Source of the DNA: Desulforamulus putei DSM 12395 | GTDB taxonomy: Bacteria; Bacillota; Desulfotomaculia; Desulfotomaculales; Desulfotomaculaceae | Assembly: GCF_900129195.1 (NCBI RefSeq) | Contig: NZ_FQUY01000007.1 | Span: forward strand, 1-64,000 | Length of the DNA: 64,000 nt | Direction: 5' to 3' | Shown: one piece after another, positions 1 to 64,000 of the stretch | Layout of the letters: each line of letters opens with the position of its first letter | Position numbering within the stretch: the first letter of the stretch is position 1 | Made by a program: the position numbers and the translations under genes | Notes under the pieces: generated by a model | The model's database searches: none | What the model saw: the letters and a program-made list of their open reading frames with translations, nothing else | Told to the model about the DNA's origin: nothing

Positions 1-848
1 CATAATATAGGGCTCCACATAAGATGAGACAACCTTGCAGGTTTTGCGTGAAACGGAACGGGCAGCCGAAACCACTTCGTATATGTGGCTTTACCGTACC
101 GGGCGGCAAGGGCCTCCGATCATCCTTTATGATTATCAAAGAACCCGGGCCAGCAAGCATCCACGCCAGTTTTTATCAGGCTTCAAGGGGTACTTGCATG
201 TGGACGGCTACGCCGGCTACAATGATCTGCCTGATGTTACCCTGGTAGTCTGTTTGGGCCCATGCCAGGCGCAAGTTTGATGAGGCGCTGAAGGCATTGC
301 CTGGTTCTGCCGCATCTGCTTCGGTGGCAGCAAAGGAAGGGCTGGATTTTTGCAATCAGCTCTTTGCCATTGAGCGAGAATTGCATGATGTCACGCCTGA
401 AGAACGTCATAAAATTCGTTTGGCGCGCAGCCGACCGGTGCTGGATGCCTTTTGGTCGTGGCTGAAAACCCAGGCTCCCCGGGTATTACCCAAAAGCGCC
501 CTCGGGCAGGCCATTAAGTACTGCCTTAATCAGTGGAACAAGCTGGAGGCATTTCTCCAGGATGGTCGGTTAGAATTAGATAATAACCGCAGTGAAAGAT
601 CCATTAAGCCATTTGTGATTGGCCGCAAAAACTGGCTGTTCACAAACACCCCGCGGGGTGCTAGGGCTAGCGCTGTTATTTACAGCATTGTTGAAACGGC
701 TAAGGAGAATAATTTGAATCCTTTGGCCTATCTCACTTATCTTTTCGAGCAGCTGCCCAACATAGATACCACAGACCCAGGCGAATTAGATAAGCTGCTT
801 CCCTGGTCAGCTACCTTACCCATTGCTTGTCGAGTATATAATAATTAA
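1..848 (+). pseudogene. IS66-family transposase, C-terminal part, frameshifted
   Basis: The translation carries the IS66 (Tnp_IS66) DDE core: DETTLQVL, YMWLYRTG and LHVDGYAGYN up to about base 250, then CWAHARRKFDEALKALP in the next frame, and LDNNRSERSIKPFVIGRKNW with the last catalytic region near 580-640. One extra T in the run at 253-255 shifts the frame inside the WAHARRKF motif. A second shift, an extra A near 20-22 just before DETT, is likely. The 5' part lies outside the window. With one or two frameshifts the protein cannot be made intact, so this copy is probably dead unless supplied in trans. The family assignment is secure; whether the shifts are real or sequencing errors cannot be told here. 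Confidence 0.9.
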
Positions 849-858
849 TGTTACATGG

Positions 859-900
859 ATCCCCACTTTCCTTGGAAGGTGGGGATTATTTGACGCTTAC
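859..900 (+). mobile_element. Right end of the IS66 element (hairpin and terminal inverted repeat)
   Basis: The sequence tgacgcttac at 891-900 is the reverse complement of GTAAGCGTCA, matching the GTAAGCG-type ends typical of IS66 elements. It begins about 40 bases after the transposase stop. Between them, atccccac at 859-866 pairs with gtggggat at 879-886, and the stem continues inward. The left end is outside the window, so a target duplication cannot be checked. Confidence 0.7.
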
Positions 901-1226
901 GTCAACAACTGAGATATATCCGTAGAGACATAGCGATCATAACCCATCTTGCCAAAAGAAGTGAGCTCTCTCTTTTGAATAAAAGGCAGTATCGTAATCT
1001 GCTTGTAAGTCAGGAAATTTATGCCAGCAATTAGATTATATATTTTGTTGAATTTTTCAAAAGGTACTTTGGTATGTTTGATTTGGCGTATTAGGTCGAT
1101 TGTTACTGACACTGCATAGTGATTGGAAACTAACGTTTTTTAATGTCCATAAGTTGACGGATATACCGACCGAAATCCACGGAAGGGGATCAGTGGTGAG
1201 ATCAGCCACCGATCCCCTTTCTGAAT
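901..1226. other. Intergenic stretch, no gene recognised
   Basis: This AT-rich region lies between the IS66 end and the DUF5348 gene. Short open frames exist on the minus strand, but none has a recognisable motif or convincing ribosome site. It is probably decayed mobile-element DNA. Confidence 0.4.
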
Positions 1227-1430
1227 TTAAATTGTCACCCTGTACGTATCTTGGGTTCGCAAATTGAACAGGGTATCTTGCATAACAACATACCATTCAC
1301 TGTCTAACTCTAATCGACAGGCAATACGACTTTGACTGACCGAAAGTTCCAAATATTCTCCGCAATGAAGTCCGTACTCACGGTTTCCCAGAACGACAAC
1401 CCATCGATCTTGCTGAGGATCGTATTTCAT
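1227..1430 (-). CDS. DUF5348-like small protein
   Basis: A 67-residue protein beginning MKYDPQQDRWVVVLGN, with GLHCGEYLEL, a CRLE segment, WYVVM and an ending FNLRTQDTYRVTI. This resembles DUF5348 proteins, which often travel with transposition modules and have no known role. The start follows a G-rich ribosome site (ggggggtagaaATG on the minus strand). It lies 18 bases downstream, on the same strand, of the tail of an ExeA-like transposition ATPase, as expected for such modules. The frame is intact, but the neighbours are fragments, so it may be a stranded cargo gene. Confidence 0.6.
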   Translation of the reverse strand: MKYDPQQDRWVVVLGNREYGLHCGEYLELSVSQSRIACRLELDSEWYVVMQDTLFNLRTQDTYRVTI

Positions 1431-1448
1431 TTCTACCCCCCCGACGCT

Positions 1449-1574
1449 TCATGACAATTCTCCTTGGATCACGCGTTTAACCATGTGATCGTCAATAATC
1501 CGATAACCGTTCTGGGCGCCGTAGAGTAGGCAATGAGTGCACACCTTGTTAACGAGTCGGTCGGTTGCAAACGG
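1449..1574 (-). pseudogene. C-terminal remnant of an ExeA-type AAA transposition ATPase
   Basis: Reading the minus strand towards 1449 gives FATDRLVNKVCTHCLLYGAQ followed by NGYRIIDDHMVKRVIQGELS and a stop. This is the usual tail of the ExeA/TniB-like ATP-binding protein that accompanies some DDE transposases. Only about 40 residues remain; the P-loop and sensor parts are missing because the match stops near 1571, where an unrelated HEPN fragment begins on the other strand. The call rests on recalled similarity of the tail and has not been searched. Confidence 0.55.
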
Positions 1575-1855
1575 TGGATACCTCTCATTACCTTAAAGGG
1601 TATATTGCATTAAACGGCGGAGAAATTCAGAGGATTCACGATCTTGTTGCCCTTAATAAAATATGTAGGAACTATGATTTAAGCTTTGCAGAAATCGAAA
1701 ACGACTGCTTGAACCTGACTGATTATGGGGTACAAGCCCGTTACCCTTTCAATCTCGAACTTAATGAAACGGATATGTTGCTGGCATTGAAAAGTGCGGA
1801 GCGGATTCAAGATTTTGTTAAGCAGAAAGCAAAGGATATAAATCTCGATACCTAA
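1565..1855 (+). pseudogene. HEPN-domain protein, N-terminally truncated
   Basis: The frame reads HYLKGYIALNGGEIQRIHDL, then LTDYGVQARYPF and ALKSAERIQDFVKQKA. These match the second half of small HEPN-domain proteins (usually 120-135 residues), which commonly pair with a MNT nucleotidyltransferase as toxin-antitoxin modules. The first helix with its conserved acidic and histidine positions is absent, and the homology starts where the ATPase remnant ends (about 1571-1585). No ribosome site precedes the possible TTG start, and no MNT partner is next to it. It is best read as a fragment left by an insertion or deletion. Confidence 0.65.
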
Positions 1856-2283
1856 TGTAGCGAATCACGCTATTTGGCATCAAGCTAGGGCCAAGGCGAG
1901 GGATGTCCGAGAACAAACGGTTGGTAAGCCAGTCCATGCTTCCGGACATTCTAAATATCTGTTGAAATCTGAGCAAAGAATTGATATTCTCATCTTAAGT
2001 TGTGGCATTGTGCCATTACGAGGCATAGGGGTTGAGCGGGCAAACTCTTGGACTCCTATGCCGTTCATGACCACATAAGCCGCCTCCTGCGTAGATTTTT
2101 AAAGCATGAGACGGCTTTTCTGCATTTATTGTCGGTTTTCCTGCAGTTTAGCATGATTTTTTGCCTACCGACACTGACATTGATTTCTTTACTGCCAACC
2201 TGCGTGGGTGGTAACACCTGACGATTCACATCTTGCCGGAAATGAGGGTATACAAATTCTTTCACTAAAGGGAGGACAAAATT
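1856..2283. other. Intergenic stretch, possible unassigned coding debris
   Basis: A plus-strand frame stays open from about 1850 to 2072, containing HASGHSKYLLKSEQRIDILI, but it lacks a start signal and I recognise no family. A minus-strand frame at 2065-2265 also has no motif. The only clear signal is the ribosome site aaagggagg at 2269-2277 serving the next gene. Confidence 0.35.
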
Positions 2284-2730
2284 ATGAAATATACCGAAGC
2301 AAAGTTAGGCAGAATCTTCATTTTACGATTAGAACATGGGGACCGCTTGCCAGATACAATTGAGGAATTTGCCCAGAGTCAGGGAATCGAATCAGCTACT
2401 CTGCTTTTTCTTGGCGGTTCCGACCAGAATAGCAAGGTGGTAGTTGGACCCGAGGATGGAACGGCAATAAAGCCGGTTCCAACCGTGATTGGCTTACCAG
2501 GAGTCAGTGAGTCTGTAGGTGTTGGGACCATTTTTCTCAATGAAGACAGGATGCCAAAACTTCATTTACACTCTGCCTTTGGTCGCAAAGAACAAACCGT
2601 GACAGGGTGTACAAGAGAAGGGGTAACCATTTGGCATATTGGCGAGGTCATAATCTTTGAACTTATCAACTGTTCGGCCCAAAGAAAAATTGACCCTACC
2701 ACTGGTTTTGAACTTTTACAAGTCCAATAG
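2284..2730 (+). CDS. PPC-domain (DUF296) protein
   Basis: A 148-residue single-domain protein of the PPC/DUF296 family (plant and prokaryote conserved, AT-hook-associated in plants). Visible hallmarks are the start RIFILRLEHGDRLPDTIEEF, ATLLFLGG, the histidine-rich metal-binding segment PKLHLHSAFGR, and the C-terminal EVIIFEL strand. Bacterial members form trimers with a bound metal; their function is poorly known, and DNA binding has not been shown for most. The ATG at 2284 has a good ribosome site (gggagg) six to ten bases upstream. It seems to stand alone, and the next gene is convergent. Confidence 0.85.
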   Translation: MKYTEAKLGRIFILRLEHGDRLPDTIEEFAQSQGIESATLLFLGGSDQNSKVVVGPEDGTAIKPVPTVIGLPGVSESVGVGTIFLNEDRMPKLHLHSAFGRKEQTVTGCTREGVTIWHIGEVIIFELINCSAQRKIDPTTGFELLQVQ

Positions 2731-2895
2731 TTTCCCTTTTTCAATAATATCTGGATTGAAATCGGCGACATGCCGCTGCGGTAAGATTCAGGCTGGCCCA
2801 TGAATGGCATTGAAAAGAGGAACATTCTCGGCGGCACTTTTTGGGATAGCCACGCCGCTTGCAGAAACTTTGCCTGCGGTCTGGTCGGCTCTTTC

Positions 2896-3357
2896 CTATT
2901 GTCCCGGCCCAAGGATAATTTGGCATGTTACCTTTTTTGCTAATCTATTCAAATTAAATCTAAGCCCCGCTGCCGCTGCCGGGGTAGTGGCGTGCGGGTT
3001 AGGCAGTATCAAAAAGGTTGTTGGCTTCTCCACGGTTAATTTTGTTATTACTTTCTCAGTTTTTCCAATTTTGATGCCAACTTCCACCTTGACATTCTGA
3101 TCCTTCGCCTTTTTGGCAAATTCATTGAGAACCGTCTCCGCATGATTTTTCAATTCATATTCAAACCAGTGGAAAAACTTCATGCGGGTGGATGATGTAT
3201 TAATCCATTCATCTCCCAGTAAATATTTCCACCCTTCGTCCAGAATAAAGACAGCTTTTAGCGGCATTTTCATTTCTCTAGCCAACCGGATGGCTGTTTC
3301 ACCCGCTGCGTCGGCAGAAGGTGAACCGTCTGTAATAAACAGAATTTGACCGTTCAT
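2896..3357 (-). CDS. Universal stress protein family (UspA-like)
   Basis: A 153-residue Rossmann-like Usp domain. It begins MNGQILFITDGSPSADAAGE, matching the first beta strand and nucleotide-contacting Asp of UspA proteins, followed by the helix ETAIRLAREM and strand PLKAVFIL. The C-terminal ATP-binding consensus GxxGx9GS is not clear; the tail reads LRFNLNRLAKKVTCQIILGP. It may therefore belong to the non-ATP-binding branch. An agaaagaggg ribosome site precedes the ATG. It is monocistronic and convergent with the PPC gene. Likely soluble and cytoplasmic. Confidence 0.8.
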   Translation of the reverse strand: MNGQILFITDGSPSADAAGETAIRLAREMKMPLKAVFILDEGWKYLLGDEWINTSSTRMKFFHWFEYELKNHAETVLNEFAKKAKDQNVKVEVGIKIGKTEKVITKLTVEKPTTFLILPNPHATTPAAAAGLRFNLNRLAKKVTCQIILGPGQ

Positions 3358-3509
3358 GGGAGACCCTCTTTCTGTTTGTTTATAAAAGCATCACAATGGC
3401 AACCAAGCTTCGGAATTCTTGTTACTGAATAGGGATCATTGCATTCTTCTTTTCGGACTAGTTCCTACCTTGCAGATTCTATACAATGAATGTGATGCTA
3501 TAATTATGA

Positions 3510-3834
3510 CTTGCGATAGGGCGTTCTAACAAGAAGGAATTTTTAAAGAACCCTGCTTACCTCAGCGACATTGAGAAAAGCCGGAGAAACCCACCGGATA
3601 AACCTCTATTAGAAAAGATTGCTACAATACTGAAGCTTACAGAAGATGATAAAAACCTCATGTTTTGACCTGGCAGGCAAAGGCAGATGTGAAGTTTCCC
3701 CGGATCTCCCGGAATATATCATGTCAAACGAGGTTGTGAGAGTAGCTTTGAGTAAAGCCAAAGATGTAGCGACTGAAGATGACTGGCAACAATTTATTGA
3801 TAAGCTTAATAAGAAAGGATATAGTGGAAATTAA
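3510..3834 (+). pseudogene. XRE-family transcriptional regulator, degraded
   Basis: The frame at 3531-3665 reads KKEFLKNPAYLSDIEKSRRN then PPDKPLLEKIATILKLTED. This is the recognition helix and later helices of an XRE (Cro/CI) HTH domain. It ends at TGA 3666-3668, but one extra T at 3663-3666 accounts for this: the next frame continues DLAGKGRCEVSPDLPEYIMS and ends at 3834. The first half of the HTH is also missing or scrambled; an in-frame stop sits at 3507-3509. The last 60 residues follow a recognisable start (TTG or ATG) but make no complete domain. Treated as a pseudogene with a deletion and a frameshift. Confidence 0.7.
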
Positions 3835-3945
3835 ACGAGAAAGATGAAAAAAATCCAAACAACTTGTTTAAAAAAAGTATAATATTACCATAGGGACTAA
3901 AGTATTAGGCCATAATCCTATAACATGCTATGAAAATTAGTATTA

Positions 3946-4010
3946 TAAAGGGCAAACCTCGCAAAGCCAAGGGCCCGGTGGGCAACGAATTCTATGGCAG
4001 CCCTTTGCAG
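3946..4010 (+). promoter_or_regulatory. Possible decayed cyclic-di-GMP-I (GEMM) riboswitch
   Basis: The leader of the GGDEF/HD-GYP gene has gggcaaacc (about 3950-3958), gcaaagccaaggg (3961-3973) and tatggcagccc (3993-4003), in the order of the conserved GEMM-I blocks GGGCAAACC, GCAAAGCC-GGGCC and GGCAGCC. The P2 hairpin normally lying between the first two blocks (with the GAAA tetraloop) is missing; only two bases separate them. It may be a variant or a non-functional relic. The downstream gene makes or degrades c-di-GMP, which favours the reading. Confidence 0.4.
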
Positions 4011-4078
4011 CAAAATCCTGGGGCGTGACGATCTGTGCTTTGGCACTTTGTAGTTTTATGCGAAAAGGTAGGGGGAAG

Positions 4079-6418
4079 ATGAAAGAAAAACTTTTTCGAG
4101 AAATTCTAATGAAATCACCCTTTGGTTACGCCTATCACAAATTACTGATGGGGAGTGAAGGTGAACCGGAAGACTATATCTTTCTGGAAGTTAATCCCGC
4201 CTTTCAAGAAATGACCGGGTTAAAAAGCGAAGCTGTTCTCGGGAAAAGGGTGACGGAAGTGCTGCCCGACATCAGGAAGGGTAGCTTTGACTGGGTGGCC
4301 TTCTACGGCAAGGTGGCCCTGACCGGCGAAAGGCAGGAGTTCTGCCAGTATGCAGAACCTCTGCAGCGCTGGTACAAAATAACCGCCTTTTCTCCTGAAA
4401 AAGGGTATTTTGTCACCTTGTTTCAGGAAATCACCGAAGAAATCCGGCAGATCGAAAACCTTGAGGCCCAGAAAGAAAAAATCGAGGAGCTGTCCAAAGA
4501 ACTGGAAATGGTGTTCAACGGTACCCAGGATACCATGTTCCTGGTCAGGGTGGAAGACGGAGAATTCCGGTACATGAGGAACAATGCCGCCCACCGGAAA
4601 TTGACAGGGTTCAACCTAGAGGATATAAAAGACAAAACCCCCGTTGAACTGGCCGGGAAAGAAATTGGTGAAGCCGTCAGTGCCAATTATCAAAGGTGCG
4701 TGGACAGTAAAAAGCCCGTGACCTATGAAGAGACCCTGATCCTCCCCGCCGGAAAAAGGACCTGGCTGACTACCCTGACGCCGGTGCTGGAAAAGGGGAA
4801 GGTAAAATACCTGGTTGTCTCCGGCAAGGATATTACCCTGCAAAAGAAGGCCGAAGAAGAACTCAAAAAGAGGCTGAAATACGAAAAAATAATCAGCAGT
4901 GTTTCGCAGCTGTCTTTACAGGAAAGAAGCCTTGAAGTTTTTCTGACAGAATCCCTGCGGCTTATGGGCGAGGGCATGGGGGTAAGCCGGGCCTACCTCT
5001 TTGAAGCGGACCGGGGAAAAGAGACCGCGAGCAACACTTTTGAGTGGACGGCGCCCGGTATAACGCCCCAGAAAGAAAACCTTCAGGAAATCCCTGTGGC
5101 TGAATTTACCTGGTGGGTGGACAGGCTGAAAAACAGGGAAGTGATAAACTACAGGGACATTGAAGACATCCCCGACGAAAAGACAAAGGAAATCTTAAGA
5201 CCTCAGGAGATCAAGTCCCTGCTGGTGCTGTCCCTTTATGTGGAAGGGGATTTATACGGCTTTATCGGTTTTGACGACTGCCTGAAAAACAGGGAATGGT
5301 CTGAAGCCGACATCAATTTACTGCAGCTTGCCGCAAGGATTATTTCCGAATATATTCTGCGCAAGAAATTTGAAGAAAAAATCCTCTTTTTGTGCTATCA
5401 TGACCAGCTGACAGGGCTTTACAACCGCAGGTTCATGGAAGAAGAAATAAGGCGGCTGGATACGCCGCGTCAGCTGCCTGTATCGGTCATCATGGGTGAT
5501 GTCAACGGATTGAAGCTGACCAATGACGTCTTCGGCCACAGGGCAGGGGATCTTCTTTTAAAGAAAGCGGCAGAGATAATAAAGGAAAGCTGCCGCCGGG
5601 AGGATATCATCGCCCGCTGGGGCGGGGACGAATTTGTTGTTTTGCTGCCCCGGACCGATATGAAAGCAGCGGAAGAAATTGTCAGGAGGATTAAAAACAA
5701 GTGTGCTTTGGACAGTGAGGGGCTCATACAGGTGAGTATTGCCCTGGGCTATGCCACAAAAAATAAAGCCGAAGAAAATATCTGGCAGGTACTGAAGGAA
5801 GCCGAGGAATGGATGTACCGTAATAAGCTTCTGCAGAGCAAAAGTTACAGAAATGCCGTTATTTCCTCCCTGAAGGCCACCCTTTTTGAAAAAAGCATGG
5901 AAACGGAAGAGCATGCAGAAAGGTTAAAGGAAATGAGCCTGAAAATAGCGAAAGGGTTGGGCCTTTCCGCTAAACAAATGGACGAACTGGAGCTGCTGGC
6001 GGCGCTTCACGACATCGGGAAAGTGGCGATTAAAGAAAGTATATTGATGAATCCAGGCGAACTAACGGAGGAAGAGTGGGAGGAAATGAAAAAACATCCG
6101 GAGATCGGGTACCGGATCGCCCGGGCGACACCGGAACTGGCCCCTGTTGCCGAATACATCCTGTGCCACCATGAACGGTGGGACGGCAGGGGCTATCCCC
6201 GGGGGTTAAAAGGTGAAGAAATCCCTTTTTTATCCCGTATCCTGGCAGTTGCTGACGCCTTTGATGCAATGACCAATGACAGGCCCTATCGGAAAGCAAT
6301 GAGCAGGGAAGAAGCTTTAGCTGAACTTGAAAGGAATGCGGGGACGCAGTTTGACCCGGAGGTAGTAAGTGCTTTTATTGAAAGCTGCTGCTACAGTGAT
6401 GAAAATTTTCAGAAATAA
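4079..6418 (+). CDS. PAS-PAS-GAF-GGDEF-HD-GYP cyclic-di-GMP protein
   Basis: A cytoplasmic sensor of about 779 residues. From the ATG at 4079 the order is PAS (about 5-120), PAS (145-255), GAF-like (275-430), GGDEF (from 439) and HD-GYP (610-775). The diguanylate cyclase motif is intact (RWGGDEFVVLL near 513), with an RxxD inhibitory site (RRED) five residues upstream. The phosphodiesterase part has HDIGK near 644 and HHERWDGRGYPRGLKGEEIP near 696, so both activities look possible. I prefer ATG 4079 over the GTG at 4025 because a gggggaag ribosome site sits just before it. No membrane segment is visible. The next gene is a second GGDEF protein 22 bases on. Confidence 0.9.
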   Translation: MKEKLFREILMKSPFGYAYHKLLMGSEGEPEDYIFLEVNPAFQEMTGLKSEAVLGKRVTEVLPDIRKGSFDWVAFYGKVALTGERQEFCQYAEPLQRWYKITAFSPEKGYFVTLFQEITEEIRQIENLEAQKEKIEELSKELEMVFNGTQDTMFLVRVEDGEFRYMRNNAAHRKLTGFNLEDIKDKTPVELAGKEIGEAVSANYQRCVDSKKPVTYEETLILPAGKRTWLTTLTPVLEKGKVKYLVVSGKDITLQKKAEEELKKRLKYEKIISSVSQLSLQERSLEVFLTESLRLMGEGMGVSRAYLFEADRGKETASNTFEWTAPGITPQKENLQEIPVAEFTWWVDRLKNREVINYRDIEDIPDEKTKEILRPQEIKSLLVLSLYVEGDLYGFIGFDDCLKNREWSEADINLLQLAARIISEYILRKKFEEKILFLCYHDQLTGLYNRRFMEEEIRRLDTPRQLPVSVIMGDVNGLKLTNDVFGHRAGDLLLKKAAEIIKESCRREDIIARWGGDEFVVLLPRTDMKAAEEIVRRIKNKCALDSEGLIQVSIALGYATKNKAEENIWQVLKEAEEWMYRNKLLQSKSYRNAVISSLKATLFEKSMETEEHAERLKEMSLKIAKGLGLSAKQMDELELLAALHDIGKVAIKESILMNPGELTEEEWEEMKKHPEIGYRIARATPELAPVAEYILCHHERWDGRGYPRGLKGEEIPFLSRILAVADAFDAMTNDRPYRKAMSREEALAELERNAGTQFDPEVVSAFIESCCYSDENFQK

Positions 6419-6440
6419 ATGCTTAGGGGTTGGTTTATCG

Positions 6441-8483
6441 GTGAACGCATTTAAAGGCAAGAGGATTCTTATTGTAGAAGACAGCAGGTTTCAGGCACAA
6501 ATAACGGCAAATATCCTGAATAAGTACGGGTATATGACCGAAATTGCCCTGACGGGGGAAGAAGCTGTGGAGAAAGTCTCTGGCAGCCGGTGCCCCGACC
6601 TCATTCTGGTGGATATAGAACTGGGAAAAGGAATGGATGGGGCGCTGGCAGCCCGGACAATACAGCAGTTCAGAGACGTACCTGTGGTATTTCTTACCGC
6701 CCATACTGAAAAGGAAATTGTGGAGAAAATCCGTACGATTACGGGCTACGGGTATGTGCTGAAAGGCGCCGGCGAACATGTGCTGGTATCCACAGTTGAA
6801 ATGGCGCTGCATCTTTATGAAGCCAATGCCCATGCGAACATGTACCGGCAGATATTTGAAAATTCATTGAATGAGATCTATATTTTTCACCCTGAGACCT
6901 TAAAATTTATTGCGGTGAACCGCGGCGCCAGAAAAAATCTGGGTTATACAATCGAAGAACTGAGCACCATGACGCCCCTTGACCTGGAGCCAGAACTGGA
7001 TTCTGAGAGCTTCAGGGCACTGCTTGAACCTCTGGTTGGTGGGATGCAGGAACAGATCCTGTTTAACACGGTGCACCGGCGGAAAGACGGCTCCCTTTAC
7101 CCTGCGGAAATGCACTTGCAGCTGTTTGGACACAGTGGAGAAAAAGTATGTGTAGCACTTATTATCGACCTGACAGAGCGCAGGAAGATGGAAGAAGAGC
7201 TGCGGGCAAGGGATGCAACTTTAGGCACTATTATGGGCTCGGCCCGGGATGCCATCATCATGCTTGACGGGCAGGGGAACGTCACTTTTTGGAACCCTGC
7301 AGCGGAACAGCTCTTCGGCTACTCCCGGGAAGAAATCCTAGGGAAGGACCTGCACCGGCTGGTGGTGCTGGACGAATGCCTTTACCAGGCCTATAATAAG
7401 GCTTTCAAGCACTTTCAGTTAACAGGGGAAGGGAATACCATAGGGAAAACAACTGAGTTGAAAGCTAAACATAAAGACGGGCGGGAGCTTGATGTGGAGC
7501 TCTCACTGTCTGCTTTGAGGATTAGGGACGCCTGGCATGCGGTGGGAATTGTGCGCGACATCAGCGAGCGCAAGCGGCTGGAGGAGGATAACAGGCGCAA
7601 AGAAGAGTGTCTCCGCCTGATGCTGGAGGGCATTCCCAATCCGGCCTGGCTCATTAACAGGGAGCGCATCATCCTGGCCCAGAACAAAGCAGCCGAAAGA
7701 ATAATGGGATCGAAAACAGGAGATTATTGCTGGGAAAGCATACATGGGATGGAAACCCTTCCGGACCGGTCCCGGGAGGCAATTGAAAAATCCGGCACCC
7801 CTTTACCCGGCACGAAATGTTATTTCTGCCGCGTAGATGAGGCTTTGGATAAAAATGCACCAATAAACAGCGAAGTGGAGTTTGCAGGGGGCATCTGGGA
7901 TACCTGGTGGATTCCCTTGGGAGAGGATATCTACCTTCACTATGCCGTGGACGTTACAAAATATAAAAAGATGGAGGAACAGCTTTACCGGCTGTCCAAT
8001 ACCGATCCCCTGACAAATGCTTACAACCGCCGCTATTTTATGCAGGTGCTGGAACAGGAAATGGAGCGCACGGGGCGGACCGGACTACCATTTTCAATAA
8101 TCATGGTGGACCTGGACCACTTTAAGAGCATAAACGACCGCTTCGGGCACGCTGCCGGCGATCTGGTTCTTAAAAGTTTAGTAGACTTGATCAACGGGAG
8201 GATCCGCAAAATAGACTGCCTGGCCCGCTGGGGCGGAGAAGAATTTGTAATACTTTTGCCAAATACCCCGGTGGATAAGGCCGCCGGTTTAGCGGAAGAG
8301 ATTCGAGGGCAGTTAAGCAAAATGAATATTCCGGGCGTAGGTAGTGTGACTGCCAGTTTCGGAGTGGCTGGGTACTGCCCGTCGGATACGTCTGATACCC
8401 TCATTATGCGTGCTGACAATATGCTGTACGAAGCGAAGGCCGCCGGGAGGAACTGTGTGCGGTATAGAGAAGAATGTCTATAG
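6441..8483 (+). CDS. Response regulator with PAS domains and GGDEF output
   Basis: About 680 residues from GTG 6441: receiver domain (KRILIVEDSRFQAQITANIL, phospho-acceptor Asp in LILVDIELGKGMDG near residue 56, VFLTAH), three PAS-type regions (about 130-245, 255-385, 395-500), and GGDEF from about 515. The active site is GGEEF (RWGGEEFVILL), compatible with diguanylate cyclase activity, and RKID five residues before it forms an RxxD feedback site. GTG 6441 follows aggggttgg; earlier in-frame ATGs overlap the upstream gene without a ribosome site. It is probably co-transcribed with the upstream c-di-GMP gene. No cognate histidine kinase is visible nearby. Confidence 0.88.
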   Translation: MNAFKGKRILIVEDSRFQAQITANILNKYGYMTEIALTGEEAVEKVSGSRCPDLILVDIELGKGMDGALAARTIQQFRDVPVVFLTAHTEKEIVEKIRTITGYGYVLKGAGEHVLVSTVEMALHLYEANAHANMYRQIFENSLNEIYIFHPETLKFIAVNRGARKNLGYTIEELSTMTPLDLEPELDSESFRALLEPLVGGMQEQILFNTVHRRKDGSLYPAEMHLQLFGHSGEKVCVALIIDLTERRKMEEELRARDATLGTIMGSARDAIIMLDGQGNVTFWNPAAEQLFGYSREEILGKDLHRLVVLDECLYQAYNKAFKHFQLTGEGNTIGKTTELKAKHKDGRELDVELSLSALRIRDAWHAVGIVRDISERKRLEEDNRRKEECLRLMLEGIPNPAWLINRERIILAQNKAAERIMGSKTGDYCWESIHGMETLPDRSREAIEKSGTPLPGTKCYFCRVDEALDKNAPINSEVEFAGGIWDTWWIPLGEDIYLHYAVDVTKYKKMEEQLYRLSNTDPLTNAYNRRYFMQVLEQEMERTGRTGLPFSIIMVDLDHFKSINDRFGHAAGDLVLKSLVDLINGRIRKIDCLARWGGEEFVILLPNTPVDKAAGLAEEIRGQLSKMNIPGVGSVTASFGVAGYCPSDTSDTLIMRADNMLYEAKAAGRNCVRYREECL

Positions 8484-8501
8484 ATATTCGAGGATATAAA
8501 C

Positions 8502-9695
8502 ATGAAGAAACAAGTGCCATTAATTGAACTACAAACACGTATGAACCGCTTCAGGGCCAAAATGGAAGCATCAAATCCGGATTGGGAGATTGCTGTTATT
8601 TTCAGTAAAATAAATCTTTATTATTTTACTGGGACCATGCAAGACGGCATGCTGCTTATTCCCCGGGATGATGAGGCAATATTTTGGGTGCGGCGTAGTT
8701 ACGAACGTGCATTGGATGAATCGTTATTTTCCCATATTAAACCAATGGACAGTTTCCGTGATGCTGCAGCATCCATTAGGAAGTTTCCTAGCGTAGCATA
8801 TATGGAGACCGAAGTGGTACCGCTGGCATTGTATCAGCGGTTTCAAAAGTATTTTCCTGTTACTGATGTTAGGTCGGTTGATGCACAGATAGCTGCAGTA
8901 AGAGCAATAAAAAGCCCATATGAACTGTCCCTAATGGAACAGTCTGGCAGAATTCATCAGCGGGTATTGGAAGACCGTGTACCGAAAATGCTCAAAGAGG
9001 GTATGAGTGAAGCAGAACTGGCCTCTCAATTGTTTTCTGTAATGATAGAGGAAGGATACCATGGGGTAGCCCGTTTTGGAATGTTTGATACCGAGATGGT
9101 ATTGGGGCACATCTGTTTTGGTGAAAGCTCTATTTACCCTACATATTTTAATGGACCTGGGGGTAATTATGGGATGAGCCCTGCGGTGCCATTATTAGGC
9201 AGTCGTGATCGCAAACTCAAAAAAGGAGATTTGGTCTTTGTTGACATAGGATGCGGGGTAGATGGTTATCACACTGATAAAACCATGACTTACATGTTTG
9301 GTGAATCCCTTCCACAGGAAGTAATTTCTGTGCATAACAAATGTGTTGACATACAGAACAAGATTGCAGAGATGCTGAAACCTGGTGTTACTCCATCACA
9401 TATATATAACACTATCATGAATAACCTTAGTACTGAGTTTCTAAAAAACTTTATGGGATTTGGAAATCGCAGGGTAAAATTTTTAGGTCATGGAATTGGT
9501 TTATTGATTGATGAATTGCCCGTAATTGCTGAAGGGTTTTCTGTACCATTGCAGGAAGGAATGGCTTTTGCTCTTGAACCCAAAAAAGGGATTGCCAACA
9601 TCGGAATGGTGGGGATTGAGAACACGTTTTTGGTTACCCCTGAAGGTGGGCGGTGTATTACTGGAGATAACCCTGGATTAATTCCAGTATATTAA
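8502..9695 (+). CDS. M24-family metallopeptidase (Xaa-Pro peptidase-like)
   Basis: A 397-residue creatinase/prolidase-type protein: N-terminal creatinase-like domain (1-140) and pita-bread M24 catalytic domain. The dinuclear metal ligands are visible: Asp in [18 protein letters not shown] (both Asp), His in FLGHGIGL, Glu in ALEPKKGI and Glu in [11 protein letters not shown]. Family members cleave Xaa-Pro bonds or related substrates; the substrate here cannot be predicted. It starts at ATG 8502 after gaggatataaac, 18 bases after the GGDEF gene, and its codon usage is more AT-rich than that gene. The ArsC-fold selenoprotein candidate follows after 27 bases, possibly in the same transcript. Confidence 0.88.
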
Positions 9696-9722
9696 TACAA
9701 ATAAAAAAACGGAGGGACTGTC

Positions 9723-10079
9723 ATGGAATGGATTTTATATGATTACCCCAGGTGAAGTACTGTTAAAAAGGCCAAGGATTGGCTAAAGCAAAGGAACATA
9801 CTTTTTAAAACCCGGCACATAATAGAGGAAAAACCTACTCTGGAGGAGATTCGGGATCTACATACCAAAAGCGGCCTGGAGATTAAAAGGTTCTTTAATA
9901 CCAGCGGGGTAAAATATAAAGAACTTGGTTTAAAGGATAAATTAAAAACCGCCAGTAACGAGGAACTCTATAATATTTTAGCCTCCGACGGAATGTTAGT
10001 AAAGCGACCCATATTAACCAATGGTGAGGTCGTGCTGGTGGGTTTTAAGGAGAAGGAATGGGAAGAGGCCCTGGGTTAA
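9723..10079 (+). CDS. ArsC/Spx-fold protein with in-frame UGA, probable selenoprotein
   Basis: From ATG 9723 (ribosome site acggaggga) the frame stays open for 118 codons to TAA 10077, apart from one TGA at 9753-9755, codon 11. The start MEWILYDYPR-(UGA)-STVKKAKDWL aligns with the ArsC/Spx/YffB-family opening YxYPKCSTCRKALxWL, so UGA replaces the catalytic first cysteine. The rest fits the family: EEKPTLEEIRDLHTKSGLEI, KYKELGLKDKL, LYNILASDGMLVKRPIL. The protein has no Cys at the partner position (Val in place of the second Cys). selA, selB and tRNA-Sec are all in this window, and a hairpin with a G-containing loop lies at the right distance after the UGA. The alternative is a one-codon nonsense pseudogene, but no other damage is present. 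Confidence 0.8.
9756..9790 (+). promoter_or_regulatory. Candidate bacterial SECIS hairpin
   Basis: Immediately 3' of the UGA at 9753-9755, gccaa (9771-9775) pairs with ttggc (9779-9783) around a small loop holding GG. The stem-loop lies about 16-28 nucleotides after the UGA and its loop guanines near 20-22, similar to the SelB-binding upper hairpin of known bacterial SECIS elements. It is within the coding frame, as in all bacterial cases. The lower stem is weak by eye. Confidence 0.5.
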
Positions 10080-10112
10080 TAATAAGGTTTTTAAGTGTTA
10101 TCTCAAAGTAAA

Positions 10113-10141
10113 AGCGGGAAGAGGGTTTGCCTCTTCCCGCT
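10113..10141 (+). terminator. Strong hairpin after the ArsC-like gene
   Basis: A 12-bp perfect stem (agcgggaagagg / cctcttcccgct) with a five-base loop lies 33 bases after the stop. No long T run follows (taaatc), so it may act as a weak terminator or 3' stabiliser. Confidence 0.6.
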
Positions 10142-10264
10142 AAATCTAACAAAAACCTTAACGAATACTTAAATATAAATAAATGCAGAGGAAATCTACG
10201 AGTTAATCAAGAATTATTGAGGCCAACAGATCTATACTAAAGAATAAAAATAAGGAGGAACATC

Positions 10265-10798
10265 ATGAATCTAAAAGGTACCAAAACCGAAGCGAATCTT
10301 AAGGCTGCTTTTGCAGGAGAGAGCCAAGCCCGCAATAAATACACCTACTGGGCCAGTGTAGCCAAAAAGGAAGGTTACGAGCAAATTGCCGCCATCTTCC
10401 TGGAAACTGCCGATAATGAAAAGGAACATGCCAAAAGACTTTTTAAGTTCCTGAACGGCATCAGCGATACCAAAACCAACCTGAAAGAGGCAGCCGCCGG
10501 TGAGAACTACGAATACACCAGCATGTATAAGGAATTTGAACAGGTGGCCCGGGAAGAAGGCTTTGCTGAAATCGCCGATGTATTCCGTGAAATTGCCGAA
10601 GTGGAAGAAGAACATGAAAAGCGTTACCTGGCACTATTAAAGAACATTGAAGAGGGTAAAGTCTTCAAGCGGGATGAGGAAGTAAAATGGAAGTGCCGCA
10701 ATTGTGGTTATGTCCACAAGGGCAAAGAGGCTCCTGAAGTCTGTCCGGCTTGTGCTCACCCTCAAGCCTATTACGAATTACTTTGTGAAAATTACTAG
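10265..10798 (+). CDS. rbr: Rubrerythrin
   Basis: A 177-residue protein with an N-terminal ferritin-like four-helix di-iron domain and a C-terminal rubredoxin-like domain. Iron ligands are visible in [30 protein letters not shown] and [13 protein letters not shown] (two ExxH motifs). The rubredoxin-like part has [10 protein letters not shown] and [13 protein letters not shown]. Rubrerythrins reduce hydrogen peroxide with NAD(P)H-derived electrons in anaerobes. Ribosome site aaggagg before ATG 10265. It is followed by a terminator and is likely monocistronic. A shorter, divergent rubrerythrin is encoded at 30111-30602. Confidence 0.96.
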
Positions 10799-10802
10799 GT
10801 TG

Positions 10803-10840
10803 GAAACCCTGTATCCGGCGGGTACGGGGTTTCTTTCTTT
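10803..10840 (+). terminator. Terminator after rubrerythrin
   Basis: gaaaccc (10803-10809) pairs with gggtttc (10827-10833), with extra pairing inside, followed by tttcttt. Confidence 0.7.
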
Positions 10841-10909
10841 GTGGAGTGGTAAAGCTTATCCATATATGATAAAATCCTGTCGTAATGAAATAACAGAGGT
10901 GATAAAATC

Positions 10910-12010
10910 GTGTCAACCAACCTGACCAGTGGTATTATTGGACTACCGATGGTGGGAAAAACCACAGTTTTTAATTTATTAACCAACTCCAATCAAGAAA
11001 CCTCTAATTTCCTCAGCGGTAAAACAGAGACCATTACCGCTTCCGCCAAAGTACCGGATAAAAGAATAGACTTTTTGGCCAACATGTATAAACCCCGGAA
11101 AACCACCTACGCGCAAATCCAGTTCAGCGAAGTTCCCGGCCTGGTTCGGGGGGCCAACGAAGGAAAAGGCGTGGGCAACCAGTTTTTAAGCGCCATTCGC
11201 AATGCCGACTTGCTGGTGCATGTGGTAAGGGCCTTTAAGAACCCCGATGTTCCCCATGTGGAGGACGACATCAATCCCCTGCGAGATATTGAAACCATTG
11301 CGGTAGAAATTTTACTGGCCGATATGGACCTGGTGGAAAAACGAATTCAAAGAATACAGACCGGTAAGAAAATTACCAAAGAAAATGCCTTTGAGTTGGA
11401 AGTATTAAAGAAGTGCCTGGCTGCCCTGGAGGAAGAATCTCCCATCAGCCAGTTGGGTCTCTCGGAGGAAGAAAAGCTGACCCTGAGAAACTACGCCTTT
11501 TTAACTGAAAAACCCATGATGCTGGTGATTAATATCGACGAAGACCAGTTCCGGCAGGGAACCTATCCCGGCAAAGAAGAGGTGGAAAAGTACGCCGCCG
11601 CCCGGGGAATCCCAGTTATTGAAATTTGCGGCCGTATTGAAATGGAAATCAGCCAACTGCCGGAAGAGGACCGGGCAATGTTTATGGAGGACCTGGGCAT
11701 TACCGAGCCGGGGATTGAACGCCTGGCTAGGGCGGTTTATGATTACCTGGGTTTGATTTCCTTCCTGACCGCCGGGGAAGACGAAGTCAGGGCCTGGACC
11801 ATCAAGCGCAACACCGATGCCAAAAGAGCAGCGGGCAAAATTCACTCTGATATTGAACGGGGTTTCATCCGGGCCGAAGTGGTGGCCTTTGACGACCTGG
11901 CGGCTGCCGGTTCCATGGCCAGGGCCAGGGAAAAGGGTTTGTTGCGCCTGGAGGGCAAGGAATATATTGTGAAGGACGGAGACATTATTAACTTCAGATT
12001 TAATGTATAG
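10910..12010 (+). CDS. YchF/OLA1-like Obg-family nucleotide-binding protein
   Basis: A 366-residue P-loop NTPase of the Obg superfamily. The G1 loop is GLPMVGKTTV, the switch region FSEVPGLVRGANEGKGVGNQ matches the YchF/Obg G3 stretch, and the base-specificity position has NIDE, fitting the NxxE of the ATP-preferring YchF branch in place of NKxD. A coiled-coil insert follows (about 130-170), and the C-terminal TGS-like domain ends EYIVKDGDIINFRFNV. YchF proteins bind ribosomes and affect stress responses. P-loop GLPMVGKTT departs from the usual GLPNVGKST, so this may be a second YchF-like paralogue. Start GTG 10910; SD-like aacagaggtgataaaatc precedes it. Confidence 0.85.
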   Translation: MSTNLTSGIIGLPMVGKTTVFNLLTNSNQETSNFLSGKTETITASAKVPDKRIDFLANMYKPRKTTYAQIQFSEVPGLVRGANEGKGVGNQFLSAIRNADLLVHVVRAFKNPDVPHVEDDINPLRDIETIAVEILLADMDLVEKRIQRIQTGKKITKENAFELEVLKKCLAALEEESPISQLGLSEEEKLTLRNYAFLTEKPMMLVINIDEDQFRQGTYPGKEEVEKYAAARGIPVIEICGRIEMEISQLPEEDRAMFMEDLGITEPGIERLARAVYDYLGLISFLTAGEDEVRAWTIKRNTDAKRAAGKIHSDIERGFIRAEVVAFDDLAAAGSMARAREKGLLRLEGKEYIVKDGDIINFRFNV

Positions 12011-12015
12011 GACTG

Positions 12016-12039
12016 CCCCGGCCGAGCCGGGGTTGTTTC
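12016..12039 (+). terminator. Terminator after the YchF-like gene
   Basis: ccccggc (12016-12022) and gccgggg (12026-12032) form a GC-rich stem with a three-base loop, followed by ttgttt. Confidence 0.75.
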
Positions 12040-12196
12040 TTGGCAAAGTGTGTTAAAATATACCGGAGCATCACCGGTGTGGCTTTCAGCACCGGATTTG
12101 TGGCAGGAGAGTCTGCCGCCGCTTTCGTAAAAGGAAACTCTTGACGAAAGAACTTCTTTCATGTAAATTACCATTAACAAAAAATTGTTGCGAGAA

Positions 12197-12299
12197 CTTA
12201 TCAAGAGTGGTGGAGGGACTGGCCCAATGAAGCCCGGCAACCGGCCTGTTTTGGCGGCGGTGCCAACTCCTGCAGGATAAAAGTTCCTGAGAGATAAGG
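12197..12299 (+). promoter_or_regulatory. SAM-I (S-box) riboswitch
   Basis: All S-box blocks are in order: cttatcaagagtggtgga, gggactggcccaatgaagccc, ggcaacc, ggtgccaactcctgcagg and cctgagagataagg, with P1 formed by cttatc and gataagg. It binds S-adenosylmethionine and here heads the methionine synthase operon, so high SAM should reduce transcription through the terminator that follows. Confidence 0.97.
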
Positions 12300-12325
12300 T
12301 GCGCTATGGAGTTATGCAACCACCT

Positions 12326-12350
12326 ACGCCCTTATTGGGCGTTTTTATTT
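12326..12350 (+). terminator. Riboswitch-controlled terminator
   Basis: acgccc (12326-12331) pairs with gggcgt (12337-12342), followed by tttttatttta. It lies 27 bases after the SAM-I aptamer and just upstream of the methionine synthase activation gene. Confidence 0.85.
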
Positions 12351-12368
12351 TATTTGCCGGAGGTATTT

Positions 12369-13061
12369 ATGCTGCTGCCTCAGATCCCCGTGGAGATACA
12401 ACATCAGCAGGTTCTTGGCTGCCTGGGGGCGACGGGGAAGCAAAGGATTGACCGGGACCTGCTGGACCAGGTAAATGAAATGATCCTCCTGGGCAAATCT
12501 TTGCTTCAGCCTGCCGCAGCCGTGGCCCAGGTGCGGGTTTCCCCGGCAGGGGATACCGTATATCTGAGCGGGGCGGCTTTCCACCTGCCGGATCTAAGTC
12601 AATGGCTGAAAGGTTGTAGCGTTGCCAGCGTGGCAGCGGTCACGGTTGGAGAAACTATTGAAAAGGAAGTTGAAAGGTTGTTTCACAGGGGCCTGGCAAC
12701 CCGTGCCGTGATCCTTGATGCCGTGGGAACCGCGGCGGCAGAGGGGGCCGCCAACCAGGTGGTCAAGCTTTTGGCCCGGCAGATGAGAATAAGGGGGCTC
12801 TTCCCCACGCCCAGGCTTGGTCCTGGTTACCGGGGCTTGAAGATGGATTATTTGCCGTTGTTCCTGGAAATGGCAGGGGGGGAACAAATTGCTGTTACCT
12901 GTAATAATTTTTTTCAAATGAACCCGGTAAAGTCCCTTTGTTTCATGGTGGGATGGAGTTCTGAACAGCAGAAGGAACAGGTTAAATGTGATTTTTGCCA
13001 TCAAGCAAATTGTCAATTTCGGGCCGTAAGGACAGAAGGAGAGAGTGGAGTTGTCTTTTAG
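12369..13061 (+). CDS. Methionine synthase reactivation-domain protein (stand-alone)
   Basis: About 230 residues, resembling the C-terminal SAM-binding activation domain of MetH as a separate protein. Visible features are AAVTVGETIEKEVERLF, AVILDAVGTAAAEGAANQVV and the conserved RLGPGYRGLKMDYLPLF (the RxSPGY-like SAM-binding loop). A cysteine-rich end (CDFCHQANCQFR) recalls the CxxC tail seen in clostridial versions. In the full enzyme this domain supplies SAM for reductive remethylation of oxidised cobalamin. ATG 12369 follows ggaggtattt. The gene overlaps the metH start by 17 bases. MetH itself lacks this domain, so the two proteins presumably act together. Confidence 0.88.
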   Translation: MLLPQIPVEIQHQQVLGCLGATGKQRIDRDLLDQVNEMILLGKSLLQPAAAVAQVRVSPAGDTVYLSGAAFHLPDLSQWLKGCSVASVAAVTVGETIEKEVERLFHRGLATRAVILDAVGTAAAEGAANQVVKLLARQMRIRGLFPTPRLGPGYRGLKMDYLPLFLEMAGGEQIAVTCNNFFQMNPVKSLCFMVGWSSEQQKEQVKCDFCHQANCQFRAVRTEGESGVVF

Positions 13062-15450
13062 GGAAAGGGTAAAAAAAGAAATCCTGGTTATTGACGGAGC
13101 CATGGGCACCCTGCTGCAGCAACGGGGGCTGCCTCCCGGGTGGTGCCCCGAGGAATGGAATCTCAGCCGCCCGGAGTCCGTTCAAGAGGTTCATAAACTG
13201 TATTTGGAGGCCGGCGCGGACATCATCACCACCAATACATTCGGCGCCATACAGTTGAAATTGGCAGATTACGGTCTGGGCCACCGGGTGAGGGAGATCA
13301 ACCTGGCGGCGGCCAATTTAGCCAAAGAGGCAGCCCGGCCCTACGGGGCGATGGTGGCGGGTTCCGTGGGACCCCTGGGCAAGTTCCTGCAGCCCCTTGG
13401 TACCATGACTTTCGACGAGGCCTACGGGCAATTCTTCGAACAATGCCGCGCTCTGGTGGAAGCAGGGGTTGATTTCATCCTCTTTGAGACCTTCGGCGAT
13501 ATCGGCGAGATGCGGGCGGCCCTCATTGCAGCCGCCGACGCCGGGGATGTGCCGGTGGTGGCCAGCTTTACCTTTGATGAAACCGGGCGCACCTTCACGG
13601 GAACCGACCCCGAAACCGCGGCCGTGGTGGTGGAGCGGCTGGGTGTTTCTGCCATCGGGGTCAACTGTTCGGTGGGTCCCCGGGAACTGGTGCAGGTGGT
13701 GCAAAAGCTAACCCAAAGCACCAACCTGCCCGTTTTGGTTTCCCCTAATGCAGGCATGCCGGAAATGGTGGAGGGCCGCACGGTTTTCCGGGAAACGCCG
13801 GCGGCCATGGCTGACTATGCCGTGCGTTTTGTAGAATACGGCGCTTCCGTACTGGGGGGCTGCTGTGGCACAACCCCGGAGCATATTAAGGCTATTCATC
13901 AAAGTGTCAAGGGATTACAGCCCAGGGTCCGGTCCAGGCAATTCGGACTCCGGGTGGCCAGCCGGGTGAAAACGGTGTCCATCGCCCCCCGGGGAATTCC
14001 GGTGGCCATCGGGGAACGGCTCAATCCCACCGGTAAAAAGGCCCTGCAGGCGGAAATTAAAGAAGGAAAGACAGAAATTACCCGCCGGGACGCCCTGGCC
14101 CAGGTGGAGGCGGGGGCGGCCATTCTGGACATCAATGTGGGAGTAGGGGGAGTAGACCAGGTGGCAGCCATGGAACGGGCCATCCACGCGGTCCAGGTCC
14201 TGGTGGATGCTCCCCTGTGCATCGACAGCACCGATCCCCGGGTCATTGAACAGGCGCTCAAAATTTATCATGGCAAAGCCATCATTAACTCGGTGAACGG
14301 AGAAGAAAAAAGCCTGCAAACCATTTTGCCCCTGGCCAAACGTTACGGAGCAGCGCTGATTGGCCTGACTCTGGATGAACGGGGTATCCCGCCCACAGCA
14401 GAGGAGCGGCTGGCGGTGGCCCGCAAGCTGACGGAACGGGCCGAGGCCATGGGTATCCCCAGGCAGGACCTGATGATTGACTGCCTGGTGCTGACCGTCA
14501 GCGCCCAGCCCGAAGGGGTGCCGGAAACACTCAGGGCCATTACCCTGGTAAAAAAGGAACTTGGCCTGACCACCAGCCTGGGGGTTAGCAACGTATCCTT
14601 CGGCCTGCCCAATCGAGGGTTGATTAATGCCGCCTTTTTTGCCATGGCCCTGGCGGCGGGACTGGATGCCGCCATCCTGAACCCCCAGGAACCGCGCATG
14701 ATGGAGACCCTGCGGGCCTCGGCGGTGTTGACCGGCCGGGATATCCGGGCGGAGCAGTACATTGCCCGGGAACAACAGGCCGGGGGCGTCCAGGCCCCCG
14801 CCAAACCGGTGGAGCAGGCGGCCGCCACTCCCCTGGAAATTTTATACCAGGCGGTCCTGTCCGGGGATAAAGACAACATTGTCTCTTATATCGAAACCGC
14901 CCTGGCAGAGGGGCTTTCTCCCATGGAACTGCTGGATAAGGCCTTGATTCCGGGTATTGAAGAAGTGGGACGCCGGTATGGCGCAGGTCTTTATTTCTTG
15001 CCCCAATTAATGATGGCCGGCGAAACCATGACCAGGAGTTTTGAGCGGCTGCGACCGGAACTGGCCAGGGGACCTGCCAAAAAGGTCGGCACCGTCGTGC
15101 TGGCCACCGTAAAGGGAGACATTCATGATATCGGCAAGAACATTGTATCCGTCATGCTGGCCAACCATGGTTTTGAAGTCATTGATCTGGGAAAAAACGT
15201 GGATAATGAAGAGATTATCAAGGCAGCCATGGAACACCGGGCCCAGATTATCGGCCTGAGCGCATTGATGACCACCACCATGGTCCACATGGCGGATTTA
15301 ATCAACCGGGTGAAGGAACAAGGACTCAACTGCAAAGTCATGGTGGGGGGAGCGGCGGTTACCGCCCAGTATGCCCGGGAAATCGGCGCCGACGGCTATG
15401 CGGTTGATGCGGTTGAGGCGGTAAGTGTAGCCAAAAGTTTGGTAAGTTAA
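13045..15450 (+). CDS. metH: Cobalamin-dependent methionine synthase, lacking activation domain
   Basis: An 801-residue protein; full-length E. coli MetH is about 1,227. Domains: homocysteine S-methyltransferase barrel (1-290) with zinc cysteines in GVNCSVGP and GGCCGTTPEH; pterin-binding barrel (about 315-580; IGERLNPTGKKALQ, ILDINVG, IDSTDP); cobalamin cap (about 600-680); and Rossmann B12 domain with the lower-ligand motif GDIHDIGKNIV near residue 691. It transfers a methyl group from methyl-tetrahydrofolate through cobalamin to homocysteine. GTG 13045 has an agaagga ribosome site. The missing fourth domain is encoded by the gene just upstream, and a RACo-like activator follows. Controlled by the SAM-I riboswitch. 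Confidence 0.95.
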   Translation: MELSFRERVKKEILVIDGAMGTLLQQRGLPPGWCPEEWNLSRPESVQEVHKLYLEAGADIITTNTFGAIQLKLADYGLGHRVREINLAAANLAKEAARPYGAMVAGSVGPLGKFLQPLGTMTFDEAYGQFFEQCRALVEAGVDFILFETFGDIGEMRAALIAAADAGDVPVVASFTFDETGRTFTGTDPETAAVVVERLGVSAIGVNCSVGPRELVQVVQKLTQSTNLPVLVSPNAGMPEMVEGRTVFRETPAAMADYAVRFVEYGASVLGGCCGTTPEHIKAIHQSVKGLQPRVRSRQFGLRVASRVKTVSIAPRGIPVAIGERLNPTGKKALQAEIKEGKTEITRRDALAQVEAGAAILDINVGVGGVDQVAAMERAIHAVQVLVDAPLCIDSTDPRVIEQALKIYHGKAIINSVNGEEKSLQTILPLAKRYGAALIGLTLDERGIPPTAEERLAVARKLTERAEAMGIPRQDLMIDCLVLTVSAQPEGVPETLRAITLVKKELGLTTSLGVSNVSFGLPNRGLINAAFFAMALAAGLDAAILNPQEPRMMETLRASAVLTGRDIRAEQYIAREQQAGGVQAPAKPVEQAAATPLEILYQAVLSGDKDNIVSYIETALAEGLSPMELLDKALIPGIEEVGRRYGAGLYFLPQLMMAGETMTRSFERLRPELARGPAKKVGTVVLATVKGDIHDIGKNIVSVMLANHGFEVIDLGKNVDNEEIIKAAMEHRAQIIGLSALMTTTMVHMADLINRVKEQGLNCKVMVGGAAVTAQYAREIGADGYAVDAVEAVSVAKSLVS

Positions 15451-15473
15451 TAAAACTGTACGGGGATGATCGA

Positions 15474-17111
15474 TTGGCGTCCAAAAAAGTTACCGTAACC
15501 TTCACGCCAGGCCCCCGCTGCATTGAAATACCGCCCGGCCTTACCATCCTCGAGGCAGCCAGGTTGGCAGGCCTAAACCTGGCCGCCCCCTGCGGGGGCG
15601 CCGGACGCTGCGGCAAATGCCTGGTTAAAATAACATCCGTGCAGGAGGAGCATTCCCCGCAGTGGGTTCTGGCTTGTCAAACAACCGTCAGGAATTCCAT
15701 GAACGTTGAACTTCCGGCAAGTTCTTTGCTGATCCTGGAGAAAGGGCAGATGCGGCCTGTTGCCCTGGAGCCTGCAGTCTTTATGGATCACGGCGTGGTA
15801 AAACACCGGGCCGGCATTCCTATGGAAAATTCGGTTGCAGGGGAGCCTTTGCTGGGGCTGGCGGTGGATTTGGGCACCACAACCCTGGTGGGTTACCTGT
15901 ACGATCTTACCAGCGGGCAACCCCTGGCGGTGGCCTCCAGGGAGAACGGGCAACTCTCCTACGGGGCCGACGTGATCTCCCGGTTGGCCTATGCCCTGCA
16001 GGGGGGTGTGTATTACCGGGAATTGCGGCAGGCCCTAGCGGCCAGCCTGGATCAACTTGTTCTGGACTGTTGCCGGCTGGCAGGGGTACATCCCTGCTCC
16101 ATCAGGGAAATCGTAACCGTCGGCAACACCCCCATGATCCACCTGTTAGTAAATTTACCGGTGCAGGGACTGGCAGCCGCCCCTTTTCAGCCTGCGGCCA
16201 AGGGGCCCTTTTACAGGAACGCTTCTGAACTGGGGCTTACTTCGGTTGCTGGGGCTGTGTGCTATTTGCCGCCCCTGATCGGGGGGTTCGTAGGCTCGGA
16301 TGCTCTGGCTGCCGCTCTGGCCCAGGGTTTTGGCCTGCCGGCAGCCGGTACGGAACTGCTGGTGGATATCGGCACCAACGGGGAAATTCTCTTGCAGGCC
16401 GGTGATCAGTTGCTGGCTGCCTCAGCCCCGGCGGGACCGGCCCTGGAGGGCGGCAACATTCAATGCGGCATGCCGGCGGCCACAGGGGCCATCAGCAAGG
16501 TCACCATGGATTATGACGTTCACCCGGTGGTCATTGGGGACGGTCAGCCGGTGGGTATTTGCGGCTCGGGTTTGGTGGATGCCGTCGCAGAAATGCTCCG
16601 GTTGCACCTCATTGACAGCAGCGGGCGCCTGGTAAATCCATCTGAACTGCCGCCGGTGATTTCCTTTAAAATTAAACAAAAACTCCGGCAGAATGCTCAA
16701 AACAACCGGTTTACCCTGTCCGGCGACATTTACCTTGACCAGAGGGATATCCGGCAGGTTCAACTGGCCAAGGCGGCGGTTGCCGCCGGTATCAAGGTGG
16801 TATTGGCAGAGGCCGGCCTTGGGGCCGACGCCCTGGACGCCCTGTGGCTGGCCGGTGGGTTCGGCAATTATCTTAATCCGGCCAATGCTTTACGGATCGG
16901 TTTATTGGGGGAGGTTGACTGCTCAAAAATCCACCAGGTGGGAAATGCAGCCGGTTCGGGAGCTGTTATGATGCTGCTTTCCTTTGCCGCCAGGGGAAGG
17001 GCGGAAGCCTTGAGCGGGCGTTTTAAGCACCTGGAGCTAGCCTCCGATGAGCGATACCAGGAAATCTTTATCCGACAATTAAATTTTCCGGACAAAGAGT
17101 ATGGGGTGTAA
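15474..17111 (+). CDS. RACo-like corrinoid-activating ferredoxin/ASKHA protein
   Basis: A 545-residue protein: N-terminal plant-type 2Fe-2S domain with CGGAGRCGKC near residues 39-48 and a last cysteine in WVLACQT; linker; and a large DUF4445 ASKHA ATPase domain starting AVDLGTTTLVGYLYDL near 131, with GTNGEILL, GNIQCGMPAATG and GGFGNYLNPANALRIGL. Such proteins (RACo, RamA relatives) use ATP to drive low-potential reduction of Co(II) corrinoid to Co(I). Start TTG 15474 after ggggatg. It sits 23 bases after metH, which together with the separate activation protein suggests it reactivates MetH, although RACo-type enzymes mostly serve other corrinoid proteins. Confidence 0.88.
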   Translation: MASKKVTVTFTPGPRCIEIPPGLTILEAARLAGLNLAAPCGGAGRCGKCLVKITSVQEEHSPQWVLACQTTVRNSMNVELPASSLLILEKGQMRPVALEPAVFMDHGVVKHRAGIPMENSVAGEPLLGLAVDLGTTTLVGYLYDLTSGQPLAVASRENGQLSYGADVISRLAYALQGGVYYRELRQALAASLDQLVLDCCRLAGVHPCSIREIVTVGNTPMIHLLVNLPVQGLAAAPFQPAAKGPFYRNASELGLTSVAGAVCYLPPLIGGFVGSDALAAALAQGFGLPAAGTELLVDIGTNGEILLQAGDQLLAASAPAGPALEGGNIQCGMPAATGAISKVTMDYDVHPVVIGDGQPVGICGSGLVDAVAEMLRLHLIDSSGRLVNPSELPPVISFKIKQKLRQNAQNNRFTLSGDIYLDQRDIRQVQLAKAAVAAGIKVVLAEAGLGADALDALWLAGGFGNYLNPANALRIGLLGEVDCSKIHQVGNAAGSGAVMMLLSFAARGRAEALSGRFKHLELASDERYQEIFIRQLNFPDKEYGV

Positions 17112-17185
17112 ACCGGCTTTATTATTATAAGGTACATGGGTGGAAGCCGGGGCAATTCAAAGATAAAAAGCAAAGGGAACAAAAG

Positions 17186-17217
17186 ACACCGGCGATAGTC
17201 ATCGGCCGGTGTTTTTA
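17186..17217 (+). terminator. Terminator of the methionine synthase operon
   Basis: acaccggc (17186-17193) and gccggtgt (17205-17212) pair, followed by tttta. Confidence 0.8.
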
Positions 17218-17319
17218 CCGTTTAATGACAGGTTATTCCAGTAGGATGAACTTTGGATAATGATACCAGGAGTTTTATACCCGGGTTTGGACAAGATATT
17301 TAAGGGAGGTGTTACATTT

Positions 17320-17454
17320 ATGGCTAAAGAAAAACGGACGACCAAAGCTCAGGAAGAACTGGAAAAAATGACTTCCAGTTGTGCCGATGATTGTCCTGAC
17401 ACCTGCAGCAGCGTTTCCGACGACTGCGGCAGCATGTCTGCTGATTGCCAATAG
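17320..17454 (+). CDS. Small acidic cysteine-rich protein, unknown function
   Basis: A 44-residue protein from ATG 17320 with a strong ribosome site (aagggaggtgttacattt). The first 20 residues are charged and helical (EKRTTKAQEELEKM). The rest is rich in Asp, Ser and Cys, with five cysteines at 21, 25, 29, 36 and 43 in a near-regular spacing (CADDCPDTC, then DC, DC). It has its own terminator. The layout, helical leader plus Cys-rich core, resembles RiPP precursors, but no radical SAM or other maturase is adjacent, and it does not match the six-cysteine SCIFF pattern. A small metal-binding protein is equally possible. Confidence 0.65.
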   Translation: MAKEKRTTKAQEELEKMTSSCADDCPDTCSSVSDDCGSMSADCQ

Positions 17455-17464
17455 TAACACTCTT

Positions 17465-17496
17465 GAAGAAGAGCGGGTTTTCCGTTCTTCTTTTTT
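17465..17496 (+). terminator. Terminator after the Cys-rich small protein
   Basis: gaagaagagcgg pairs with ccgttcttc (one G-U pair) around tttt and is followed by a run of six or more T. Confidence 0.85.
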
Positions 17497-17606
17497 GTTG
17501 TAAACAATATCTTAACATCTCCCATGCAGCCAGTGAAAATTTGTTATAATTTAACTAACCATAGTAAATGTTGGCTGGTAATGACAAGTGATGCGGGGGA
17601 GTATGC

Positions 17607-17822
17607 ATGACAGTTAAACTATTTATTAAAACACAGACAACAAAGGGGATTCATAAAGATATTGTTAAAGTGACCTGGGGTGCGGTAAACAATGCCGGGC
17701 GGATTTTTTATTCCAATACGGAAGTCATGAGTGTTGAAGACTTTCTAAAGTTTAAGGAATTATTCGCCACCGTTGGTCTGGATGAGGAAAAAAGAATGGA
17801 TACCGGCAGGGACCATTATTAA
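17607..17822 (+). CDS. Hypothetical protein, 71 residues
   Basis: Starts MTVKLFIKTQTTKGIHKDIV and contains KVTWGAVNNAGRIFYSNTEVMSVEDFLKF. The pattern suggests a small alpha/beta protein. ATG 17607 has a gcgggggag ribosome site. No membrane segment, cysteine motif or known domain is visible. It stands alone between two terminator-bounded units. Function unknown. Confidence 0.6.
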   Translation: MTVKLFIKTQTTKGIHKDIVKVTWGAVNNAGRIFYSNTEVMSVEDFLKFKELFATVGLDEEKRMDTGRDHY

Positions 17823-18256
17823 AGGGTGGCCTGACACACATTTTATGACCGTTTTCCTGCAAAAGGTAACATTTTTCTTACAAAACCTGCCTCCGGTCAA
17901 GGATATAGTATAATATTAGTAGAAATATTCTGAAAAAGGCAGATAAAGAAATGAATACCAAGGGGGAAGATTATCAAGAAACTTCCCCCTTGTTTGAGGT
18001 CATGGCTAAAAATGTAGAAAAGGCATTGAAAAATATTCGGTCCGGTCCATAAACCTTTTCACTGGGCAGGTGAAATACTAACATATTCCATAGCCCGGTG
18101 GTTAAAATATACAGAAGAATAATTGAAGGAGTCGAAGCAATGGACATGCACCCGCTGTTTGCCCCATTGATTCACGGTTAACTTTTTTCTAAAACGGGCA
18201 TAATTTCCGGTATTGACAGCCAAAATAAGGCTGTTAAATTAAATGGAGGTGTAACC
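17823..18256. other. Intergenic region with two very small possible ORFs
   Basis: Between the 71-residue protein and the ferredoxin. An ORF of 33 codons (17951-18052, starts MNTKGEDYQETSPLF) has only a distant ribosome-like aaagg. A 13-codon ORF (18140-18181, MDMHPLFAPLIHG) has a good aaggag site at 18126-18132. A TATAAT-like box lies near 17910. The motif gggcaggtgaaa near 18064 recurs near 18521. Nothing else is evident. Confidence 0.35.
18140..18181 (+). CDS. Possible 13-residue leader peptide before the ferredoxin
   Basis: ATG 18140 is preceded by gaaggagtcgaagca, a well-placed ribosome site. The product MDMHPLFAPLIHG is short and ends 75 bases before the ferredoxin start. It has no run of a single amino acid of the sort expected for an attenuator, so a regulatory role is only a guess. 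It may be chance. Confidence 0.25.
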   Translation: MDMHPLFAPLIHG

Positions 18257-18445
18257 ATGAAAGCAGTGGTAGACCAGGACCTTTGCATTAGCTGTGGTGC
18301 CTGTATCGATGTTTGCCCCGAGGTTTTTGATTGGAACGATGAGGAAAAGGCCCATGCTATTGTCAATGAGGTGCCGGAGGGGCAGGAAGACCAGGCTAAA
18401 GAAGCTGCCGAAGGCTGCCCCACCGAAGCGATTAAAATCAGCTAA
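18257..18445 (+). CDS. Single-cluster 4Fe-4S ferredoxin
   Basis: A 62-residue acidic electron carrier. Cysteines in CISCGACIDVCPEVF and the distal GCPTEAIKI supply the four ligands of one 4Fe-4S cluster (CxxCxxC...CP...CP). The second cluster of clostridial 2[4Fe-4S] ferredoxins is absent and replaced by an acidic helix (EEKAHAIVNEVPEGQEDQAK), as in Desulfovibrio- and Thermotoga-type ferredoxins. ATG 18257 after aaatggaggtg. Likely monocistronic: a GC stem at about 18451-18475 and a terminator near 18491 follow. Confidence 0.95.
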   Translation: MKAVVDQDLCISCGACIDVCPEVFDWNDEEKAHAIVNEVPEGQEDQAKEAAEGCPTEAIKIS

Positions 18446-18490
18446 AACACCCGGCCGCCAGGTTATGGGCGGCCAATCACATTGTTTATG

Positions 18491-18516
18491 GCGGTGTATC
18501 ACCGCTTTTTCTTTTT
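18491..18516 (+). terminator. Terminator after ferredoxin
   Basis: gcggtg (18491-18496) and caccgc (18500-18505) with a three-base loop, followed by tttttcttttt. Confidence 0.8.
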
Positions 18517-18613
18517 AACGGGCAGGTGAAACGACGGATAGTGGCGAATAAAAGTTGGATGCATACACTTGGACAGTTTTGGGAAAGATATACAGTTGCA
18601 GGGGTGAAACCTT

Positions 18614-19774
18614 TTGTCCAGAATAAAAATATTGCATGTGGTAAGACCCGCTGCAGGGGGTATGAAAAACCACCTGATCAATCTGGTACGATATACGGAT
18701 AAAAAAAGGTTTGATGTAACAGTGGCCTGCCCTCCCAACACCGCTTTGTGGGACGAGCTTGTCGCCTTGGGGATTCAGACCTTACCCATTTCCCTAGTGG
18801 GAGAACTTTCACCAACCAGGGATTATGCAGCGGTACGCAGTTTAGTTAAATATCTGCATCAATCGGGTACCACCATTTTGCATGCCCACAGTTCCAAAGG
18901 AGCCCTAGTGGGCCGTTTGGCGGCCATAATGGCCAGAACACCGGTGGTCATTTTCACGGCCCATAACAGCATTTTCTATGAAGAATGGCCGGAATGGAAG
19001 AAAAAATTATTTGCCAGGGTGGAACGATTTTTAGCCCGGTTTACCGATAAGATCATTACAGTATCCGATGCTTTAAAACAGGAATTAATGGAACGGGAAG
19101 GTCTGCCTGTTAAACAATTAACCACCATTTATAATGGCATCGAGGTAGACAGGTTTAACGCAAAGGTTGATGTCAAAGCCGTAAGACGCAACCTCAATAT
19201 TCCTGAATTGGGACCGGTGGTTGGAACCATTGCTCGCCTGGCTCCCCAAAAGGGTGTCAGTTATTTTCTGAAAGCGGCCTCCCTCCTTAAGGAGTACCAG
19301 GTGAATTTCCTGGTGGTAGGGGATGGCCCCCTGGAGGAAACGCTAAAACAGGAGGCCGCCGAGTTGGGCTTGCAAGGCAGAGTAATCTTTGCCGGGCGAC
19401 GGGAAAATATTGCAGAAATCCTTTCTGTTCTTGATATTTTTGTGCTGCCCTCAATAACCGAAGGTTTGCCGTTGACCATTCTGGAAGCCATGGCTGCCGG
19501 GAAGCCGGTGGTAGCCACCAGGGTAGGCGGTGTCCCGGAAGCCATTGTGGAAGGAAAAACAGGCTTGGTGGTGGCGCCCAAGGATCCCGAAGCCCTAGCG
19601 GTAGCGCTGGCCGGTCTCATAGGGGAAAGGGACCGTTTAATGAGAATGGGAACCAACGGCCAAAAACACGTAAGGGAAAAGTTTACCGTCAGCATGATGG
19701 TTGAGAAAACCATGGAACTATACCAGCAGTTGTTAGCAGAAAAGAAATTGATTCAGGGCAAGGGCCAAAACTAA
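18614..19774 (+). CDS. Glycosyltransferase family 4
   Basis: A 386-residue GT-B fold enzyme. The N-terminal acceptor domain begins with KILHVVRPAAGGMKNHLINL, the Gly-rich loop of GT4. The C-terminal donor domain has VGTIARLAPQKGVSYFLKA, VVGDGPLEETL and the EX7E-type stretch EGLPLTILEAMAAGKPVVAT. It transfers a sugar from a nucleotide-sugar to an unknown acceptor, probably in cell-surface polysaccharide or glycolipid assembly. TTG 18614 has aggggtg upstream. Four bases separate it from the next gene, a large membrane protein, implying co-translation. Confidence 0.9.
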   Translation: MSRIKILHVVRPAAGGMKNHLINLVRYTDKKRFDVTVACPPNTALWDELVALGIQTLPISLVGELSPTRDYAAVRSLVKYLHQSGTTILHAHSSKGALVGRLAAIMARTPVVIFTAHNSIFYEEWPEWKKKLFARVERFLARFTDKIITVSDALKQELMEREGLPVKQLTTIYNGIEVDRFNAKVDVKAVRRNLNIPELGPVVGTIARLAPQKGVSYFLKAASLLKEYQVNFLVVGDGPLEETLKQEAAELGLQGRVIFAGRRENIAEILSVLDIFVLPSITEGLPLTILEAMAAGKPVVATRVGGVPEAIVEGKTGLVVAPKDPEALAVALAGLIGERDRLMRMGTNGQKHVREKFTVSMMVEKTMELYQQLLAEKKLIQGKGQN

Positions 19775-19778
19775 AAAT

Positions 19779-22058
19779 ATGGACAAAAGGGATATACCGG
19801 GACAGACATGGAGGGATAAAAAATTGGGTGGCTCTTTCTGGCATAAAATCATTGCCGGTTTACTAACCATTTTTATACTTGCGATTGGACCCCTGGCCTA
19901 CGCAGCCGGGGCGGATGACACCGCCCGGGCGGAGAGGGTTGTTCTGGTCCTGATTGACAAAGTAACCATGGAGGATTATGAAGGTACCTCCTTAACCAAT
20001 ATAAAATCTTTAGCCAACCGGGGTTCCGTGGGGTTATTGAACAACAATACCGGTGCAGGCATTTATTCGGAACATACATATCCCACCATTGGCGGAGGGG
20101 CTCACCTGATTGGCGTGGGGGAAGCCAATAACGGTTTTAATGATTATGAACATGTACTGGACACTTCGGCCGCCAATGAATATTATCGCCGCACCGGGTG
20201 GCAGGCGCCGGCGGGATCCGTCCTCCAACTGGCCGTTGGCAAGTTAACCCGTACCAATGATGCCCTGCATTATCCTGCCGTACCCGGTGCCCTGGGGCAG
20301 GCCCTTCATGCAGCGGGAAGGAAAACCGCGGTGATCGGCAATGCCGACACCCCCGGCGTTCCCAGGAGGTTGGCCACCACCATCACCATGGATAAGCAGG
20401 GTTTGACGGACATGGGGTGTGTAGATGAAACAATCCTGCTGCCGCACCGGACAGCGCTTGGTTCTTATCGAACCAATTTTGCCGAGGTGCTAAAGAAGTT
20501 TAATGAATACCGTAACAACGGAGCATCGCTCATTGTTATTGAAACAGGGGATGCCACCAGAATCTATGAAGAAAAAGACAAGGCAACCGATATCGCCTAT
20601 AACAGGCAAAGGGTTGAAGCTCTGGGCCGAATTGACCGGTTTGTGGGTGATTTGGTCAAGCAAATGGATTTTTCCAGGGAAATTTTGCTGGTAATCACCC
20701 CCACTCCCACAACCGAGGCCATCAAGGAAAATAACAGTTTAACCCCCGTCATTGGCGCAGGACCGGGTTTTCAAGCGGGTACTTTGTTAACATCCGGCAC
20801 CACCAAGAGGGACGGCATTGTTATGAATACCGATATCGCTCCCACCGTTCTTAAGTACCTGGGGCTGGAACCGGTGGTTGGCATGTCGGGACGCCCGTTA
20901 CTGGTTTCCGGTTTAAAGTTACAGGAAGACAGCTTTGACTACCTGAGCAATTTAAATAAGCAGCTGGTCACAACCTACCAGGCCAGACCCCCGCTGCAGT
21001 CAGCCTATGTGTTAGTACAATTGGTAGTGCTTTTTACGGCTTTGTATGGTATCTTTTTTAAGCGACACATGGCGGAGATCATTAAACCCTTCCTGCTGGT
21101 GGTCATGGCAGTTCCTCTGGCAGAACTTTTAATGCCGCTGCTGCCCCGGAATTCAATAGCAGTCATGGCGGTCATGCTCATCGTAACCACCCTGGTGATT
21201 GTGGGAGCAGCCATCCTGGTAAACAGAAAAGTGGGGTTGGATCCCTTTATTTTTATTTGTATTGCCAGTGCGGGAACCATTTTAATGGATCTCCTGAACG
21301 GGTCTTATTTACAGAAACAGTCCTTGCTGGGGTATGACCCCATTGTGGGAGCAAGGTTCTATGGCATTGGCAATGAATATATGGGGGTCTTAATTGGTTC
21401 CATCATCATTGGCGCCACAGCCTCCATTCAATACTGGTCGAAGTGGCGCCGGCCTCTTATTGCAGCCAGCGGTTTGCTGTTCCTTTTTACAGTTTATGCA
21501 ATGGCAGCGCCCAACATCGGAACCAATGTGGGGGGCACCATCGCAGCCGCCTCCGCCCTGCTGGTAACCTTTCTCCTGCTGGTAGGGGTTCGTTTCCGGT
21601 TCCGTACCCTGCTGCTGGTGTCCGTTGTGGTGCTGCTGGCGGTCATTGGTTTCATCGCCTTTGATCTTTCCAGACCGCCGGATTTGCGTTCACACATGGG
21701 GACCACCGCGTCCCTTATCCTGAATGCAGGACCCGGTCAAGTTTTGGATATTATTCAGCGCAAATGGGCCATGAATATGAAACTACTTCGCTATACCATA
21801 TGGAGCAGGGTGCTGCTGGCCAGCCTGGCGATCCTGGCCCTGTTGTTTTACCGTCCCAGAGGTGTTATGGAAAACATCCGGGTAAAATACCCTTACTTGT
21901 TTAAAGGCTTTATCGGAGTTGTTACCGGCGCTCTGGTAGCTTTTGCTTTTAACGATTCCGGCGTTGTGGCTGCAGCCACCACCATGATTTTTGGCGCTCC
22001 GCCACTGGTTTACCTGGTGTTGACGGAACAAAGGCCGGACAGCAAACATACCATCTAA
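19779..22058 (+). CDS. Large membrane protein with extracytoplasmic alkaline-phosphatase-like domain
   Basis: A 759-residue protein. A signal/anchor segment (about 22-43, ending AYAAGADD) precedes an outside domain of about 350 residues with VVLVLIDKVTMEDYEGT, TYPTIGGGAHLIGVGEANNG, KTAVIGNADTPG, ASLIVIETGD and VMNTDIAPTVLKYLG. These recall the alkaline phosphatase/phosphodiesterase superfamily, but the usual metal-binding set is not fully clear. From about 410 there are roughly ten hydrophobic segments. Coupled to the GT4 gene upstream. A role in moving or trimming a surface glycan or lipid-linked phosphate is inference only. No gene name is known to me. Confidence 0.75.
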   Translation: MDKRDIPGQTWRDKKLGGSFWHKIIAGLLTIFILAIGPLAYAAGADDTARAERVVLVLIDKVTMEDYEGTSLTNIKSLANRGSVGLLNNNTGAGIYSEHTYPTIGGGAHLIGVGEANNGFNDYEHVLDTSAANEYYRRTGWQAPAGSVLQLAVGKLTRTNDALHYPAVPGALGQALHAAGRKTAVIGNADTPGVPRRLATTITMDKQGLTDMGCVDETILLPHRTALGSYRTNFAEVLKKFNEYRNNGASLIVIETGDATRIYEEKDKATDIAYNRQRVEALGRIDRFVGDLVKQMDFSREILLVITPTPTTEAIKENNSLTPVIGAGPGFQAGTLLTSGTTKRDGIVMNTDIAPTVLKYLGLEPVVGMSGRPLLVSGLKLQEDSFDYLSNLNKQLVTTYQARPPLQSAYVLVQLVVLFTALYGIFFKRHMAEIIKPFLLVVMAVPLAELLMPLLPRNSIAVMAVMLIVTTLVIVGAAILVNRKVGLDPFIFICIASAGTILMDLLNGSYLQKQSLLGYDPIVGARFYGIGNEYMGVLIGSIIIGATASIQYWSKWRRPLIAASGLLFLFTVYAMAAPNIGTNVGGTIAAASALLVTFLLLVGVRFRFRTLLLVSVVVLLAVIGFIAFDLSRPPDLRSHMGTTASLILNAGPGQVLDIIQRKWAMNMKLLRYTIWSRVLLASLAILALLFYRPRGVMENIRVKYPYLFKGFIGVVTGALVAFAFNDSGVVAAATTMIFGAPPLVYLVLTEQRPDSKHTI

Positions 22059-22255
22059 TAAGGTATCCTTTTTGTAAAGCAAGTATTTTTGGATAAAGGG
22101 TATTGGCCGGGACCCTATAGGATTGGGTTGATGGTGCAGGAGCGAGAAAAACCCGTAAGTCCTAGCAGAATATTTAGGTAAATTAATAAATTAAGTGAAT
22201 AAAGTTGCAAATAAATATATTCGCCAATTAGAGGCAAAATTTGCGTAAAATTTTA

Positions 22256-22283
22256 TTGACAAGGGAAAAGTTTATGTTAAAAT
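22256..22283 (+). promoter_or_regulatory. Sigma-A-type promoter of speD
   Basis: TTGACA (22256-22261), 16-base spacer, TAAAAT (22278-22283), about 90 bases before the speD start. Confidence 0.7.
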
Positions 22284-22288
22284 TGATT

Positions 22289-22345
22289 TTGGTTGGAATT
22301 GGCCAGCCCGGTGAAAACGGCAAAGGGGCTTGTTGGTTCCAACAT
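22289..22345 (+). promoter_or_regulatory. Structured leader of speD
   Basis: gttggaa (22292-22298) and ttccaac (22337-22343) form the outer stem of a hairpin in the short 5' leader, with further pairing possible inside (ggccagccc / ggggctt). It ends about 20 bases before the ribosome site. No known riboswitch class was recognised. Confidence 0.4.
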
Positions 22346-22375
22346 TTTATTAATTAAAGGAGGAGGATAACTATA

Positions 22376-22759
22376 ATGAAACCTTTGGGCCGCCATGTCT
22401 TGGCAGAAATCTATGGCTGTGATTTTGATATCCTCAATGATGTGAAGAAGGTTGAGGAGATTATGGTTAACGCAGCTCTGGAAACTGGGGCTGAGGTCCG
22501 CGAAGTGGTGTTCCACAAGTTTAGTCCACAGGGTGTAAGTGGCGTTGTAGTCATCAGTGAAAGCCACCTTGCCATTCATACGTGGCCGGAATTAGGCTAT
22601 GCTGCGGTCGATGTATTCACCTGCGGGGATACAGTGAATCCCTGGGATGCATGCAACTTCTTAACCAGAGAATTTGGTGCTAAGGATATGGCTGCTCAGG
22701 AGACTAAGAGAGGAATCCTGCCTGGAATGGCGCCGCGTTTGGTGGCCGTAAACTCATAG
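22376..22759 (+). CDS. speD: S-adenosylmethionine decarboxylase proenzyme
   Basis: A 127-residue prokaryotic (SpeH-type) SAM decarboxylase. It makes decarboxylated SAM, the aminopropyl donor for spermidine. The processing site is the Ser in [15 protein letters not shown] near residue 62; cleavage before it yields the pyruvoyl cofactor. [20 protein letters not shown] and VDVFTCGD are typical. Ribosome site aaaggaggagg. A strong terminator follows, so it is probably transcribed alone even though it precedes the menaquinone genes. No spermidine synthase is visible nearby. Confidence 0.96.
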
Positions 22760-22791
22760 GAGGGATATTTATTAGTACCAAGAGTAGTGGG

Positions 22792-22843
22792 AACTGACGA
22801 GCCTGGCTCATCGGAAAGATGGAGCGAGGCTCGTTAGTTTTTT
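22792..22843 (+). terminator. Terminator after speD
   Basis: aactgacgagcct (22792-22804) pairs with aggctcgttagtt (22827-22839), and a T run follows (tttttt). Confidence 0.85.
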
Positions 22844-22930
22844 GTGCCTTTTTTCCAGTCCTTTAAGGGAGGAAATTTGTTATGCTTAACGAAGTAATAA
22901 TAAGTTAACCGCCAAAAAGGGGGCTTTTTG

Positions 22931-23701
22931 ATGTCAGGCGACGTCTTTGCAAGCATCCGGGAAGATATTCAGATTATTCACAATACCATTAAGAATCAAT
23001 TATTGATCAAAGCCGGGCATGTGGGTGACTATGCCCATTTGGAATTTTCCCCAATGGACAATTTTATTCGCCCAGCGGTGGTTCTTATTGCGGCCAGATT
23101 ATATAACTGCAGGTCTGCCAAGGTGATTTCCCTTGGCGCTATTGTGCAGTTTATTTTTATGGCTTCCCATATTCATAAAAACATACCGGAAACAGCCATA
23201 CAATCTTACAAGGTAGACCCCAGAGACGGCACTCAATTTCCTGTTTTAGTGGGGGACTACTTGTATGGTAAGTTTTTCACCACTCTTTGTGATTCTGACC
23301 TTTTACAATACCTGCGCCCCCTAGCAGAAATGATTGGCCGTATCCACGAGGGCGGTATCCTGTACCGTAAGAATCTTCATATGTTAGAAGACAATAACAA
23401 ACTGGTTAATGAGATAGTTCGCTTAGAAATTGCGGAATTGATGGCCGGAGCAGCCCGTTTGGCGGGGGACCTGGCAGGAGCCCCGGAGGGAGACCGGGAA
23501 TCCCTCTACGAGTTCGGGGTAAATTTAGGCATGGTTTACGGTCTCCTGCAAAGGAATCCTTTGAGCGTCCAAGGGTTGAAATATACCGATCAAGCCTTGA
23601 AGGCCCTGGAGAAGTTACCCAACCGGCCGGAAAAAGCGATGTTGGAAAATTTGGTGCGTGCTTTGTGTTTAACGGAAGAGGACATTCGTAAGGTTGTATA
23701 A
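22931..23701 (+). CDS. HepS-like non-catalytic subunit of heptaprenyl diphosphate synthase
   Basis: About 256 residues with the polyprenyl synthase layout but without the catalytic aspartates. The first DDxxD position reads ASHIHKNIPETA, and the second Asp-rich region is replaced by GMVYGLLQRN. The VLVGDYLYGKFFTTL segment, like GDYxxAK in active enzymes, is kept. Length and position directly before menG match B. subtilis hepS-menG-hepT, where HepS is the chain-length-determining partner of HepT. The likely partner here is at 59291-60268, some 36 kb away. ATG 22931 after aaaagggggc; a TTG one codon earlier is possible. Overlaps no other gene. Confidence 0.75.
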   Translation: MSGDVFASIREDIQIIHNTIKNQLLIKAGHVGDYAHLEFSPMDNFIRPAVVLIAARLYNCRSAKVISLGAIVQFIFMASHIHKNIPETAIQSYKVDPRDGTQFPVLVGDYLYGKFFTTLCDSDLLQYLRPLAEMIGRIHEGGILYRKNLHMLEDNNKLVNEIVRLEIAELMAGAARLAGDLAGAPEGDRESLYEFGVNLGMVYGLLQRNPLSVQGLKYTDQALKALEKLPNRPEKAMLENLVRALCLTEEDIRKVV

Positions 23702-23720
23702 AGAAGGGAGCACTACCGTC

Positions 23721-24437
23721 TTGCAGCAGTACAACGGTAAAAGCAAAGAAGAGTTTGTGCACGGGGTGTTTTCCGCCATCGCGCACCGCTATGATCTGAT
23801 GAATACCACCCTGAGTTTTAACAGGGATAAATATTGGCGGCGGTTTGCTGTGTCACAAACCGGTTTGCAGCCCGGGGGTTTTGCCCTGGATGTGGCCTGC
23901 GGTACGGGCATGTTGTCCATTGAGCTGGCCAGGGTGGTAGGTACCTCCGGCCGGGTCACCGGGCTGGATTTTTGTGAGAACATGTTGGCACAGGCAGTTC
24001 GTAACATTGAAAAAACCCCTTACAAAAATAATATTGATTTAGTCCAGGGCAATGCCATGAACCTGCCCTTTGCTGATAATACCTTTGATTGTGCCACCAT
24101 AGGTTTTGCTTTAAGAAATGTTCCCGATGTAGAAGGGTGCATCGCGGAAATGAGACGGGTGGTGAAGCCGGGAGGCAGGGTTGTTTCTTTGGAATTGGCC
24201 AAACCAAGCGCTCCCGTCTTTAAGCAGCTTTACTACCTGTATTTTGAACAATTGGTACCCCTGCTGGGGAAATTGGGTGTGGGGAAGGACGGCCCGTACC
24301 GGTGGCTGCCCAACTCCCTGAAAATTTTTCCTCACCAGTCCGTTATCAGAGACATCTTCACCAGGGTGGGGCTCAAAGACGCCGTCTACCATGAACTGAC
24401 CGGCGGCATTGTGGCGGTTCACGTTGGTACTAAATGA
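23721..24437 (+). CDS. menG: Demethylmenaquinone methyltransferase
   Basis: A UbiE/MenG class I SAM methyltransferase of about 238 residues: SKEEFVHGVFSAIAHRYDLM and NTTLSFNRDKYWRR are family signatures, motif I is LDVACGTGMLSIELA, with GLDFCENML and ALRNVPDVEGCIAEMRRVVK after it. It performs the last methylation in menaquinone synthesis. I prefer TTG 23721 (gaaggga 12 bases upstream) over TTG 23694, which overlaps the previous gene. It lies between the HepS-like gene and the UbiD/UbiA pair, consistent with one menaquinone cluster. Confidence 0.93.
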   Translation: MQQYNGKSKEEFVHGVFSAIAHRYDLMNTTLSFNRDKYWRRFAVSQTGLQPGGFALDVACGTGMLSIELARVVGTSGRVTGLDFCENMLAQAVRNIEKTPYKNNIDLVQGNAMNLPFADNTFDCATIGFALRNVPDVEGCIAEMRRVVKPGGRVVSLELAKPSAPVFKQLYYLYFEQLVPLLGKLGVGKDGPYRWLPNSLKIFPHQSVIRDIFTRVGLKDAVYHELTGGIVAVHVGTK

Positions 24438-24523
24438 GAAGTGAGAAATTTTTATTTAAGGTTTAAAGCTCAAATTAAAGATCAAAAGTCCCTCTATAAT
24501 AATCTGGGGATGGTGCATAGAAC

Positions 24524-25969
24524 GTGGCATATCAGGACTTGAGAGATTACTTGAAAACCCTTGAAAACAAAGGCTTACTGAAGAGAATTAAAACCGAGGT
24601 CAGTGTCGACCTGGAAATAACCGAGATTACCGACCGGGTTTGTAAAATGGGTGGACCTACCCTGCTGTTTGAAAATGTAAAGGGCTATTCCATGCCGGTG
24701 GTAACCAACCTGATGGGGTCCCTGGAACACATGAAGTTGGCCCTGCAGGTCAATGATTTGGATGATATTGGCGAGCAAATGATGGAATTCCTGCAACCAC
24801 CGGAGCTTCCCACCGGTTTTATGGATAAACTGAAGGCTTTGCCCAAGCTGGCACAGCTTTCTTCCTTTATACCCAAAACCGTTCGTACCGGCCCTTGTAA
24901 AGAAGTGATTGTCAGGGAAAAGCCTTCCCTGGCCTCATTGCCGGTGCTCAAGTGCTGGCCCCTGGACGGCGGCCCTTTTATTACACTGCCCCTGGTGTTT
25001 ACCAAGGACCCGGACACCGGCAGGAGAAACGTCGGTATGTACCGTATGCAGGTCTATGACGAAACCACCACGGGCATGCACTGGCATAAACATAAAGACG
25101 GCGCCGAAAACCACCGTAAACAAAGGGAAAAAAAGCAGCGTCTGGAGGTGGCGGTTGCCCTGGGAGCCGACCCCGCCTGTATTTTCTCTGCCATTGCGCC
25201 GATGCCGCCGGGCATTGATGAGATGCTGCTGGCGGGCTTCATCCGCAAGGAACCGGTGGAAATGGTCAAATGCGAAACGGTGGATATTGAAGTGCCGGCC
25301 CGGGCTGAAATTATTTTAGAGGGTTATGTGGATCCAGAGGAGACCCGCTGGGAAGGTCCCTTTGGCGACCACACCGGCTATTATTCCCTGGCGGACTACT
25401 ACCCGGTCTTTCACCTGACCTGCATCACTCACCGCAGGAATCCCATTTACCCGGCTACCATTGTAGGCAGGCCCCCCATTGAAGACAACTTTATCGGCAA
25501 GGCCATTGAGAGGACCTTTTTGCCCCTGCTGCGGCTGCAGCTGCCGGAAGTGGTGGATATGAATATGCCTCCCGAAGGCGTATTCCACAACTGCGTCATT
25601 GTTTCCATTAAGAAGCGCTATCCCGGTCATGCCAAGAAGGTTATGAATGCCCTGTGGGGGATGGGCCAGATGATGTTTGCCAAGCTGATCATCGTGGTGG
25701 ATGATCACGTGGATGTCCAGAATCCCTCTGAAGTGGCCTGGCGGGTTTTCAACAACATTGACGCCCGGCGGGATGTCTTAATTGTGGACGGTCCCCTGGA
25801 TGCCCTGGACCATTCATCCCCGATGCCCTACTATGGCGCCAAGATGGGGATTGACGCAACCAGGAAGTGGCCCGCTGAAGGACATCCCAGGGAGTGGCCC
25901 GAAGACATTGTGATGAGTGAAGAAATCAAAGCCCTGGTGGACAGGAAGTGGAAGAGCTATGGTTTCTAA
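24524..25969 (+). CDS. UbiD-family decarboxylase, menaquinone pathway (MqnL-like)
   Basis: A 481-residue UbiD-fold enzyme dependent on prenylated FMN. Signatures include the N-terminal AYQDLRDYLKTLENKG, the cofactor/metal region GMYRMQVYDETTTGMHWHKH, WEGPFGDHTGYYSLADYYPVF with the catalytic acid region, and the C-terminal DARRDVLIVDGPLDALDHSS. In futalosine-pathway bacteria this enzyme removes the carboxyl from prenylated dihydroxynaphthoate. It overlaps the UbiA-family gene by 11 bases, which fits that role. A UbiX-type flavin prenyltransferase is not in the window. GTG 24524; weak ribosome site (ggggatgg). Confidence 0.92.
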   Translation: MAYQDLRDYLKTLENKGLLKRIKTEVSVDLEITEITDRVCKMGGPTLLFENVKGYSMPVVTNLMGSLEHMKLALQVNDLDDIGEQMMEFLQPPELPTGFMDKLKALPKLAQLSSFIPKTVRTGPCKEVIVREKPSLASLPVLKCWPLDGGPFITLPLVFTKDPDTGRRNVGMYRMQVYDETTTGMHWHKHKDGAENHRKQREKKQRLEVAVALGADPACIFSAIAPMPPGIDEMLLAGFIRKEPVEMVKCETVDIEVPARAEIILEGYVDPEETRWEGPFGDHTGYYSLADYYPVFHLTCITHRRNPIYPATIVGRPPIEDNFIGKAIERTFLPLLRLQLPEVVDMNMPPEGVFHNCVIVSIKKRYPGHAKKVMNALWGMGQMMFAKLIIVVDDHVDVQNPSEVAWRVFNNIDARRDVLIVDGPLDALDHSSPMPYYGAKMGIDATRKWPAEGHPREWPEDIVMSEEIKALVDRKWKSYGF

Positions 25970-26825
25970 GCTTAAAATATTTCTTGACATGATCAAGTTT
26001 GAGCATACCATCTTTGCTTTGCCCTTTGCTTATATCGGGGCGCTGTTGACTGAGCAGCGGATTCCCTCTCTGCATAACATCCTGTGGATCACCCTGGCCA
26101 TGGTGGGCGCGCGGACAGCAGCCATGTCCTTTAACCGGCTGGTGGATCGGCATATTGACGCCAAAAATCCCCGCACGGCTGGCAGAGCGCTGCCCAGGGG
26201 GCTGCTGGGAGTGACCGAGGTATGGATTTATGTATTTTTGTCCTTCGGCCTGCTGGCTGTGTCCGCTTACAACTTGAGCTCGCTGGCTTTTAAATTGTTT
26301 CCGGTGGCCGTCTTTGCCCTTAGCTTTTATTCCTTTACCAAAAGATTTACCTGGACCTGTCACTTTTGGTGCGGCATCGCCCTGGGGCTGGCTCCCCTGG
26401 GAGCCTGGGTGGCCATCACCGGCAGCTTTCACCCGGCCCCGGTTCTGCTGGGTGTCGGCGTTCTGCTCTGGGTGGCAGGCTTTGACATTATTTATGCCTG
26501 TGATGATTATGAATTTGACCGGCGGGAAGGCATCTTTTCCATTCCGGCGCGGTTTGGTATTAAAAATGCGCTCAGGATTTCTGCCGTTGTCCATGCCCTG
26601 GCCCCCCTGTGTTTTTTGGCAGTCGGGGCGCTGTTAAATTTAGGTTTGTTTTATTTTATCGGTGTGGCCATTGCCAGCGGCCTGCTGGCCTACCAGCACA
26701 TCCTGGTAACCCCCGAGGATCTTTCCAGGACCGGACTTGCTTTCTTTCATTTAAATGGTACTTTAAGTGTTATGATGTTTGTCTGCACAGTGGCTGACAT
26801 TTTGCTTCCCTTTAAAGTGTTTTAA
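25959..26825 (+). CDS. UbiA-family prenyltransferase (MqnP-like)
   Basis: A 288-residue membrane prenyltransferase with about eight hydrophobic segments. The two Asp motifs are NRLVDRHIDAKNPRTAGRALP-like (NRxxDxxxD; about residues 63-80) and DIIYACDDYEFDRREG near 180. It attaches the polyprenyl chain to 1,4-dihydroxy-6-naphthoate in the futalosine route. ATG 25959 lies inside the end of the UbiD gene and is preceded by aggaagtggaag, indicating translational coupling. The prenyl donor would come from the HepS/HepT-type synthase. Confidence 0.92.
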   Translation: MVSKLKIFLDMIKFEHTIFALPFAYIGALLTEQRIPSLHNILWITLAMVGARTAAMSFNRLVDRHIDAKNPRTAGRALPRGLLGVTEVWIYVFLSFGLLAVSAYNLSSLAFKLFPVAVFALSFYSFTKRFTWTCHFWCGIALGLAPLGAWVAITGSFHPAPVLLGVGVLLWVAGFDIIYACDDYEFDRREGIFSIPARFGIKNALRISAVVHALAPLCFLAVGALLNLGLFYFIGVAIASGLLAYQHILVTPEDLSRTGLAFFHLNGTLSVMMFVCTVADILLPFKVF

Positions 26826-26879
26826 GGGCTTCCCAAAACCCAGCCGCGGCGATGCGGTTGGCAAGGAAAGGAGAAAACC

Positions 26880-27983
26880 ATGGAAACTCTTTTTGCAAAC
26901 AGTGAGTTAACAGATATTAAGGCAAAGGTTGAAGCCGGAGAAAGGCTAAGCAGAGAAGACGGCATACGTCTTTACCAATCCAATGAATTACTGGCCATCG
27001 GCTACCTGGCGGATCTCGTAAGAAGACGTAAGAACGGTAACAAAACCTACTTTACAGTAAACCGGCATATCAATCATACCAATGTTTGCAAGAATCTCTG
27101 CAAGCTTTGCGCCTTCGGCAGGAAAGCAGAAGATCCAGGGGCTTATACCTTGTCCCTTGATGAAGTGGAAGCAAAGGCCAAAGAGTGTCATGGATTAAAG
27201 GTCTCTGAAATACACATAGTAGGAGGCCTGAATCCTGAGCTGAAAATCAATTATTATCTGGAAATGCTACGGCGTGTCCGTTCCGCTGCCCCCGGGGCAA
27301 TCATTAAGTCCTTTACCGCTGTGGAGATTGATTATTTAGCCAGAACCCATAACATGTCCCTGCAAGAAGTAATAAAGACGTTAATGGATGCCGGCCTGGA
27401 CTCTTTGCCTGGCGGTGGAGCGGAGATTTTTGCCCGGCGGGTCAGGGACATCATTTGTGAAAAAAAGATCAGCGGGGAACGCTGGCTGGAGGTTCATGAA
27501 GCAGCCCATCGTGTGGGAATGAGGACCAACGCCACCATGCTTTACGGGCATGTGGAGACAATCGAAGAGAGAATTGATCACCTTATTCAATTACGGGAGC
27601 TACAGGATAAGACCGGCGGATTTTTAACCTTTATCCCGCTGGCTTTCCATCCTAAAAACACCGCTCTGGTATCTCACAAGCTGTCATTGACCACCGGCTA
27701 TGATGACTTGAAAACCCTGGCCATCGCAAGATTGATGCTGGACAACTTTGATCACATCAAGGCCTATTGGGTCATGATTGGCCCCAAAATTGCCCAGGTA
27801 TCTTTGTCCTTTGGAGTGGATGATTTAGACGGCACCGTCATAGAAGAGAAAATTGCCCATGATGCTGGAGCGGAGACTGCTCAAATTATGGCGAAAAACA
27901 AACTCATTCATATGATTAAGGCTGCAGGCAAGGATCCGGTTGAACGAGATACCCTGTACAATGTAATTGAGGAGGGTTTTTAG
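26880..27983 (+). CDS. mqnE: Aminofutalosine synthase
   Basis: A 367-residue radical SAM enzyme with CKNLCKLCAF (CxxxCxxC) near residue 75 in NRHINHTNVCKN. It joins SAM and the MqnA product to make aminofutalosine, the first radical step of the futalosine route. Further motifs: IVGGLNPELKINYYLEMLR, DSLPGGGAEIFARRVR and TLMDAGLDS, shared with MqnC. ATG 26880 after ggaaaggagaaaacc. It directly abuts mqnA (the last base of the stop is the first base of the GTG). Confidence 0.95.
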   Translation: METLFANSELTDIKAKVEAGERLSREDGIRLYQSNELLAIGYLADLVRRRKNGNKTYFTVNRHINHTNVCKNLCKLCAFGRKAEDPGAYTLSLDEVEAKAKECHGLKVSEIHIVGGLNPELKINYYLEMLRRVRSAAPGAIIKSFTAVEIDYLARTHNMSLQEVIKTLMDAGLDSLPGGGAEIFARRVRDIICEKKISGERWLEVHEAAHRVGMRTNATMLYGHVETIEERIDHLIQLRELQDKTGGFLTFIPLAFHPKNTALVSHKLSLTTGYDDLKTLAIARLMLDNFDHIKAYWVMIGPKIAQVSLSFGVDDLDGTVIEEKIAHDAGAETAQIMAKNKLIHMIKAAGKDPVERDTLYNVIEEGF

Positions 27984-28831
27984 TGGCCAGAATACGGTTA
28001 GGGCAGGTGGATTACCTGAACACGTTACCGGTCTTCCATGCTTTGGAGGATGGTATGCTGCCCTTTAACGGTGAGCTGGTGAAAGGACCGCCCACCATGT
28101 TGAATCAAATGCTTTTAGAAGGCCAACTGGACGTAGCCTCAATATCATCGGTTGAATATGCCAGAAATATTGATAAATGTATGATTCTGCCCAATTTGTC
28201 CGTGAGCGCCGACGGGCCGGTAAGAAGCATTCTGTTATTCAGTTATGTACCTGTTACCGAACTGGATCGAAAAAAAGTTTGCCTGACATCTTCCTCTGCC
28301 ACCTCAGTGGCATTATTAAAGGTGCTCTTTGACCACTATTATCATGTGGAAGCGAATTTTGTCACCATGCCGCCGGATCTGGAAAAAATGATGGCAGAAG
28401 GAGACGCTGCCTTATTAATTGGCGATGATGCCATGCGGGCCCACCTGTGGGTCCTGCAGGACCGACTGCCTTATCATGTGACGGATCTGGGTGAGGTTTG
28501 GAAGCAGTTTACCGGCGAAAGAATGGTCTATGCCCTGTGGGTGGTTCGTAAGGATTTTGCCAAGGATCATCCGGAAGATGTTGATGCCCTTTGCAGCCTG
28601 TTGAGTGATGCCAAGCGAATTGCCGGAGACAACATGCCGGCGCTGCTGAAAAAAAGCAGGCGCAGGACCGGACTGCCCATGGATTATTTGGAGGAATACT
28701 TTAAGACCATTAATAATGAGTTTGAGCAAGACCACCGCAGGGCCCTTCTTACTTACTATGACTACTGTTACAAAAGCGGCCTGATTGAGGAACGGGTGCG
28801 TTTATCTGTTTGGGGTGAAGAAGATGTCTAG
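27983..28831 (+). CDS. mqnA: Chorismate dehydratase
   Basis: A 282-residue MqnA family protein with a periplasmic-binding-protein-like fold but no signal peptide. Signatures: RLGQVDYLNTLPVFHALE, LDVASISSVEYAR, PNLSVSADGPVRSILLFS and LIGDDAMRA. It converts chorismate to 3-[(1-carboxyvinyl)oxy]benzoate, the substrate for MqnE. Starts with GTG overlapping the mqnE stop and ends eight bases inside mqnC, so mqnE-mqnA-mqnC is one translationally linked unit. Confidence 0.95.
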   Translation: MARIRLGQVDYLNTLPVFHALEDGMLPFNGELVKGPPTMLNQMLLEGQLDVASISSVEYARNIDKCMILPNLSVSADGPVRSILLFSYVPVTELDRKKVCLTSSSATSVALLKVLFDHYYHVEANFVTMPPDLEKMMAEGDAALLIGDDAMRAHLWVLQDRLPYHVTDLGEVWKQFTGERMVYALWVVRKDFAKDHPEDVDALCSLLSDAKRIAGDNMPALLKKSRRRTGLPMDYLEEYFKTINNEFEQDHRRALLTYYDYCYKSGLIEERVRLSVWGEEDV

Positions 28832-29891
28832 AATAGAAGAGATACTGGCAAAGGCTGTGGCAGGACATAGATTAAGCGTGGAAGAGGGCGTTGCCCTCTT
28901 AAATTCTTCCGACCTCATTGCTCTGGGTGCAGCGGCGGATGCCGTCCGCCAAAGAATGCACCCGGAAAACCGCGTTACCTTTATCATTGACCGCAATATT
29001 AACTATACCAATATCTGCAGCTGCAAATGCCGTTTTTGCGCCTTCTGGCGGGAACCCGGCGCCGAGGATGCCTATGTAATCACCCGTGAGGAACTTTATC
29101 AAAAAATTGATGAAACGGTTGCCGCCGGGGGGACGGAGCTTCTGATTCAGGGCGGCCTGCACCCTGATTTGGGATTGGACTACTATGTTGAGTTACTGAA
29201 AGGGATCAAGGAACGGTATGACATTCATATTCACTCCTTCTCGCCCCCGGAGATTTGGCATATCGCCAGAAAAGAAGGGCTTTCCCTGCGGGAGGTCTTG
29301 CTGAAGCTTCAAGAGGCCGGTCTGGACTCGCTGCCCGGCGGCGGCGCCGAAATACTGGACAACCGGGTGCGCAGGGCCATCAGCCCGGAAAAGATCACCT
29401 GGGAAGAATGGATGGAGGTCATGACCACCGCCCACAGTCTGGGCATGAAGACCACCGCTACCATGATGTTCGGGCATATTGAAACGGCTGAAGAGCGGAT
29501 ACTCCACATGGTTCGGGTGAGGGAGGCCCAGGACAAAACCGGCGGGTTTACTGCTTTTATTCCCTGGAGTTTTCAACCTAAGAATACCGAACTGGGAGGG
29601 GAAACCGCCTCCGGGGTAGAGTACCTGAAGACCCTAGCGGTGGCCAGGTTAATGTTGGATAATGTGAAGAACCTTCAGGCTTCCTGGGTGACCCAAGGGG
29701 CCAAGCTTGCTCAGGTGGCGCTGCGTTTTGGAGCCAATGACTTTGGCAGCACCATGCTGGAGGAAAATGTGGTGCGGGCGGCGGGGGTTACCTACCGGGT
29801 CCCCTTAAAGGACATTTTGCATTGCATTCGGGATGCCGGGTTTAGACCGGCCCAGAGGACGACGGATTACAGGATTATCAGGGAAATGTAG
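28824..29891 (+). CDS. mqnC: Cyclic dehypoxanthinyl futalosine synthase
   Basis: About 355 residues, radical SAM with CSCKCRFCAF (CxxxCxxC) in RNINYTNICSCK. It cyclises dehypoxanthine futalosine. Typical segments are IQGGLHPDLGLDYYVELLK, IHIHSFSPPEIWHIARKEG, DSLPGGGAEILDNRVR and ASWVTQGAKLAQVALRFGAN. ATG 28824 follows ggggtgaagaag and overlaps mqnA. mqnB and mqnD, needed between aminofutalosine and naphthoate, are not in this window. The operon ends at a terminator just after the stop. Confidence 0.95.
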   Translation: MSRIEEILAKAVAGHRLSVEEGVALLNSSDLIALGAAADAVRQRMHPENRVTFIIDRNINYTNICSCKCRFCAFWREPGAEDAYVITREELYQKIDETVAAGGTELLIQGGLHPDLGLDYYVELLKGIKERYDIHIHSFSPPEIWHIARKEGLSLREVLLKLQEAGLDSLPGGGAEILDNRVRRAISPEKITWEEWMEVMTTAHSLGMKTTATMMFGHIETAEERILHMVRVREAQDKTGGFTAFIPWSFQPKNTELGGETASGVEYLKTLAVARLMLDNVKNLQASWVTQGAKLAQVALRFGANDFGSTMLEENVVRAAGVTYRVPLKDILHCIRDAGFRPAQRTTDYRIIREM

Positions 29892-29900
29892 TCAATAAAG

Positions 29901-29955
29901 AAGGCTTCCACCTCCCTGTAGCCTGTGAGGACACAGGTTCGCGGAAGCCTTTTTT
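29901..29955 (+). terminator. Terminator of the menaquinone operon
   Basis: aaggcttcc (29901-29909) pairs with ggaagcctt (29943-29951), with a second small hairpin in the loop and tttttta after it. Confidence 0.85.
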
Positions 29956-29997
29956 ATATTAAGTAATTTATTTGAACGTTCAATAACTTTTAGGACC

Positions 29998-30046
29998 AAT
30001 GGCTAAAAGCCAAAAGCCAACGGCCAATACCCAACGGCCATTCAAG
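29998..30046. repeat. Degenerate GGC/GCC short repeat
   Basis: Between two terminated genes, the motif ggctaaaagccaaaagcc, then caacggcc twice (acggccaata, acggccattc) forms a run of short direct and inverted copies. It has no coding potential. It may be a dispersed intergenic repeat, but only one copy is seen in this window. Confidence 0.35.
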
Positions 30047-30110
30047 TATTGATTTAATCAAGAACCCGTCTTCATAATTCACTTAAATGCCAGACACCGA
30101 AAATATTCGA

Positions 30111-30602
30111 TTATCCTACGTTTTTAAACGCGCTGCCTTTGGCGCCGCAGATGGGGCACTTGTCGGGGGCGGTGCGTTCGTGAATGTAGCCGCATACGGG
30201 ACAGAGGTAGTAGTCAATGTCTTCTTTTTTCTCCAAGGCTTCCAGGGCCTTCTTGTACAATTCGGCGTGCACCTTTTCGGCCTCATTGGCAAAGTGGAAG
30301 GCGCGCTTGGCCTGTTCGTTGCATTCGGTTTCCGCAGATTGGATAAAGCCGGGATACATATGTGTAAACTCATAGGTTTCCCCGTCAATGGCTGCCTGCA
30401 GGTTTTCAGCGGTGGATTTGATGGCGCCCAGAGCCTTTAATTCACTCAAGGCATGGATTGCTTCGGCTTCGGCGGCGGCTCTAAAGAGCTTGGCAACGGC
30501 AGGATAGCCTTCCTGGTCAGCCTTGGCGGCAAAGGCAAGGTATTTACGGTTGGCCTGGGACTCCCCGGCAAAAGCGGCTTTCAGATTGTTTTCAGTGGTC
30601 AT
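30111..30602 (-). CDS. Rubrerythrin, short form
   Basis: About 163 residues from ATG 30602, after taaggaggatttcc on the minus strand. Ferritin-like di-iron domain: [47 protein letters not shown] and NEAEKVHAELYKKALEAL. Rubredoxin-like end: YYLCPVCGYIHE and CPICGAKGSAF. This is the rubrerythrin group resembling Desulfovibrio nigerythrin/ngr-type and clostridial short forms, distinct from the 177-residue copy at 10265. Peroxide reductase role is expected. It is divergent from metF and has its own promoter. Confidence 0.95.
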   Translation of the reverse strand: MTTENNLKAAFAGESQANRKYLAFAAKADQEGYPAVAKLFRAAAEAEAIHALSELKALGAIKSTAENLQAAIDGETYEFTHMYPGFIQSAETECNEQAKRAFHFANEAEKVHAELYKKALEALEKKEDIDYYLCPVCGYIHERTAPDKCPICGAKGSAFKNVG

Positions 30603-30649
30603 GGAAATCCTCCTTACAGTTGTTTTTATTCCTGTTATTAACAATTAAT

Positions 30650-30678
30650 AGTATATTATTACCCGATTATATTCTCAA
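30650..30678 (-). promoter_or_regulatory. Sigma-A-type promoter of the short rubrerythrin
   Basis: On the minus strand TTGAGA (30673-30678), 17-base spacer, TATACT (30650-30655). An AT-rich inverted segment (ttaattgttaataa) lies just downstream and might be an operator for a peroxide regulator; this is a guess. Confidence 0.65.
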
Positions 30679-30801
30679 GAACCCGGGGCAAGAGTTAAGA
30701 ACGTTGTAAGGAATCGGCAAACATTTTGTTATTTTCCATTGCTGCAACTCAAGTTATAATAAAAAAACAGACAAAATTACATTTAACAGGGTGATGATAA
30801 C

Positions 30802-31671
30802 ATGAAAATTTCAACGCTGTTCCAGCAGAAAAAACCGGTTATTTCCTTTGAGATATTTCCACCTAAAATTAACACACCCGTGGAGACAATTTATGAAACC
30901 CTGGAGGATTTAACCAAATTAAATCCGGATTTTATCAGTGTCACCTATGGCGCCGGCGGGAGCAGCCGGGACAGGACCAAAGAAATTGCATCAAGGATCA
31001 AAAACCAGTACAAGGTGGAGGCACTGGCCCATCTGACCTGCGTGGGACACTCCAGCAGTGAGATTGATCTGGTTTTGAAGGGACTACAGGAAGAAAACAT
31101 CGAGAATGTGCTGGCCCTGCGGGGTGACCCGCCGGCGGACAACCCGGATTATGACTTCTCACGCTGTGACTTCCAATTTGCCTCGGATCTTGTTAAGTAT
31201 ATCAAAAACCTCAGTGATACCTGCATAGCCGCGGCTGCTTACCCCGAGGGCCATGCCCACTGCAACCGTTTGAGTGAAGACCTGAACCATTTAAAATATA
31301 AGGTGGATCAAGGGGTGGACTTTTTAATTACCCAATTATTCTTTGACAACAGAATTTTTTATAACTTTATAGAAAATGCCCGTAGAATCGGTATCCATTG
31401 TCCGGTAATGGCGGGCATCATGCCTGTGCTGAATGCGAAACAAATTAAACGAATCATTGCCTTATGCGGCGCCTCCATGCCGGCCAAACTTCTGATGATG
31501 GTGGATAAATATGGAGATAATAATGAAGAGATGGAAAAAGCCGGAATTGAGTTTGCCAGCCAACAAGTCCGGGATTTAATTGAGAACGGAGTGGAGGGCA
31601 TTCATCTTTACACCATGAATAAACCCCGGCAGATTACCGAAATACTAAAAAATGTAGGAATAGTCATCTAA
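30802..31671 (+). CDS. metF: Methylenetetrahydrofolate reductase
   Basis: A 289-residue FAD-containing barrel. Family motifs: VISFEIFPPKIN, FISVTYGAGGSSRDRT, EALAHLTCVGHS, ENVLALRGDPP, AAAYPEGHAHC and VDFLITQLFFDN. It makes 5-methyl-tetrahydrofolate, the methyl donor for the MetH at 13045. No MetV-like partner gene is adjacent, so the single-protein form is likely. A TATAAT box lies about 45 bases before ATG 30802; its -35 is weak. A large palindrome follows the stop. Confidence 0.95.
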   Translation: MKISTLFQQKKPVISFEIFPPKINTPVETIYETLEDLTKLNPDFISVTYGAGGSSRDRTKEIASRIKNQYKVEALAHLTCVGHSSSEIDLVLKGLQEENIENVLALRGDPPADNPDYDFSRCDFQFASDLVKYIKNLSDTCIAAAAYPEGHAHCNRLSEDLNHLKYKVDQGVDFLITQLFFDNRIFYNFIENARRIGIHCPVMAGIMPVLNAKQIKRIIALCGASMPAKLLMMVDKYGDNNEEMEKAGIEFASQQVRDLIENGVEGIHLYTMNKPRQITEILKNVGIVI

Positions 31672-31684
31672 TACCGCACACAAT

Positions 31685-31757
31685 TTCAAGTCGGGGACGG
31701 TTCTTAACTTGAATTTGCCGCCGGCAAATTCAAGTTAAGAACCGTCCCCGACTTGAA
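31685..31757. repeat. Perfect 36-bp inverted repeat (GGGGACGGTTCTT family)
   Basis: 31685-31720 and 31722-31757 are exact reverse complements, separated by one base. Each arm contains tcggggacggttcttaactt and gaatttgccg. The core GGGACGGTTCT is shared with the repeat cluster at 58180-58747. It lies between metF and the nitrilase-family gene and could end transcription, but there is no T run. It resembles REP/palindrome elements mobilised by IS200-like transposases in related bacteria (recall, not searched). Confidence 0.9.
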
Positions 31758-31797
31758 TTAACAAAGGCGGGGTTTGCTTTGCAGGGAGGTTTATGTC

Positions 31798-32667
31798 TTG
31801 CAGAATACGAGAATTGCTCTGGTACAGATGCAATCAAAATTGGGACAGATGGGAAAAAATCTGGCGGCCATGCAGCGGTTTGTGCAGGAGGCTGCGGAAA
31901 AAGCGGTAGATATCATTTGTTTTCCGGAAATGTGCGTGCAAGGTTATGACCGGGAAACCGCCCGGGAGCTTGCCGGGGACATTGCAACAAGTCAGTTCGT
32001 GGTTTCCCTTGTGCAAATGGCCAGGGAAGGGAAAATAACTATTATTGCGGGTATGGCAGAAAAAAATGAGGGACAGGGCAAGCCCTATATTACTCAAATT
32101 GTGGTGCATCCTGATGGCACAGTGGGAAAATATCGTAAAACCCACCTGGGGAAAAGTGAGCAGCCATACTTTTGCGCAGGCGATGAAATCAGGGTATTTT
32201 CCACTCCCAAGGCTAAATTCGGTATTCAAATTTGCTGGGACACGCATTTTCCGGAAATGACAACCATTCTCTCCCTGAAGGGATGTGAAATCATTTTTGC
32301 GCCCCATGCCTCTCCTTCCATTGTGGGGGATCGCCGGGACATTTGGTTAAAGTACCTGCCGGCCAGGGCCTATGATAATACCGTCTTTATTGGGGCCTGT
32401 AATCTGGTGGGGGATGATGGTCGGGGTCATCATTTTTGCGGGGGAGCTTTGGTCATTGATCCCAAAGGGAATATCCTGGCAGAAGATTTTCGGGGGATGG
32501 AGTCCATGCTCATTGCAGATTTGGACTGCAATAAAATTAACATGATCAGGCAACAAAAGTCGGGTTCCATGGCAAACAGTTTTTATTTGCGGGCCAGGAG
32601 ACCGGAACTTTATAAGGAATTGGTAGAGGAGCCAGAAAAATTAAATCCTGACTTATCCAGCGATTAA
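31798..32667 (+). CDS. Carbon-nitrogen hydrolase (nitrilase superfamily)
   Basis: About 289 residues. The catalytic triad is visible: Glu in IICFPEMCVQGYD, Lys in YRKTHLGKSE, and Cys in FGIQICWDTHFPE. It hydrolyses a C-N bond of an amide or nitrile, substrate unknown; the sequence is closest in style to N-carbamoylputrescine amidase and beta-ureidopropionase-like branches. TTG 31798 is favoured by gcagggaggtttatg upstream. Monocistronic between the palindrome and the lactate permease leader. Confidence 0.88.
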   Translation: MQNTRIALVQMQSKLGQMGKNLAAMQRFVQEAAEKAVDIICFPEMCVQGYDRETARELAGDIATSQFVVSLVQMAREGKITIIAGMAEKNEGQGKPYITQIVVHPDGTVGKYRKTHLGKSEQPYFCAGDEIRVFSTPKAKFGIQICWDTHFPEMTTILSLKGCEIIFAPHASPSIVGDRRDIWLKYLPARAYDNTVFIGACNLVGDDGRGHHFCGGALVIDPKGNILAEDFRGMESMLIADLDCNKINMIRQQKSGSMANSFYLRARRPELYKELVEEPEKLNPDLSSD

Positions 32668-33061
32668 ATTTATAATTTTGGTGGGAAATTAAAGTTGATT
32701 TTTGTCGATATTTTTAATATACTGAAAAATGACAATGATGAGTAAAGTTTTTTATAAATGTTTGCGGTCATACCATTATGCCATATGATGATATAGGTAT
32801 AAGGACATAAGATCATAGGGTCATCTGATAAAGAACCACCCTCTTTAACACTAGCCAACCAGTTGATTTGTGTAAGAAGCTCCGGGTCTTTCCAGAATCA
32901 TGAACGGATATTAAACGCCTGTAAGTGACATTCTTCAACAAAAGAATGTCACTACGATATAAAATTCTGCAGGGGGGGGTGAAGGGAAGGGTCTCTGATA
33001 ACTGGCTTTGGTTTTACAGCAATATTTTTAATTATTTTTCGGAAATGAGGGGTAAAGCATC
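32668..33061. other. Leader region of the first lactate permease
   Basis: A long AT-rich intergenic region. The strongest structure is a 12-bp inverted repeat agtgacattctt (32924-32935) / aagaatgtcact (32942-32953), possibly a terminator stem or a regulator site. A run of eight G sits near 32972-32979. No gene or clear promoter is recognised. Confidence 0.45.
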
Positions 33062-34804
33062 ATGTGGGTACAAGAAACGAACCCTTTCGGTAACATAGGA
33101 TTGTCAGCGCTTGTAGCATCGATCCCGATTCTGATCTTATTCTACGCCCTGGCTATTAAAAGGATGAAGGGCCACATTGCCGGAGCCCTTACTTTGGCAT
33201 CTGCCATCGCAGTGGCCATTGTGGCCTACGGCATGCCGGTAAAATTGGCCTTGCTTTCCACGCTTTACGGTGTTTTAACCGGTTTATTTCCCATTGGCTG
33301 GATTGTTCTTTGTGCTGTGTTTCTCTATAACCTTACAGTAAAAACAGGTTATTTTGGAGTAATTAAAGATTCTATCGCGTCCATAACCGAAGACCGTCGC
33401 TTACAGGCATTATTAATTGGTTATTGCTTTGGTGCCTTCCTGGAAGGCGCTGCCGGTTTCGGTGCGCCGGTTGCTATTACCGCCGGTATGCTGGTGGGTT
33501 TAGGTTTCCAACCCCTTTACGCTGCAGGTTTATGCTTAATTGCCAACACTGCGCCGGTGGCCTTTGGCGGTATCGGTATTCCTATTATTACGGCCGGTAA
33601 GGTTTCCAACCTGGATCCCATGGTTGTCAGCCAGATGATTGCCAACCAGTTACCGTTACTTTCCTTTATCGTTCCTTTCTGGTTAGTATTCATTATGTCC
33701 GGTTGGAAAGGGACCAAAGAAGTGTTTCCCGCTGTTTTTGTAACTGCTGCCAGCTTTAGTTTAACCATGTGGTTTGTGGCAGCAAAGATCGGTCCCGAAC
33801 TGCCCAATATCCTTTCTGCTCTGATTTCTATTATTGTACTGGTAGCCTTCTTGAAGGTCTGGAAACCTAAAAATATCTGGCGTTTTCCCAATGAACCCGC
33901 TGCCAGCATGGAGGTTAAGAAGCATCCCATCGGCCGTGTTATCCAAGCCTGGACTCCCTTTATCGTATTAACCATCCTGATTGGTGACTGGGGCATCAGT
34001 GGTATCAAGTATCTGTTGGACAAGGTGACTTTAAAAATTCCTATGGTAGGCTTGGATAAAGCCATTCTTGTTGGCGGCAAGCCTCTGGAAGTTGTGTACA
34101 AGTTTAACTGGCTGGGCGCAGCCGGTACCGCGATCCTGCTTGCTACCATCATTTCTGCCCTGATTTTAAGAATTCGTCCGGGAACCTATGTATCAGTATT
34201 TGGTGAAACCTTAAATAACCTGAAATTCCCCCTGGCAACCATCGCCAGCGTACTGGGTTTTGCCTATATTGCAAACTTTGCCGGTATTACCCCAACCCTG
34301 GGTAAAGCTCTTACCGTAACCGGTTCTTTCTTTCCCTTCGTTTCACCCTTCCTGGGCTGGTTGGGCGTCTTTGTAACCGGCAGTGATACCTCCGCCAACG
34401 CGCTGTTCTGCAACATGCAGCGTATTACTGCCGAACAAATTGATGTAAACCCTGTATTGACTGTTACCGCCAACACCAGCGGCGGTGTAGCCGGTAAAAT
34501 GATTTCACCCCAGAGTATTGCAGTAGCCTGTGCCTCAGTTAACCTGGTTGGCAGAGAAAGCGATCTCTTCAGATTCACAGTGAAGCATAGTCTCATTTTC
34601 ACAGCCATCATGGGTGCTGTGGTGTATGCACAAGCATATTACTTGAGAGGAATGGTGCCTGAAATGGTTGAAGCTCATGCTGCTGCTACCGCAGCCACTG
34701 CTCCTGATACCGGTTTTAGCCTGATAGCCCTGGCAATTTCGGTATTCATTATGGTTGGTCTTGGTATTGTAGCGGCCCGTCAAGCTCGCTCTTACCGGGA
34801 CTAA
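33062..34804 (+). CDS. lldP: L-lactate permease, copy 1
   Basis: A 580-residue LctP/LldP family transporter with about 13 hydrophobic segments. Typical stretches: NPFGNIGLSALVASIPILIL, GIAW-like VLCAVFLYNLTVKTG, FGAFLEGAAGFGAPVAITAG and GWLGVFVTGSDTSANALF. It imports lactate with protons, the main electron donor of many sulfate reducers. ATG 33062 after gaggggtaaagcat. The closely related copy 2 begins 648 bases later. FadR-type regulators encoded downstream may control both. Confidence 0.93.
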   Translation: MWVQETNPFGNIGLSALVASIPILILFYALAIKRMKGHIAGALTLASAIAVAIVAYGMPVKLALLSTLYGVLTGLFPIGWIVLCAVFLYNLTVKTGYFGVIKDSIASITEDRRLQALLIGYCFGAFLEGAAGFGAPVAITAGMLVGLGFQPLYAAGLCLIANTAPVAFGGIGIPIITAGKVSNLDPMVVSQMIANQLPLLSFIVPFWLVFIMSGWKGTKEVFPAVFVTAASFSLTMWFVAAKIGPELPNILSALISIIVLVAFLKVWKPKNIWRFPNEPAASMEVKKHPIGRVIQAWTPFIVLTILIGDWGISGIKYLLDKVTLKIPMVGLDKAILVGGKPLEVVYKFNWLGAAGTAILLATIISALILRIRPGTYVSVFGETLNNLKFPLATIASVLGFAYIANFAGITPTLGKALTVTGSFFPFVSPFLGWLGVFVTGSDTSANALFCNMQRITAEQIDVNPVLTVTANTSGGVAGKMISPQSIAVACASVNLVGRESDLFRFTVKHSLIFTAIMGAVVYAQAYYLRGMVPEMVEAHAAATAATAPDTGFSLIALAISVFIMVGLGIVAARQARSYRD

Positions 34805-34869
34805 ACCAATTGCGATAATATAAAACATCTAGAGAAAAGAAAAAATGTATAAAAGCAAAAAGCAAGCTT

Positions 34870-34899
34870 GGCCGGTACAAACGTACTGGTCATTTTTTT
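34870..34899 (+). terminator. Terminator of lactate permease 1
   Basis: ggccggtac (34870-34878) pairs with gtactggtc (34883-34891), two G-U pairs, followed by attttttt. Confidence 0.8.
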
Positions 34900-35017
34900 A
34901 ATTAATATTTGTTAGAAAATTTAAATAAGTTAAAAACGTCTTACATATATTATTCTCAATAGTAAATATAGTTGTAATATTTAAAAAAATAATTCTAAAC
35001 ACGAAGGAATTCTAAGC

Positions 35018-35209
35018 GTGATGTCGAATTGCTATGAAAAGTCGAATGGTCAGACCATCACAATAGTTGACTACTCAACCAGATGGCCTTATAATATGAA
35101 TTGCACTAATTTATTAACAATTTTAAATGTTGCAAAATCGTTAAATATTTCATATGCTTTTCCCGGTCTAAAACAAAAGGGTTTTATTCTAAAAAATATA
35201 ACTTCATGA
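35018..35209 (+). CDS. Doubtful small ORF between the lactate permeases
   Basis: A 63-codon frame after gaaggaattctaagc, starting GTG or ATG. The product contains ITIVDYSTRWPYNMNC and no known motif. Codon use is very AT-rich, unlike the neighbours. Could be chance, or cargo of the inverted-repeat segment. Confidence 0.2.
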   Translation: MMSNCYEKSNGQTITIVDYSTRWPYNMNCTNLLTILNVAKSLNISYAFPGLKQKGFILKNITS

Positions 35210-35252
35210 AAACTGAATAATTATTTTTTGTACCGTATCAAGGTCACACCAT

Positions 35253-35282
35253 TAAGCCAACAGGTTGTTAAACCTGTCGGCT
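35253..35282. other. Hairpin upstream of lactate permease 2
   Basis: aagccaacaggtt pairs with aacctgtcggctt around a short loop. No T run follows. A strong ribosome-like taaggaggtgag is at 35294-35305, but no start codon follows within 12 bases. Confidence 0.5.
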
Positions 35283-35330
35283 TCAATAACAATTTAAGGA
35301 GGTGAGAGAGAAAAAATACTAAACCTTTAG

Positions 35331-35435
35331 ATGTTTTATATTATCGCAATTGTACCAGTATTGTATCTTTTTTGTATTGTTTGTTTTTTTGTTTTGCTTG
35401 CTTGTAATGAATCCTTAAGCAGCTTTTATAACTAA
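35331..35435 (+). CDS. Possible 34-residue single-span membrane peptide
   Basis: ATG 35331 opens MFYIIAIVPVLYLFCIVCFF and continues VLLACNESLSSFYN, a clear hydrophobic helix. The strong aaggaggtgag site is about 25 bases upstream, which is farther than normal, so translation is uncertain. It ends 17 bases before lactate permease 2. Its first codons lie in the inverted-repeat arm. Confidence 0.3.
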   Translation: MFYIIAIVPVLYLFCIVCFFVLLACNESLSSFYN

Positions 35436-35452
35436 GCAAAGGAGAAGAGACT

Positions 35453-37252
35453 ATGGAATGGACTCAAGTCATTAATCCATTAGATAACCTGTTCTTGTCT
35501 GCCCTAGTGGCGGCGATTCCCATCTTATTTATGTTCTACGCCCTGGCCATTGCCAGAATGAAAGGTCATATTGCAGGTAGTATTACCCTGCTGCTGGCCA
35601 TTGGTGTTGCGGTATTCGTCCACGGGATGCCCGTCAATTTAGCCATTTGGTCCTCCATTTACGGCGCCTTATATGGATTGTTCCCTATTGGTTGGATTGT
35701 TCTTACCGCTGTATTCCTTTACCAGTTAACTGTTAAAAGCGGTCAGTTTGAGATCATTAAAGATTCCATCGCCGCCATTACCGATGACCGTCGACTGCAG
35801 GCCCTGTTGATTGCCTTCTGTTTCGGTGCCTTCCTGGAAGGCGCGGCAGGTTTCGGTACTCCTGTGGCCATTACCGCCGGTATGCTGGTGGGCTTAGGTT
35901 TTAACCCCCTGTATGCAGCCGGTCTCTGCTTGATTGCTAACACTGCGCCGGTGGCCTTTGGCGGTATCGGTATCCCTATCATCACCGCAGGAGCTGTTTC
36001 CGGCGTAGATACCATGGCAATCTCACAGATGGTTGGACGCCAGTTACCATTCCTTTCTGTTTTTGTACCTTTTTGGTTGGTATTTATTATGGCTGGTTGG
36101 AAAGGCGCCAAGGAAGTTATGCCCGCCATCCTGGTTTGCGGTGTTTCCTTCGCGGCTGCCCAGTGGTTCTCTGCGAACTACATGAGCCCCATGCTTCCCG
36201 ACATTATTTCTTCTCTGGTATCGATCGTAGCAATGGTTCTTTTCTTAAGAAGATGGAAACCCAAGAATGTGTGGCGCTTTAAAGATGAGCCACCTGCCAC
36301 TCTGGAAGTCAGAAAGCATCCCTTCGGTACGATCGCCAAGGCCTGGTCTCCCTTTATCGTGCTCACCATCCTGATCGGTGACTGGGGTCTCAAGTCCGTA
36401 AAAGCTTTGTTGGATGTTGTCACCATTAAGATTCCTTTTGATGCCATTAACAAAATGATTATTGCAGGCGGCAAGCCCATTGAAGTGGTTTATAAATTCA
36501 ATTATCTGTCCGCCGCCGGTACCGCTATCTTAATTTCCGCTATTATCACTGCCTTTATCCTGAAGATCAGCTTCGGCGATTTTATAAAGACCTTCCAGGA
36601 AACCGTAAAAAGCTTAACCTTCCCGCTGATTACCATTGCCTGCGTATTAGCCTTTGCATACGTAGCCAACTGGTCCGGTATGACACCTACACTGGGTAAA
36701 GCATTTACCGTAACCGGCGCTTTGTTCCCGCTGGTGTCTCCGATCCTTGGTTGGTTGGGCGTATTTGTTACCGGTTCTGACACCTCTGCCAACGCTTTGT
36801 TCGGCAAGATGCAGGCTGTTACTGCCACCGATATCGGGGTGGATCCCGTACTGACCGTGGCTGCCAACAGCTCCGGCGGTGTTGCGGCCAAGATGATTTC
36901 TCCCCAATCCATCGCTGTCGCAACCGCAGCCTGCAACCTGGTGGGTAAAGAAGGCGACCTGTTCCGCTTTACCGTGCTGCACAGCCTGTTCTTTACCGCC
37001 ATCATCTGCGTGCTGACTTACCTGCAGGCCTATGTTTTCACCTGGATGATTCCTGTTTACGAAACAGCCAAGCAAGCGGTTGCCAAAGTTTCTCCGGAAG
37101 CGGCTGCCGCCGCTGAGGCTGCCCTGCGCAGCCAGGGAGCCATGATTATGGCTGCTACCGCCGTGGTTGTTCTGGTGATTGCCGTGTACGCCTACAAACA
37201 GGTTGGCGGCGGCAAGTTTGGCAAAGACAGCGCCAAGATCAGCGTTCACTAA
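35453..37252 (+). CDS. lldP: L-lactate permease, copy 2
   Basis: A 599-residue paralogue of the permease at 33062, sharing FGAFLEGAAGFG, ITAGMLVGLGFNPLYAAGLC, NTAPVAFGGIGIPIITAG and LGVFVTGSDTSANALF, and longer by a C-terminal Ala-rich extension (KVSPEAAAAAEAAL) before the last helix. GC content is higher than copy 1 towards the 3' end. ATG 35453 after aaaggagaagagact. A strong hairpin follows, then the FadR-type regulators. Two copies may differ in affinity or expression. Confidence 0.93.
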   Translation: MEWTQVINPLDNLFLSALVAAIPILFMFYALAIARMKGHIAGSITLLLAIGVAVFVHGMPVNLAIWSSIYGALYGLFPIGWIVLTAVFLYQLTVKSGQFEIIKDSIAAITDDRRLQALLIAFCFGAFLEGAAGFGTPVAITAGMLVGLGFNPLYAAGLCLIANTAPVAFGGIGIPIITAGAVSGVDTMAISQMVGRQLPFLSVFVPFWLVFIMAGWKGAKEVMPAILVCGVSFAAAQWFSANYMSPMLPDIISSLVSIVAMVLFLRRWKPKNVWRFKDEPPATLEVRKHPFGTIAKAWSPFIVLTILIGDWGLKSVKALLDVVTIKIPFDAINKMIIAGGKPIEVVYKFNYLSAAGTAILISAIITAFILKISFGDFIKTFQETVKSLTFPLITIACVLAFAYVANWSGMTPTLGKAFTVTGALFPLVSPILGWLGVFVTGSDTSANALFGKMQAVTATDIGVDPVLTVAANSSGGVAAKMISPQSIAVATAACNLVGKEGDLFRFTVLHSLFFTAIICVLTYLQAYVFTWMIPVYETAKQAVAKVSPEAAAAAEAALRSQGAMIMAATAVVVLVIAVYAYKQVGGGKFGKDSAKISVH

Positions 37253-37262
37253 AGGCTGACTT

Positions 37263-37297
37263 AGAAAGTTATGGGGTCCATGACCCCATAACTTTCT
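37263..37297 (+). terminator. Terminator of lactate permease 2
   Basis: agaaagttatggggt (37263-37277) and accccataactttct (37283-37297) form a 15-bp perfect stem with a short loop. The T run is short. Confidence 0.7.
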
Positions 37298-37328
37298 TGT
37301 AACAAAACTGTTTTTTTATGTCCGTTTA

Positions 37329-37351
37329 TCTTATACTATAGTGATATAAGA
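37329..37351. promoter_or_regulatory. Possible operator over the promoter of the first FadR-type gene
   Basis: tcttata (37329-37335) and tataaga (37345-37351) form an inverted repeat overlapping a TATACT -10-like box about 45 bases before the gene. Autoregulation is plausible but unproved. Confidence 0.35.
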
Positions 37352-37391
37352 AGTGTCACCAAAAGCAAAACCTAGACCTGGAGTGCTGCCT

Positions 37392-38114
37392 GTGGAATTT
37401 AAACCAATTAAAGCAAAGAAAATCTATGAAGAGATCGTTGACCAGATTAAAGACATGATTGCCCGTGGCGAGCTCAATCCAGGCGACAAACTCCTTCCGG
37501 AACGTGAACTGGCGGAACGTATGCAAGTGGGACGCTCGGCGGTACGCGAGGCCTACCGTGCATTGGAAGCCATAGGAGTTATTGAAATCAAACCGGGCGA
37601 GGGAACCTTTGTCCGTAAAATGGGCAACAAGCCCATGACAGATATTATGTCTTTAGCGGTTCTCACCGGTAAGGACACCCTCTTTGAACTTCTGGAACTG
37701 AGAAAAATTGTTGAAACAGAAGCAGCTGCCTTGGCCGCCGTCAGAAGAACGGAGGAGGATTTAAAGGCAATAAAAAACTGCCTTGATCAAATGAACCAGG
37801 ACATCCTGAGCGGTAATCTGGGCGACGTATCTGATTTAAAATTTCATTATGCTATTACTGATGCGGCACATAATTCACTATTGACTAGGTTAATGAATTC
37901 AATTTCGGAAACTATGAAACAGGAAATGATAACTGCCCGGGAAAACCTCTATCTGAAACCCGGCAATCCCGGTAGGTTGTATGAACAGCATAAAGTGATT
38001 TATGATGCAATTGCCAAAGGTGATGAAAGTGCCGCCCGGTCTGCAATGTATGATCATTTGTCGAGAACAGAAGAAGGATTAAAAGAGATTTTAAATCGTT
38101 CCAACCAGACATGA
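37392..38114 (+). CDS. FadR/GntR-family transcriptional regulator, copy 1
   Basis: About 240 residues: winged helix at 15-85 (KKIYEEIVDQIKDMIARGEL, PGDKLLPERELAERMQVGRS, AVREAYRALEAIGVIEIKPG, EGTFV) and an all-helical FCD effector domain (LFELLELRKIVETEAAALAA, FHYAITDAAHNSLLTRLMNS with metal-binding His). Family members near lldP genes usually sense lactate. GTG 37392 is chosen because a tggag site is conserved at the same distance before the paralogue; an earlier GTG at 37353 is possible. Confidence 0.9.
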   Translation: MEFKPIKAKKIYEEIVDQIKDMIARGELNPGDKLLPERELAERMQVGRSAVREAYRALEAIGVIEIKPGEGTFVRKMGNKPMTDIMSLAVLTGKDTLFELLELRKIVETEAAALAAVRRTEEDLKAIKNCLDQMNQDILSGNLGDVSDLKFHYAITDAAHNSLLTRLMNSISETMKQEMITARENLYLKPGNPGRLYEQHKVIYDAIAKGDESAARSAMYDHLSRTEEGLKEILNRSNQT

Positions 38115-38145
38115 GGAAACCCGGCTCCAGCCAGGTTTCCTCTTT
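38113..38145 (+). terminator. Terminator after FadR-type copy 1
   Basis: gaggaaacc (38113-38121) and ggtttcctc (38134-38142), then tttc; the stem overlaps the stop codon. Confidence 0.8.
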
Positions 38146-38269
38146 CATTTCAAAATATTTTTTGGCTTGTGTCTTGGTTTTATGCTACAATATTTACAAT
38201 TATTTATTGATTGAATTATATCAATATAAGCAAAATTCAAACTGCAAAAGGTAGCTTGGAGTGTTTGCT

Positions 38270-38995
38270 GTGGACTTTAAACCAATTAAACCCAAAAAGA
38301 TTTATGAAGAAATTGTTGATCAAATTAAAGAAATGATTGCCCGCGGCGAGCTTAATCCGGGTGACAAGCTACTTCCCGAAAGAGAATTGGCCGACCGCCT
38401 GCAAGTGGGGCGTTCCGCTGTCCGCGAAGCCTACCGTGCCTTGGAAGCCATCGGTATTATCGACATCAGACCGGGTGAGGGGACCTTTGTCCGGGAGATC
38501 GGTACCAAATCCATGACGGATATCATGTCACTGGCAGTTGTAACGGGAAAAGATACTCTTTTTGAGCTTTTGGAACTAAGAAAAATTATTGAAACAGAGG
38601 CCTCGGCCCTAGCGGCTCTGCGAAGGACCAAAGAAGACATTAACAATATGAAATACTGGCTGGACAAAATGAACGAGGATATCAGCAAGGGCAGACTGGG
38701 GGATTTATCCGACTTGAAGTTTCACTATGCCATCACCGGTGCGGCTCATAATTCATTGTTAATGAGATTGATGAACTCAATTTCGGAAACCATGAAAAAA
38801 GAGATGAAGAATGTTCGGGAACGGTTGTACCTTACCCCGGATACTCCCAAGCGTCTCTATGAGGAACATATACTGATTTACCAGGCAATTGCCAAAGGGG
38901 ATGAAAAAGAAGCCAGGCATACCATGATGGATCACTTATCTAATGCTGAAAAGGCTTTATTGCATAATATGAGCATGTCTATGTCTACTAAATAA
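38270..38995 (+). CDS. FadR/GntR-family transcriptional regulator, copy 2
   Basis: About 241 residues and very similar to the preceding regulator (KIYEEIVDQIKEMIARGEL, GRSAVREAYRALEAIGIIDI, FHYAITGAAHNSLLMRLMNS). The FCD domain keeps the histidines. Tandem duplication of both permeases and both regulators suggests a duplicated lactate-utilisation unit. GTG 38270, with GTG 38261 as alternative. It is preceded by an inverted repeat attgat/atcaat near 38205-38225 that may be its operator. A terminator follows. Confidence 0.9.
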   Translation: MDFKPIKPKKIYEEIVDQIKEMIARGELNPGDKLLPERELADRLQVGRSAVREAYRALEAIGIIDIRPGEGTFVREIGTKSMTDIMSLAVVTGKDTLFELLELRKIIETEASALAALRRTKEDINNMKYWLDKMNEDISKGRLGDLSDLKFHYAITGAAHNSLLMRLMNSISETMKKEMKNVRERLYLTPDTPKRLYEEHILIYQAIAKGDEKEARHTMMDHLSNAEKALLHNMSMSMSTK

Positions 38996-39003
38996 GATCA
39001 CTT

Positions 39004-39034
39004 ACCCAGCACAGCTGGGTTTCTTGCTTTTTAG
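39004..39034 (+). terminator. Terminator after FadR-type copy 2
   Basis: acccagc (39004-39010) and gctgggt (39014-39020) around aca, followed by ttcttgcttttt. Confidence 0.8.
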
Positions 39035-39083
39035 TGATTTTATACCATATAATGAACGAAGAACATGAGTGCGGAGGAACAAG

Positions 39084-40511
39084 ATGGAGCCTGTAATTGA
39101 CAAATCATTGCTCAGGGAACTGCCAAAAATTGATGAAGTCATGAAACATCATAAGATAACCCAGTTATTGGAAATTCACCCGAGATCGGTTGTGGTTGAC
39201 GGGGTCAGGGGAGCCGTAGACTTTATGAGAAAGGCCATTTTAAACGGGTATTTTACCGGTGACCCTGAAAAACTTTATGATATGGTAATTGAAAAGTCAT
39301 TGGTTCTGGTGGAATCAGAAACCAGGCCCAATTTGCGCAGGGTGATCAATGCCACCGGTGTGGTGCTGCATACCAACCTGGGACGGGCGCTGCTTTCCAG
39401 ATCGGCCCGCCATGCCGTTGATGCGGTGGCATCCGCCTATTGCAATTTGGAGATCAACCTGGAGACAGGAAAAAGGGGATCCCGGTACGAGCCGGTGGAA
39501 GATCTGCTCATACGTTTGACCGGCGCCGAGGCGGCGCTGGTGGTCAATAACAATGCATCAGCAGTCCTTTTAGCCCTGGGAACCCTGGCCAGGGGGAAAG
39601 AAGTGATTGTATCCCGGGGGCAGCTGGTGGAAATAGGAGGCTCCTTTAGAATTCCGGAGGTAATGGAGCAAAGCGGCGCCACCCTGGTGGAGGTGGGGGC
39701 CACCAATAAAACACACCCCAGGGACTATCGTAACGGTATTACCGAAAATACAGCGTTATTGCTTCATGTGCACACCAGCAACTACCGGATCATGGGCTTC
39801 ACCCGGGAGACGTCTGTTGCAGAGCTGGTGGAAATCGGCAGAGAGTCCGGGATCCCGGTGATGTCAGATTTGGGCAGTGGCTTTCTGGTGGACCTGGCCC
39901 AGTATGGTTTACCTGTGGAACCCAGTGTGCAGGAAACCGTAGCGGCCGGGGCGGATGTAGTGACTTTTTCCGGCGATAAACTTTTAGGCGGCCCCCAGGC
40001 GGGAATTATTGTAGGGAAGCGCCAATACATTGAAAAAATGAAGCAGAATCCTCTTACCCGGGCTGTCCGTATAAATAAGTTTACCGTGGCAGCCCTGGAA
40101 GCCACCCTCAGGGAATACCTGGACAAAGATCACGTTCTTAAGAAAATTCCTACCCTTAGAATGCTGACGGAATCCACCGACACAATATTAAAAAGGGCTG
40201 AGGAGTTGGCTGTAAAACTTAAATCCAGGCTAACCGCCGGAGCTGAGTTAAGGATTGTCCAGGGTTTCTCCCAGGTAGGCGGTGGATCCATGCCCACAGC
40301 TGAATTACCCACCTATTTGCTGTCCTGTGTGCCGGATAACATGTCGGTGGACGAGCTGGCGGTTCAATTGCGCAAGGCGGAACCTGCTGTGGTGGCACGG
40401 GTGCAGGACGGCCGGTATCAGGTAGATTTACGGACGGTTCAACCGGATGAGGTGGACCTGCTGGCGAAAGTGATGGCCGGTGTATTAAATTCCGGGGGGG
40501 TGTCCCGGTGA
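39084..40511 (+). CDS. selA: L-seryl-tRNA(Sec) selenium transferase
   Basis: A 475-residue PLP enzyme of fold type I. It converts Ser-tRNA-Sec to Sec-tRNA-Sec using selenophosphate. Hallmarks: RPNLRRVINATGVVLHTNLG, GKRGSRYEPVEDLL, VVNNNASAVLLAL, and the PLP-binding lysine in VVTFSGDKLLGGPQAGIIVG. ATG 39084 is chosen because gcggaggaac lies just before it. It overlaps selB by a few bases. selD, the selenophosphate synthase, is not in the window. Confidence 0.97.
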   Translation: MEPVIDKSLLRELPKIDEVMKHHKITQLLEIHPRSVVVDGVRGAVDFMRKAILNGYFTGDPEKLYDMVIEKSLVLVESETRPNLRRVINATGVVLHTNLGRALLSRSARHAVDAVASAYCNLEINLETGKRGSRYEPVEDLLIRLTGAEAALVVNNNASAVLLALGTLARGKEVIVSRGQLVEIGGSFRIPEVMEQSGATLVEVGATNKTHPRDYRNGITENTALLLHVHTSNYRIMGFTRETSVAELVEIGRESGIPVMSDLGSGFLVDLAQYGLPVEPSVQETVAAGADVVTFSGDKLLGGPQAGIIVGKRQYIEKMKQNPLTRAVRINKFTVAALEATLREYLDKDHVLKKIPTLRMLTESTDTILKRAEELAVKLKSRLTAGAELRIVQGFSQVGGGSMPTAELPTYLLSCVPDNMSVDELAVQLRKAEPAVVARVQDGRYQVDLRTVQPDEVDLLAKVMAGVLNSGGVSR

Positions 40512-42421
40512 TGAAACACATTGTTATCGGCACCGCTGGGCACGTGGACCATGGTAAAACGCTGCTGATCAAGACCTTAACCGGCACCGATACGGACAGG
40601 TTAAAGGAAGAGAAAGAAAGGGGCATTTCCATTGAACTGGGCTTTGCGCAGCTTAAGCTGCCCAGCGGTAAGCAGGCAGGCATCGTAGATGTGCCCGGGC
40701 ATGAACGTTTTATTAAAAACATGCTGGCCGGGGTGGGGGGCATCGACCTGGTTTTACTGGTCATTGCCGCCGATGAGGGAGTGATGCCCCAGACCAGGGA
40801 ACATATGGACATTATCCAATTACTCCAGGTAAAGAAGGGGATTGTGGTCTTAACCAAGGTGGACCTGGTGGATGAGGAATGGTTGGGCCTGGTCACGGAA
40901 GAAGTTAAGGAATTTTTAAAGGGTACCGTCCTCAGCCAGGCCCCGGTTGTTCCGGTATCCTCCGTTACGGGGCAAGGAATTCCCCGGTTGTTGCAGTTCA
41001 TTGATAAACTTGTAGATGATACCGAAGAGAGAGTCAATACCGGAAAATTAAGATTGCCTGTGGACAGGGTGTTTTCTGTCACCGGTTTTGGCACGGTGGT
41101 TACCGGAACCCTCCTGGCCGGCCGCATTTCTGTGGGGGATACCGTGCAGATCATGCCCCAGGGTCTGGTGTCCCGGGTACGCTCCGTTCAGGTGCACGGC
41201 CAAAAGGTGGAGCAGGCCCGGGCAGGGCAGCGTACTGCGGTTAATTTAACGGGGGTGGAAGTGGAGCAAGTAAAAAGGGGCAGTGTCATTGTTTCCCCCG
41301 GTAGTGTAAAGCCTTCACACCGTATGGATGTGCGGTTACTGCTGCTGGAGAGCGCCCCCAAAGGGCTGAAAAACAGGGCAAGGGTGAGGCTGTATTTGGG
41401 CACCGATGAGATCCTGGGCAGGGTCAGATTGCTGGACAGGGATGAACTGGAGCCGGGACAGGAAGTCTATGCTCAGTTGGAGCTGGAGGAACAGGCGGTT
41501 GCCGGTAAGGGAGACCGGTTTGTGATTCGTTCCTATTCCCCCATGCGAACCATTGGGGGAGGGGCTGTCATTGATGCCAATGCCCCCAAACACAAGCGCT
41601 TCCGGCCCGAGGTGCTGGAGGCGCTGGCAACCAAGGAAATGGGAACGCCGGAAGAATTAATTGACCAGTTCCTGGCGGGCAAGCAGGGGTTATTTACCAG
41701 TGAGGAATTGGTGACGGCCACCGGGCTGCCTGCTCCGGATGTTGAAGCCGGTTTGCAAAAACTGGCATCGGAGGAGCAAATTAAAGTAATCCCGGCAGAT
41801 CATAAGGATCTGGTTGTATCCCTGCAGGTGTATCGTACCTGGGGCCGGGAGATCCGGAGCATGGTGGAAAATTACCACCGGGAATATCCCCTGAGAGAGG
41901 GGGTTCCCAAGGAGGAATTGCGCTCCAGGAAGTTTTCTTTTACGAATAATAAAAGCTTCCAGTATCTTTTACAGGCTTTAGAGGTCGACGGCATGATTAA
42001 AATTTACGAGAAGACCCTGGCCAGCCCCGATTTTACCGGAGAATTATCCGCAGGGCATAAAAGGCTGATTGAGGCAATGGTAAGGGCCATCCACGAAGGC
42101 CATTTTCAACCCCCTTCCTGGAGTGAAATTGTGAAAAGCCACAAATTAAAGGAACACGAAGCCCAGGAATACCTGCAGTATCTGTTGCGGACAGGCAAAT
42201 TGGTAAAACTGGGCGATGAGGAGCTTTATTATTCTGCTGAACGGTACCGGCAGGCCAGGCAAATGATTGTTGATTTTCTGAAGGAAAATAAAGAAATCTC
42301 AGTGGCCCAAACCAGAGATTTGCTCAAAACGTCCAGAAAATTTACCCTGCCATTGCTGGAGTCCTTGGACCGTGAAAGGGTAACTCGCCGGGTAGGAGAT
42401 AACCGTGTTTTAATCCAATAA
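40511..42421 (+). CDS. selB: Selenocysteine-specific elongation factor
   Basis: A 636-residue GTPase: G domain (GTAGHVDHGKTLLIKTLTGTD truncated here to GHVDHGKT, DVPGHERFIKNML, TKVDLVD), two beta-barrel domains, and C-terminal winged helices (FTNNKSFQYLLQALEVDGMI, VAQTRDLLKTSRKFTLPLLE) that bind the SECIS hairpin. It delivers Sec-tRNA-Sec to UGA codons. ATG 40511 (or GTG 40508) overlaps the selA stop. Together with the tRNA-Sec at 58436 it supports the selenoprotein reading at 9723. Confidence 0.97.
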   Translation: MKHIVIGTAGHVDHGKTLLIKTLTGTDTDRLKEEKERGISIELGFAQLKLPSGKQAGIVDVPGHERFIKNMLAGVGGIDLVLLVIAADEGVMPQTREHMDIIQLLQVKKGIVVLTKVDLVDEEWLGLVTEEVKEFLKGTVLSQAPVVPVSSVTGQGIPRLLQFIDKLVDDTEERVNTGKLRLPVDRVFSVTGFGTVVTGTLLAGRISVGDTVQIMPQGLVSRVRSVQVHGQKVEQARAGQRTAVNLTGVEVEQVKRGSVIVSPGSVKPSHRMDVRLLLLESAPKGLKNRARVRLYLGTDEILGRVRLLDRDELEPGQEVYAQLELEEQAVAGKGDRFVIRSYSPMRTIGGGAVIDANAPKHKRFRPEVLEALATKEMGTPEELIDQFLAGKQGLFTSEELVTATGLPAPDVEAGLQKLASEEQIKVIPADHKDLVVSLQVYRTWGREIRSMVENYHREYPLREGVPKEELRSRKFSFTNNKSFQYLLQALEVDGMIKIYEKTLASPDFTGELSAGHKRLIEAMVRAIHEGHFQPPSWSEIVKSHKLKEHEAQEYLQYLLRTGKLVKLGDEELYYSAERYRQARQMIVDFLKENKEISVAQTRDLLKTSRKFTLPLLESLDRERVTRRVGDNRVLIQ

Positions 42422-42431
42422 ATGATAGAAA

Positions 42432-42454
42432 AGAGACAGTCGACGACTGTCTCT
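42432..42454 (+). terminator. Hairpin after selB
   Basis: agagacag (42432-42439) and ctgtctct (42447-42454), loop tcgacga; no long T run. Confidence 0.6.
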
Positions 42455-42465
42455 TCAGGTTGTAG

Positions 42466-42560
42466 ACAAACTCGGGGGCGGGTGGCTCCGAGGAGGGTCG
42501 CCTTAACGGGCCGTCCTGGCCCGCTTCGGCTGGCGCACACGTCCTGTGTGCGCCACCCCA
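42466..42560. other. GC-rich block with two hairpins sharing a GTCCT loop
   Basis: After the selB hairpin, cgggcc (42507-42512) and ggcccg (42518-42523) close the loop gtcct; ggcgcacac (42532-42540) and gtgtgcgcc (42546-42554) close another gtcct loop. A weaker outer pairing (gggcggg / ccaccc) may enclose them. GC content is far above the flanks. Could be a structured RNA or an inserted repeat; no known family recognised. Confidence 0.6.
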
Positions 42561-42592
42561 ATTGACTATTCAATTTGCATCAGGAGGTAAGG

Positions 42593-43012
42593 ATGGTTAG
42601 TGTCAACACATTGAAGCGAGGTTTACATAAAGGGATTGCCACCACCTGGCTATTAACCAAGGTGGTGGTTCCGATTTATGTAGCCATTACTTTTTTAAGT
42701 TTTACACCTGTATTAAATAAAATTGCCGAAGACTGTGCACCCTTTATGAAATACGTGGGGTTGCCGGGAGAAGCTTCCCTGGCCATTGTTCTGGGAAATG
42801 TGGTAAATCTTTATGCGGCCCTGGGGGTTATGGCGTCCCTGCATTTAAACCCGAGGGAAACAACCATTATCGCCATGATGCTGTTGCTTTCCCATACAAT
42901 TTTTGTAGAAAGCGCCGTGGCCGGCAAATGCGGCATAAACCCGTGGATTGTAGGGATAAGCCGGTTTATTTTTGCTGTTATCGCCGGTGTTTTATTAAAC
43001 ATTTTGCTTTAA
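42593..43012 (+). CDS. Nucleoside-recognition (Gate) domain membrane protein, first half
   Basis: A 139-residue protein with three to four hydrophobic segments (WLLTKVVVPIYVAITFLSF, ASLAIVLGNVVNLYAALGVM, TTIIAMMLLLSHTIFVESAV, RFIFAVIAGVLLNILL) and the Gate-domain pattern seen in SpmA/SpmB and YjiG/YjiH-like pairs. Substrate unknown. ATG 42593 after tcaggaggtaagg. Next gene, 50 bases on, is the complementary half, and an LpdD-like gene follows. Confidence 0.75.
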   Translation: MVSVNTLKRGLHKGIATTWLLTKVVVPIYVAITFLSFTPVLNKIAEDCAPFMKYVGLPGEASLAIVLGNVVNLYAALGVMASLHLNPRETTIIAMMLLLSHTIFVESAVAGKCGINPWIVGISRFIFAVIAGVLLNILL

Positions 43013-43062
43013 ATAAAGTGTCAGTACCTTGTTAGAAAATAAACCGGAAAGGATGTTGGGAG

Positions 43063-43566
43063 ATGGATTGGTCAGAATTTGCCAGGGCTGCTGCCGCCGG
43101 CAGCCTGCAAAGCGTCTGGCAAATGGCGCTTATTATCATTCCTTTAATGGTCATTTTGGAAATTGCCAGGGATCTCAAGATCCTGAACAGGATAGCCGGG
43201 TGGATGGCGCCGGGCATGAAAATATTCCGACTCCCCAAAGAAGGCGCCTTCCCTTTATTGATTGGCTTAACCTTTGGTTTGGCCTACGGTGCAGGGGTTA
43301 TTATTGAAAGCGTAAAAAACGGCCAGTTATCCTGGAGGGACCTGTTTCTCATTAATGTGTTCCTGATATTGTGCCACTCGGTGGTGGAGGACACCGCTCT
43401 TTTCATTGCAGTGGGAGCCGACGGCGCCGTCATCCTGATCAGCAGAATTGCTTTGGCGCTGGTTGTAACCTTTCTTTTATCCCGTTGGAGCGGTTTAACG
43501 CGGCTGGAAAAACTACTGGGGGGCAAAATGATTGTTCCCCGTTGTACCCACTGCCGGAAAGGATGA
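43063..43566 (+). CDS. Nucleoside-recognition (Gate) domain membrane protein, second half
   Basis: A 167-residue membrane protein (WQMALIIIPLMVILEIARDL, FPLLIGLTFGLAYGAGVIIE, LFLINVFLILCHSVVEDTAL, ISRIALALVVTFLLSRW). The GAGVIIES and CHSVVEDT segments mirror the first-half gene. It ends with a cysteine-containing tail (VPRCTHCRKG). ATG 43063 after gatgttgggag. Stop overlaps the following start (ATGA). Probably forms a transporter-like complex with its neighbour; function unknown. Confidence 0.75.
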   Translation: MDWSEFARAAAAGSLQSVWQMALIIIPLMVILEIARDLKILNRIAGWMAPGMKIFRLPKEGAFPLLIGLTFGLAYGAGVIIESVKNGQLSWRDLFLINVFLILCHSVVEDTALFIAVGADGAVILISRIALALVVTFLLSRWSGLTRLEKLLGGKMIVPRCTHCRKG

Positions 43567-43973
43567 ATCCCATGGTAAAAACCTTGACTGTATCCGCCGG
43601 GGAAGGCAGGTACCGGGTGGATCTTTCAACCAGTATCACAGCAGAGGGTTTGGTGTGCCAGTTGTTTGGCGGTGAGAAGCCCCATGTGGGAGCGGTGGTT
43701 CTTTCCATACCCAGGCCCAGTTTGCAAGATCCTTGCCAATTAAGCTGTAATTCCAGTGTTTTACCTATGCTGGGACATAAAGAAGATGAAATCGCAAAAC
43801 CCCTTGCGGAAAAATTGGCCAAGCATTTTAAGCAGCCTGTGGTGCTGGTGGCAGGCATTCATATTGATCATGCCACTGCAGAGGAAATAAAGCTCCTGTT
43901 GGATCACTGCTGGCAAACGGTTGACAAGCTTTTAAATCACCCGGAAAGGGACACAATATCCCTAGCAAAGTGA
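43563..43973 (+). CDS. LpdD-like (prenylated-flavin chaperone family) protein
   Basis: About 136 residues (or 133 from ATG 43572, which has the better spaced ggaaagg site). It contains GGEKPHVGAVVLSIPRP, SSVLPMLGHKEDEIAKPLAE, and VVLVAGIHIDHATAEEI, which I recall from the LpdD/gallate decarboxylase subunit D-like family that helps load prenylated FMN into UbiD enzymes. A UbiD gene is present at 24524 but not adjacent. Here it is linked to two membrane proteins and a zinc-ribbon protein, so the role is uncertain. Confidence 0.65.
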   Translation: MNPMVKTLTVSAGEGRYRVDLSTSITAEGLVCQLFGGEKPHVGAVVLSIPRPSLQDPCQLSCNSSVLPMLGHKEDEIAKPLAEKLAKHFKQPVVLVAGIHIDHATAEEIKLLLDHCWQTVDKLLNHPERDTISLAK

Positions 43974-43987
43974 TGGGGTGAAAAAAC

Positions 43988-44302
43988 TTGGAAAAATTAT
44001 GTGTGTTATGTAACAGGCTTTACACGCTGACCATCGCCTGCCCCAACTGCGGCCAGGATCTTGATGATCTGGGATTAATACAGGATTTTTATGGCCCTTA
44101 CAGCGCCTATGAAGATCAAAAAAATTTTGAGGACGGCTACAAGGGTTATACAGATGATTGCTGCGTCCATTTGCTTGCTTGTAATTCCTGTGCCTTTCGT
44201 GAATTCCGCCCCATGAAGCGGTTATGGGAACAGGCCGTCACCAATGAAATGCCAGAGTTGACAGATATTACGTCGATAGACAATCCTGTTCACTGTCCAT
44301 AA
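43988..44302 (+). CDS. Zinc-ribbon-type hypothetical protein
   Basis: A 104-residue soluble protein beginning MEKLCVLCNRLYTLTIACPN and containing CPNCGQDLDDLG, giving two CxxC pairs that likely bind one zinc. Later CCVHLLACNSCAFREF adds four cysteines. TTG 43988 after gatggggtg. Last member but one of a small operon starting at 42593. Function unknown. Confidence 0.65.
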   Translation: MEKLCVLCNRLYTLTIACPNCGQDLDDLGLIQDFYGPYSAYEDQKNFEDGYKGYTDDCCVHLLACNSCAFREFRPMKRLWEQAVTNEMPELTDITSIDNPVHCP

Positions 44303-44322
44303 TAACAATGGAGGTGAATAAA

Positions 44323-44535
44323 ATGCGGCAGAATATGAATTCCACCGAACGCTGGTTGAGCGTAGTGGGAGGTCTCGCATTTGCCGGCTTGGGTCGCTCT
44401 GAGAACTTTCGCAATTCAATTCTGGGAAAAGGGATGACTTTGCTTGGTGTAAAGACAGCGGCAGTGGGGATGATTGGTTATGATCCCGTCATCGACTGGT
44501 TGGGTCAGAAAGATGAAGATGAGGATTTCTTTTAA
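44323..44535 (+). CDS. Small protein with hydrophobic centre (DUF2892-like)
   Basis: 70 residues. NSTERWLSVVGGLAFAGLGR and GMTLLGVKTAAVGMIGYDPV form two short hydrophobic stretches resembling DUF2892-type membrane-associated proteins, followed by an acidic end (QKDEDEDFF). ATG 44323 after aatggaggtgaataaa. Followed by a terminator. Assignment is tentative. Confidence 0.55.
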   Translation: MRQNMNSTERWLSVVGGLAFAGLGRSENFRNSILGKGMTLLGVKTAAVGMIGYDPVIDWLGQKDEDEDFF

Positions 44536-44541
44536 TAGGTA

Positions 44542-44570
44542 AACGTCCGGTACCCGCCGGACGTTCTTTT
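44542..44570 (+). terminator. Terminator after the small-protein operon
   Basis: aacgtccgg (44542-44550) and ccggacgtt (44557-44565), then cttttcc. Confidence 0.8.
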
Positions 44571-44597
44571 CCATAAAATTGGCCGGTTGTTTAATAA

Positions 44598-44846
44598 CTT
44601 GGGAGGGATACCGGTTGTCCTTTGATCGGAGCGAAGCATTACCGCGGTAAAGCCCTGGTGGTTTACGGTCATACCCCCGTGGAGAAGCCGCAGTTTCGCA
44701 ATAATACCATCGATATCGATACCGGTTGTGCAATGGGTGGCAAGCTGACAGCCCTGCGTTATCCGGAACGGGAAATTGTACAAGTTTCGGCCAAAAAGGT
44801 GTATTATGTAAGACCCGAGATAAGGGCATTGTCCGGGGTAAATTAA
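44598..44846 (+). pseudogene. C-terminal remnant of a PrpE/PNKP-like metallophosphatase
   Basis: The frame reads [40 protein letters not shown] and [11 protein letters not shown]. This matches the end of calcineurin-like phosphoesterases of the PrpE/polynucleotide kinase-phosphatase type, including the GHTP histidine motif. The N-terminal metal-binding motifs (GDxHG, GDxxDRG, GNHE) are absent: an in-frame stop at 44595 lies just upstream and full proteins exceed 200 residues. A TTG at 44622 with gggaggg upstream might still start a 74-residue product. Confidence 0.65.
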
Positions 44847-44847
44847 T

Positions 44848-45027
44848 TCAGTTCATTTGATCCGATAAATCAGCATCACACAGGGGGCAAAATTTTAAAA
44901 TGCCGGTGGCGGCAATCTCCTGGTTGCAGCGTTTGCATTTATATAAATAAATCATGGTGACGCCGCAATGGGGGCAAGTATCCAGGTCCAGGTGAATGTC
45001 CTTCTGACAATAAGGGCATATAACCAT
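44848..45027 (-). CDS. Small double zinc-ribbon protein
   Basis: A 59-residue protein from ATG 45027. Four CxxC pairs are evenly placed: CPYC (4-7), CPHC (18-21), CKRC (31-34), CPLC (47-50), so it should bind two zinc ions. Residues between are MVI, QKDIHLDLDT and GVTMIYLYK. aaaggga lies 13 bases upstream on the minus strand. Stop is one base from the end of the phosphatase remnant. Likely a real small gene; role unknown. Confidence 0.7.
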   Translation of the reverse strand: MVICPYCQKDIHLDLDTCPHCGVTMIYLYKCKRCNQEIAATGILKFCPLCDADLSDQMN

Positions 45028-45219
45028 AGAAAAGACATCCCTTTTGAGATGTGGGAAGTGAGAGATTAGAGGTGGGAATTGTTAACCTTTAGTATACTAT
45101 GCAGATATAAGGGAAACGTCCGGCGGTTTTCCCGGACTTCCTTTAATTTCATTGAACAATATCTGTTTTAAAAACTGTTCGAAGTTTCTTTTATTTTGTT
45201 GATAACGGCTATTTACTCG
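45028..45219. other. Intergenic
   Basis: Contains gtccgg (45118-45123) / ccggac (45132-45137), a small hairpin echoing the one at 44542, otherwise nothing evident. Confidence 0.4.
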
Positions 45220-45248
45220 TTGACAAATGTTCACAGTCTTGGTAGTAT
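45220..45248 (+). promoter_or_regulatory. Sigma-A promoter driving the purine riboswitch leader
   Basis: TTGACA (45220-45225), 17-base spacer, TAGTAT (45243-45248). It lies about 23 bases before the aptamer and is the best-matched promoter in this part of the window. Confidence 0.8.
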
Positions 45249-45270
45249 GATTTTGGACAAGTGAATCAAA

Positions 45271-45335
45271 TCCGTATATGCTTGGGAATTGGCCCAAGTG
45301 TTTCTACCGGGCAACCGTAATTGCCTGACTACGGA
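45271..45335 (+). promoter_or_regulatory. Guanine-class purine riboswitch aptamer
   Basis: P1 is tccgta (45271-45276) with tacgga (45330-45335). P2 is cttggg/cccaag around aattgg, J2/3 is gtttctacc, and P3 is cgggca/tgcctg around accgtaat. The J3/1 segment gactac has C at the ligand-pairing position, as in guanine/hypoxanthine aptamers (adenine aptamers have U). It is directly followed by a second aptamer. Confidence 0.9.
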
Positions 45336-45430
45336 GGGAAAGTGTACCTAGGGTTCCACAACCTTTGGGTTGGTTTGGTCCAAGCGGTACAGGCGTTTTA
45401 CGCTACACCTATAGGGATAAAAGCCCAGGA
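45336..45430 (+). promoter_or_regulatory. ykkC-family subtype 2 (PRPP-type) riboswitch aptamer
   Basis: Blocks gtgtacctagggttcca, ggtttggtccaagcggtaca and acctatagggataaaagccc match the conserved parts of the ykkC subtype 2 aptamers (ppGpp or PRPP). Guanine aptamers joined to PRPP aptamers are a known tandem arrangement controlling purine genes, so PRPP is favoured. Its 3' end overlaps the terminator stem (aaaagcccagga), giving the usual ligand-dependent antitermination. Confidence 0.75.
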
Positions 45431-45481
45431 GGTAGGTTTCACTCTGCTGAGAATGAAACCTATCTGTCCTGGGCTTTTTTG
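45422..45481 (+). terminator. Expression-platform terminator of the tandem riboswitch
   Basis: agcccagga (45422-45430) pairs with tcctgggct (45467-45475), with an inner stem ggtaggtttca / tgaaacctatc, and the run tttttt follows. Confidence 0.9.
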
Positions 45482-45534
45482 CACCGCGTCATTGCAAAAA
45501 GGATAGGCTTGCTTAAGCCGGTAACTCCTTTGGA

Positions 45535-45732
45535 TTATAATTTTATTACGTTGGCCGCCTGCGGGCCGCGAGCGCCTTCTACTATTTCAAACTCTACCGG
45601 TTGACCTTCCTCGAGAGTACGATAACCTTCGGCCTGAATAGCAGAGTAGTGGACAAAAACATCGGTGCCGGACTCGGCTTCAATAAAACCGTAGCCCTTG
45701 TTGGCATTAAACCATTTAACCTTACCTTGCAA
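45535..45732 (-). CDS. Cold shock protein
   Basis: A 65-residue CspA/CspB-type OB-fold RNA chaperone. RNP1-like GYGFIEA and RNP2-like VFVHYSAIQ are present in [20 protein letters not shown]. The start is TTG 45732, with ggaggaaatacat before it. It lies on the strand opposite the purine riboswitch and its presumed operon: any read-through transcript from 45256 towards 45984 would be antisense to this whole gene. Confidence 0.96.
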
Positions 45733-45983
45733 TGTATTTCCTCCTCAAGATTAAATAAAGCATTAACGCTTCCATCCTAAAGTATTGGCAATAACTTGCT
45801 AAACTATTCCTAACTGAAAAATTATTTTGTCCATATAATTAATATTTAATATTCTTTGGCTGCAGATCCGTTCTTTAAAAAATAAATACTGATGGCCGGC
45901 GAAGGCAGGCCGGTATTTCCAGGGGGTGGGAAAACAGCGTTTTTGGTTATAAATTCATGAATTTAGTAAAGGGAGGGTAAAAG
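45733..45983. other. Divergent leader between csp and the nucleoside-binding lipoprotein gene
   Basis: AT-rich with the csp ribosome site on one strand and aaagggaggg on the other. A small stem ccggc/gccgg sits near 45896-45913. No purine aptamer lies here, and no confident promoter for the plus strand was found. Confidence 0.45.
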
Positions 45984-47093
45984 GTGAAAAGAATCATATC
46001 TTTTGTTTTCATGTTGGTATTCGTCGTTGCTCTGGTTGGCTGCGGCGGCGAGAAGCCCAAGGCTCAGGAAGATAAAAAGGAACCTGCAGCCAAGGAAAAG
46101 TTAAAAGTTGCCTTTATTTATGTCGGACCCGTCGGGGACGGCGGTTGGAGCTATGCCCATGACCAGGGGCGCAAGTATTTAGAACAGCAAATGCCGGATG
46201 TAGAAACCAGCTATATTGAGTCTGTACCTGAAGGGGCTGACTCTGAGCGTGTTTTAACCGAACTGGTTGAAAAGGGCAACAAAATTATTTTTGCTACCAG
46301 TTTTGGTTACATGGACAGCGTTATTAAAGTGGCTCAAAAATATCCCGATGTGAAATTCTTGCATTGCTCCGGCTATAAAACTGCGGAGAACGTAGGTACT
46401 TACTTTGGCCGTATGTACCAGGCCCGTTATCTCACCGGTATCATCGCCGGTAAAACCACCAAGAGCAACACCATCGGCTACGTTGCCGCATTCCCCATTC
46501 CCGAAGTTATTCGCGGCATCAACGCCTTTACCCTGGGGGTTCGTTCTGTAAACCCCAATGCCAAGGTAAAAGTGGTTTGGACCAACACATGGTATGATCC
46601 CGCCGCTGAAAAAGAAGCAGCCAAGAGCTTGCTGGAAGCCGGCGCCGATGTGATTACCCAGCACCAGGATACTCCCGGCCCCCAACAGGCTGCTGAAGAA
46701 AAAGGAAAATTCAGTATCGGCTACAACAGCGACATGAGCAAAATGGCTCCCAAGGCGGTGATGACCTCTGCCGTTTGGAACTGGGGTCCCTACTATGTGG
46801 AAACTGTCAAAGCCATCAAAGAAGGAACCTGGAAGAGCAGCCAGTACTGGGGCCCCATGTCTGATAAAATCGTTGACCTGGCCCCCTATGGCCCGATGGT
46901 TCCCGAAGATGTGAAGAAGCTGGTAGAAGCTAAAAAGCAGGAAATTCTGGAAGGTAAATTCGATGTCTTCACCGGTCCCATCAAGGACCAGACCGGTAAA
47001 GAGCGTGTAGCCGCCGGACAGAAGATGACCGATGCGGAAATGCTTTCCTTCGACTGGTTTGTTGAAGGTGTAGACGGTACCATTCCCAAGTAA
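45984..47093 (+). CDS. BMP-family nucleoside-binding lipoprotein
   Basis: A 369-residue substrate-binding protein of the basic membrane protein (BMP/Med) family. Signal peptide with lipobox (VFVVALVGCGG; Cys near 20), then the mature domain KVAFIYVGPVGDGGWSYAHD, GRMYQARYLTGIIAGKTTKS, NTIGYVAAFPIPEVIRGINA and QHQDTPGPQQAAEE. Family members capture nucleosides such as guanosine or inosine. GTG 45984 after aaagggagggtaaaag. First gene of an ABC transporter plus xpt unit, matching control by the guanine/PRPP riboswitch upstream. Confidence 0.92.
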   Translation: MKRIISFVFMLVFVVALVGCGGEKPKAQEDKKEPAAKEKLKVAFIYVGPVGDGGWSYAHDQGRKYLEQQMPDVETSYIESVPEGADSERVLTELVEKGNKIIFATSFGYMDSVIKVAQKYPDVKFLHCSGYKTAENVGTYFGRMYQARYLTGIIAGKTTKSNTIGYVAAFPIPEVIRGINAFTLGVRSVNPNAKVKVVWTNTWYDPAAEKEAAKSLLEAGADVITQHQDTPGPQQAAEEKGKFSIGYNSDMSKMAPKAVMTSAVWNWGPYYVETVKAIKEGTWKSSQYWGPMSDKIVDLAPYGPMVPEDVKKLVEAKKQEILEGKFDVFTGPIKDQTGKERVAAGQKMTDAEMLSFDWFVEGVDGTIPK

Positions 47094-47102
47094 AAATAAC
47101 GC

Positions 47103-47130
47103 GCTGCTGGCAGGGAATCCTGCCAGCAGC
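47103..47130 (+). other. Intergenic hairpin between binding protein and ATPase
   Basis: gctgctggcagg (47103-47114) and cctgccagcagc (47119-47130), loop gaat, no T run. Such stems often protect the upstream mRNA so that the binding protein is made in excess. Confidence 0.7.
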
Positions 47131-47152
47131 TGAATTTAAGGGGCGAAAGGAC

Positions 47153-48682
47153 TTGACTGCCGATTTTCTGGTGGAAATGAAACAAATCACCAAAAGGTTC
47201 CCGGGAGTGCTGGCCAACGACCGCGTTGATCTGCAGGTAAAGAGAGGAGAAATCCTTGCTTTGCTGGGGGAAAACGGTTCCGGTAAAAGCACCCTTATGT
47301 CCATTTTGTCAGGACTTTATCGACCGGACGCCGGTGAGATTTATGTTGAGGGCAGAAAGGTGACCTTCAAGTCACCCCGGGAAGCCATTGACGCCGGAAT
47401 TGGTATGGTACACCAGCACTTTAAGCAGGTGGATACCTTTTCAGTGGCAGAAAACATAATTTTGGGCAGTAAAGAAGCGAAATTCCTGCTGAAGGCAGGC
47501 AAAGTGGAGAAAGAGATCGAAGAACTCTCCCGGGGTTACGGTCTACAGGTGGACCCAACTGCTAAGATTTGGCAGCTATCCATCGCCGAGAGACAAAGGG
47601 TGGAGATTGTCAAGATGCTGTACCGGGGGTCCAAGCTGTTGATTCTTGATGAACCCACGGCGGTTCTTACTCCCCAGGAGGCCCGGGAACTGTTCCAAGT
47701 CATCCGTCAGATGACCGCCCGGGGACAATCGATCATTCTAATTACCCATAAATTAAACGAAGTCATGGAAGTGGCGGACAGGGTCACCGTCCTGCGAAGC
47801 GGCGTGGCTGTGGCCACCAGGGAAAGACAGCAGGTAAATCAACGGGAACTGGCCAGACTCATGATGGGTCAGGATATTATTGTTCCCAGCAAAAAGAACC
47901 CCGGTCAATTTGGCCAAGAGGTACTGAAACTCGAGAGCGCTACGGCGGACAGCGACAGCCGTCGGCCGGGCTTGAAGGATATTTCCTTAACCGTTCGGCA
48001 GGGGGAAATCCTGGGCATTGCCGGTATTGCCGGCAACGGACGGCGGGAATTGGCAGAGGTTATTGCGGGTTTACGCCCCCTTTCCAAGGGTAAAATCTTA
48101 ATTGGCGGCAAAGATGTTACCAATCTTTCACCCCTGGAAATCATTGAAGAAGGGGTCAGTTATATTCCGGAGGACCGCCTGGGCTCCGGGCTGGTGCCCA
48201 ACCTTGGTGCAGTGGATAATCTTATTTTAAAGGAATACCGCCGACCTGGGCTGGGCAGGGGTCCGTTTATCAACCGCCGCAAGGCCGGGGAGTTTGCCGC
48301 CCGGCTGATCCAGGACGTGGGGGTTAAAGTCACAGGCCTGGAAGTGCCGGTTAAAAAGCTGTCCGGCGGTAACTTGCAAAGGCTTTTGCTGGCCAGGGAA
48401 CTGGCGTCCTCCCCCAAGGTGATTGTGGCTGTGTATCCGGTGCGGGGATTGGACATTGCGGCCTCCGAGGCGGTACATAAAATGCTCCTGGAACAAAGGA
48501 GTAAGGGTGCGGCCATTGTTTTGATTTCCGAGGACCTGGAGGAACTCCTCAAACTATCGGATCATATCGGCGTTCTATATAAAGGGAGGTTAATGGGAAT
48601 TCTGCCGGTGGAGGAAGCAGAACCGGAGAAAATTGGACTGATGATGTTGGGTGCACAACCAGGGGAGGTTATGGCATCATGA
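47153..48682 (+). CDS. Nucleoside ABC transporter ATPase (two ABC domains)
   Basis: A 509-residue protein with two fused ATPase domains as in sugar/nucleoside importers (NupO/YufO type). Domain 1: Walker A LLGENGSGKSTL, LSIAERQRVEIVKML, Walker B LLILDEPTAVLTPQEA. Domain 2: degenerate Walker A (GIAGNGRREL), signature LSGGNLQRLLLARELA and VIVAVYPVRGLDIAA. TTG 47153 after ggggcgaaagga. Its stop overlaps the permease start by four bases. Confidence 0.93.
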   Translation: MTADFLVEMKQITKRFPGVLANDRVDLQVKRGEILALLGENGSGKSTLMSILSGLYRPDAGEIYVEGRKVTFKSPREAIDAGIGMVHQHFKQVDTFSVAENIILGSKEAKFLLKAGKVEKEIEELSRGYGLQVDPTAKIWQLSIAERQRVEIVKMLYRGSKLLILDEPTAVLTPQEARELFQVIRQMTARGQSIILITHKLNEVMEVADRVTVLRSGVAVATRERQQVNQRELARLMMGQDIIVPSKKNPGQFGQEVLKLESATADSDSRRPGLKDISLTVRQGEILGIAGIAGNGRRELAEVIAGLRPLSKGKILIGGKDVTNLSPLEIIEEGVSYIPEDRLGSGLVPNLGAVDNLILKEYRRPGLGRGPFINRRKAGEFAARLIQDVGVKVTGLEVPVKKLSGGNLQRLLLARELASSPKVIVAVYPVRGLDIAASEAVHKMLLEQRSKGAAIVLISEDLEELLKLSDHIGVLYKGRLMGILPVEEAEPEKIGLMMLGAQPGEVMAS

Positions 48683-49773
48683 TCAGATTGGAAAGACGTT
48701 CCGCGCCCTCTCCTGCAGGGATGGTTTTGATACCTTTGACAGCGATTTTTCTGGCCCTGTTGACAGGAGCCGTTTTTCTCTATATAAACGGCCTGGGGTC
48801 GCCCAAAGGCATTAGCTGGGGGCAAGTGCTGGCTGTCTATACCGGCATGTTGGACGGAGCCTTCGGCTCTGGCTATGGCCTTTCAGAGACCATTGTGAAG
48901 GCCATTCCCTTGATGCTTTGCGGACTGGGTGTATCCATTGCCTTCCGGATGCAGTTATGGAACATCGGCGCCGAAGGCCAATTTTATATGGGAGCCTTTG
49001 CGGCGGCCTGGGTGGCCTTAAGCTTTCCAGACCTGCCCGCCTGTGTGATGCTGCCTGCCATGGTGTTGACGGGAATGCTGTGCGGCGGCCTGTGGGGACT
49101 GATCCCGGCCGTCCCCAGGGCATACCTGGGCGTCAACGAAACCATTACCACCTTGATGCTGAACTATGTAGCCATTTTATGGGTGAACTATCTTGTTTTC
49201 GGTCCCTGGAAAGACCCCCAGGGCATGAACTTCCCGCTGAGTAAACCCTTTACACCGGCGGCCGTCTTACCTACGCTGGGTAACAGTCGGGTACATCTTG
49301 GTCTGGCTTTTGCGCTGGTGCTGGCGGTGGCGCTCTGGATTGCTTTACGACAGTCCCGCTGGGGCTATGAGGTAACGGTAATTGGGGAAAGTCCCAGAGC
49401 CGCCCGCTATGCAGGGATGAATATTACAAAAAATATTTTGCTGGTGATGTTTTTCAGCGGGGCCATAGCGGGACTGGCGGGGATGGCGGAAGTTTCCGCC
49501 ATTGCCCAAAGGATGCAGCAGGGATTGAGTCCCGGTTACGGCTATACCGCCATCATTGTGGCCTGGCTGGCTAAATTAAATCCCTTTGCCATCCTTTTGG
49601 TTTCTTTTTTACTGGGCGCCCTGCAGGTGGGGGGATATAGCGTGCAGTCCAGCGGTGTGCCCGCCGCCATTGTGTTTATGATTCAAGGGGCGCTGTTATT
49701 CTTTGTACTGGGTGGGGAATTTTTCAACCGTTATAAAATTGTCTGCACAGGCAAAACAAAGATGGAGGTGTAG
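48679..49773 (+). CDS. Nucleoside ABC transporter permease 1
   Basis: A 364-residue membrane protein of the BPD_transp_2 class (NupP/YufP type). Hydrophobic segments begin at about 17-37 (VLIPLTAIFLALLTGAVFLY); IAFRMQLWNIGAEGQFYMGA and LNYVAILWVNYLVFGPWKDP are family stretches. It pairs with the permease encoded next. Translationally linked to the ATPase gene (ATGA overlap). Confidence 0.92.
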   Translation: MIRLERRSAPSPAGMVLIPLTAIFLALLTGAVFLYINGLGSPKGISWGQVLAVYTGMLDGAFGSGYGLSETIVKAIPLMLCGLGVSIAFRMQLWNIGAEGQFYMGAFAAAWVALSFPDLPACVMLPAMVLTGMLCGGLWGLIPAVPRAYLGVNETITTLMLNYVAILWVNYLVFGPWKDPQGMNFPLSKPFTPAAVLPTLGNSRVHLGLAFALVLAVALWIALRQSRWGYEVTVIGESPRAARYAGMNITKNILLVMFFSGAIAGLAGMAEVSAIAQRMQQGLSPGYGYTAIIVAWLAKLNPFAILLVSFLLGALQVGGYSVQSSGVPAAIVFMIQGALLFFVLGGEFFNRYKIVCTGKTKMEV

Positions 49774-49776
49774 CCA

Positions 49777-50709
49777 GTGACTCAGGAATTTCTCATAACC
49801 ATTTTGGCTACCGCCATTACTGCAGGGACTCCCATCCTTTATGCCGCACTGGGAGAACTGCTGGCAGAGAGATGCGGCATTCTCAACCTGGGTGTTGAGG
49901 GAATGATGCTGGTGGGTGCCGTCACCGGGTTTGTATTTGCCGTCCGAAGCAACGACCCCTGGGTGGGAGTCCTGGCAGCCATGCTGGGTGGCGGGGCCCT
50001 TGCTCTGGTTCATGCCTTTTTAACGGTCACTTTACAGGCCAACCAGGTGGTCAGCGGTCTGGCCCTGACTTTATTTGGCACTGGGCTTTCCGGGTTTATC
50101 GGCAAGCCCTATATCGGGATTCCGGTGGAAAATGCCTTTAAACCGGTAACGCTGGGGTTCCTCAGTGATATTCCCGTCCTGGGACCTGTTTTTTTTCACC
50201 ATGACCCGCTGGTTTATGTCACTTATATTTTGGTACCGGTTCTCTGGTTTTTCATTTACTATACCCGACCTGGTTTGCACCTGCGGGCTGTGGGGGAAAA
50301 CCCCGCTGCCGCCGATTCTCTGGGGGTCAGTGTTTATCGAGTAAGGTATCTCTATGTTACCCTGGGCGGTATGCTGGCGGGGGTGGGCGGTGCCTATCTT
50401 TCCCTGGCTTATGCGCCTACCTGGCTGGAAAACATGACCGCCGGCCGGGGTTGGATCGCGGTGGCATTGGTGATATTTGCCATCTGGAATCCCCTGAGAG
50501 CCATGCTGGGCAGCTATATCTTCGGTGGCATTGATGCGCTGGGCTTTCGTGCCCAGGCCATGGGCGTCATGATACCGTCCTTCTTTTTGAAGATGTTGCC
50601 CTATATCTTTACCATTCTCGTGTTAATTATGGTAACTCGCAAAGCCATGGCCAACCGGGTGGGCGCTCCGGGAGCGTTAGGCTTACCCTACGACCGTGAA
50701 GAACGCTGA
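49777..50709 (+). CDS. Nucleoside ABC transporter permease 2
   Basis: A 310-residue BPD_transp_2 permease (NupQ/YufQ type) with [36 protein letters not shown] and [23 protein letters not shown] 49777 is three bases after the previous stop, with atggaggtgtagcca as ribosome site. Completes the transporter encoded from 45984. Confidence 0.93.
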
Positions 50710-50726
50710 AACATAAGGGGGATCCT

Positions 50727-51299
50727 ATGCAGCTTTTAAGAGATAAAATCATACATAACAGTCAAATTGTTTCCGATCAAATTTTGCGCGTGGACTCTTT
50801 CATCAATCATATGATTGACCCCAATGTGATGTTGGAAATCGGCCGTGAATTTGCCCGTCGGTTTTCAGATGCAAAGATCACCAAGGTATTAACGGTTGAA
50901 GCTTCCGGCATCGCCGTAGGCTTGACCACGGCGATGGCCCTTAACGTTCCTTTACTGTTTGCCAAGAAAAAGATGCCGTCTACCTTGCAGCAAAATTATT
51001 ATTTGTCCAATATCCATTCCTTTACCAAAAATGAGTCCGTGGATATTTATGTGGCCAAACAATATTTAAGCTGCCATGACAGGGTTCTCATCGTGGATGA
51101 CTTTCTGGCCCGGGGTGAAGCCCTGAAGGGACTGACCCAGCTTGTTAAGCAGGCCGGAGCCGAGCTGGTGGGCGTTGGTATTGTCATTGAAAAGGTATTT
51201 CAGGGCGGGGGCAAAAACCTGCGCGACTCCGGCGTGAGGATTGAGTCGTTAATTAAAATTAAGAGCCTGGAAGGCGGAAAACTTCAACTGGAGGAATAA
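50727..51299 (+). CDS. xpt: Xanthine phosphoribosyltransferase
   Basis: A 190-residue PRTase beginning [20 protein letters not shown], with the PRPP loop [20 protein letters not shown] and [20 protein letters not shown]. It makes XMP from xanthine and PRPP. It is 17 bases after the permease, with taagggggatcct as ribosome site. Both ligands inferred for the upstream riboswitch (guanine and PRPP) relate to its reaction. A terminator overlaps the stop. Confidence 0.96.
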
Positions 51300-51325
51300 G
51301 ACCGGCATACCGGTCTGTTTTCTTT
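51299..51325 (+). terminator. Terminator after xpt
   Basis: agaccgg (51299-51305) and ccggtct (51310-51316), then gttttctttt. Confidence 0.85.
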
Positions 51326-51462
51326 TCTTGGTTTCGGTAGCTTTTCAAAACAAAACAAGATATGATTATGGCAAAGAGCCCTTTAATTTTGTCGTTGCGC
51401 CAACCACATGATGGAACTTTCTGTTCTGACGCTACGTCAATAAAGTAACAGGAGGGAAATCT

Positions 51463-52383
51463 ATGCAAAAGTCCGCAGGCTATGTAATAATTAGTGCTTT
51501 GATAATAGGTGCCGCGGCATTTTGGCCCATTGGGTTGGGGCAAGCTGACGAGACCAACGTGACAGTGCCGCAAGCGCAAAAACAAAGTGTGATTGTTGAC
51601 AATCCTATAAATAATACCGCTCCGTCCGGAGCTGGCACAAATAAATCCAGCCCCTATGTCACCCGGGGAGAATTCGCGGTAAAACTGGTGAATTCTCTGG
51701 GGTTAAATCTTGATGGCTATCGTTTCTTTAAAGCCCCGGAGGTTAAAGACTTCTTTGATGACGTTCCGGCCGGTTCTCCGCAAGCCAATGCCATTATGAT
51801 TTTGGGTTATAACGGGGTCATTCAAACCACTGACAGGTCTTTCCGGCCTTCAGAAATGCTTCTCCGTGAAGAAATGGCCCAAATTTTAGGGAACCTGCTG
51901 CAGCAAAAAGCCAGAAACCGGTCGGAGCCTGCTGCAGATCAACCCCAGATTAAAGATTTGGCCGCCGCAAGCACCGAGGCGGCGGATGATATAAAGCTTG
52001 TGGTAGGTTTGAATATCATGCGATTAAACCGGGAAGGCAGCTTCCGGCCCAAGCAAGGGGTTACGCCACAAGAAATGGCCACCATCTTAAAAGAAGTAAA
52101 ACAACGGATCGGTGTTAGTGATTCGGATGTTACGGCTAAAATCATAAGCGGTAAGGAAGGTGGCAGGGTCTTAGAAATTTCCTGGGGTGAGAAACCTTCC
52201 AGCGGGTATGAAATATACATCGTGGATATGAAGTTGGACGGCCATACATTAACGGTCAATTACCAAACGAAGGAACCGACCCCCGGTTCTTATAATTCCA
52301 CGGTGATTACCGAACCCAAGGATACCAGGCCAATCCCTGTAAACTATCCGGCCCAATTAAACATTCAACTGAACAAATTATAA
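51463..52383 (+). CDS. Secreted SLH-domain protein with PrcB-like C-terminus
   Basis: A 306-residue exported protein. A signal peptide (AGYVIISALIIGAAAFWPIG, likely cleaved after GLGQA) is followed by a linker and two S-layer-homology-like repeats (YVTRGEFAVKLVNSLG..VKDFFDDVP; SFRPSEMLLREEMAQILGNL), part of a third (GSFRPKQGVTPQEMATIL), and a PrcB_C-like end (GEKPSSGYEIYIVDMKLDGH, PKDTRPIPV). It likely binds cell-wall polymers. ATG 51463 after acaggagggaaatct. Terminator follows. Confidence 0.82.
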   Translation: MQKSAGYVIISALIIGAAAFWPIGLGQADETNVTVPQAQKQSVIVDNPINNTAPSGAGTNKSSPYVTRGEFAVKLVNSLGLNLDGYRFFKAPEVKDFFDDVPAGSPQANAIMILGYNGVIQTTDRSFRPSEMLLREEMAQILGNLLQQKARNRSEPAADQPQIKDLAAASTEAADDIKLVVGLNIMRLNREGSFRPKQGVTPQEMATILKEVKQRIGVSDSDVTAKIISGKEGGRVLEISWGEKPSSGYEIYIVDMKLDGHTLTVNYQTKEPTPGSYNSTVITEPKDTRPIPVNYPAQLNIQLNKL

Positions 52384-52401
52384 ACCACAAGACCGATAAA
52401 A

Positions 52402-52430
52402 AACCAACCATTCGAGATGGTTGGTTTTAA
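52402..52430. terminator. Convergent terminator
   Basis: aaccaaccat (52402-52411) and atggttggtt (52417-52426), with A and T runs on both sides; serves the SLH gene and the stress protein gene. Confidence 0.75.
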
Positions 52431-52446
52431 ATTTCTATTCACTTGT

Positions 52447-52884
52447 TTAGCGAATGATTAAAACCGGGCAGGAGGCGTGTCTGGAGACACGGTTGCTCAC
52501 ACTTCCCATCAAGTAGCCCTTAATTTCTCCTAAACCACGGCTTCCTACAACAATTAAATCATAATTCTCAGCCTTGGCTTTTTCTAAAATTTCGTCTGCC
52601 GGTTGGCCCATGACAATGAATGTATCAACCTCTATCGTTTTATCCGAAATGGAAGAAGCATATTGTTCCAGTAATTCCTTGCCATTTCTCATTAATTCAT
52701 CAATAATGGCTTGCTGGGCCTGACCTAAACGATCCACTGCCGTATTCACGTAGGGAGGTAAACTGGGCACCACATGCATCAGCGTTACCTTAGCTCCCAG
52801 TTTTTTTGCTAACTCAACAGCATGGGACAGGGCCTTTCTGGCACGATCCGAACCGTCCAGGGGTACCAAAATCTTATTATACAT
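52447..52884 (-). CDS. Universal stress protein (ATP-binding type)
   Basis: A 145-residue UspA domain: MYNKILVPLDGSDRARKALS, VTLMHVVP, YDLIVVGSRGLGEIKGYLMG and SVSNRVSRHASCPVLIIR. The GSRGxGxxxxxxxGSVSxxV pattern matches the ATP-binding G2xG9G(S/T) motif, unlike the other Usp at 2896. ATG 52884; an aaggagggta site precedes it on the minus strand. Monocistronic. Confidence 0.95.
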   Translation of the reverse strand: MYNKILVPLDGSDRARKALSHAVELAKKLGAKVTLMHVVPSLPPYVNTAVDRLGQAQQAIIDELMRNGKELLEQYASSISDKTIEVDTFIVMGQPADEILEKAKAENYDLIVVGSRGLGEIKGYLMGSVSNRVSRHASCPVLIIR

Positions 52885-53118
52885 GGCATACCCTCCTTGT
52901 TTTTTCAGTGTTACTTCTCTTTAAAACATGAAATTCCTGCAACTTCCGGAGGATATGCAAAATTCGATTCATCAATCACCCCCTTCATATTTTACCTGTT
53001 ATACTTTATGAAGGCATTCACAAGATTAGAATGCCATTTTTAAAGGGAATACTTGTGAAAGAGGTAAAAACAAGGTAAAAAAACGACAAAAAGTTCGATT
53101 TCAATATAAGATTTGTTT

Positions 53119-53147
53119 TTGACAAGGGTAAGATTTTATGTTATATT
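53119..53147 (+). promoter_or_regulatory. Promoter of tRNA-Gly
   Basis: TTGACA (53119-53124), 17-base spacer, TATATT (53142-53147), 12 bases before the tRNA. Confidence 0.85.
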
Positions 53148-53159
53148 ATCATTGCCGAT

Positions 53160-53234
53160 GCGGAAGTGGCTCAGTGGTAGAGCATCGCCTTGCCAAGGCG
53201 AGGGTCGCGGGTTCGAATCCCGTCTTCCGCTCCA
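53160..53234 (+). tRNA. tRNA-Gly (GCC)
   Basis: A 75-base gene with encoded CCA. Acceptor gcggaag pairs with cttccgc; D arm gctcagtggtagagc; anticodon arm cgccttgccaaggcg with GCC; T arm cgggttcgaatcccg. Confidence 0.98.
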
Positions 53235-53508
53235 ATTTGTAAGCAGGGATAAACCCTGCTTATTTTGCTATATCCCAAAGTATATGGTTAAGGATTAAGG
53301 TAAAAGTGCAGTTCCGGTTTCCGGTCTGCACTTTTCTCTTGTATAAGGAACCTGAATATTTAACAACCACGCCAAGCCAAAAATAGATCATACTAGCGCA
53401 GCAATTTAATAAATTAAAGCTTTAATATGGGCAGGTAATACACTGTTAACGTAGAATAGTTTAAATGTGGTTGCATAAAATGTCATTTTGTGAGGAGGAA
53501 ACGGTATT
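53235..53508. other. Intergenic with a small hairpin after tRNA-Gly
   Basis: aagcagggataaaccctgctta forms a stem directly after the tRNA (terminator-like, with tatttt following). gtgcagttccggtttccggtctgcac near 53308-53333 forms another stem followed by ttttctctt. No gene seen. Confidence 0.5.
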
Positions 53509-54534
53509 GTGAAGAGATTCTTTGCGTTAACGGGTGTCCTGCTGATGCTGATTACACTGGCCCTCAGCGGGTGCGGCGGAGCCCCAAAGGAAGGAAGTAA
53601 GGAAAAAACCAACAAAGCTGCAGAAAACAAGCCGGTACAGTTTAAACTGGCCCACGCCACCTGGGTAGGTTACGGGCCTCTGTATATTGCCAAAGAAAAG
53701 GGGTTGTTTGAGAAGTACGGCATTGCACCGGAATTGGTGGTTATTGAAGATGAGTCCCAGTATGCCGGGGCAATGGCTTCCGGGCAAATTCAGGCTCTGG
53801 GTAATGTTGTGGACAGAGAAGTCATTCATTTTGCCAAGGGTACTGCCGAAACCTTTGTATTTGCCATGGACGAATCTGCCGGTGGAGATGGTATCGTAGC
53901 CAAAAAAGAAATTACCAAAGTAGAAGACTTAAAAGGTGCTACTGTTGGCTTGGACAAATCCACCACTTCCTATTTCTTTTTTCTTTCGATATTAGAAAAA
54001 CACGGTCTTAAAGAAGATGATGTGAAGATCCAGGAAATGTCCGCCGGGGATGCCGGGGCTGCCTTTGTGGCGGGTAAATTGGATGCAGCGGTTACCTGGG
54101 AGCCCTGGCTCACCAACGCCTCCCAGCGGCAAGGTGGTCATGTGCTGGCGAATAGTAAAGAGTACCCCCACACCATCGTAGACGTTATCACAATGCGTCA
54201 AGATTTCCTGAAGGAACATCCGGCAGCTGCCACCGGGCTAACCAAAGCGTGGTTTGAAGCCATTGATTTTTACCGCCAAAATCCTGATGAGGGGAATGAA
54301 ATCATGGCTAAGGCTTTAGGGTTAAAGAAAGAGGAGATTGCCGACATGGCAAAGGGCGTGATTTTTCTTGGCAAGGAAGAAAACCTGGCTTTCTTTAACA
54401 AAGACGGGGACAACACCATTTACAAGCTGGTGGAACGGGCAGGCAAGTTCTGGCAGGAAAAGGGCATTATTACTGAACAGTTAAACCCTGATCAGTTGAT
54501 TGATACTACCTATGTAAAAGAGGCTGCAAAGTAA
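53509..54534 (+). CDS. ABC transporter substrate-binding lipoprotein (SsuA/NrtA/ThiY-like)
   Basis: A 341-residue binding protein. Lipoprotein signal with lipobox ALSGCGG (Cys near 22), then VQFKLAHATWVGYGPLYIAK, EKGLFEKYGI, DLKGATVGLDKSTTSYFFFL and AAVTWEPWLTNASQRQGGHV, typical of the NitT/TauT group (nitrate, sulfonates, taurine, or pyrimidine precursors). Substrate cannot be told. GTG 53509 after tgaggaggaaacggtatt. Its stop is directly followed by the permease ATG. Confidence 0.9.
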   Translation: MKRFFALTGVLLMLITLALSGCGGAPKEGSKEKTNKAAENKPVQFKLAHATWVGYGPLYIAKEKGLFEKYGIAPELVVIEDESQYAGAMASGQIQALGNVVDREVIHFAKGTAETFVFAMDESAGGDGIVAKKEITKVEDLKGATVGLDKSTTSYFFFLSILEKHGLKEDDVKIQEMSAGDAGAAFVAGKLDAAVTWEPWLTNASQRQGGHVLANSKEYPHTIVDVITMRQDFLKEHPAAATGLTKAWFEAIDFYRQNPDEGNEIMAKALGLKKEEIADMAKGVIFLGKEENLAFFNKDGDNTIYKLVERAGKFWQEKGIITEQLNPDQLIDTTYVKEAAK

Positions 54535-55332
54535 ATGCAGAGGAAACGCATGGTCAGGATCCTGGGTAGGAACATCTATAGTACCCTAACACTGTCATCT
54601 TTTACATTTATTCTTCTCATGTGGTTTGCCCTAAGTTACAGCGGAGCCGTCAAGGAGTTGTTTTTACCCTCTCCGGGCTCAGTGCTGCAAGCTCTGGGGG
54701 AAATGCATGAAGAGGGTATCCTGGTGGACTACACGCTGGACAGCACCTACCGGGTGGTGGTGGGCTGGATCATGGCAGTAATAGTATCAATTCCCCTGGG
54801 GATGCTGGTGGCCACCTCCAAGAAGGCAGAAGCCATTCTAACCCCGGTTATTGAATTTGCCCGCTACCTGCCGGTGGTGGCCATGGTGCCATTAACCCTG
54901 TTGTATTTCGGCATCGGTGATCTCCAAAAGTTTGCGGTGATTTTCCTCGGCACCTTTTTTCAATTGGTGCTCATGGTCAGTGATGTGGTGGCCGGCGTAC
55001 AAAGAGATTTACTAAGGGCCGCAGCCACCCTGGGTGCCAGCCGGTGGCAGATTTACCGGCTGGTATTGATGCCGGCATCATTGCCGGGCATTATGGACAG
55101 CCTGCGCATTACCATAGGCTGGGCCTGGACCTACCTGGTGGTGGCGGAGTTGGTGGCTGCCAACTCCGGTCTTGGTCATATGATCTTGAAATCCCAGAGG
55201 TTTTTGGCCACTGACCGCATGTTTGCAGGGTTAATTATTATCGGTTTGCTGGGCCTGGCTACCGACCTGTTCTTTAAGTGGTTAACCAGAGTTGTGGTGC
55301 CATGGAATGAGAAGGCAGGTGGTAAAGCATGA
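54535..55332 (+). CDS. ABC transporter permease (SsuC/TauC-like)
   Basis: A 265-residue membrane protein with about six helices. The EAA motif reads AAATLGASRWQIYRLVLMPA and PGIMDSLRITIGWAWTYLVV follows, both typical of the NitT/TauT permeases. ATG 54535 abuts the upstream stop; the four last bases overlap the ATPase start (ATGA). Forms the membrane part of the transporter encoded from 53509. Confidence 0.93.
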   Translation: MQRKRMVRILGRNIYSTLTLSSFTFILLMWFALSYSGAVKELFLPSPGSVLQALGEMHEEGILVDYTLDSTYRVVVGWIMAVIVSIPLGMLVATSKKAEAILTPVIEFARYLPVVAMVPLTLLYFGIGDLQKFAVIFLGTFFQLVLMVSDVVAGVQRDLLRAAATLGASRWQIYRLVLMPASLPGIMDSLRITIGWAWTYLVVAELVAANSGLGHMILKSQRFLATDRMFAGLIIIGLLGLATDLFFKWLTRVVVPWNEKAGGKA

Positions 55333-56108
55333 ACAAGCTCGTTTTAAACGGGGTGGGGAAGACCTTTGGTACAGGGGGCAAGGCTGTGGAAGCCCTGTCT
55401 GATATTAACCTGTGTATTGCTGAAAACGAGCTGGCGGTGATTGTGGGACCCAGCGGTTGTGGCAAGTCTACTTTGCTAAACATTGTAGCGGGGTTGGAAC
55501 AGGCTGACAGCGGGGTCATCACTATGAACAACAGAAACATTGAAGGACCCGGTGCCGACCGGGGCGTGGTGTTTCAATCTTATACATTGTTTCCCTGGCT
55601 GACGGTGCAACAGAATGTGGAATTTGGACTGAAAATCAAAGGGATAAATGCCAAAGAGCGGCAAGAAATTGCCCGACACTATATCAATCTGGTGGGACTT
55701 GGCGGCTTTGAGGGTGCGCTCCCGAAAGCGTTGTCCGGGGGCATGAAGCAGCGGGTGGCCATCGCCCGGGCATTGGCCAATAAACCGGAAATGTTGCTGA
55801 TGGACGAACCCTTCGGTGCGTTGGATGCCCAGACCCGGCTTATTATGCAGGAACTGTTGCTCTCCGTTTGGGAAAAGGAACGCACCACCATTTTATTTAT
55901 CACCCACGATATTGACGAAGCGGTGCTGTTGGCAGACAATGTCTATGTTATGTCCCGCCGGCCCGGACGAATCAGGTGCCGAATTCAGGTGCCTATCCCC
56001 AGGCCGCGGGATCACCGGTCCACCGTATCCCCTGAGTTCTCGGCCGTCAAAAAAGAAATCATGGAGATGCTGTGGGAAGAAAGCCGGACAGCAGCCAATG
56101 AGAGATAA
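55329..56108 (+). CDS. ABC transporter ATP-binding protein (SsuB/TauB-like)
   Basis: A 259-residue ATPase: Walker A VGPSGCGKSTLLNI, Q-loop VFQSYTLFPWLT, signature ALSGGMKQRVAIARAL, Walker B MLLMDEPFGALDAQTR, H-loop FITHDIDEAVLLAD. Third gene of the NitT/TauT-type operon, translationally linked to the permease. An inverted repeat ending in ttttattttg follows (about 56127-56168). Confidence 0.94.
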   Translation: MNKLVLNGVGKTFGTGGKAVEALSDINLCIAENELAVIVGPSGCGKSTLLNIVAGLEQADSGVITMNNRNIEGPGADRGVVFQSYTLFPWLTVQQNVEFGLKIKGINAKERQEIARHYINLVGLGGFEGALPKALSGGMKQRVAIARALANKPEMLLMDEPFGALDAQTRLIMQELLLSVWEKERTTILFITHDIDEAVLLADNVYVMSRRPGRIRCRIQVPIPRPRDHRSTVSPEFSAVKKEIMEMLWEESRTAANER

Positions 56109-56126
56109 ACAAGTAAATGCTTAAAA

Positions 56127-56168
56127 ATAAAAGCTATTACCTCAAACAGGGGATGATAGCTTTTATTT
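56127..56168 (+). terminator. Terminator of the NitT/TauT-type ABC operon
   Basis: aaaagctatta with cctc pairs with gggg then atagctttt, followed by attttg. Confidence 0.75.
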
Positions 56169-56321
56169 TGTGCAGCTGATCTGTTCCGGGCAGCCTTGGG
56201 TTAGTACGGATTTAACACAATGAATTAATTTATGCATTCCGGTTTTTCAAGAGATCCATTCTGTTATATACTGTATAGCGTAAGTTTTTATAAAATTATT
56301 TTGAGAAAGCAAGGGAAAGAT

Positions 56322-56978
56322 GTGAAGGTACGAATATTTAAAAAAGCAACCGGTGACGGCTATGATTTGGAAGTTCTGCATCCCCGGGCCACCGTGCAGG
56401 ACTATTTGGATGCTATGAACGATTTTATTAAAAAATACACTCATCCTCCTTGCCGGGGATGTGACGAGTGTTGCTGGGAGCGGATTCCACTTACCAGTAT
56501 AGATGTCCTGAACTATCTTAAAAGATTGGGAAATCAACTGCAACTGGATTCCCGTTGGCCTCTGTTGGATTTTCTCAAAAAGTACTGTTATATTTATGTG
56601 GAAAACGGCGCAGTGGACATCAGTCTGGGTTTTACCATGGAAGGAGCCTGTGTTTTTCTTAATCAACAGGAGCGCATCTGTTCCGGTTATGCGGCCCGTT
56701 CCCTGGTTTGCCAGAGTTTTGTCTGTATGGAAAGCACTCCGAGGGCCCAGGAACTGCGCTCGGAGCTGGTTAACACCGGCATGGATGAACTGGTTCGCCT
56801 GTGGTTGCTGCAAAGCCGACAGGCGGGACAAAAACCCTATGCCCATGAAGAACATAACGCCAATCTCCGTCTGGCGGATTATCCTGCCAATGGCTTCACC
56901 CATAAAACCAGCTACAGCCAGGTTTATTTGGCGAAGGTTTGCAGTCAAAAGCTGTGGAATAAATTGAGGTATTCCTAA
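56322..56978 (+). CDS. YkgJ-family (UPF0153) cysteine-cluster protein
   Basis: About 218 residues. The N-terminal CRGCDECCWERIPLTSIDV has the CxxCxxCC cluster and later GACVFLNQQERICSGYAARS with LVCQSF supplies the remaining cysteines of the Zn/Fe-binding family. Function poorly known; some are linked to flagellar or ribosomal modification, which is not suggested here. GTG 56322 after agggaaagat. A longer frame from ATG 56232 lacks a ribosome site. Stop is followed at once by a coiled-coil gene. Confidence 0.8.
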   Translation: MKVRIFKKATGDGYDLEVLHPRATVQDYLDAMNDFIKKYTHPPCRGCDECCWERIPLTSIDVLNYLKRLGNQLQLDSRWPLLDFLKKYCYIYVENGAVDISLGFTMEGACVFLNQQERICSGYAARSLVCQSFVCMESTPRAQELRSELVNTGMDELVRLWLLQSRQAGQKPYAHEEHNANLRLADYPANGFTHKTSYSQVYLAKVCSQKLWNKLRYS

Positions 56979-57317
56979 ATGGAATGTCTAAATATTTATT
57001 TGGTGATCAGAATGGTTACAGAAATAATGGAAATCCGCAAACGTAACCAATTGAAGAAATTAAATGCCCTGGTGAAGGAAATCCTTGAAATTAGACAATA
57101 CCTGAAATATTTTGAAGGCCTTGACTTGCCTGATTACCAAGCAATGATTTCTCAGGTTCCCCCGGGCGTAGAGTCGGGGTTGTTAATTCGTTTACAGCAG
57201 CGACAGTCCAGGGAATATTACGGGTATTTTGAGCTTAAATCAAAAGAAGCTGCCTTAAAGGAAGCAATCCAAAAAGCCTCGGAAGATTTGGAAAGTCTAC
57301 TAAAATTAGGGAAATAA
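56979..57317 (+). CDS. Small coiled-coil protein, unknown function
   Basis: 112 residues, or 101 from ATG 57012. MEIRKRNQLKKLNALVKEIL and KEAALKEAIQKASEDLESLL predict two helices with heptad-like leucines and a middle segment YFEGLDLPDYQAMISQVPPG. No known domain. The ATG 56979 touches the previous stop (taaatg), suggesting coupling to the YkgJ-like gene. Another tiny helical protein follows. Confidence 0.6.
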   Translation: MECLNIYLVIRMVTEIMEIRKRNQLKKLNALVKEILEIRQYLKYFEGLDLPDYQAMISQVPPGVESGLLIRLQQRQSREYYGYFELKSKEAALKEAIQKASEDLESLLKLGK

Positions 57318-57324
57318 TACAGTT

Positions 57325-57495
57325 ATGATTACGGATATTAATTCTTACCGGCACAAACAAAAACTAGCTCACATAAATGAGCTGGTCAAACAATTGATGG
57401 CTGTCCGGGTGGACATTCGAAGGTTGAAAATTAAAGAATGTCAGTTAAGAAATACCATTAGAGAGTTGGCACAGGAATTGGAATGGTCGGAGTAA
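57325..57495 (+). CDS. 56-residue helical protein, unknown function
   Basis: ATG 57325 begins MITDINSYRHKQKLAHINEL and continues VKQLMAVRVDIRRLKIKECQ, then RNTIRELAQELEWSE. It is charged and helical throughout, like the gene 7 bases upstream, with which it probably forms one unit. The ribosome site is weak (gggaaataatacagtt). No family recognised. Confidence 0.5.
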   Translation: MITDINSYRHKQKLAHINELVKQLMAVRVDIRRLKIKECQLRNTIRELAQELEWSE

Positions 57496-57653
57496 AAATA
57501 AGGCTTTTTGAATGAATAGGACGCAATATAGAGAGGATTAAAACAAGGTGGAAAATGCTGGGGATAAATCGGTGGATAATGTGGAAAAAGATGGAAGTAA
57601 TTTGTAATATATGACTGAATTTTACAAATTATTAATTTGTCAAGGATTTATGT

Positions 57654-57686
57654 AAACCCGGAGTAAGTATCCGGGTTTTATTTTTT
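57654..57686 (+). terminator. Terminator, plus strand
   Basis: aaacccgga (57654-57662) and tccgggttt (57670-57678), then tattttttg. It sits at the 3' end of the plus-strand small genes and overlaps the stop of the minus-strand micropeptide. Confidence 0.8.
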
Positions 57687-57761
57687 GATCCACTTAGTCC
57701 ATTTCCACCAGACCCCCCACCGTAACCGGTTAAGCCATTGAACGCGACGTATCCAACGCAT
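57678..57761 (-). CDS. 27-residue Trp/Arg-rich cationic micropeptide
   Basis: On the minus strand ATG 57761 has an ideal ribosome site (aaggaggtaagaat). The product begins MRWIRRVQWLNRLRW and ends WTKWIKK. It has seven tryptophans, nine Lys/Arg and no acidic residue. With hydrophobic and basic residues interleaved it should bind membranes or nucleic acid. It is not part of a larger frame; another frame over the same bases (57632-57814) gives a Gly/Ser-rich product but has no ribosome site. Size and composition recall antimicrobial or type I toxin-like peptides, which is inference. Confidence 0.6.
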   Translation of the reverse strand: MRWIRRVQWLNRLRWGVWWKWTKWIKK

Positions 57762-57975
57762 ATTCTTACCTCCTTAAAGTGAGCTCCCCAGATAACTTTT
57801 GGTTGATAATTCATAATATGGAAATCATTGCAGAATGTTACACGGTGTCATTGAAAGAAAAAGTAACCAGGAATTTTTATTTTCCGGGTTATCCATAAGA
57901 TCAATATCAGACGTTAGAAAAAGTCATTGAAAAATAATTCATTCTGTCTATAATAAAATAGCTGGAGGTGATATT
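57762..57975. other. Intergenic
   Basis: AT-rich, likely holding the promoters of the micropeptide (minus) and of the next small gene (plus). A TATAAT-like box lies at 57950-57955 (tataataaaat). No gene seen. Confidence 0.4.
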
Positions 57976-58173
57976 ATGAGACGGAATGAACTTGTTGAAG
58001 CCTTAGCTCGCAACAAGAAGGAAATCCGTAGGATAAAACACCAACTGTTAGATATTGAAAACGCTGAGGAACGACGCCGCATGTTACGAAAGCTCAAGGT
58101 TTTACAACAAAAACAAGTTTGGTACTATGATTTACTGGAAAATATGGAAAATGGTTATCCCCTGGCAAATTAG
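57976..58173 (+). CDS. Small coiled-coil hypothetical protein, 65 residues
   Basis: MRRNELVEALARNKKEIRRI, KHQLLDIENAEERRRMLRKL and KVLQQKQVWYYDLLENME predict one long basic helix. ATG 57976 after tagctggaggtgatatt. It is similar in style, but not obviously in sequence, to the helical genes at 56979 and 57325. Directly followed by the repeat cluster. Confidence 0.6.
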   Translation: MRRNELVEALARNKKEIRRIKHQLLDIENAEERRRMLRKLKVLQQKQVWYYDLLENMENGYPLAN

Positions 58174-58179
58174 CAGCAT

Positions 58180-58326
58180 AGACTCACAGGGACGGTTCTC
58201 TTGAATCCACACAGACAGACTCACAGGGACGGTTCTCTTGAATCTAGACTCACAGGGACGGTTCTCTTGAATCTATGAGTCATAAGTCGTCTGAAAAAGA
58301 CTCAAAAGAACCGTCCCTGTGAGTCT
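58180..58326. repeat. GGGACGGTTCTC repeat cluster, left of tRNA-Sec
   Basis: A 28-base unit starting agactcacagggacggttct (then cttgaatc) occurs three times in direct orientation at 58180-58207, 58217-58244 and 58246-58273. An inverted copy (gactcaaaagaaccgtccct, then gtgagtct) is at 58299-58326. Direct and inverted copies can pair into a large hairpin. Confidence 0.9.
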
Positions 58327-58435
58327 ATAGAAGAAACCAGAACAAAAATAATAAGATGTTGGATAAAATGTGGGATGAATCATCATCCCACGCAAAATGA
58401 AAAGGCCCCCGAAACCTCGGAAGCCTTGAAATTAC

Positions 58436-58533
58436 TGGCGGGAGTGTGTGGGAATCGAACCCACCAGAGACAGGAACGCTGCCTCACGACTGGTTTTGAA
58501 GACCAGGAGCACCACCAGGCACCATCCACTCCC
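58436..58533 (-). tRNA. selC: tRNA-Sec (UCA)
   Basis: On the minus strand the gene runs gggagtgg at the 5' end (58533) to ccactccc-type pairing and encoded CCA at 58436-58438. The anticodon arm ctggtcttcaaaaccag has TCA. A long variable arm (gtgaggcagcgttcctgtctctg region), extended D stem and 98-base length are typical of selenocysteine tRNA. T arm: gtgggttcgattcccac. It decodes the UGA proposed at 9753. Confidence 0.96.
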
Positions 58534-58568
58534 AAGAACTGTTGTCCTGATTAGCAAATGCAAATCAT

Positions 58569-58597
58569 ATTATAACACGGCAAGAAATTTAAGGCAA
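58569..58597 (-). promoter_or_regulatory. Promoter of tRNA-Sec
   Basis: On the minus strand TTGCCT (58592-58597), 17-base spacer, TATAAT (58569-58574), about 35 bases before the tRNA. Confidence 0.75.
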
Positions 58598-58695
58598 CAA
58601 ACCATTATATTTTCTTTATCATCATTGCTTTTTGTAAGTCACAGTTCTTTTAAATCATTGAGTCATGATCATGGAGTCATGAGTTATCTGAAAAA

Positions 58696-58747
58696 GATTC
58701 AAGAGAACCGTCCCTGTGAGTCTCAAGAGAACCGTCCCTGTGAGTCT
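58696..58747. repeat. GGGACGGTTCTC repeat cluster, right of tRNA-Sec
   Basis: Two head-to-tail copies of the inverted unit (gattcaagagaaccgtccct + gtgagtct at 58696-58723; caagagaaccgtccctgtga + gtct at 58724-58747). The preceding gagttatctgaaaaag (58681-58696) also resembles gagtcataagtcgtctgaaa at 58277, so the repeat unit is longer than the core. Confidence 0.9.
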
Positions 58748-58782
58748 ATGTGAGTCTACCGGAAAGAAGGGCCTGTTGATTC

Positions 58783-59088
58783 CTAATCAAACCTTTTAAA
58801 GGGAATGATTTTGCCGTTTTCGGGAGAGTTTGCCGGTTTTGGTTTTTCTGGTCCCTTTGAACCGGGGCAACCGCCCCCACAGCCGGGACACCCCCCGTTG
58901 AGATTGACTAAACCGTATTCGAAGGCAGTCTTGAGAACTTCATGACCCAGTTTATCCAGATTCGGGTTATAATAAGGATGAGACTGGCTGTCCTCTACGT
59001 GCTGGAGAACTTTATGGAGGAAGCTGCGCATGGTTTCCGCATCTAATAAATCCACAAGATCCTTTCTGGGGATAAATCTTTTCGTCAT
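58783..59088 (-). CDS. Hypothetical protein with CPGCGGGCPG motif
   Basis: 101 residues from ATG 59088, ribosome site aggagagatcattc on the minus strand. The N-terminal 75 residues are helical (RKDLVDLLDAETMRSFLHKV, LDKLGHEVLKTAFEYGL); then NGGCPGCGGGCPGSKGPEKP has three cysteines and a Gly/Pro-rich linker, ending IIPFKRFD. It might bind a metal through the Cys cluster. I do not recognise the family. It is divergent from the polyprenyl synthase gene. Confidence 0.65.
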   Translation of the reverse strand: MTKRFIPRKDLVDLLDAETMRSFLHKVLQHVEDSQSHPYYNPNLDKLGHEVLKTAFEYGLVNLNGGCPGCGGGCPGSKGPEKPKPANSPENGKIIPFKRFD

Positions 59089-59290
59089 GAATGATCTCTC
59101 CTAACTGAGGTGTTATGTTTTAACTGTTATTTCACCACCGGGTGATTTTTTCCTGCATGGATAATTGTTTTCCAATTTTAGAAAAATAATGTTATGGATA
59201 GCTTAAAGAAGGTCCATCAAAATGAAGAGGAATTTTTTAACTATTGGCGAATAAGTATCTGTTATGGTGGTAAGATATGTACTCAAGTAG

Positions 59291-60268
59291 GTGACGGATT
59301 ACATTATGCTGGATTTCTTCAGACAGGTTAGGGAAGACCTGGAAGTGGTTGAGCATGAAATTAAAGCCGTTGTTCAATCCCGGGACCCGCTTTTAACTCA
59401 AACTTCCATGCACTTGTTAAATGCCGGAGGAAAGCGTTTGCGTCCGGCTTTTGCGCTTTTGGCCGGAAAATTATACAATTACCGTTTGGAAAAACTCTTA
59501 CCCCTGGCTGTGGCTTTGGAACTGATTCATATGGCTTCGCTGGTGCATGACGATGTGGTAGATGACTCCATGACCAGAAGGGGTACCCCCACGGTAAAGG
59601 CCAATTGGGGCAATAAAATTTCCATGCATACAGGCGACTATCTTTTTGCCAAATCCCTGGTACTGATTTCGCAGTATGAGAATCCTGTCATTGCAAGGGT
59701 GCTGGCAGAAACCAGTGTGAAGATGTGCGAGGGAGAAATTCACCAAATTTCCACCGCCTACAGCGCCGATCAAAGTTGGCGGGACTATTTTTATCGTATT
59801 GAGCGCAAGACAGCCCTGCTGATTGCGGCCAGTTGCCAGCTGGGGGCCGTGGCGGCCGGCGCGCCGGAAAAGGACCACAAACGGCTGAGAAGGTTTGGCC
59901 ACCAGCTGGGCGTGGCCTTTCAGATTACCGATGATGTTTTAGACATGGTGGCAGACCAGACCCTGCTGGGAAAACCCATCGGCGGTGACCTGCGCCAGGG
60001 GATTTTAACCATGCCGGTCATTTATTCGATGGAGAAAAGTCCCCGACGCCAACGCCTGCGTGAACTGGTTGAGATTCAAGACAAGACTGACGATCAGGTT
60101 AAAGAGGCCATTGAAATCATCAAGGAAGCGGGAGGCATTGAATTTTCTTTTAACGTCGCCCGGAAATATATTGAAAAGGCAAAGATGAACTTGACATTCC
60201 TTCCTGACCGACCGGTAAAGCAGACCTTTTATGAGATTGCGGATTTTATTGGTATCAGGAGGTTTTAA
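59291..60268 (+). CDS. Polyprenyl diphosphate synthase (HepT-like)
   Basis: A 325-residue trans-prenyltransferase with both catalytic aspartate motifs: LVHDDVVDDSMTRRG near 85 and FQITDDVLDMVADQTLLGKP near 210, plus AGGKRLRPAFALLAG. It builds the long prenyl chain for menaquinone. The non-catalytic HepS-like partner is encoded next to menG at 22931. GTG 59291; ATG 59306 with aggtga upstream is equally likely. It is followed after 12 bases by the tetrapyrrole genes, perhaps in one transcript. Confidence 0.93.
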   Translation: MTDYIMLDFFRQVREDLEVVEHEIKAVVQSRDPLLTQTSMHLLNAGGKRLRPAFALLAGKLYNYRLEKLLPLAVALELIHMASLVHDDVVDDSMTRRGTPTVKANWGNKISMHTGDYLFAKSLVLISQYENPVIARVLAETSVKMCEGEIHQISTAYSADQSWRDYFYRIERKTALLIAASCQLGAVAAGAPEKDHKRLRRFGHQLGVAFQITDDVLDMVADQTLLGKPIGGDLRQGILTMPVIYSMEKSPRRQRLRELVEIQDKTDDQVKEAIEIIKEAGGIEFSFNVARKYIEKAKMNLTFLPDRPVKQTFYEIADFIGIRRF

Positions 60269-60280
60269 AGGTTCCCACAT

Positions 60281-60922
60281 ATGGAAAATTTATATCCTAT
60301 TTTTGTAAAGTTGGAAGGTCAGCTTTGCCTGGTGGTGGGCGGCGGGAAAGTGGCGGAACGAAAGGTCGGTTCACTGTTGGAGTGTGGGGCCAGGGTAAGA
60401 CTGGTAAGCCCGGAGGTCACCGTTCCCATCAAGGAATGGGCCGACCAGGGCAAATTGGAACTGCGTCAGCGGCAGTACCAAACTTCAGACCTGGAAGGGG
60501 TCTTTCTGGTATTTGCCGCCACCAACCGGGAAGAGGTTAACCGGCGCGTGGCTGAGGAATGTTCGGCAAGAAGCCTGGCGGTCAATGTGGTGGATGACCC
60601 TGGCGCCTGCAATTTCTTTGTACCATCGGTGATTCGCCGGGGAAAACTGGCCATTGCGGTTTCCACCGGTGGCGCCAGCCCGGCCCTGGCTGCCAAAATC
60701 AGGCGCCAGCTGGAACTGCAGTTCGGACCCGAGTACCAGGAATTCATGGATATTCTTACGGAGGTGCGCCGCCAGGTGTTGAAGGGCGTGGCGGACATTC
60801 AGCAGAGGAAGAGAATCTTTAACGACCTGGTGGAATCTGATATTCTCGATCTTTTAAGAAAAAAGAAGTACGACCAGGTAAAGGAGCGCATTCAAAATGC
60901 TTATCGCGGTAATCGGAGTTAA
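60281..60922 (+). CDS. Precorrin-2 dehydrogenase / siroheme synthase N-domain (Met8-like)
   Basis: A 213-residue NAD-binding protein: [20 protein letters not shown] and [20 protein letters not shown] give the Rossmann loop, [20 protein letters not shown] the family signature with the catalytic Asp, and [20 protein letters not shown] follows. It oxidises precorrin-2 and may insert iron to form siroheme, needed for sulfite reductase. ATG 60281, and its last 26 bases overlap hemA. Confidence 0.93.
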
Positions 60923-62285
60923 TCACCGCACAGCGCCGCTGGAGGTGCGGGAGAAACTGGCTTTTCCGGAGTGGGGAACCAAGGAATGGCTGCGAAAACT
61001 ACTGTCATACCCGGGCATTGACGGCTGTGCCATTGTTTCTACCTGTAACCGGACCGAAATCTATATTGCTCCGGTGGAGCTGGACACAGGCATGAGCTCC
61101 GTGTGGTCTTTTTTGTCTGAGAAATCCGGCCTGGATATTTCTGAGATAAAAAACTACACCTTTTGCCATACTTTGTATGACGCCATCCGTCACCTGTTCC
61201 GGGTGGTGTCCGGCCTGGATTCCATGATCCTGGGAGAGACACAAATCCTTGGCCAGGTGAAAAGGGCTTATGAAATCGCTTTGGAAGCCCAGACCACCAA
61301 CGTTGTCCTCAATACCTTATTCCAACAGGCCATTACCACCGGTAAAAGGGTCAGGACCGAAACCGGTATCGATCAAAACCCGGTATCCATCCCCTATGCG
61401 GCCGTTGAGCTGGCCAAGCAGAGTTTAGGGTCGCTGGAGGGCCGCTCTGTTTTGGTGGTTGGGGCCGGGGAAATGAGTGAGCTGACGGTGCTCCATTTAG
61501 TGGCCAACGGAGTTTCCAGTGTTATTGTTTCCAACCGTTCCTATGACAGGGCGGTGCAGCTGGCGGAAAAGTTTAACGGGGCAGCGGTGAAATTTGACCG
61601 GCTCTTTTACTATATGACCGAGGCCGATATTGTTATTTCCAGCACAGCGGCCCAGCATTATGTAATTAAATATCCCGATATGGAGGAGGTCATGGACCGG
61701 CGGGGCGGCAGGACCATTATGATGATCGACATCGCGGTGCCCCGGGACATTGATCCGGCAGTCCGCCAAATACCCGGCGTCAACCTGTATGATGTAGACC
61801 ATTTGCAAAACGTGGTGGATGCCAATTTGGCCGAACGGCGGAAAGCGGCGGTACAGGCAGAAGGAATTATCGAAGAAGAGTTAAACGAATTTATGCGCTG
61901 GCTCTCCACCCGGTTTGTGGTGCCCACCATCAGCGCCTTAAAGAAGATGGGGGAGGAAATCAAGCAGCGGGAACTGCAGCGAGCCTTTAACCGGCTGGGT
62001 GATTTGAATGAGCGGGAAAGAAAAATTATCAGTTCGCTGGCCAATTCAATTGTTAACCAATTGCTCCATAACCCGGTGATCAAGCTTAAACAAGCTGCCT
62101 TAACACCGGAAGGTCATTTATATATCGAGATTGCCCAAAACATCTTCAATCTGAACGTGGAAGGGCAGCGGCCCCAGGAAAAAATCGCCCCGTCTGAAAA
62201 AAAGAAAAAGGTGGCATCCTGTTCCGCCTCCGGTTGGGACAAGGGAGTTACAGCAATGGCGGCAAACGGCAGGCCGAGGGAATAA
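60897..62285 (+). CDS. hemA: Glutamyl-tRNA reductase
   Basis: A 462-residue enzyme, first step of the C5 pathway to heme, siroheme and cobalamin. Catalytic Cys in [38 protein letters not shown] domain [20 protein letters not shown]; dimerisation helices [20 protein letters not shown]. The C-terminal 40 residues ([20 protein letters not shown]) are an unusual Lys/Ser tail. ATG 60897 with aaaggagcgcattcaa upstream inside the previous gene. Confidence 0.97.
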
Positions 62286-62301
62286 ATTTTGGGAGGCTAC
62301 C

Positions 62302-63231
62302 ATGAAACGTAAAATTACCGTAGGGAGCAGAGACAGCGCTCTGGCTCTGTGGCAGACCCGGTGGGTGGTTGAACAACTGGAGAAGCAAAACCCGGAAGTA
62401 ACATTTGAAATTATCACCATGAAGACCAAAGGGGACAAAATGCTGGATGTGGCCCTGGCCAAAATCGGGGATAAAGGTCTTTTTACCAAAGAATTGGAAG
62501 TGGCCATGCAGCGAAGGGAAATTGATTTTGCCGTTCATAGTCTGAAGGATCTTCCCACTGTCCTGCCGGAGGGACTCACCATCGGAGCGGTGTGTAAGCG
62601 AGACAATCCAGGGGATGCGCTGATCTCCAAGGATGGCCGCAAGCTGGAGGAACTTCCCAGGGGGGCCAGAATCGGGACATCTTCACTGCGCCGGTGTGCT
62701 CAGTTATTAAATTACCGTCCGGATTTTCAACTGGAATCCTTAAGGGGGAATTTAAATACCCGCATGAAGAAGCTGGTATCCGAAAGACTGGATGCCATTA
62801 TTCTGGCTGCGGCAGGCATCACCCGTATGGGTTGGGAGGACATGATTGCGGAGATCATTCCTTTCGATATATGTTTACCTGCTGTGGGGCAGGGAGCCAT
62901 TGCTGTGGAATGCAGGGAAGACGATCAAGATATTGTGGAACTTCTGAAAGGAGTGGAACACCCTGCCACCCGAGCTGCTACCAATGCAGAAAGGGCGCTG
63001 CTGCGGCGCCTGGAAGGGGGCTGCCAGATCCCCATCGGGGCCTTCGGAGAAGTGGTCAAGGAGAAACTTACTTTAACAGCCATTGTGGCCACGCTGGACG
63101 GCAGCCAGGTGATCCGGGCCCAGGGGGAAGCGGCGGTAGACCAGGCTATACAGTTGGGAATCGAAGTGGCTGAGAAACTACTGGACATGGGCGGTAAAAA
63201 AATATTGCAACAAGTTAGGTCAGGGGAATGA
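62302..63231 (+). CDS. hemC: Porphobilinogen deaminase
   Basis: A 309-residue enzyme that joins four porphobilinogen units to hydroxymethylbilane. KITVGSRDSALALWQTRWV, KDLPTVLPEGLTIGAV, RIGTSSLRRCAQLLN and the cofactor cysteine in RRLEGGCQIPIGAFGE are all present. ATG 62302 after ttgggaggctacc. Its stop overlaps the ATG of the next gene. Confidence 0.97.
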   Translation: MKRKITVGSRDSALALWQTRWVVEQLEKQNPEVTFEIITMKTKGDKMLDVALAKIGDKGLFTKELEVAMQRREIDFAVHSLKDLPTVLPEGLTIGAVCKRDNPGDALISKDGRKLEELPRGARIGTSSLRRCAQLLNYRPDFQLESLRGNLNTRMKKLVSERLDAIILAAAGITRMGWEDMIAEIIPFDICLPAVGQGAIAVECREDDQDIVELLKGVEHPATRAATNAERALLRRLEGGCQIPIGAFGEVVKEKLTLTAIVATLDGSQVIRAQGEAAVDQAIQLGIEVAEKLLDMGGKKILQQVRSGE

Positions 63232-64000
63232 TGAAAATGACAAAGGGTTTCGTTTATCTGGTAGGCGCCGGTCCTGGAGATCCGGGGTTGATTACAGTAA
63301 AAGGATTAAACTGCATCCGCCAAGCGGATGTGCTGGTCTATGATCGCCTGGCCGGTCCACGGCTGCTGGCCTATGCACGTCCGGACGCCGAACGAATTTA
63401 CGTAGGCAAATCCCCGGACCGGCACGCCATGCGACAGGAGGAGATCAACCAACTGCTGGTGGACAAAGCCAAAGAGGGTAAGGTTGTTACCCGGTTAAAG
63501 GGTGGCGACCCCTTTGTTTTTGGCCGGGGAGGCGAAGAAGCGGAAATCCTGGTGGAAAATGGTATTCCCTTTGAGGTGGTGCCGGGGATCACCTCCGCCA
63601 TCTCTGTACCGGCCTATGCCGGCATTCCGGTCACCCACCGGGGTTACACCTCTACGCTGGCCATTATCACCGGCAATGAAGATCCCAATAAGGATGATTC
63701 CAGCATTGCCTGGGATAAAATTGCCACCGGCGCCGGGACGCTGGTTTTCTTGATGGGAATGGGGAACCTGCCCGGTATTTGCGCCAGGCTGATGGAGTTT
63801 GGCCGGTCACCGGAAACTCCCGTTGCCTTGATTCGCTGGGGTACCCGTCCGGAACAGAGAACCATTACCGGCACACTAGAGAACATCCACCAAAGGGCTA
63901 CGGAAGCAAACTTTAAGAATCCTGCCGTTATTGTGGTAGGAGAAGTTGTGAAGCTAAGGGAAAAATTGGCCTGGTTTGAGAACAGGCCCCTGTTTGGCAA
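63228..64000 (+). CDS. cobA: Uroporphyrinogen-III C-methyltransferase, truncated by window end
   Basis: From ATG 63228 (alternatives 63231, 63237) the frame is open to the window end, about 257 residues. SUMT signatures: VYLVGAGPGDPGLITVKGL, RLKGGDPFVFGRGGEEAEIL, PGITSAISVPAYAGIPVTHR and the SAM-binding MGMGNLPGICARLMEFG. It makes precorrin-2 for siroheme and cobalamin. In related clostridia it is often fused to HemD; the continuation beyond 64000 would tell. Overlaps hemC by four bases. Confidence 0.95.
   Translation, partial: MMKMTKGFVYLVGAGPGDPGLITVKGLNCIRQADVLVYDRLAGPRLLAYARPDAERIYVGKSPDRHAMRQEEINQLLVDKAKEGKVVTRLKGGDPFVFGRGGEEAEILVENGIPFEVVPGITSAISVPAYAGIPVTHRGYTSTLAIITGNEDPNKDDSSIAWDKIATGAGTLVFLMGMGNLPGICARLMEFGRSPETPVALIRWGTRPEQRTITGTLENIHQRATEANFKNPAVIVVGEVVKLREKLAWFENRPLFG

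Follow-up and report, generated by a model that had tools for sequence, protein, structure and literature searches.

Reading frame and in-frame UGA codon

Near the start of the window, by which we mean the whole 64,000-nucleotide stretch of Desulforamulus putei DSM 12395 DNA that was analysed, lies a reading frame broken by a TGA, and the question is whether it is a selenoprotein gene and, if so, what its product would do. Translation of positions 9723–10079 confirmed a single 118-codon frame interrupted only at codon 11, as an earlier preliminary description of the locus had proposed. The conceptual product, MEWILYDYPRUSTVKKAKDWLK...EEALG, has one internal TGA and ends at a TAA. With this TGA read as selenocysteine (Sec), the protein has zero Cys residues and a UxxV active site, codon 14 being GTT and thus Val, the residue that had been said to replace the resolving Cys. 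The features of the gene are as follows.

9711..9716, + strand: ribosome-binding site GGAGGG, 5' of ATG 9723 (from the sequence; almost every clade member has an SD-like sequence ahead of its start codon)
9723..10079, + strand: predicted selenoprotein gene, Spx/YusI-type (ArsC-like), 118 codons, lone Sec11, no Cys (frame translation, profile matches, homologues, AlphaFold model)
9753..9755, + strand: in-frame UGA, predicted Sec11, at the catalytic-Cys position (TGA in 19/19 clade members; Cys in other YusI-type relatives)
9762..9764, + strand: Val14 (GTT), where the second Cys of CxxC relatives stands (homologue comparison)

The listing of + strand open reading frames of at least 90 aa calls nothing at 9723–10079, and a gene caller would therefore miss the gene, as had been anticipated.

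Selenocysteine machinery

The claim that the window itself encodes selA, selB and tRNA-Sec proved correct, and all three were located.

39084..40511, + strand: selA, selenocysteine synthase (Pfam SelA, 1e-162)
40511..42421, + strand: selB, Sec-specific elongation factor (TIGR00475, 378 bits; SelB winged-helix domains)
58436..58533, - strand: tRNA-Sec (ARAGORN; RF01852, 70.9 bits)

The selD gene is on another contig and itself carries an in-frame TGA, so that the full set of SelA, SelB, SelD and tRNA-Sec is found in the genome. The presence or absence of SelB is of no use as a contrast within the class, as a SelB match occurs in 113/113 class genomes, 109 of them over the cut-off.

Homologues and evolution of the active site

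Searching 84,980 species genomes yielded 80 loci. In four of them, from Desulfotomaculaceae, Desulfallaceae and one other member of the Clostridia, codon 11 is TGA and codon 14 encodes Val; the remaining 76 are CxxC. The 113 genomes of the window's class contain 12 full-length copies with TGA and Val, the window's included; the other 11 are 67–76% identical to it, and each has exactly one in-frame stop, which is a TGA at the same codon. Random stops in relatives, which had been named in advance as evidence that would count against a selenoprotein, were looked for, and the intact copies all share the one TGA. A sample of the phylum (398 genomes) added UxxV, UxxA and UxxS forms and many UxxC forms, and TGA forms alone were returned from the small order around genome G339. 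The non-redundant totals, all inspected, are 129 CxxC, 27 UxxC, 17 UxxV, 5 UxxA, 2 UxxS, 1 CxxV and 1 CxxT. The second Cys is thus missing from 24/51 Sec forms as against 2/131 Cys forms, and 23 of the 24 are entirely free of Cys.

In a maximum-likelihood tree computed with both active-site columns masked, 19 Cys-free Sec forms, including that of the window, form one clade with support of 93/95. Its 19 members come from Desulfotomaculaceae and other Bacillota; every one of them has a TGA as codon 11, V, A or S at position 14 and zero Cys, which bears out the proposal that the Sec acts without a resolving Cys. The alignment has the predicted Sec/Cys column at codon 11, with TGA in the clade and Cys in the CxxC relatives. 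Across the UGA, dN is 0.16–0.6 and dS is above 1.7 or saturated, indicating purifying selection on both sides of the codon.

SECIS-like hairpin

The preliminary description had placed a G-loop hairpin 16–28 bases past the TGA; the hairpin is there, and its measured position differs slightly, at 15–29 nt after the UGA.

9770..9784, + strand: SECIS-like hairpin GGCCAA-GGA-TTGGCT, loop G at nt 24 counting the U of UGA as 1 (folding, family comparison)

Taken alone this hairpin is unexceptional (z = -1.0 in single-sequence folding; p = 0.39 in a codon-preserving shuffle), and its significance comes only from comparison across the family. Stems of 6–8 bp occur in almost all Sec forms of the clade and of its closest Sec relatives; in Cys relatives whose genes specify the same K-A-K-x-W-L peptide, the mean stem length is 3 bp (Sec versus Cys, Mann-Whitney p 3e-19). 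In codon-preserving shuffles the Sec forms lie above their own expectation and the Cys forms below it, with single genes mostly non-significant. In 30/30 Sec sequences the first base of the loop is a G, at nt 24; when these 30 are aligned, 95% of stem cells are paired, and compensatory changes, affecting both sides, are seen at pairs 17–33 and 23–27.

Constraint on wobble bases, which is not present in the Cys relatives, is the clearest RNA-level evidence. At Lys18, AAG is used by 24/24 Sec forms versus 30/67 Cys forms (p 3e-7), and AAG makes up 141/374 of the other Lys codons in Sec genes (p 2e-10 against Lys18), p-values that are optimistic in that related sequences are counted as independent; in the same way, Ala17 is GCC in 22/27 Sec forms versus 15/95 Cys forms.

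A distant, mostly UxxC group of Spx/ArsC-like Sec proteins, widespread in Bacillota (L104–L109, L169, L172, L174, L175, L182, L184, L187 and L246), has another hairpin, CGAAAGC-GTG-GCTTTCG, with its loop at nt 27, shifted by one codon over the same peptide.

These data bear on the reading of the locus as a pseudogene or a gene with an ordinary stop, the TGA being a nonsense mutation or a sequencing error. Truncated or disrupted copies do occur in three relatives (L131 in genome G006, L102 in G026 and L103 in G090); L131 has lost its 5' half, Sec codon included, and what is left of it lies about 1.9 kb from the M24 peptidase gene, with other sequence in between. TGA-bearing genes with a weak or missing hairpin also occur inside a CxxC clade (L099, L139/L161, L160 and L245); in genome G460, which carries L139, there are two TGA-bearing copies at a distance of about 2.7 kb. 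These genes either took up Sec very recently or are broken, and L099, L139, L160 and L245 may be cases of the latter kind. For the window gene the reading is nonetheless contradicted by the conservation of the UGA, one TGA and no other being shared by 19 distinct genes from several families, as well as by the purifying selection on both of its sides, the wobble-level constraint on the hairpin and the presence of the Sec machinery. We have rejected it as extremely improbable. On this comparative evidence Sec is almost certainly inserted at UGA codon 11.

Fold and family assignment

The window protein is recognised by Pfam ArsC (2.4e-18) and scores 97.3 bits on TIGR01617 (Spx/MgsR-related), over the cut-off of 75.05. 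It fails TIGR00014 arsC (44 bits versus a cut-off of 106) and the Sec-specific model NF041106 (28 of 85 bits), and with 51 of 123 bits it lies far under the cut-off of Spx-specific models. The AlphaFold model (pLDDT 94.6) has 3gkx as its best structural match, with a Z-score of 21.8, 1.0 Å and 50% identity. Other matches are SACOL0876 (Z 17.9), Spx 1z3e (Z 17.7, 24% identity), E. coli ArsC 1i9d (Z 15.1) and glutaredoxin/NrdH (Z about 9).

The glutaredoxin-dependent arsenate reductase ArsC of E. coli has the fold, the position of the nucleophile and a counterpart of its Arg94 in common with the window protein, but in pairwise alignment its Arg60 is replaced by Asn59 and its Arg107 has no counterpart. 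Asn59 and Lys94 of the window protein correspond to the Asn60/Lys93 pair (E. coli ArsC numbering) that marks the YffB/YusI paralogues (PMC5593903). Because Arg60 and Arg107 are missing and the YffB/YusI Asn and Lys are present, we assign the protein by sequence to the YusI-type branch of Spx-like proteins and not to the arsenate reductases. The description of it as an ArsC/Spx-fold protein with Sec at the catalytic position was upheld by the homologues, with the branch corrected from ArsC to YusI-type. A selenoprotein that reduces arsenate, which the Pfam match would suggest, is accordingly a very improbable reading, and it was rejected on the sub-cut-off arsC score, the two missing arginines and the lack of any ars gene beside the selenoprotein gene; the YffB/YusI pair counts against it as well.

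Spx and MgsR resemble the window protein in fold (1z3e) and in the RPI motif. The window protein differs from them in having UxxV in place of the CxxC switch and in lacking the Spx C-terminal tail (118 versus 131 aa). A Gly aligns with Spx Gly52, the contact to the RNA polymerase alpha-CTD, only across gaps, and YusI-type proteins have been reported to be without Gly52 (PMC11481553).

Gene neighbourhood

The gene lies between a peptidase-like gene and a gene for peroxide and O2 defence.

8502..9695, + strand: M24 peptidase/creatinase-like gene, 27 bp upstream of the selenoprotein gene (ORF list, domain match)
10265..10798, + strand: rubrerythrin (peroxide/O2 defence), directly downstream of the selenoprotein gene (domain match)

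Rubrerythrin is immediately downstream in all six members of the window's genus with an intact copy, and hemerythrin is upstream at three of these six loci. In G006, where the selenoprotein gene is a remnant, the order M24 peptidase, remnant, rubrerythrin, ychF is kept. Two Desulfallaceae have an FprA flavodiiron gene downstream. None of rubrerythrin, FprA flavodiiron or hemerythrin was found within 3 kb in the 76 Cys loci, a comparison in which the neighbour evidence comes mostly from one genus and one family and so amounts to two or three independent cases.

The interval that separates the selenoprotein gene from the rubrerythrin gene contains, at 10113–10141, a strong 12-bp inverted repeat with a T-run on the - strand side only. 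In the order f69, UxxA/UxxS genes (L162, L166 and L168) directly follow the gene for a 2-oxoacid:ferredoxin oxidoreductase beta-subunit. Elsewhere in the window, a SAM riboswitch at 12195–12300 precedes a gene at 12306 and a methionine-synthase-like gene at 13045. At 45252–45433 a purine riboswitch aptamer is directly followed by a ykkC-type aptamer (Guanidine-I model, 64.4 versus 63 bits, barely over threshold), upstream of genes for a BMP-type lipoprotein and an ABC transporter (45984 on); we take this pair to be possibly a tandem riboswitch for guanine and a ykkC-subtype ligand such as PRPP.

Comparison with OseR

The closest relatives that have been studied are YusI-type proteins, among them OseR (CD1777) of Clostridioides difficile, which has a CxxV active site and represses reverse-rubrerythrin (revrbr) and flavodiiron (fdp) genes until O2 arrives, an effect that may be indirect (PMC11481553). 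The pattern of rubrerythrin adjacency had been established before this comparison was made. The two proteins share the fold and the family TIGR01617, both lack the second Cys and both are linked to rubrerythrin and flavodiiron genes; they differ in that OseR has Cys where the window protein has Sec.

A search by DNA pattern for CxxV relatives in 391 Clostridia genomes returned unrelated matches only. When these genomes were searched at the protein level, one CxxV relative came up, in genome G783 (4.26 Mb); it is 52% identical to the window protein and is possibly OseR itself. In the tree it branches near Bacillales YusI proteins and outside the UxxV clade, so that it seems to have lost the second Cys independently of that clade. 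A single clade of the Cys-free UxxV forms and the CxxV protein is unsupported by the tree and not firmly rejected (AU p 0.07).

Proposed mechanism and function

We propose that SelB reads UGA codon 11 as Sec owing to the hairpin 15–29 nt downstream. Sec would have taken the place of the catalytic Cys, with loss of the second active-site Cys to V, A or S, which would leave Sec as the sole chalcogen nucleophile. With no internal partner, Sec could therefore form no internal bond, and we infer that its oxidised state is an intermolecular selenenyl-sulfide, with the Se-S bond made to a partner protein or a low-molecular thiol and reduced from outside. The protein would most likely have a sensing role like that reported for the CxxV protein OseR, tied to rubrerythrin/flavodiiron defence.

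Taken as a whole, a lone-Sec selenoprotein that is most likely an O2/peroxide-linked redox sensor is the best explanation, and one we consider probable. For the sensor or regulator role by itself, the chances appear about even. Its most specific form is put forward tentatively: strict anaerobes would have a sensor of the Spx family, similar to OseR, that perceives O2 or peroxide with one Sec and no partner Cys, controls rubrerythrin/flavodiiron genes and is a transcriptional switch, not an enzyme.

The preliminary description had spoken of a monothiol redox enzyme, which survives as one of two live readings. As a lone-Sec oxidoreductase, glutaredoxin-like or a 1-Cys-type thiol peroxidase, the protein would form a mixed selenosulfide, be recycled by thioredoxin or a low-molecular thiol and serve peroxide defence beside rubrerythrin instead of regulating it. 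Sec usually serves catalysis, the fold is common to glutaredoxin/NrdH and the ArsC-family reductases, Arg95-Pro96 is conserved next to the active site, and the neighbouring genes encode O2-defence enzymes, all of which makes this reading a serious one at somewhat less than even chances. Against it, OseR, the only YusI-type member with published genetics and a CxxV Cys relative of the window protein, behaves as a regulator. We regard the sensor as the most likely role, with the oxidoreductase nearly as likely.

Relation to known selenoproteins

Sec in ArsC-like proteins of the UxxC and UxxS types is already known. Marine metagenomes contain GOS ArsC 1 (UxxS) and ArsC 2 (cd03032, UxxC) (PMC2398784), and further Sec forms belong to NF041106 (UxxC) and TIGR00014 (UxxS). 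All of these are of the same superfamily and have Sec at the position of the catalytic Cys like the window protein, but their fourth position is Cys or Ser where the window protein has Val. A 2026 inventory of 119 families of prokaryotic selenoproteins has no entry for an ArsC-like protein of the UxxV or UxxA type, nor for the Cys-free Uxx(V/A/S) form (PMC13188914); a 2006 list of selenoproteins for Desulfotomaculum reducens does not contain this protein (PMC1794560). A literature search for Sec-containing transcription regulators found nothing relevant.

The finding adds a clade of selenoproteins that lack any cysteine, whose genes are skipped by standard gene calling and whose Sec must react with an external partner. 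Such Cys-free proteins are clean systems for testing what Sec alone can do and, if the parallel with OseR holds, the use of selenium in oxygen sensing for the control of transcription would become testable.
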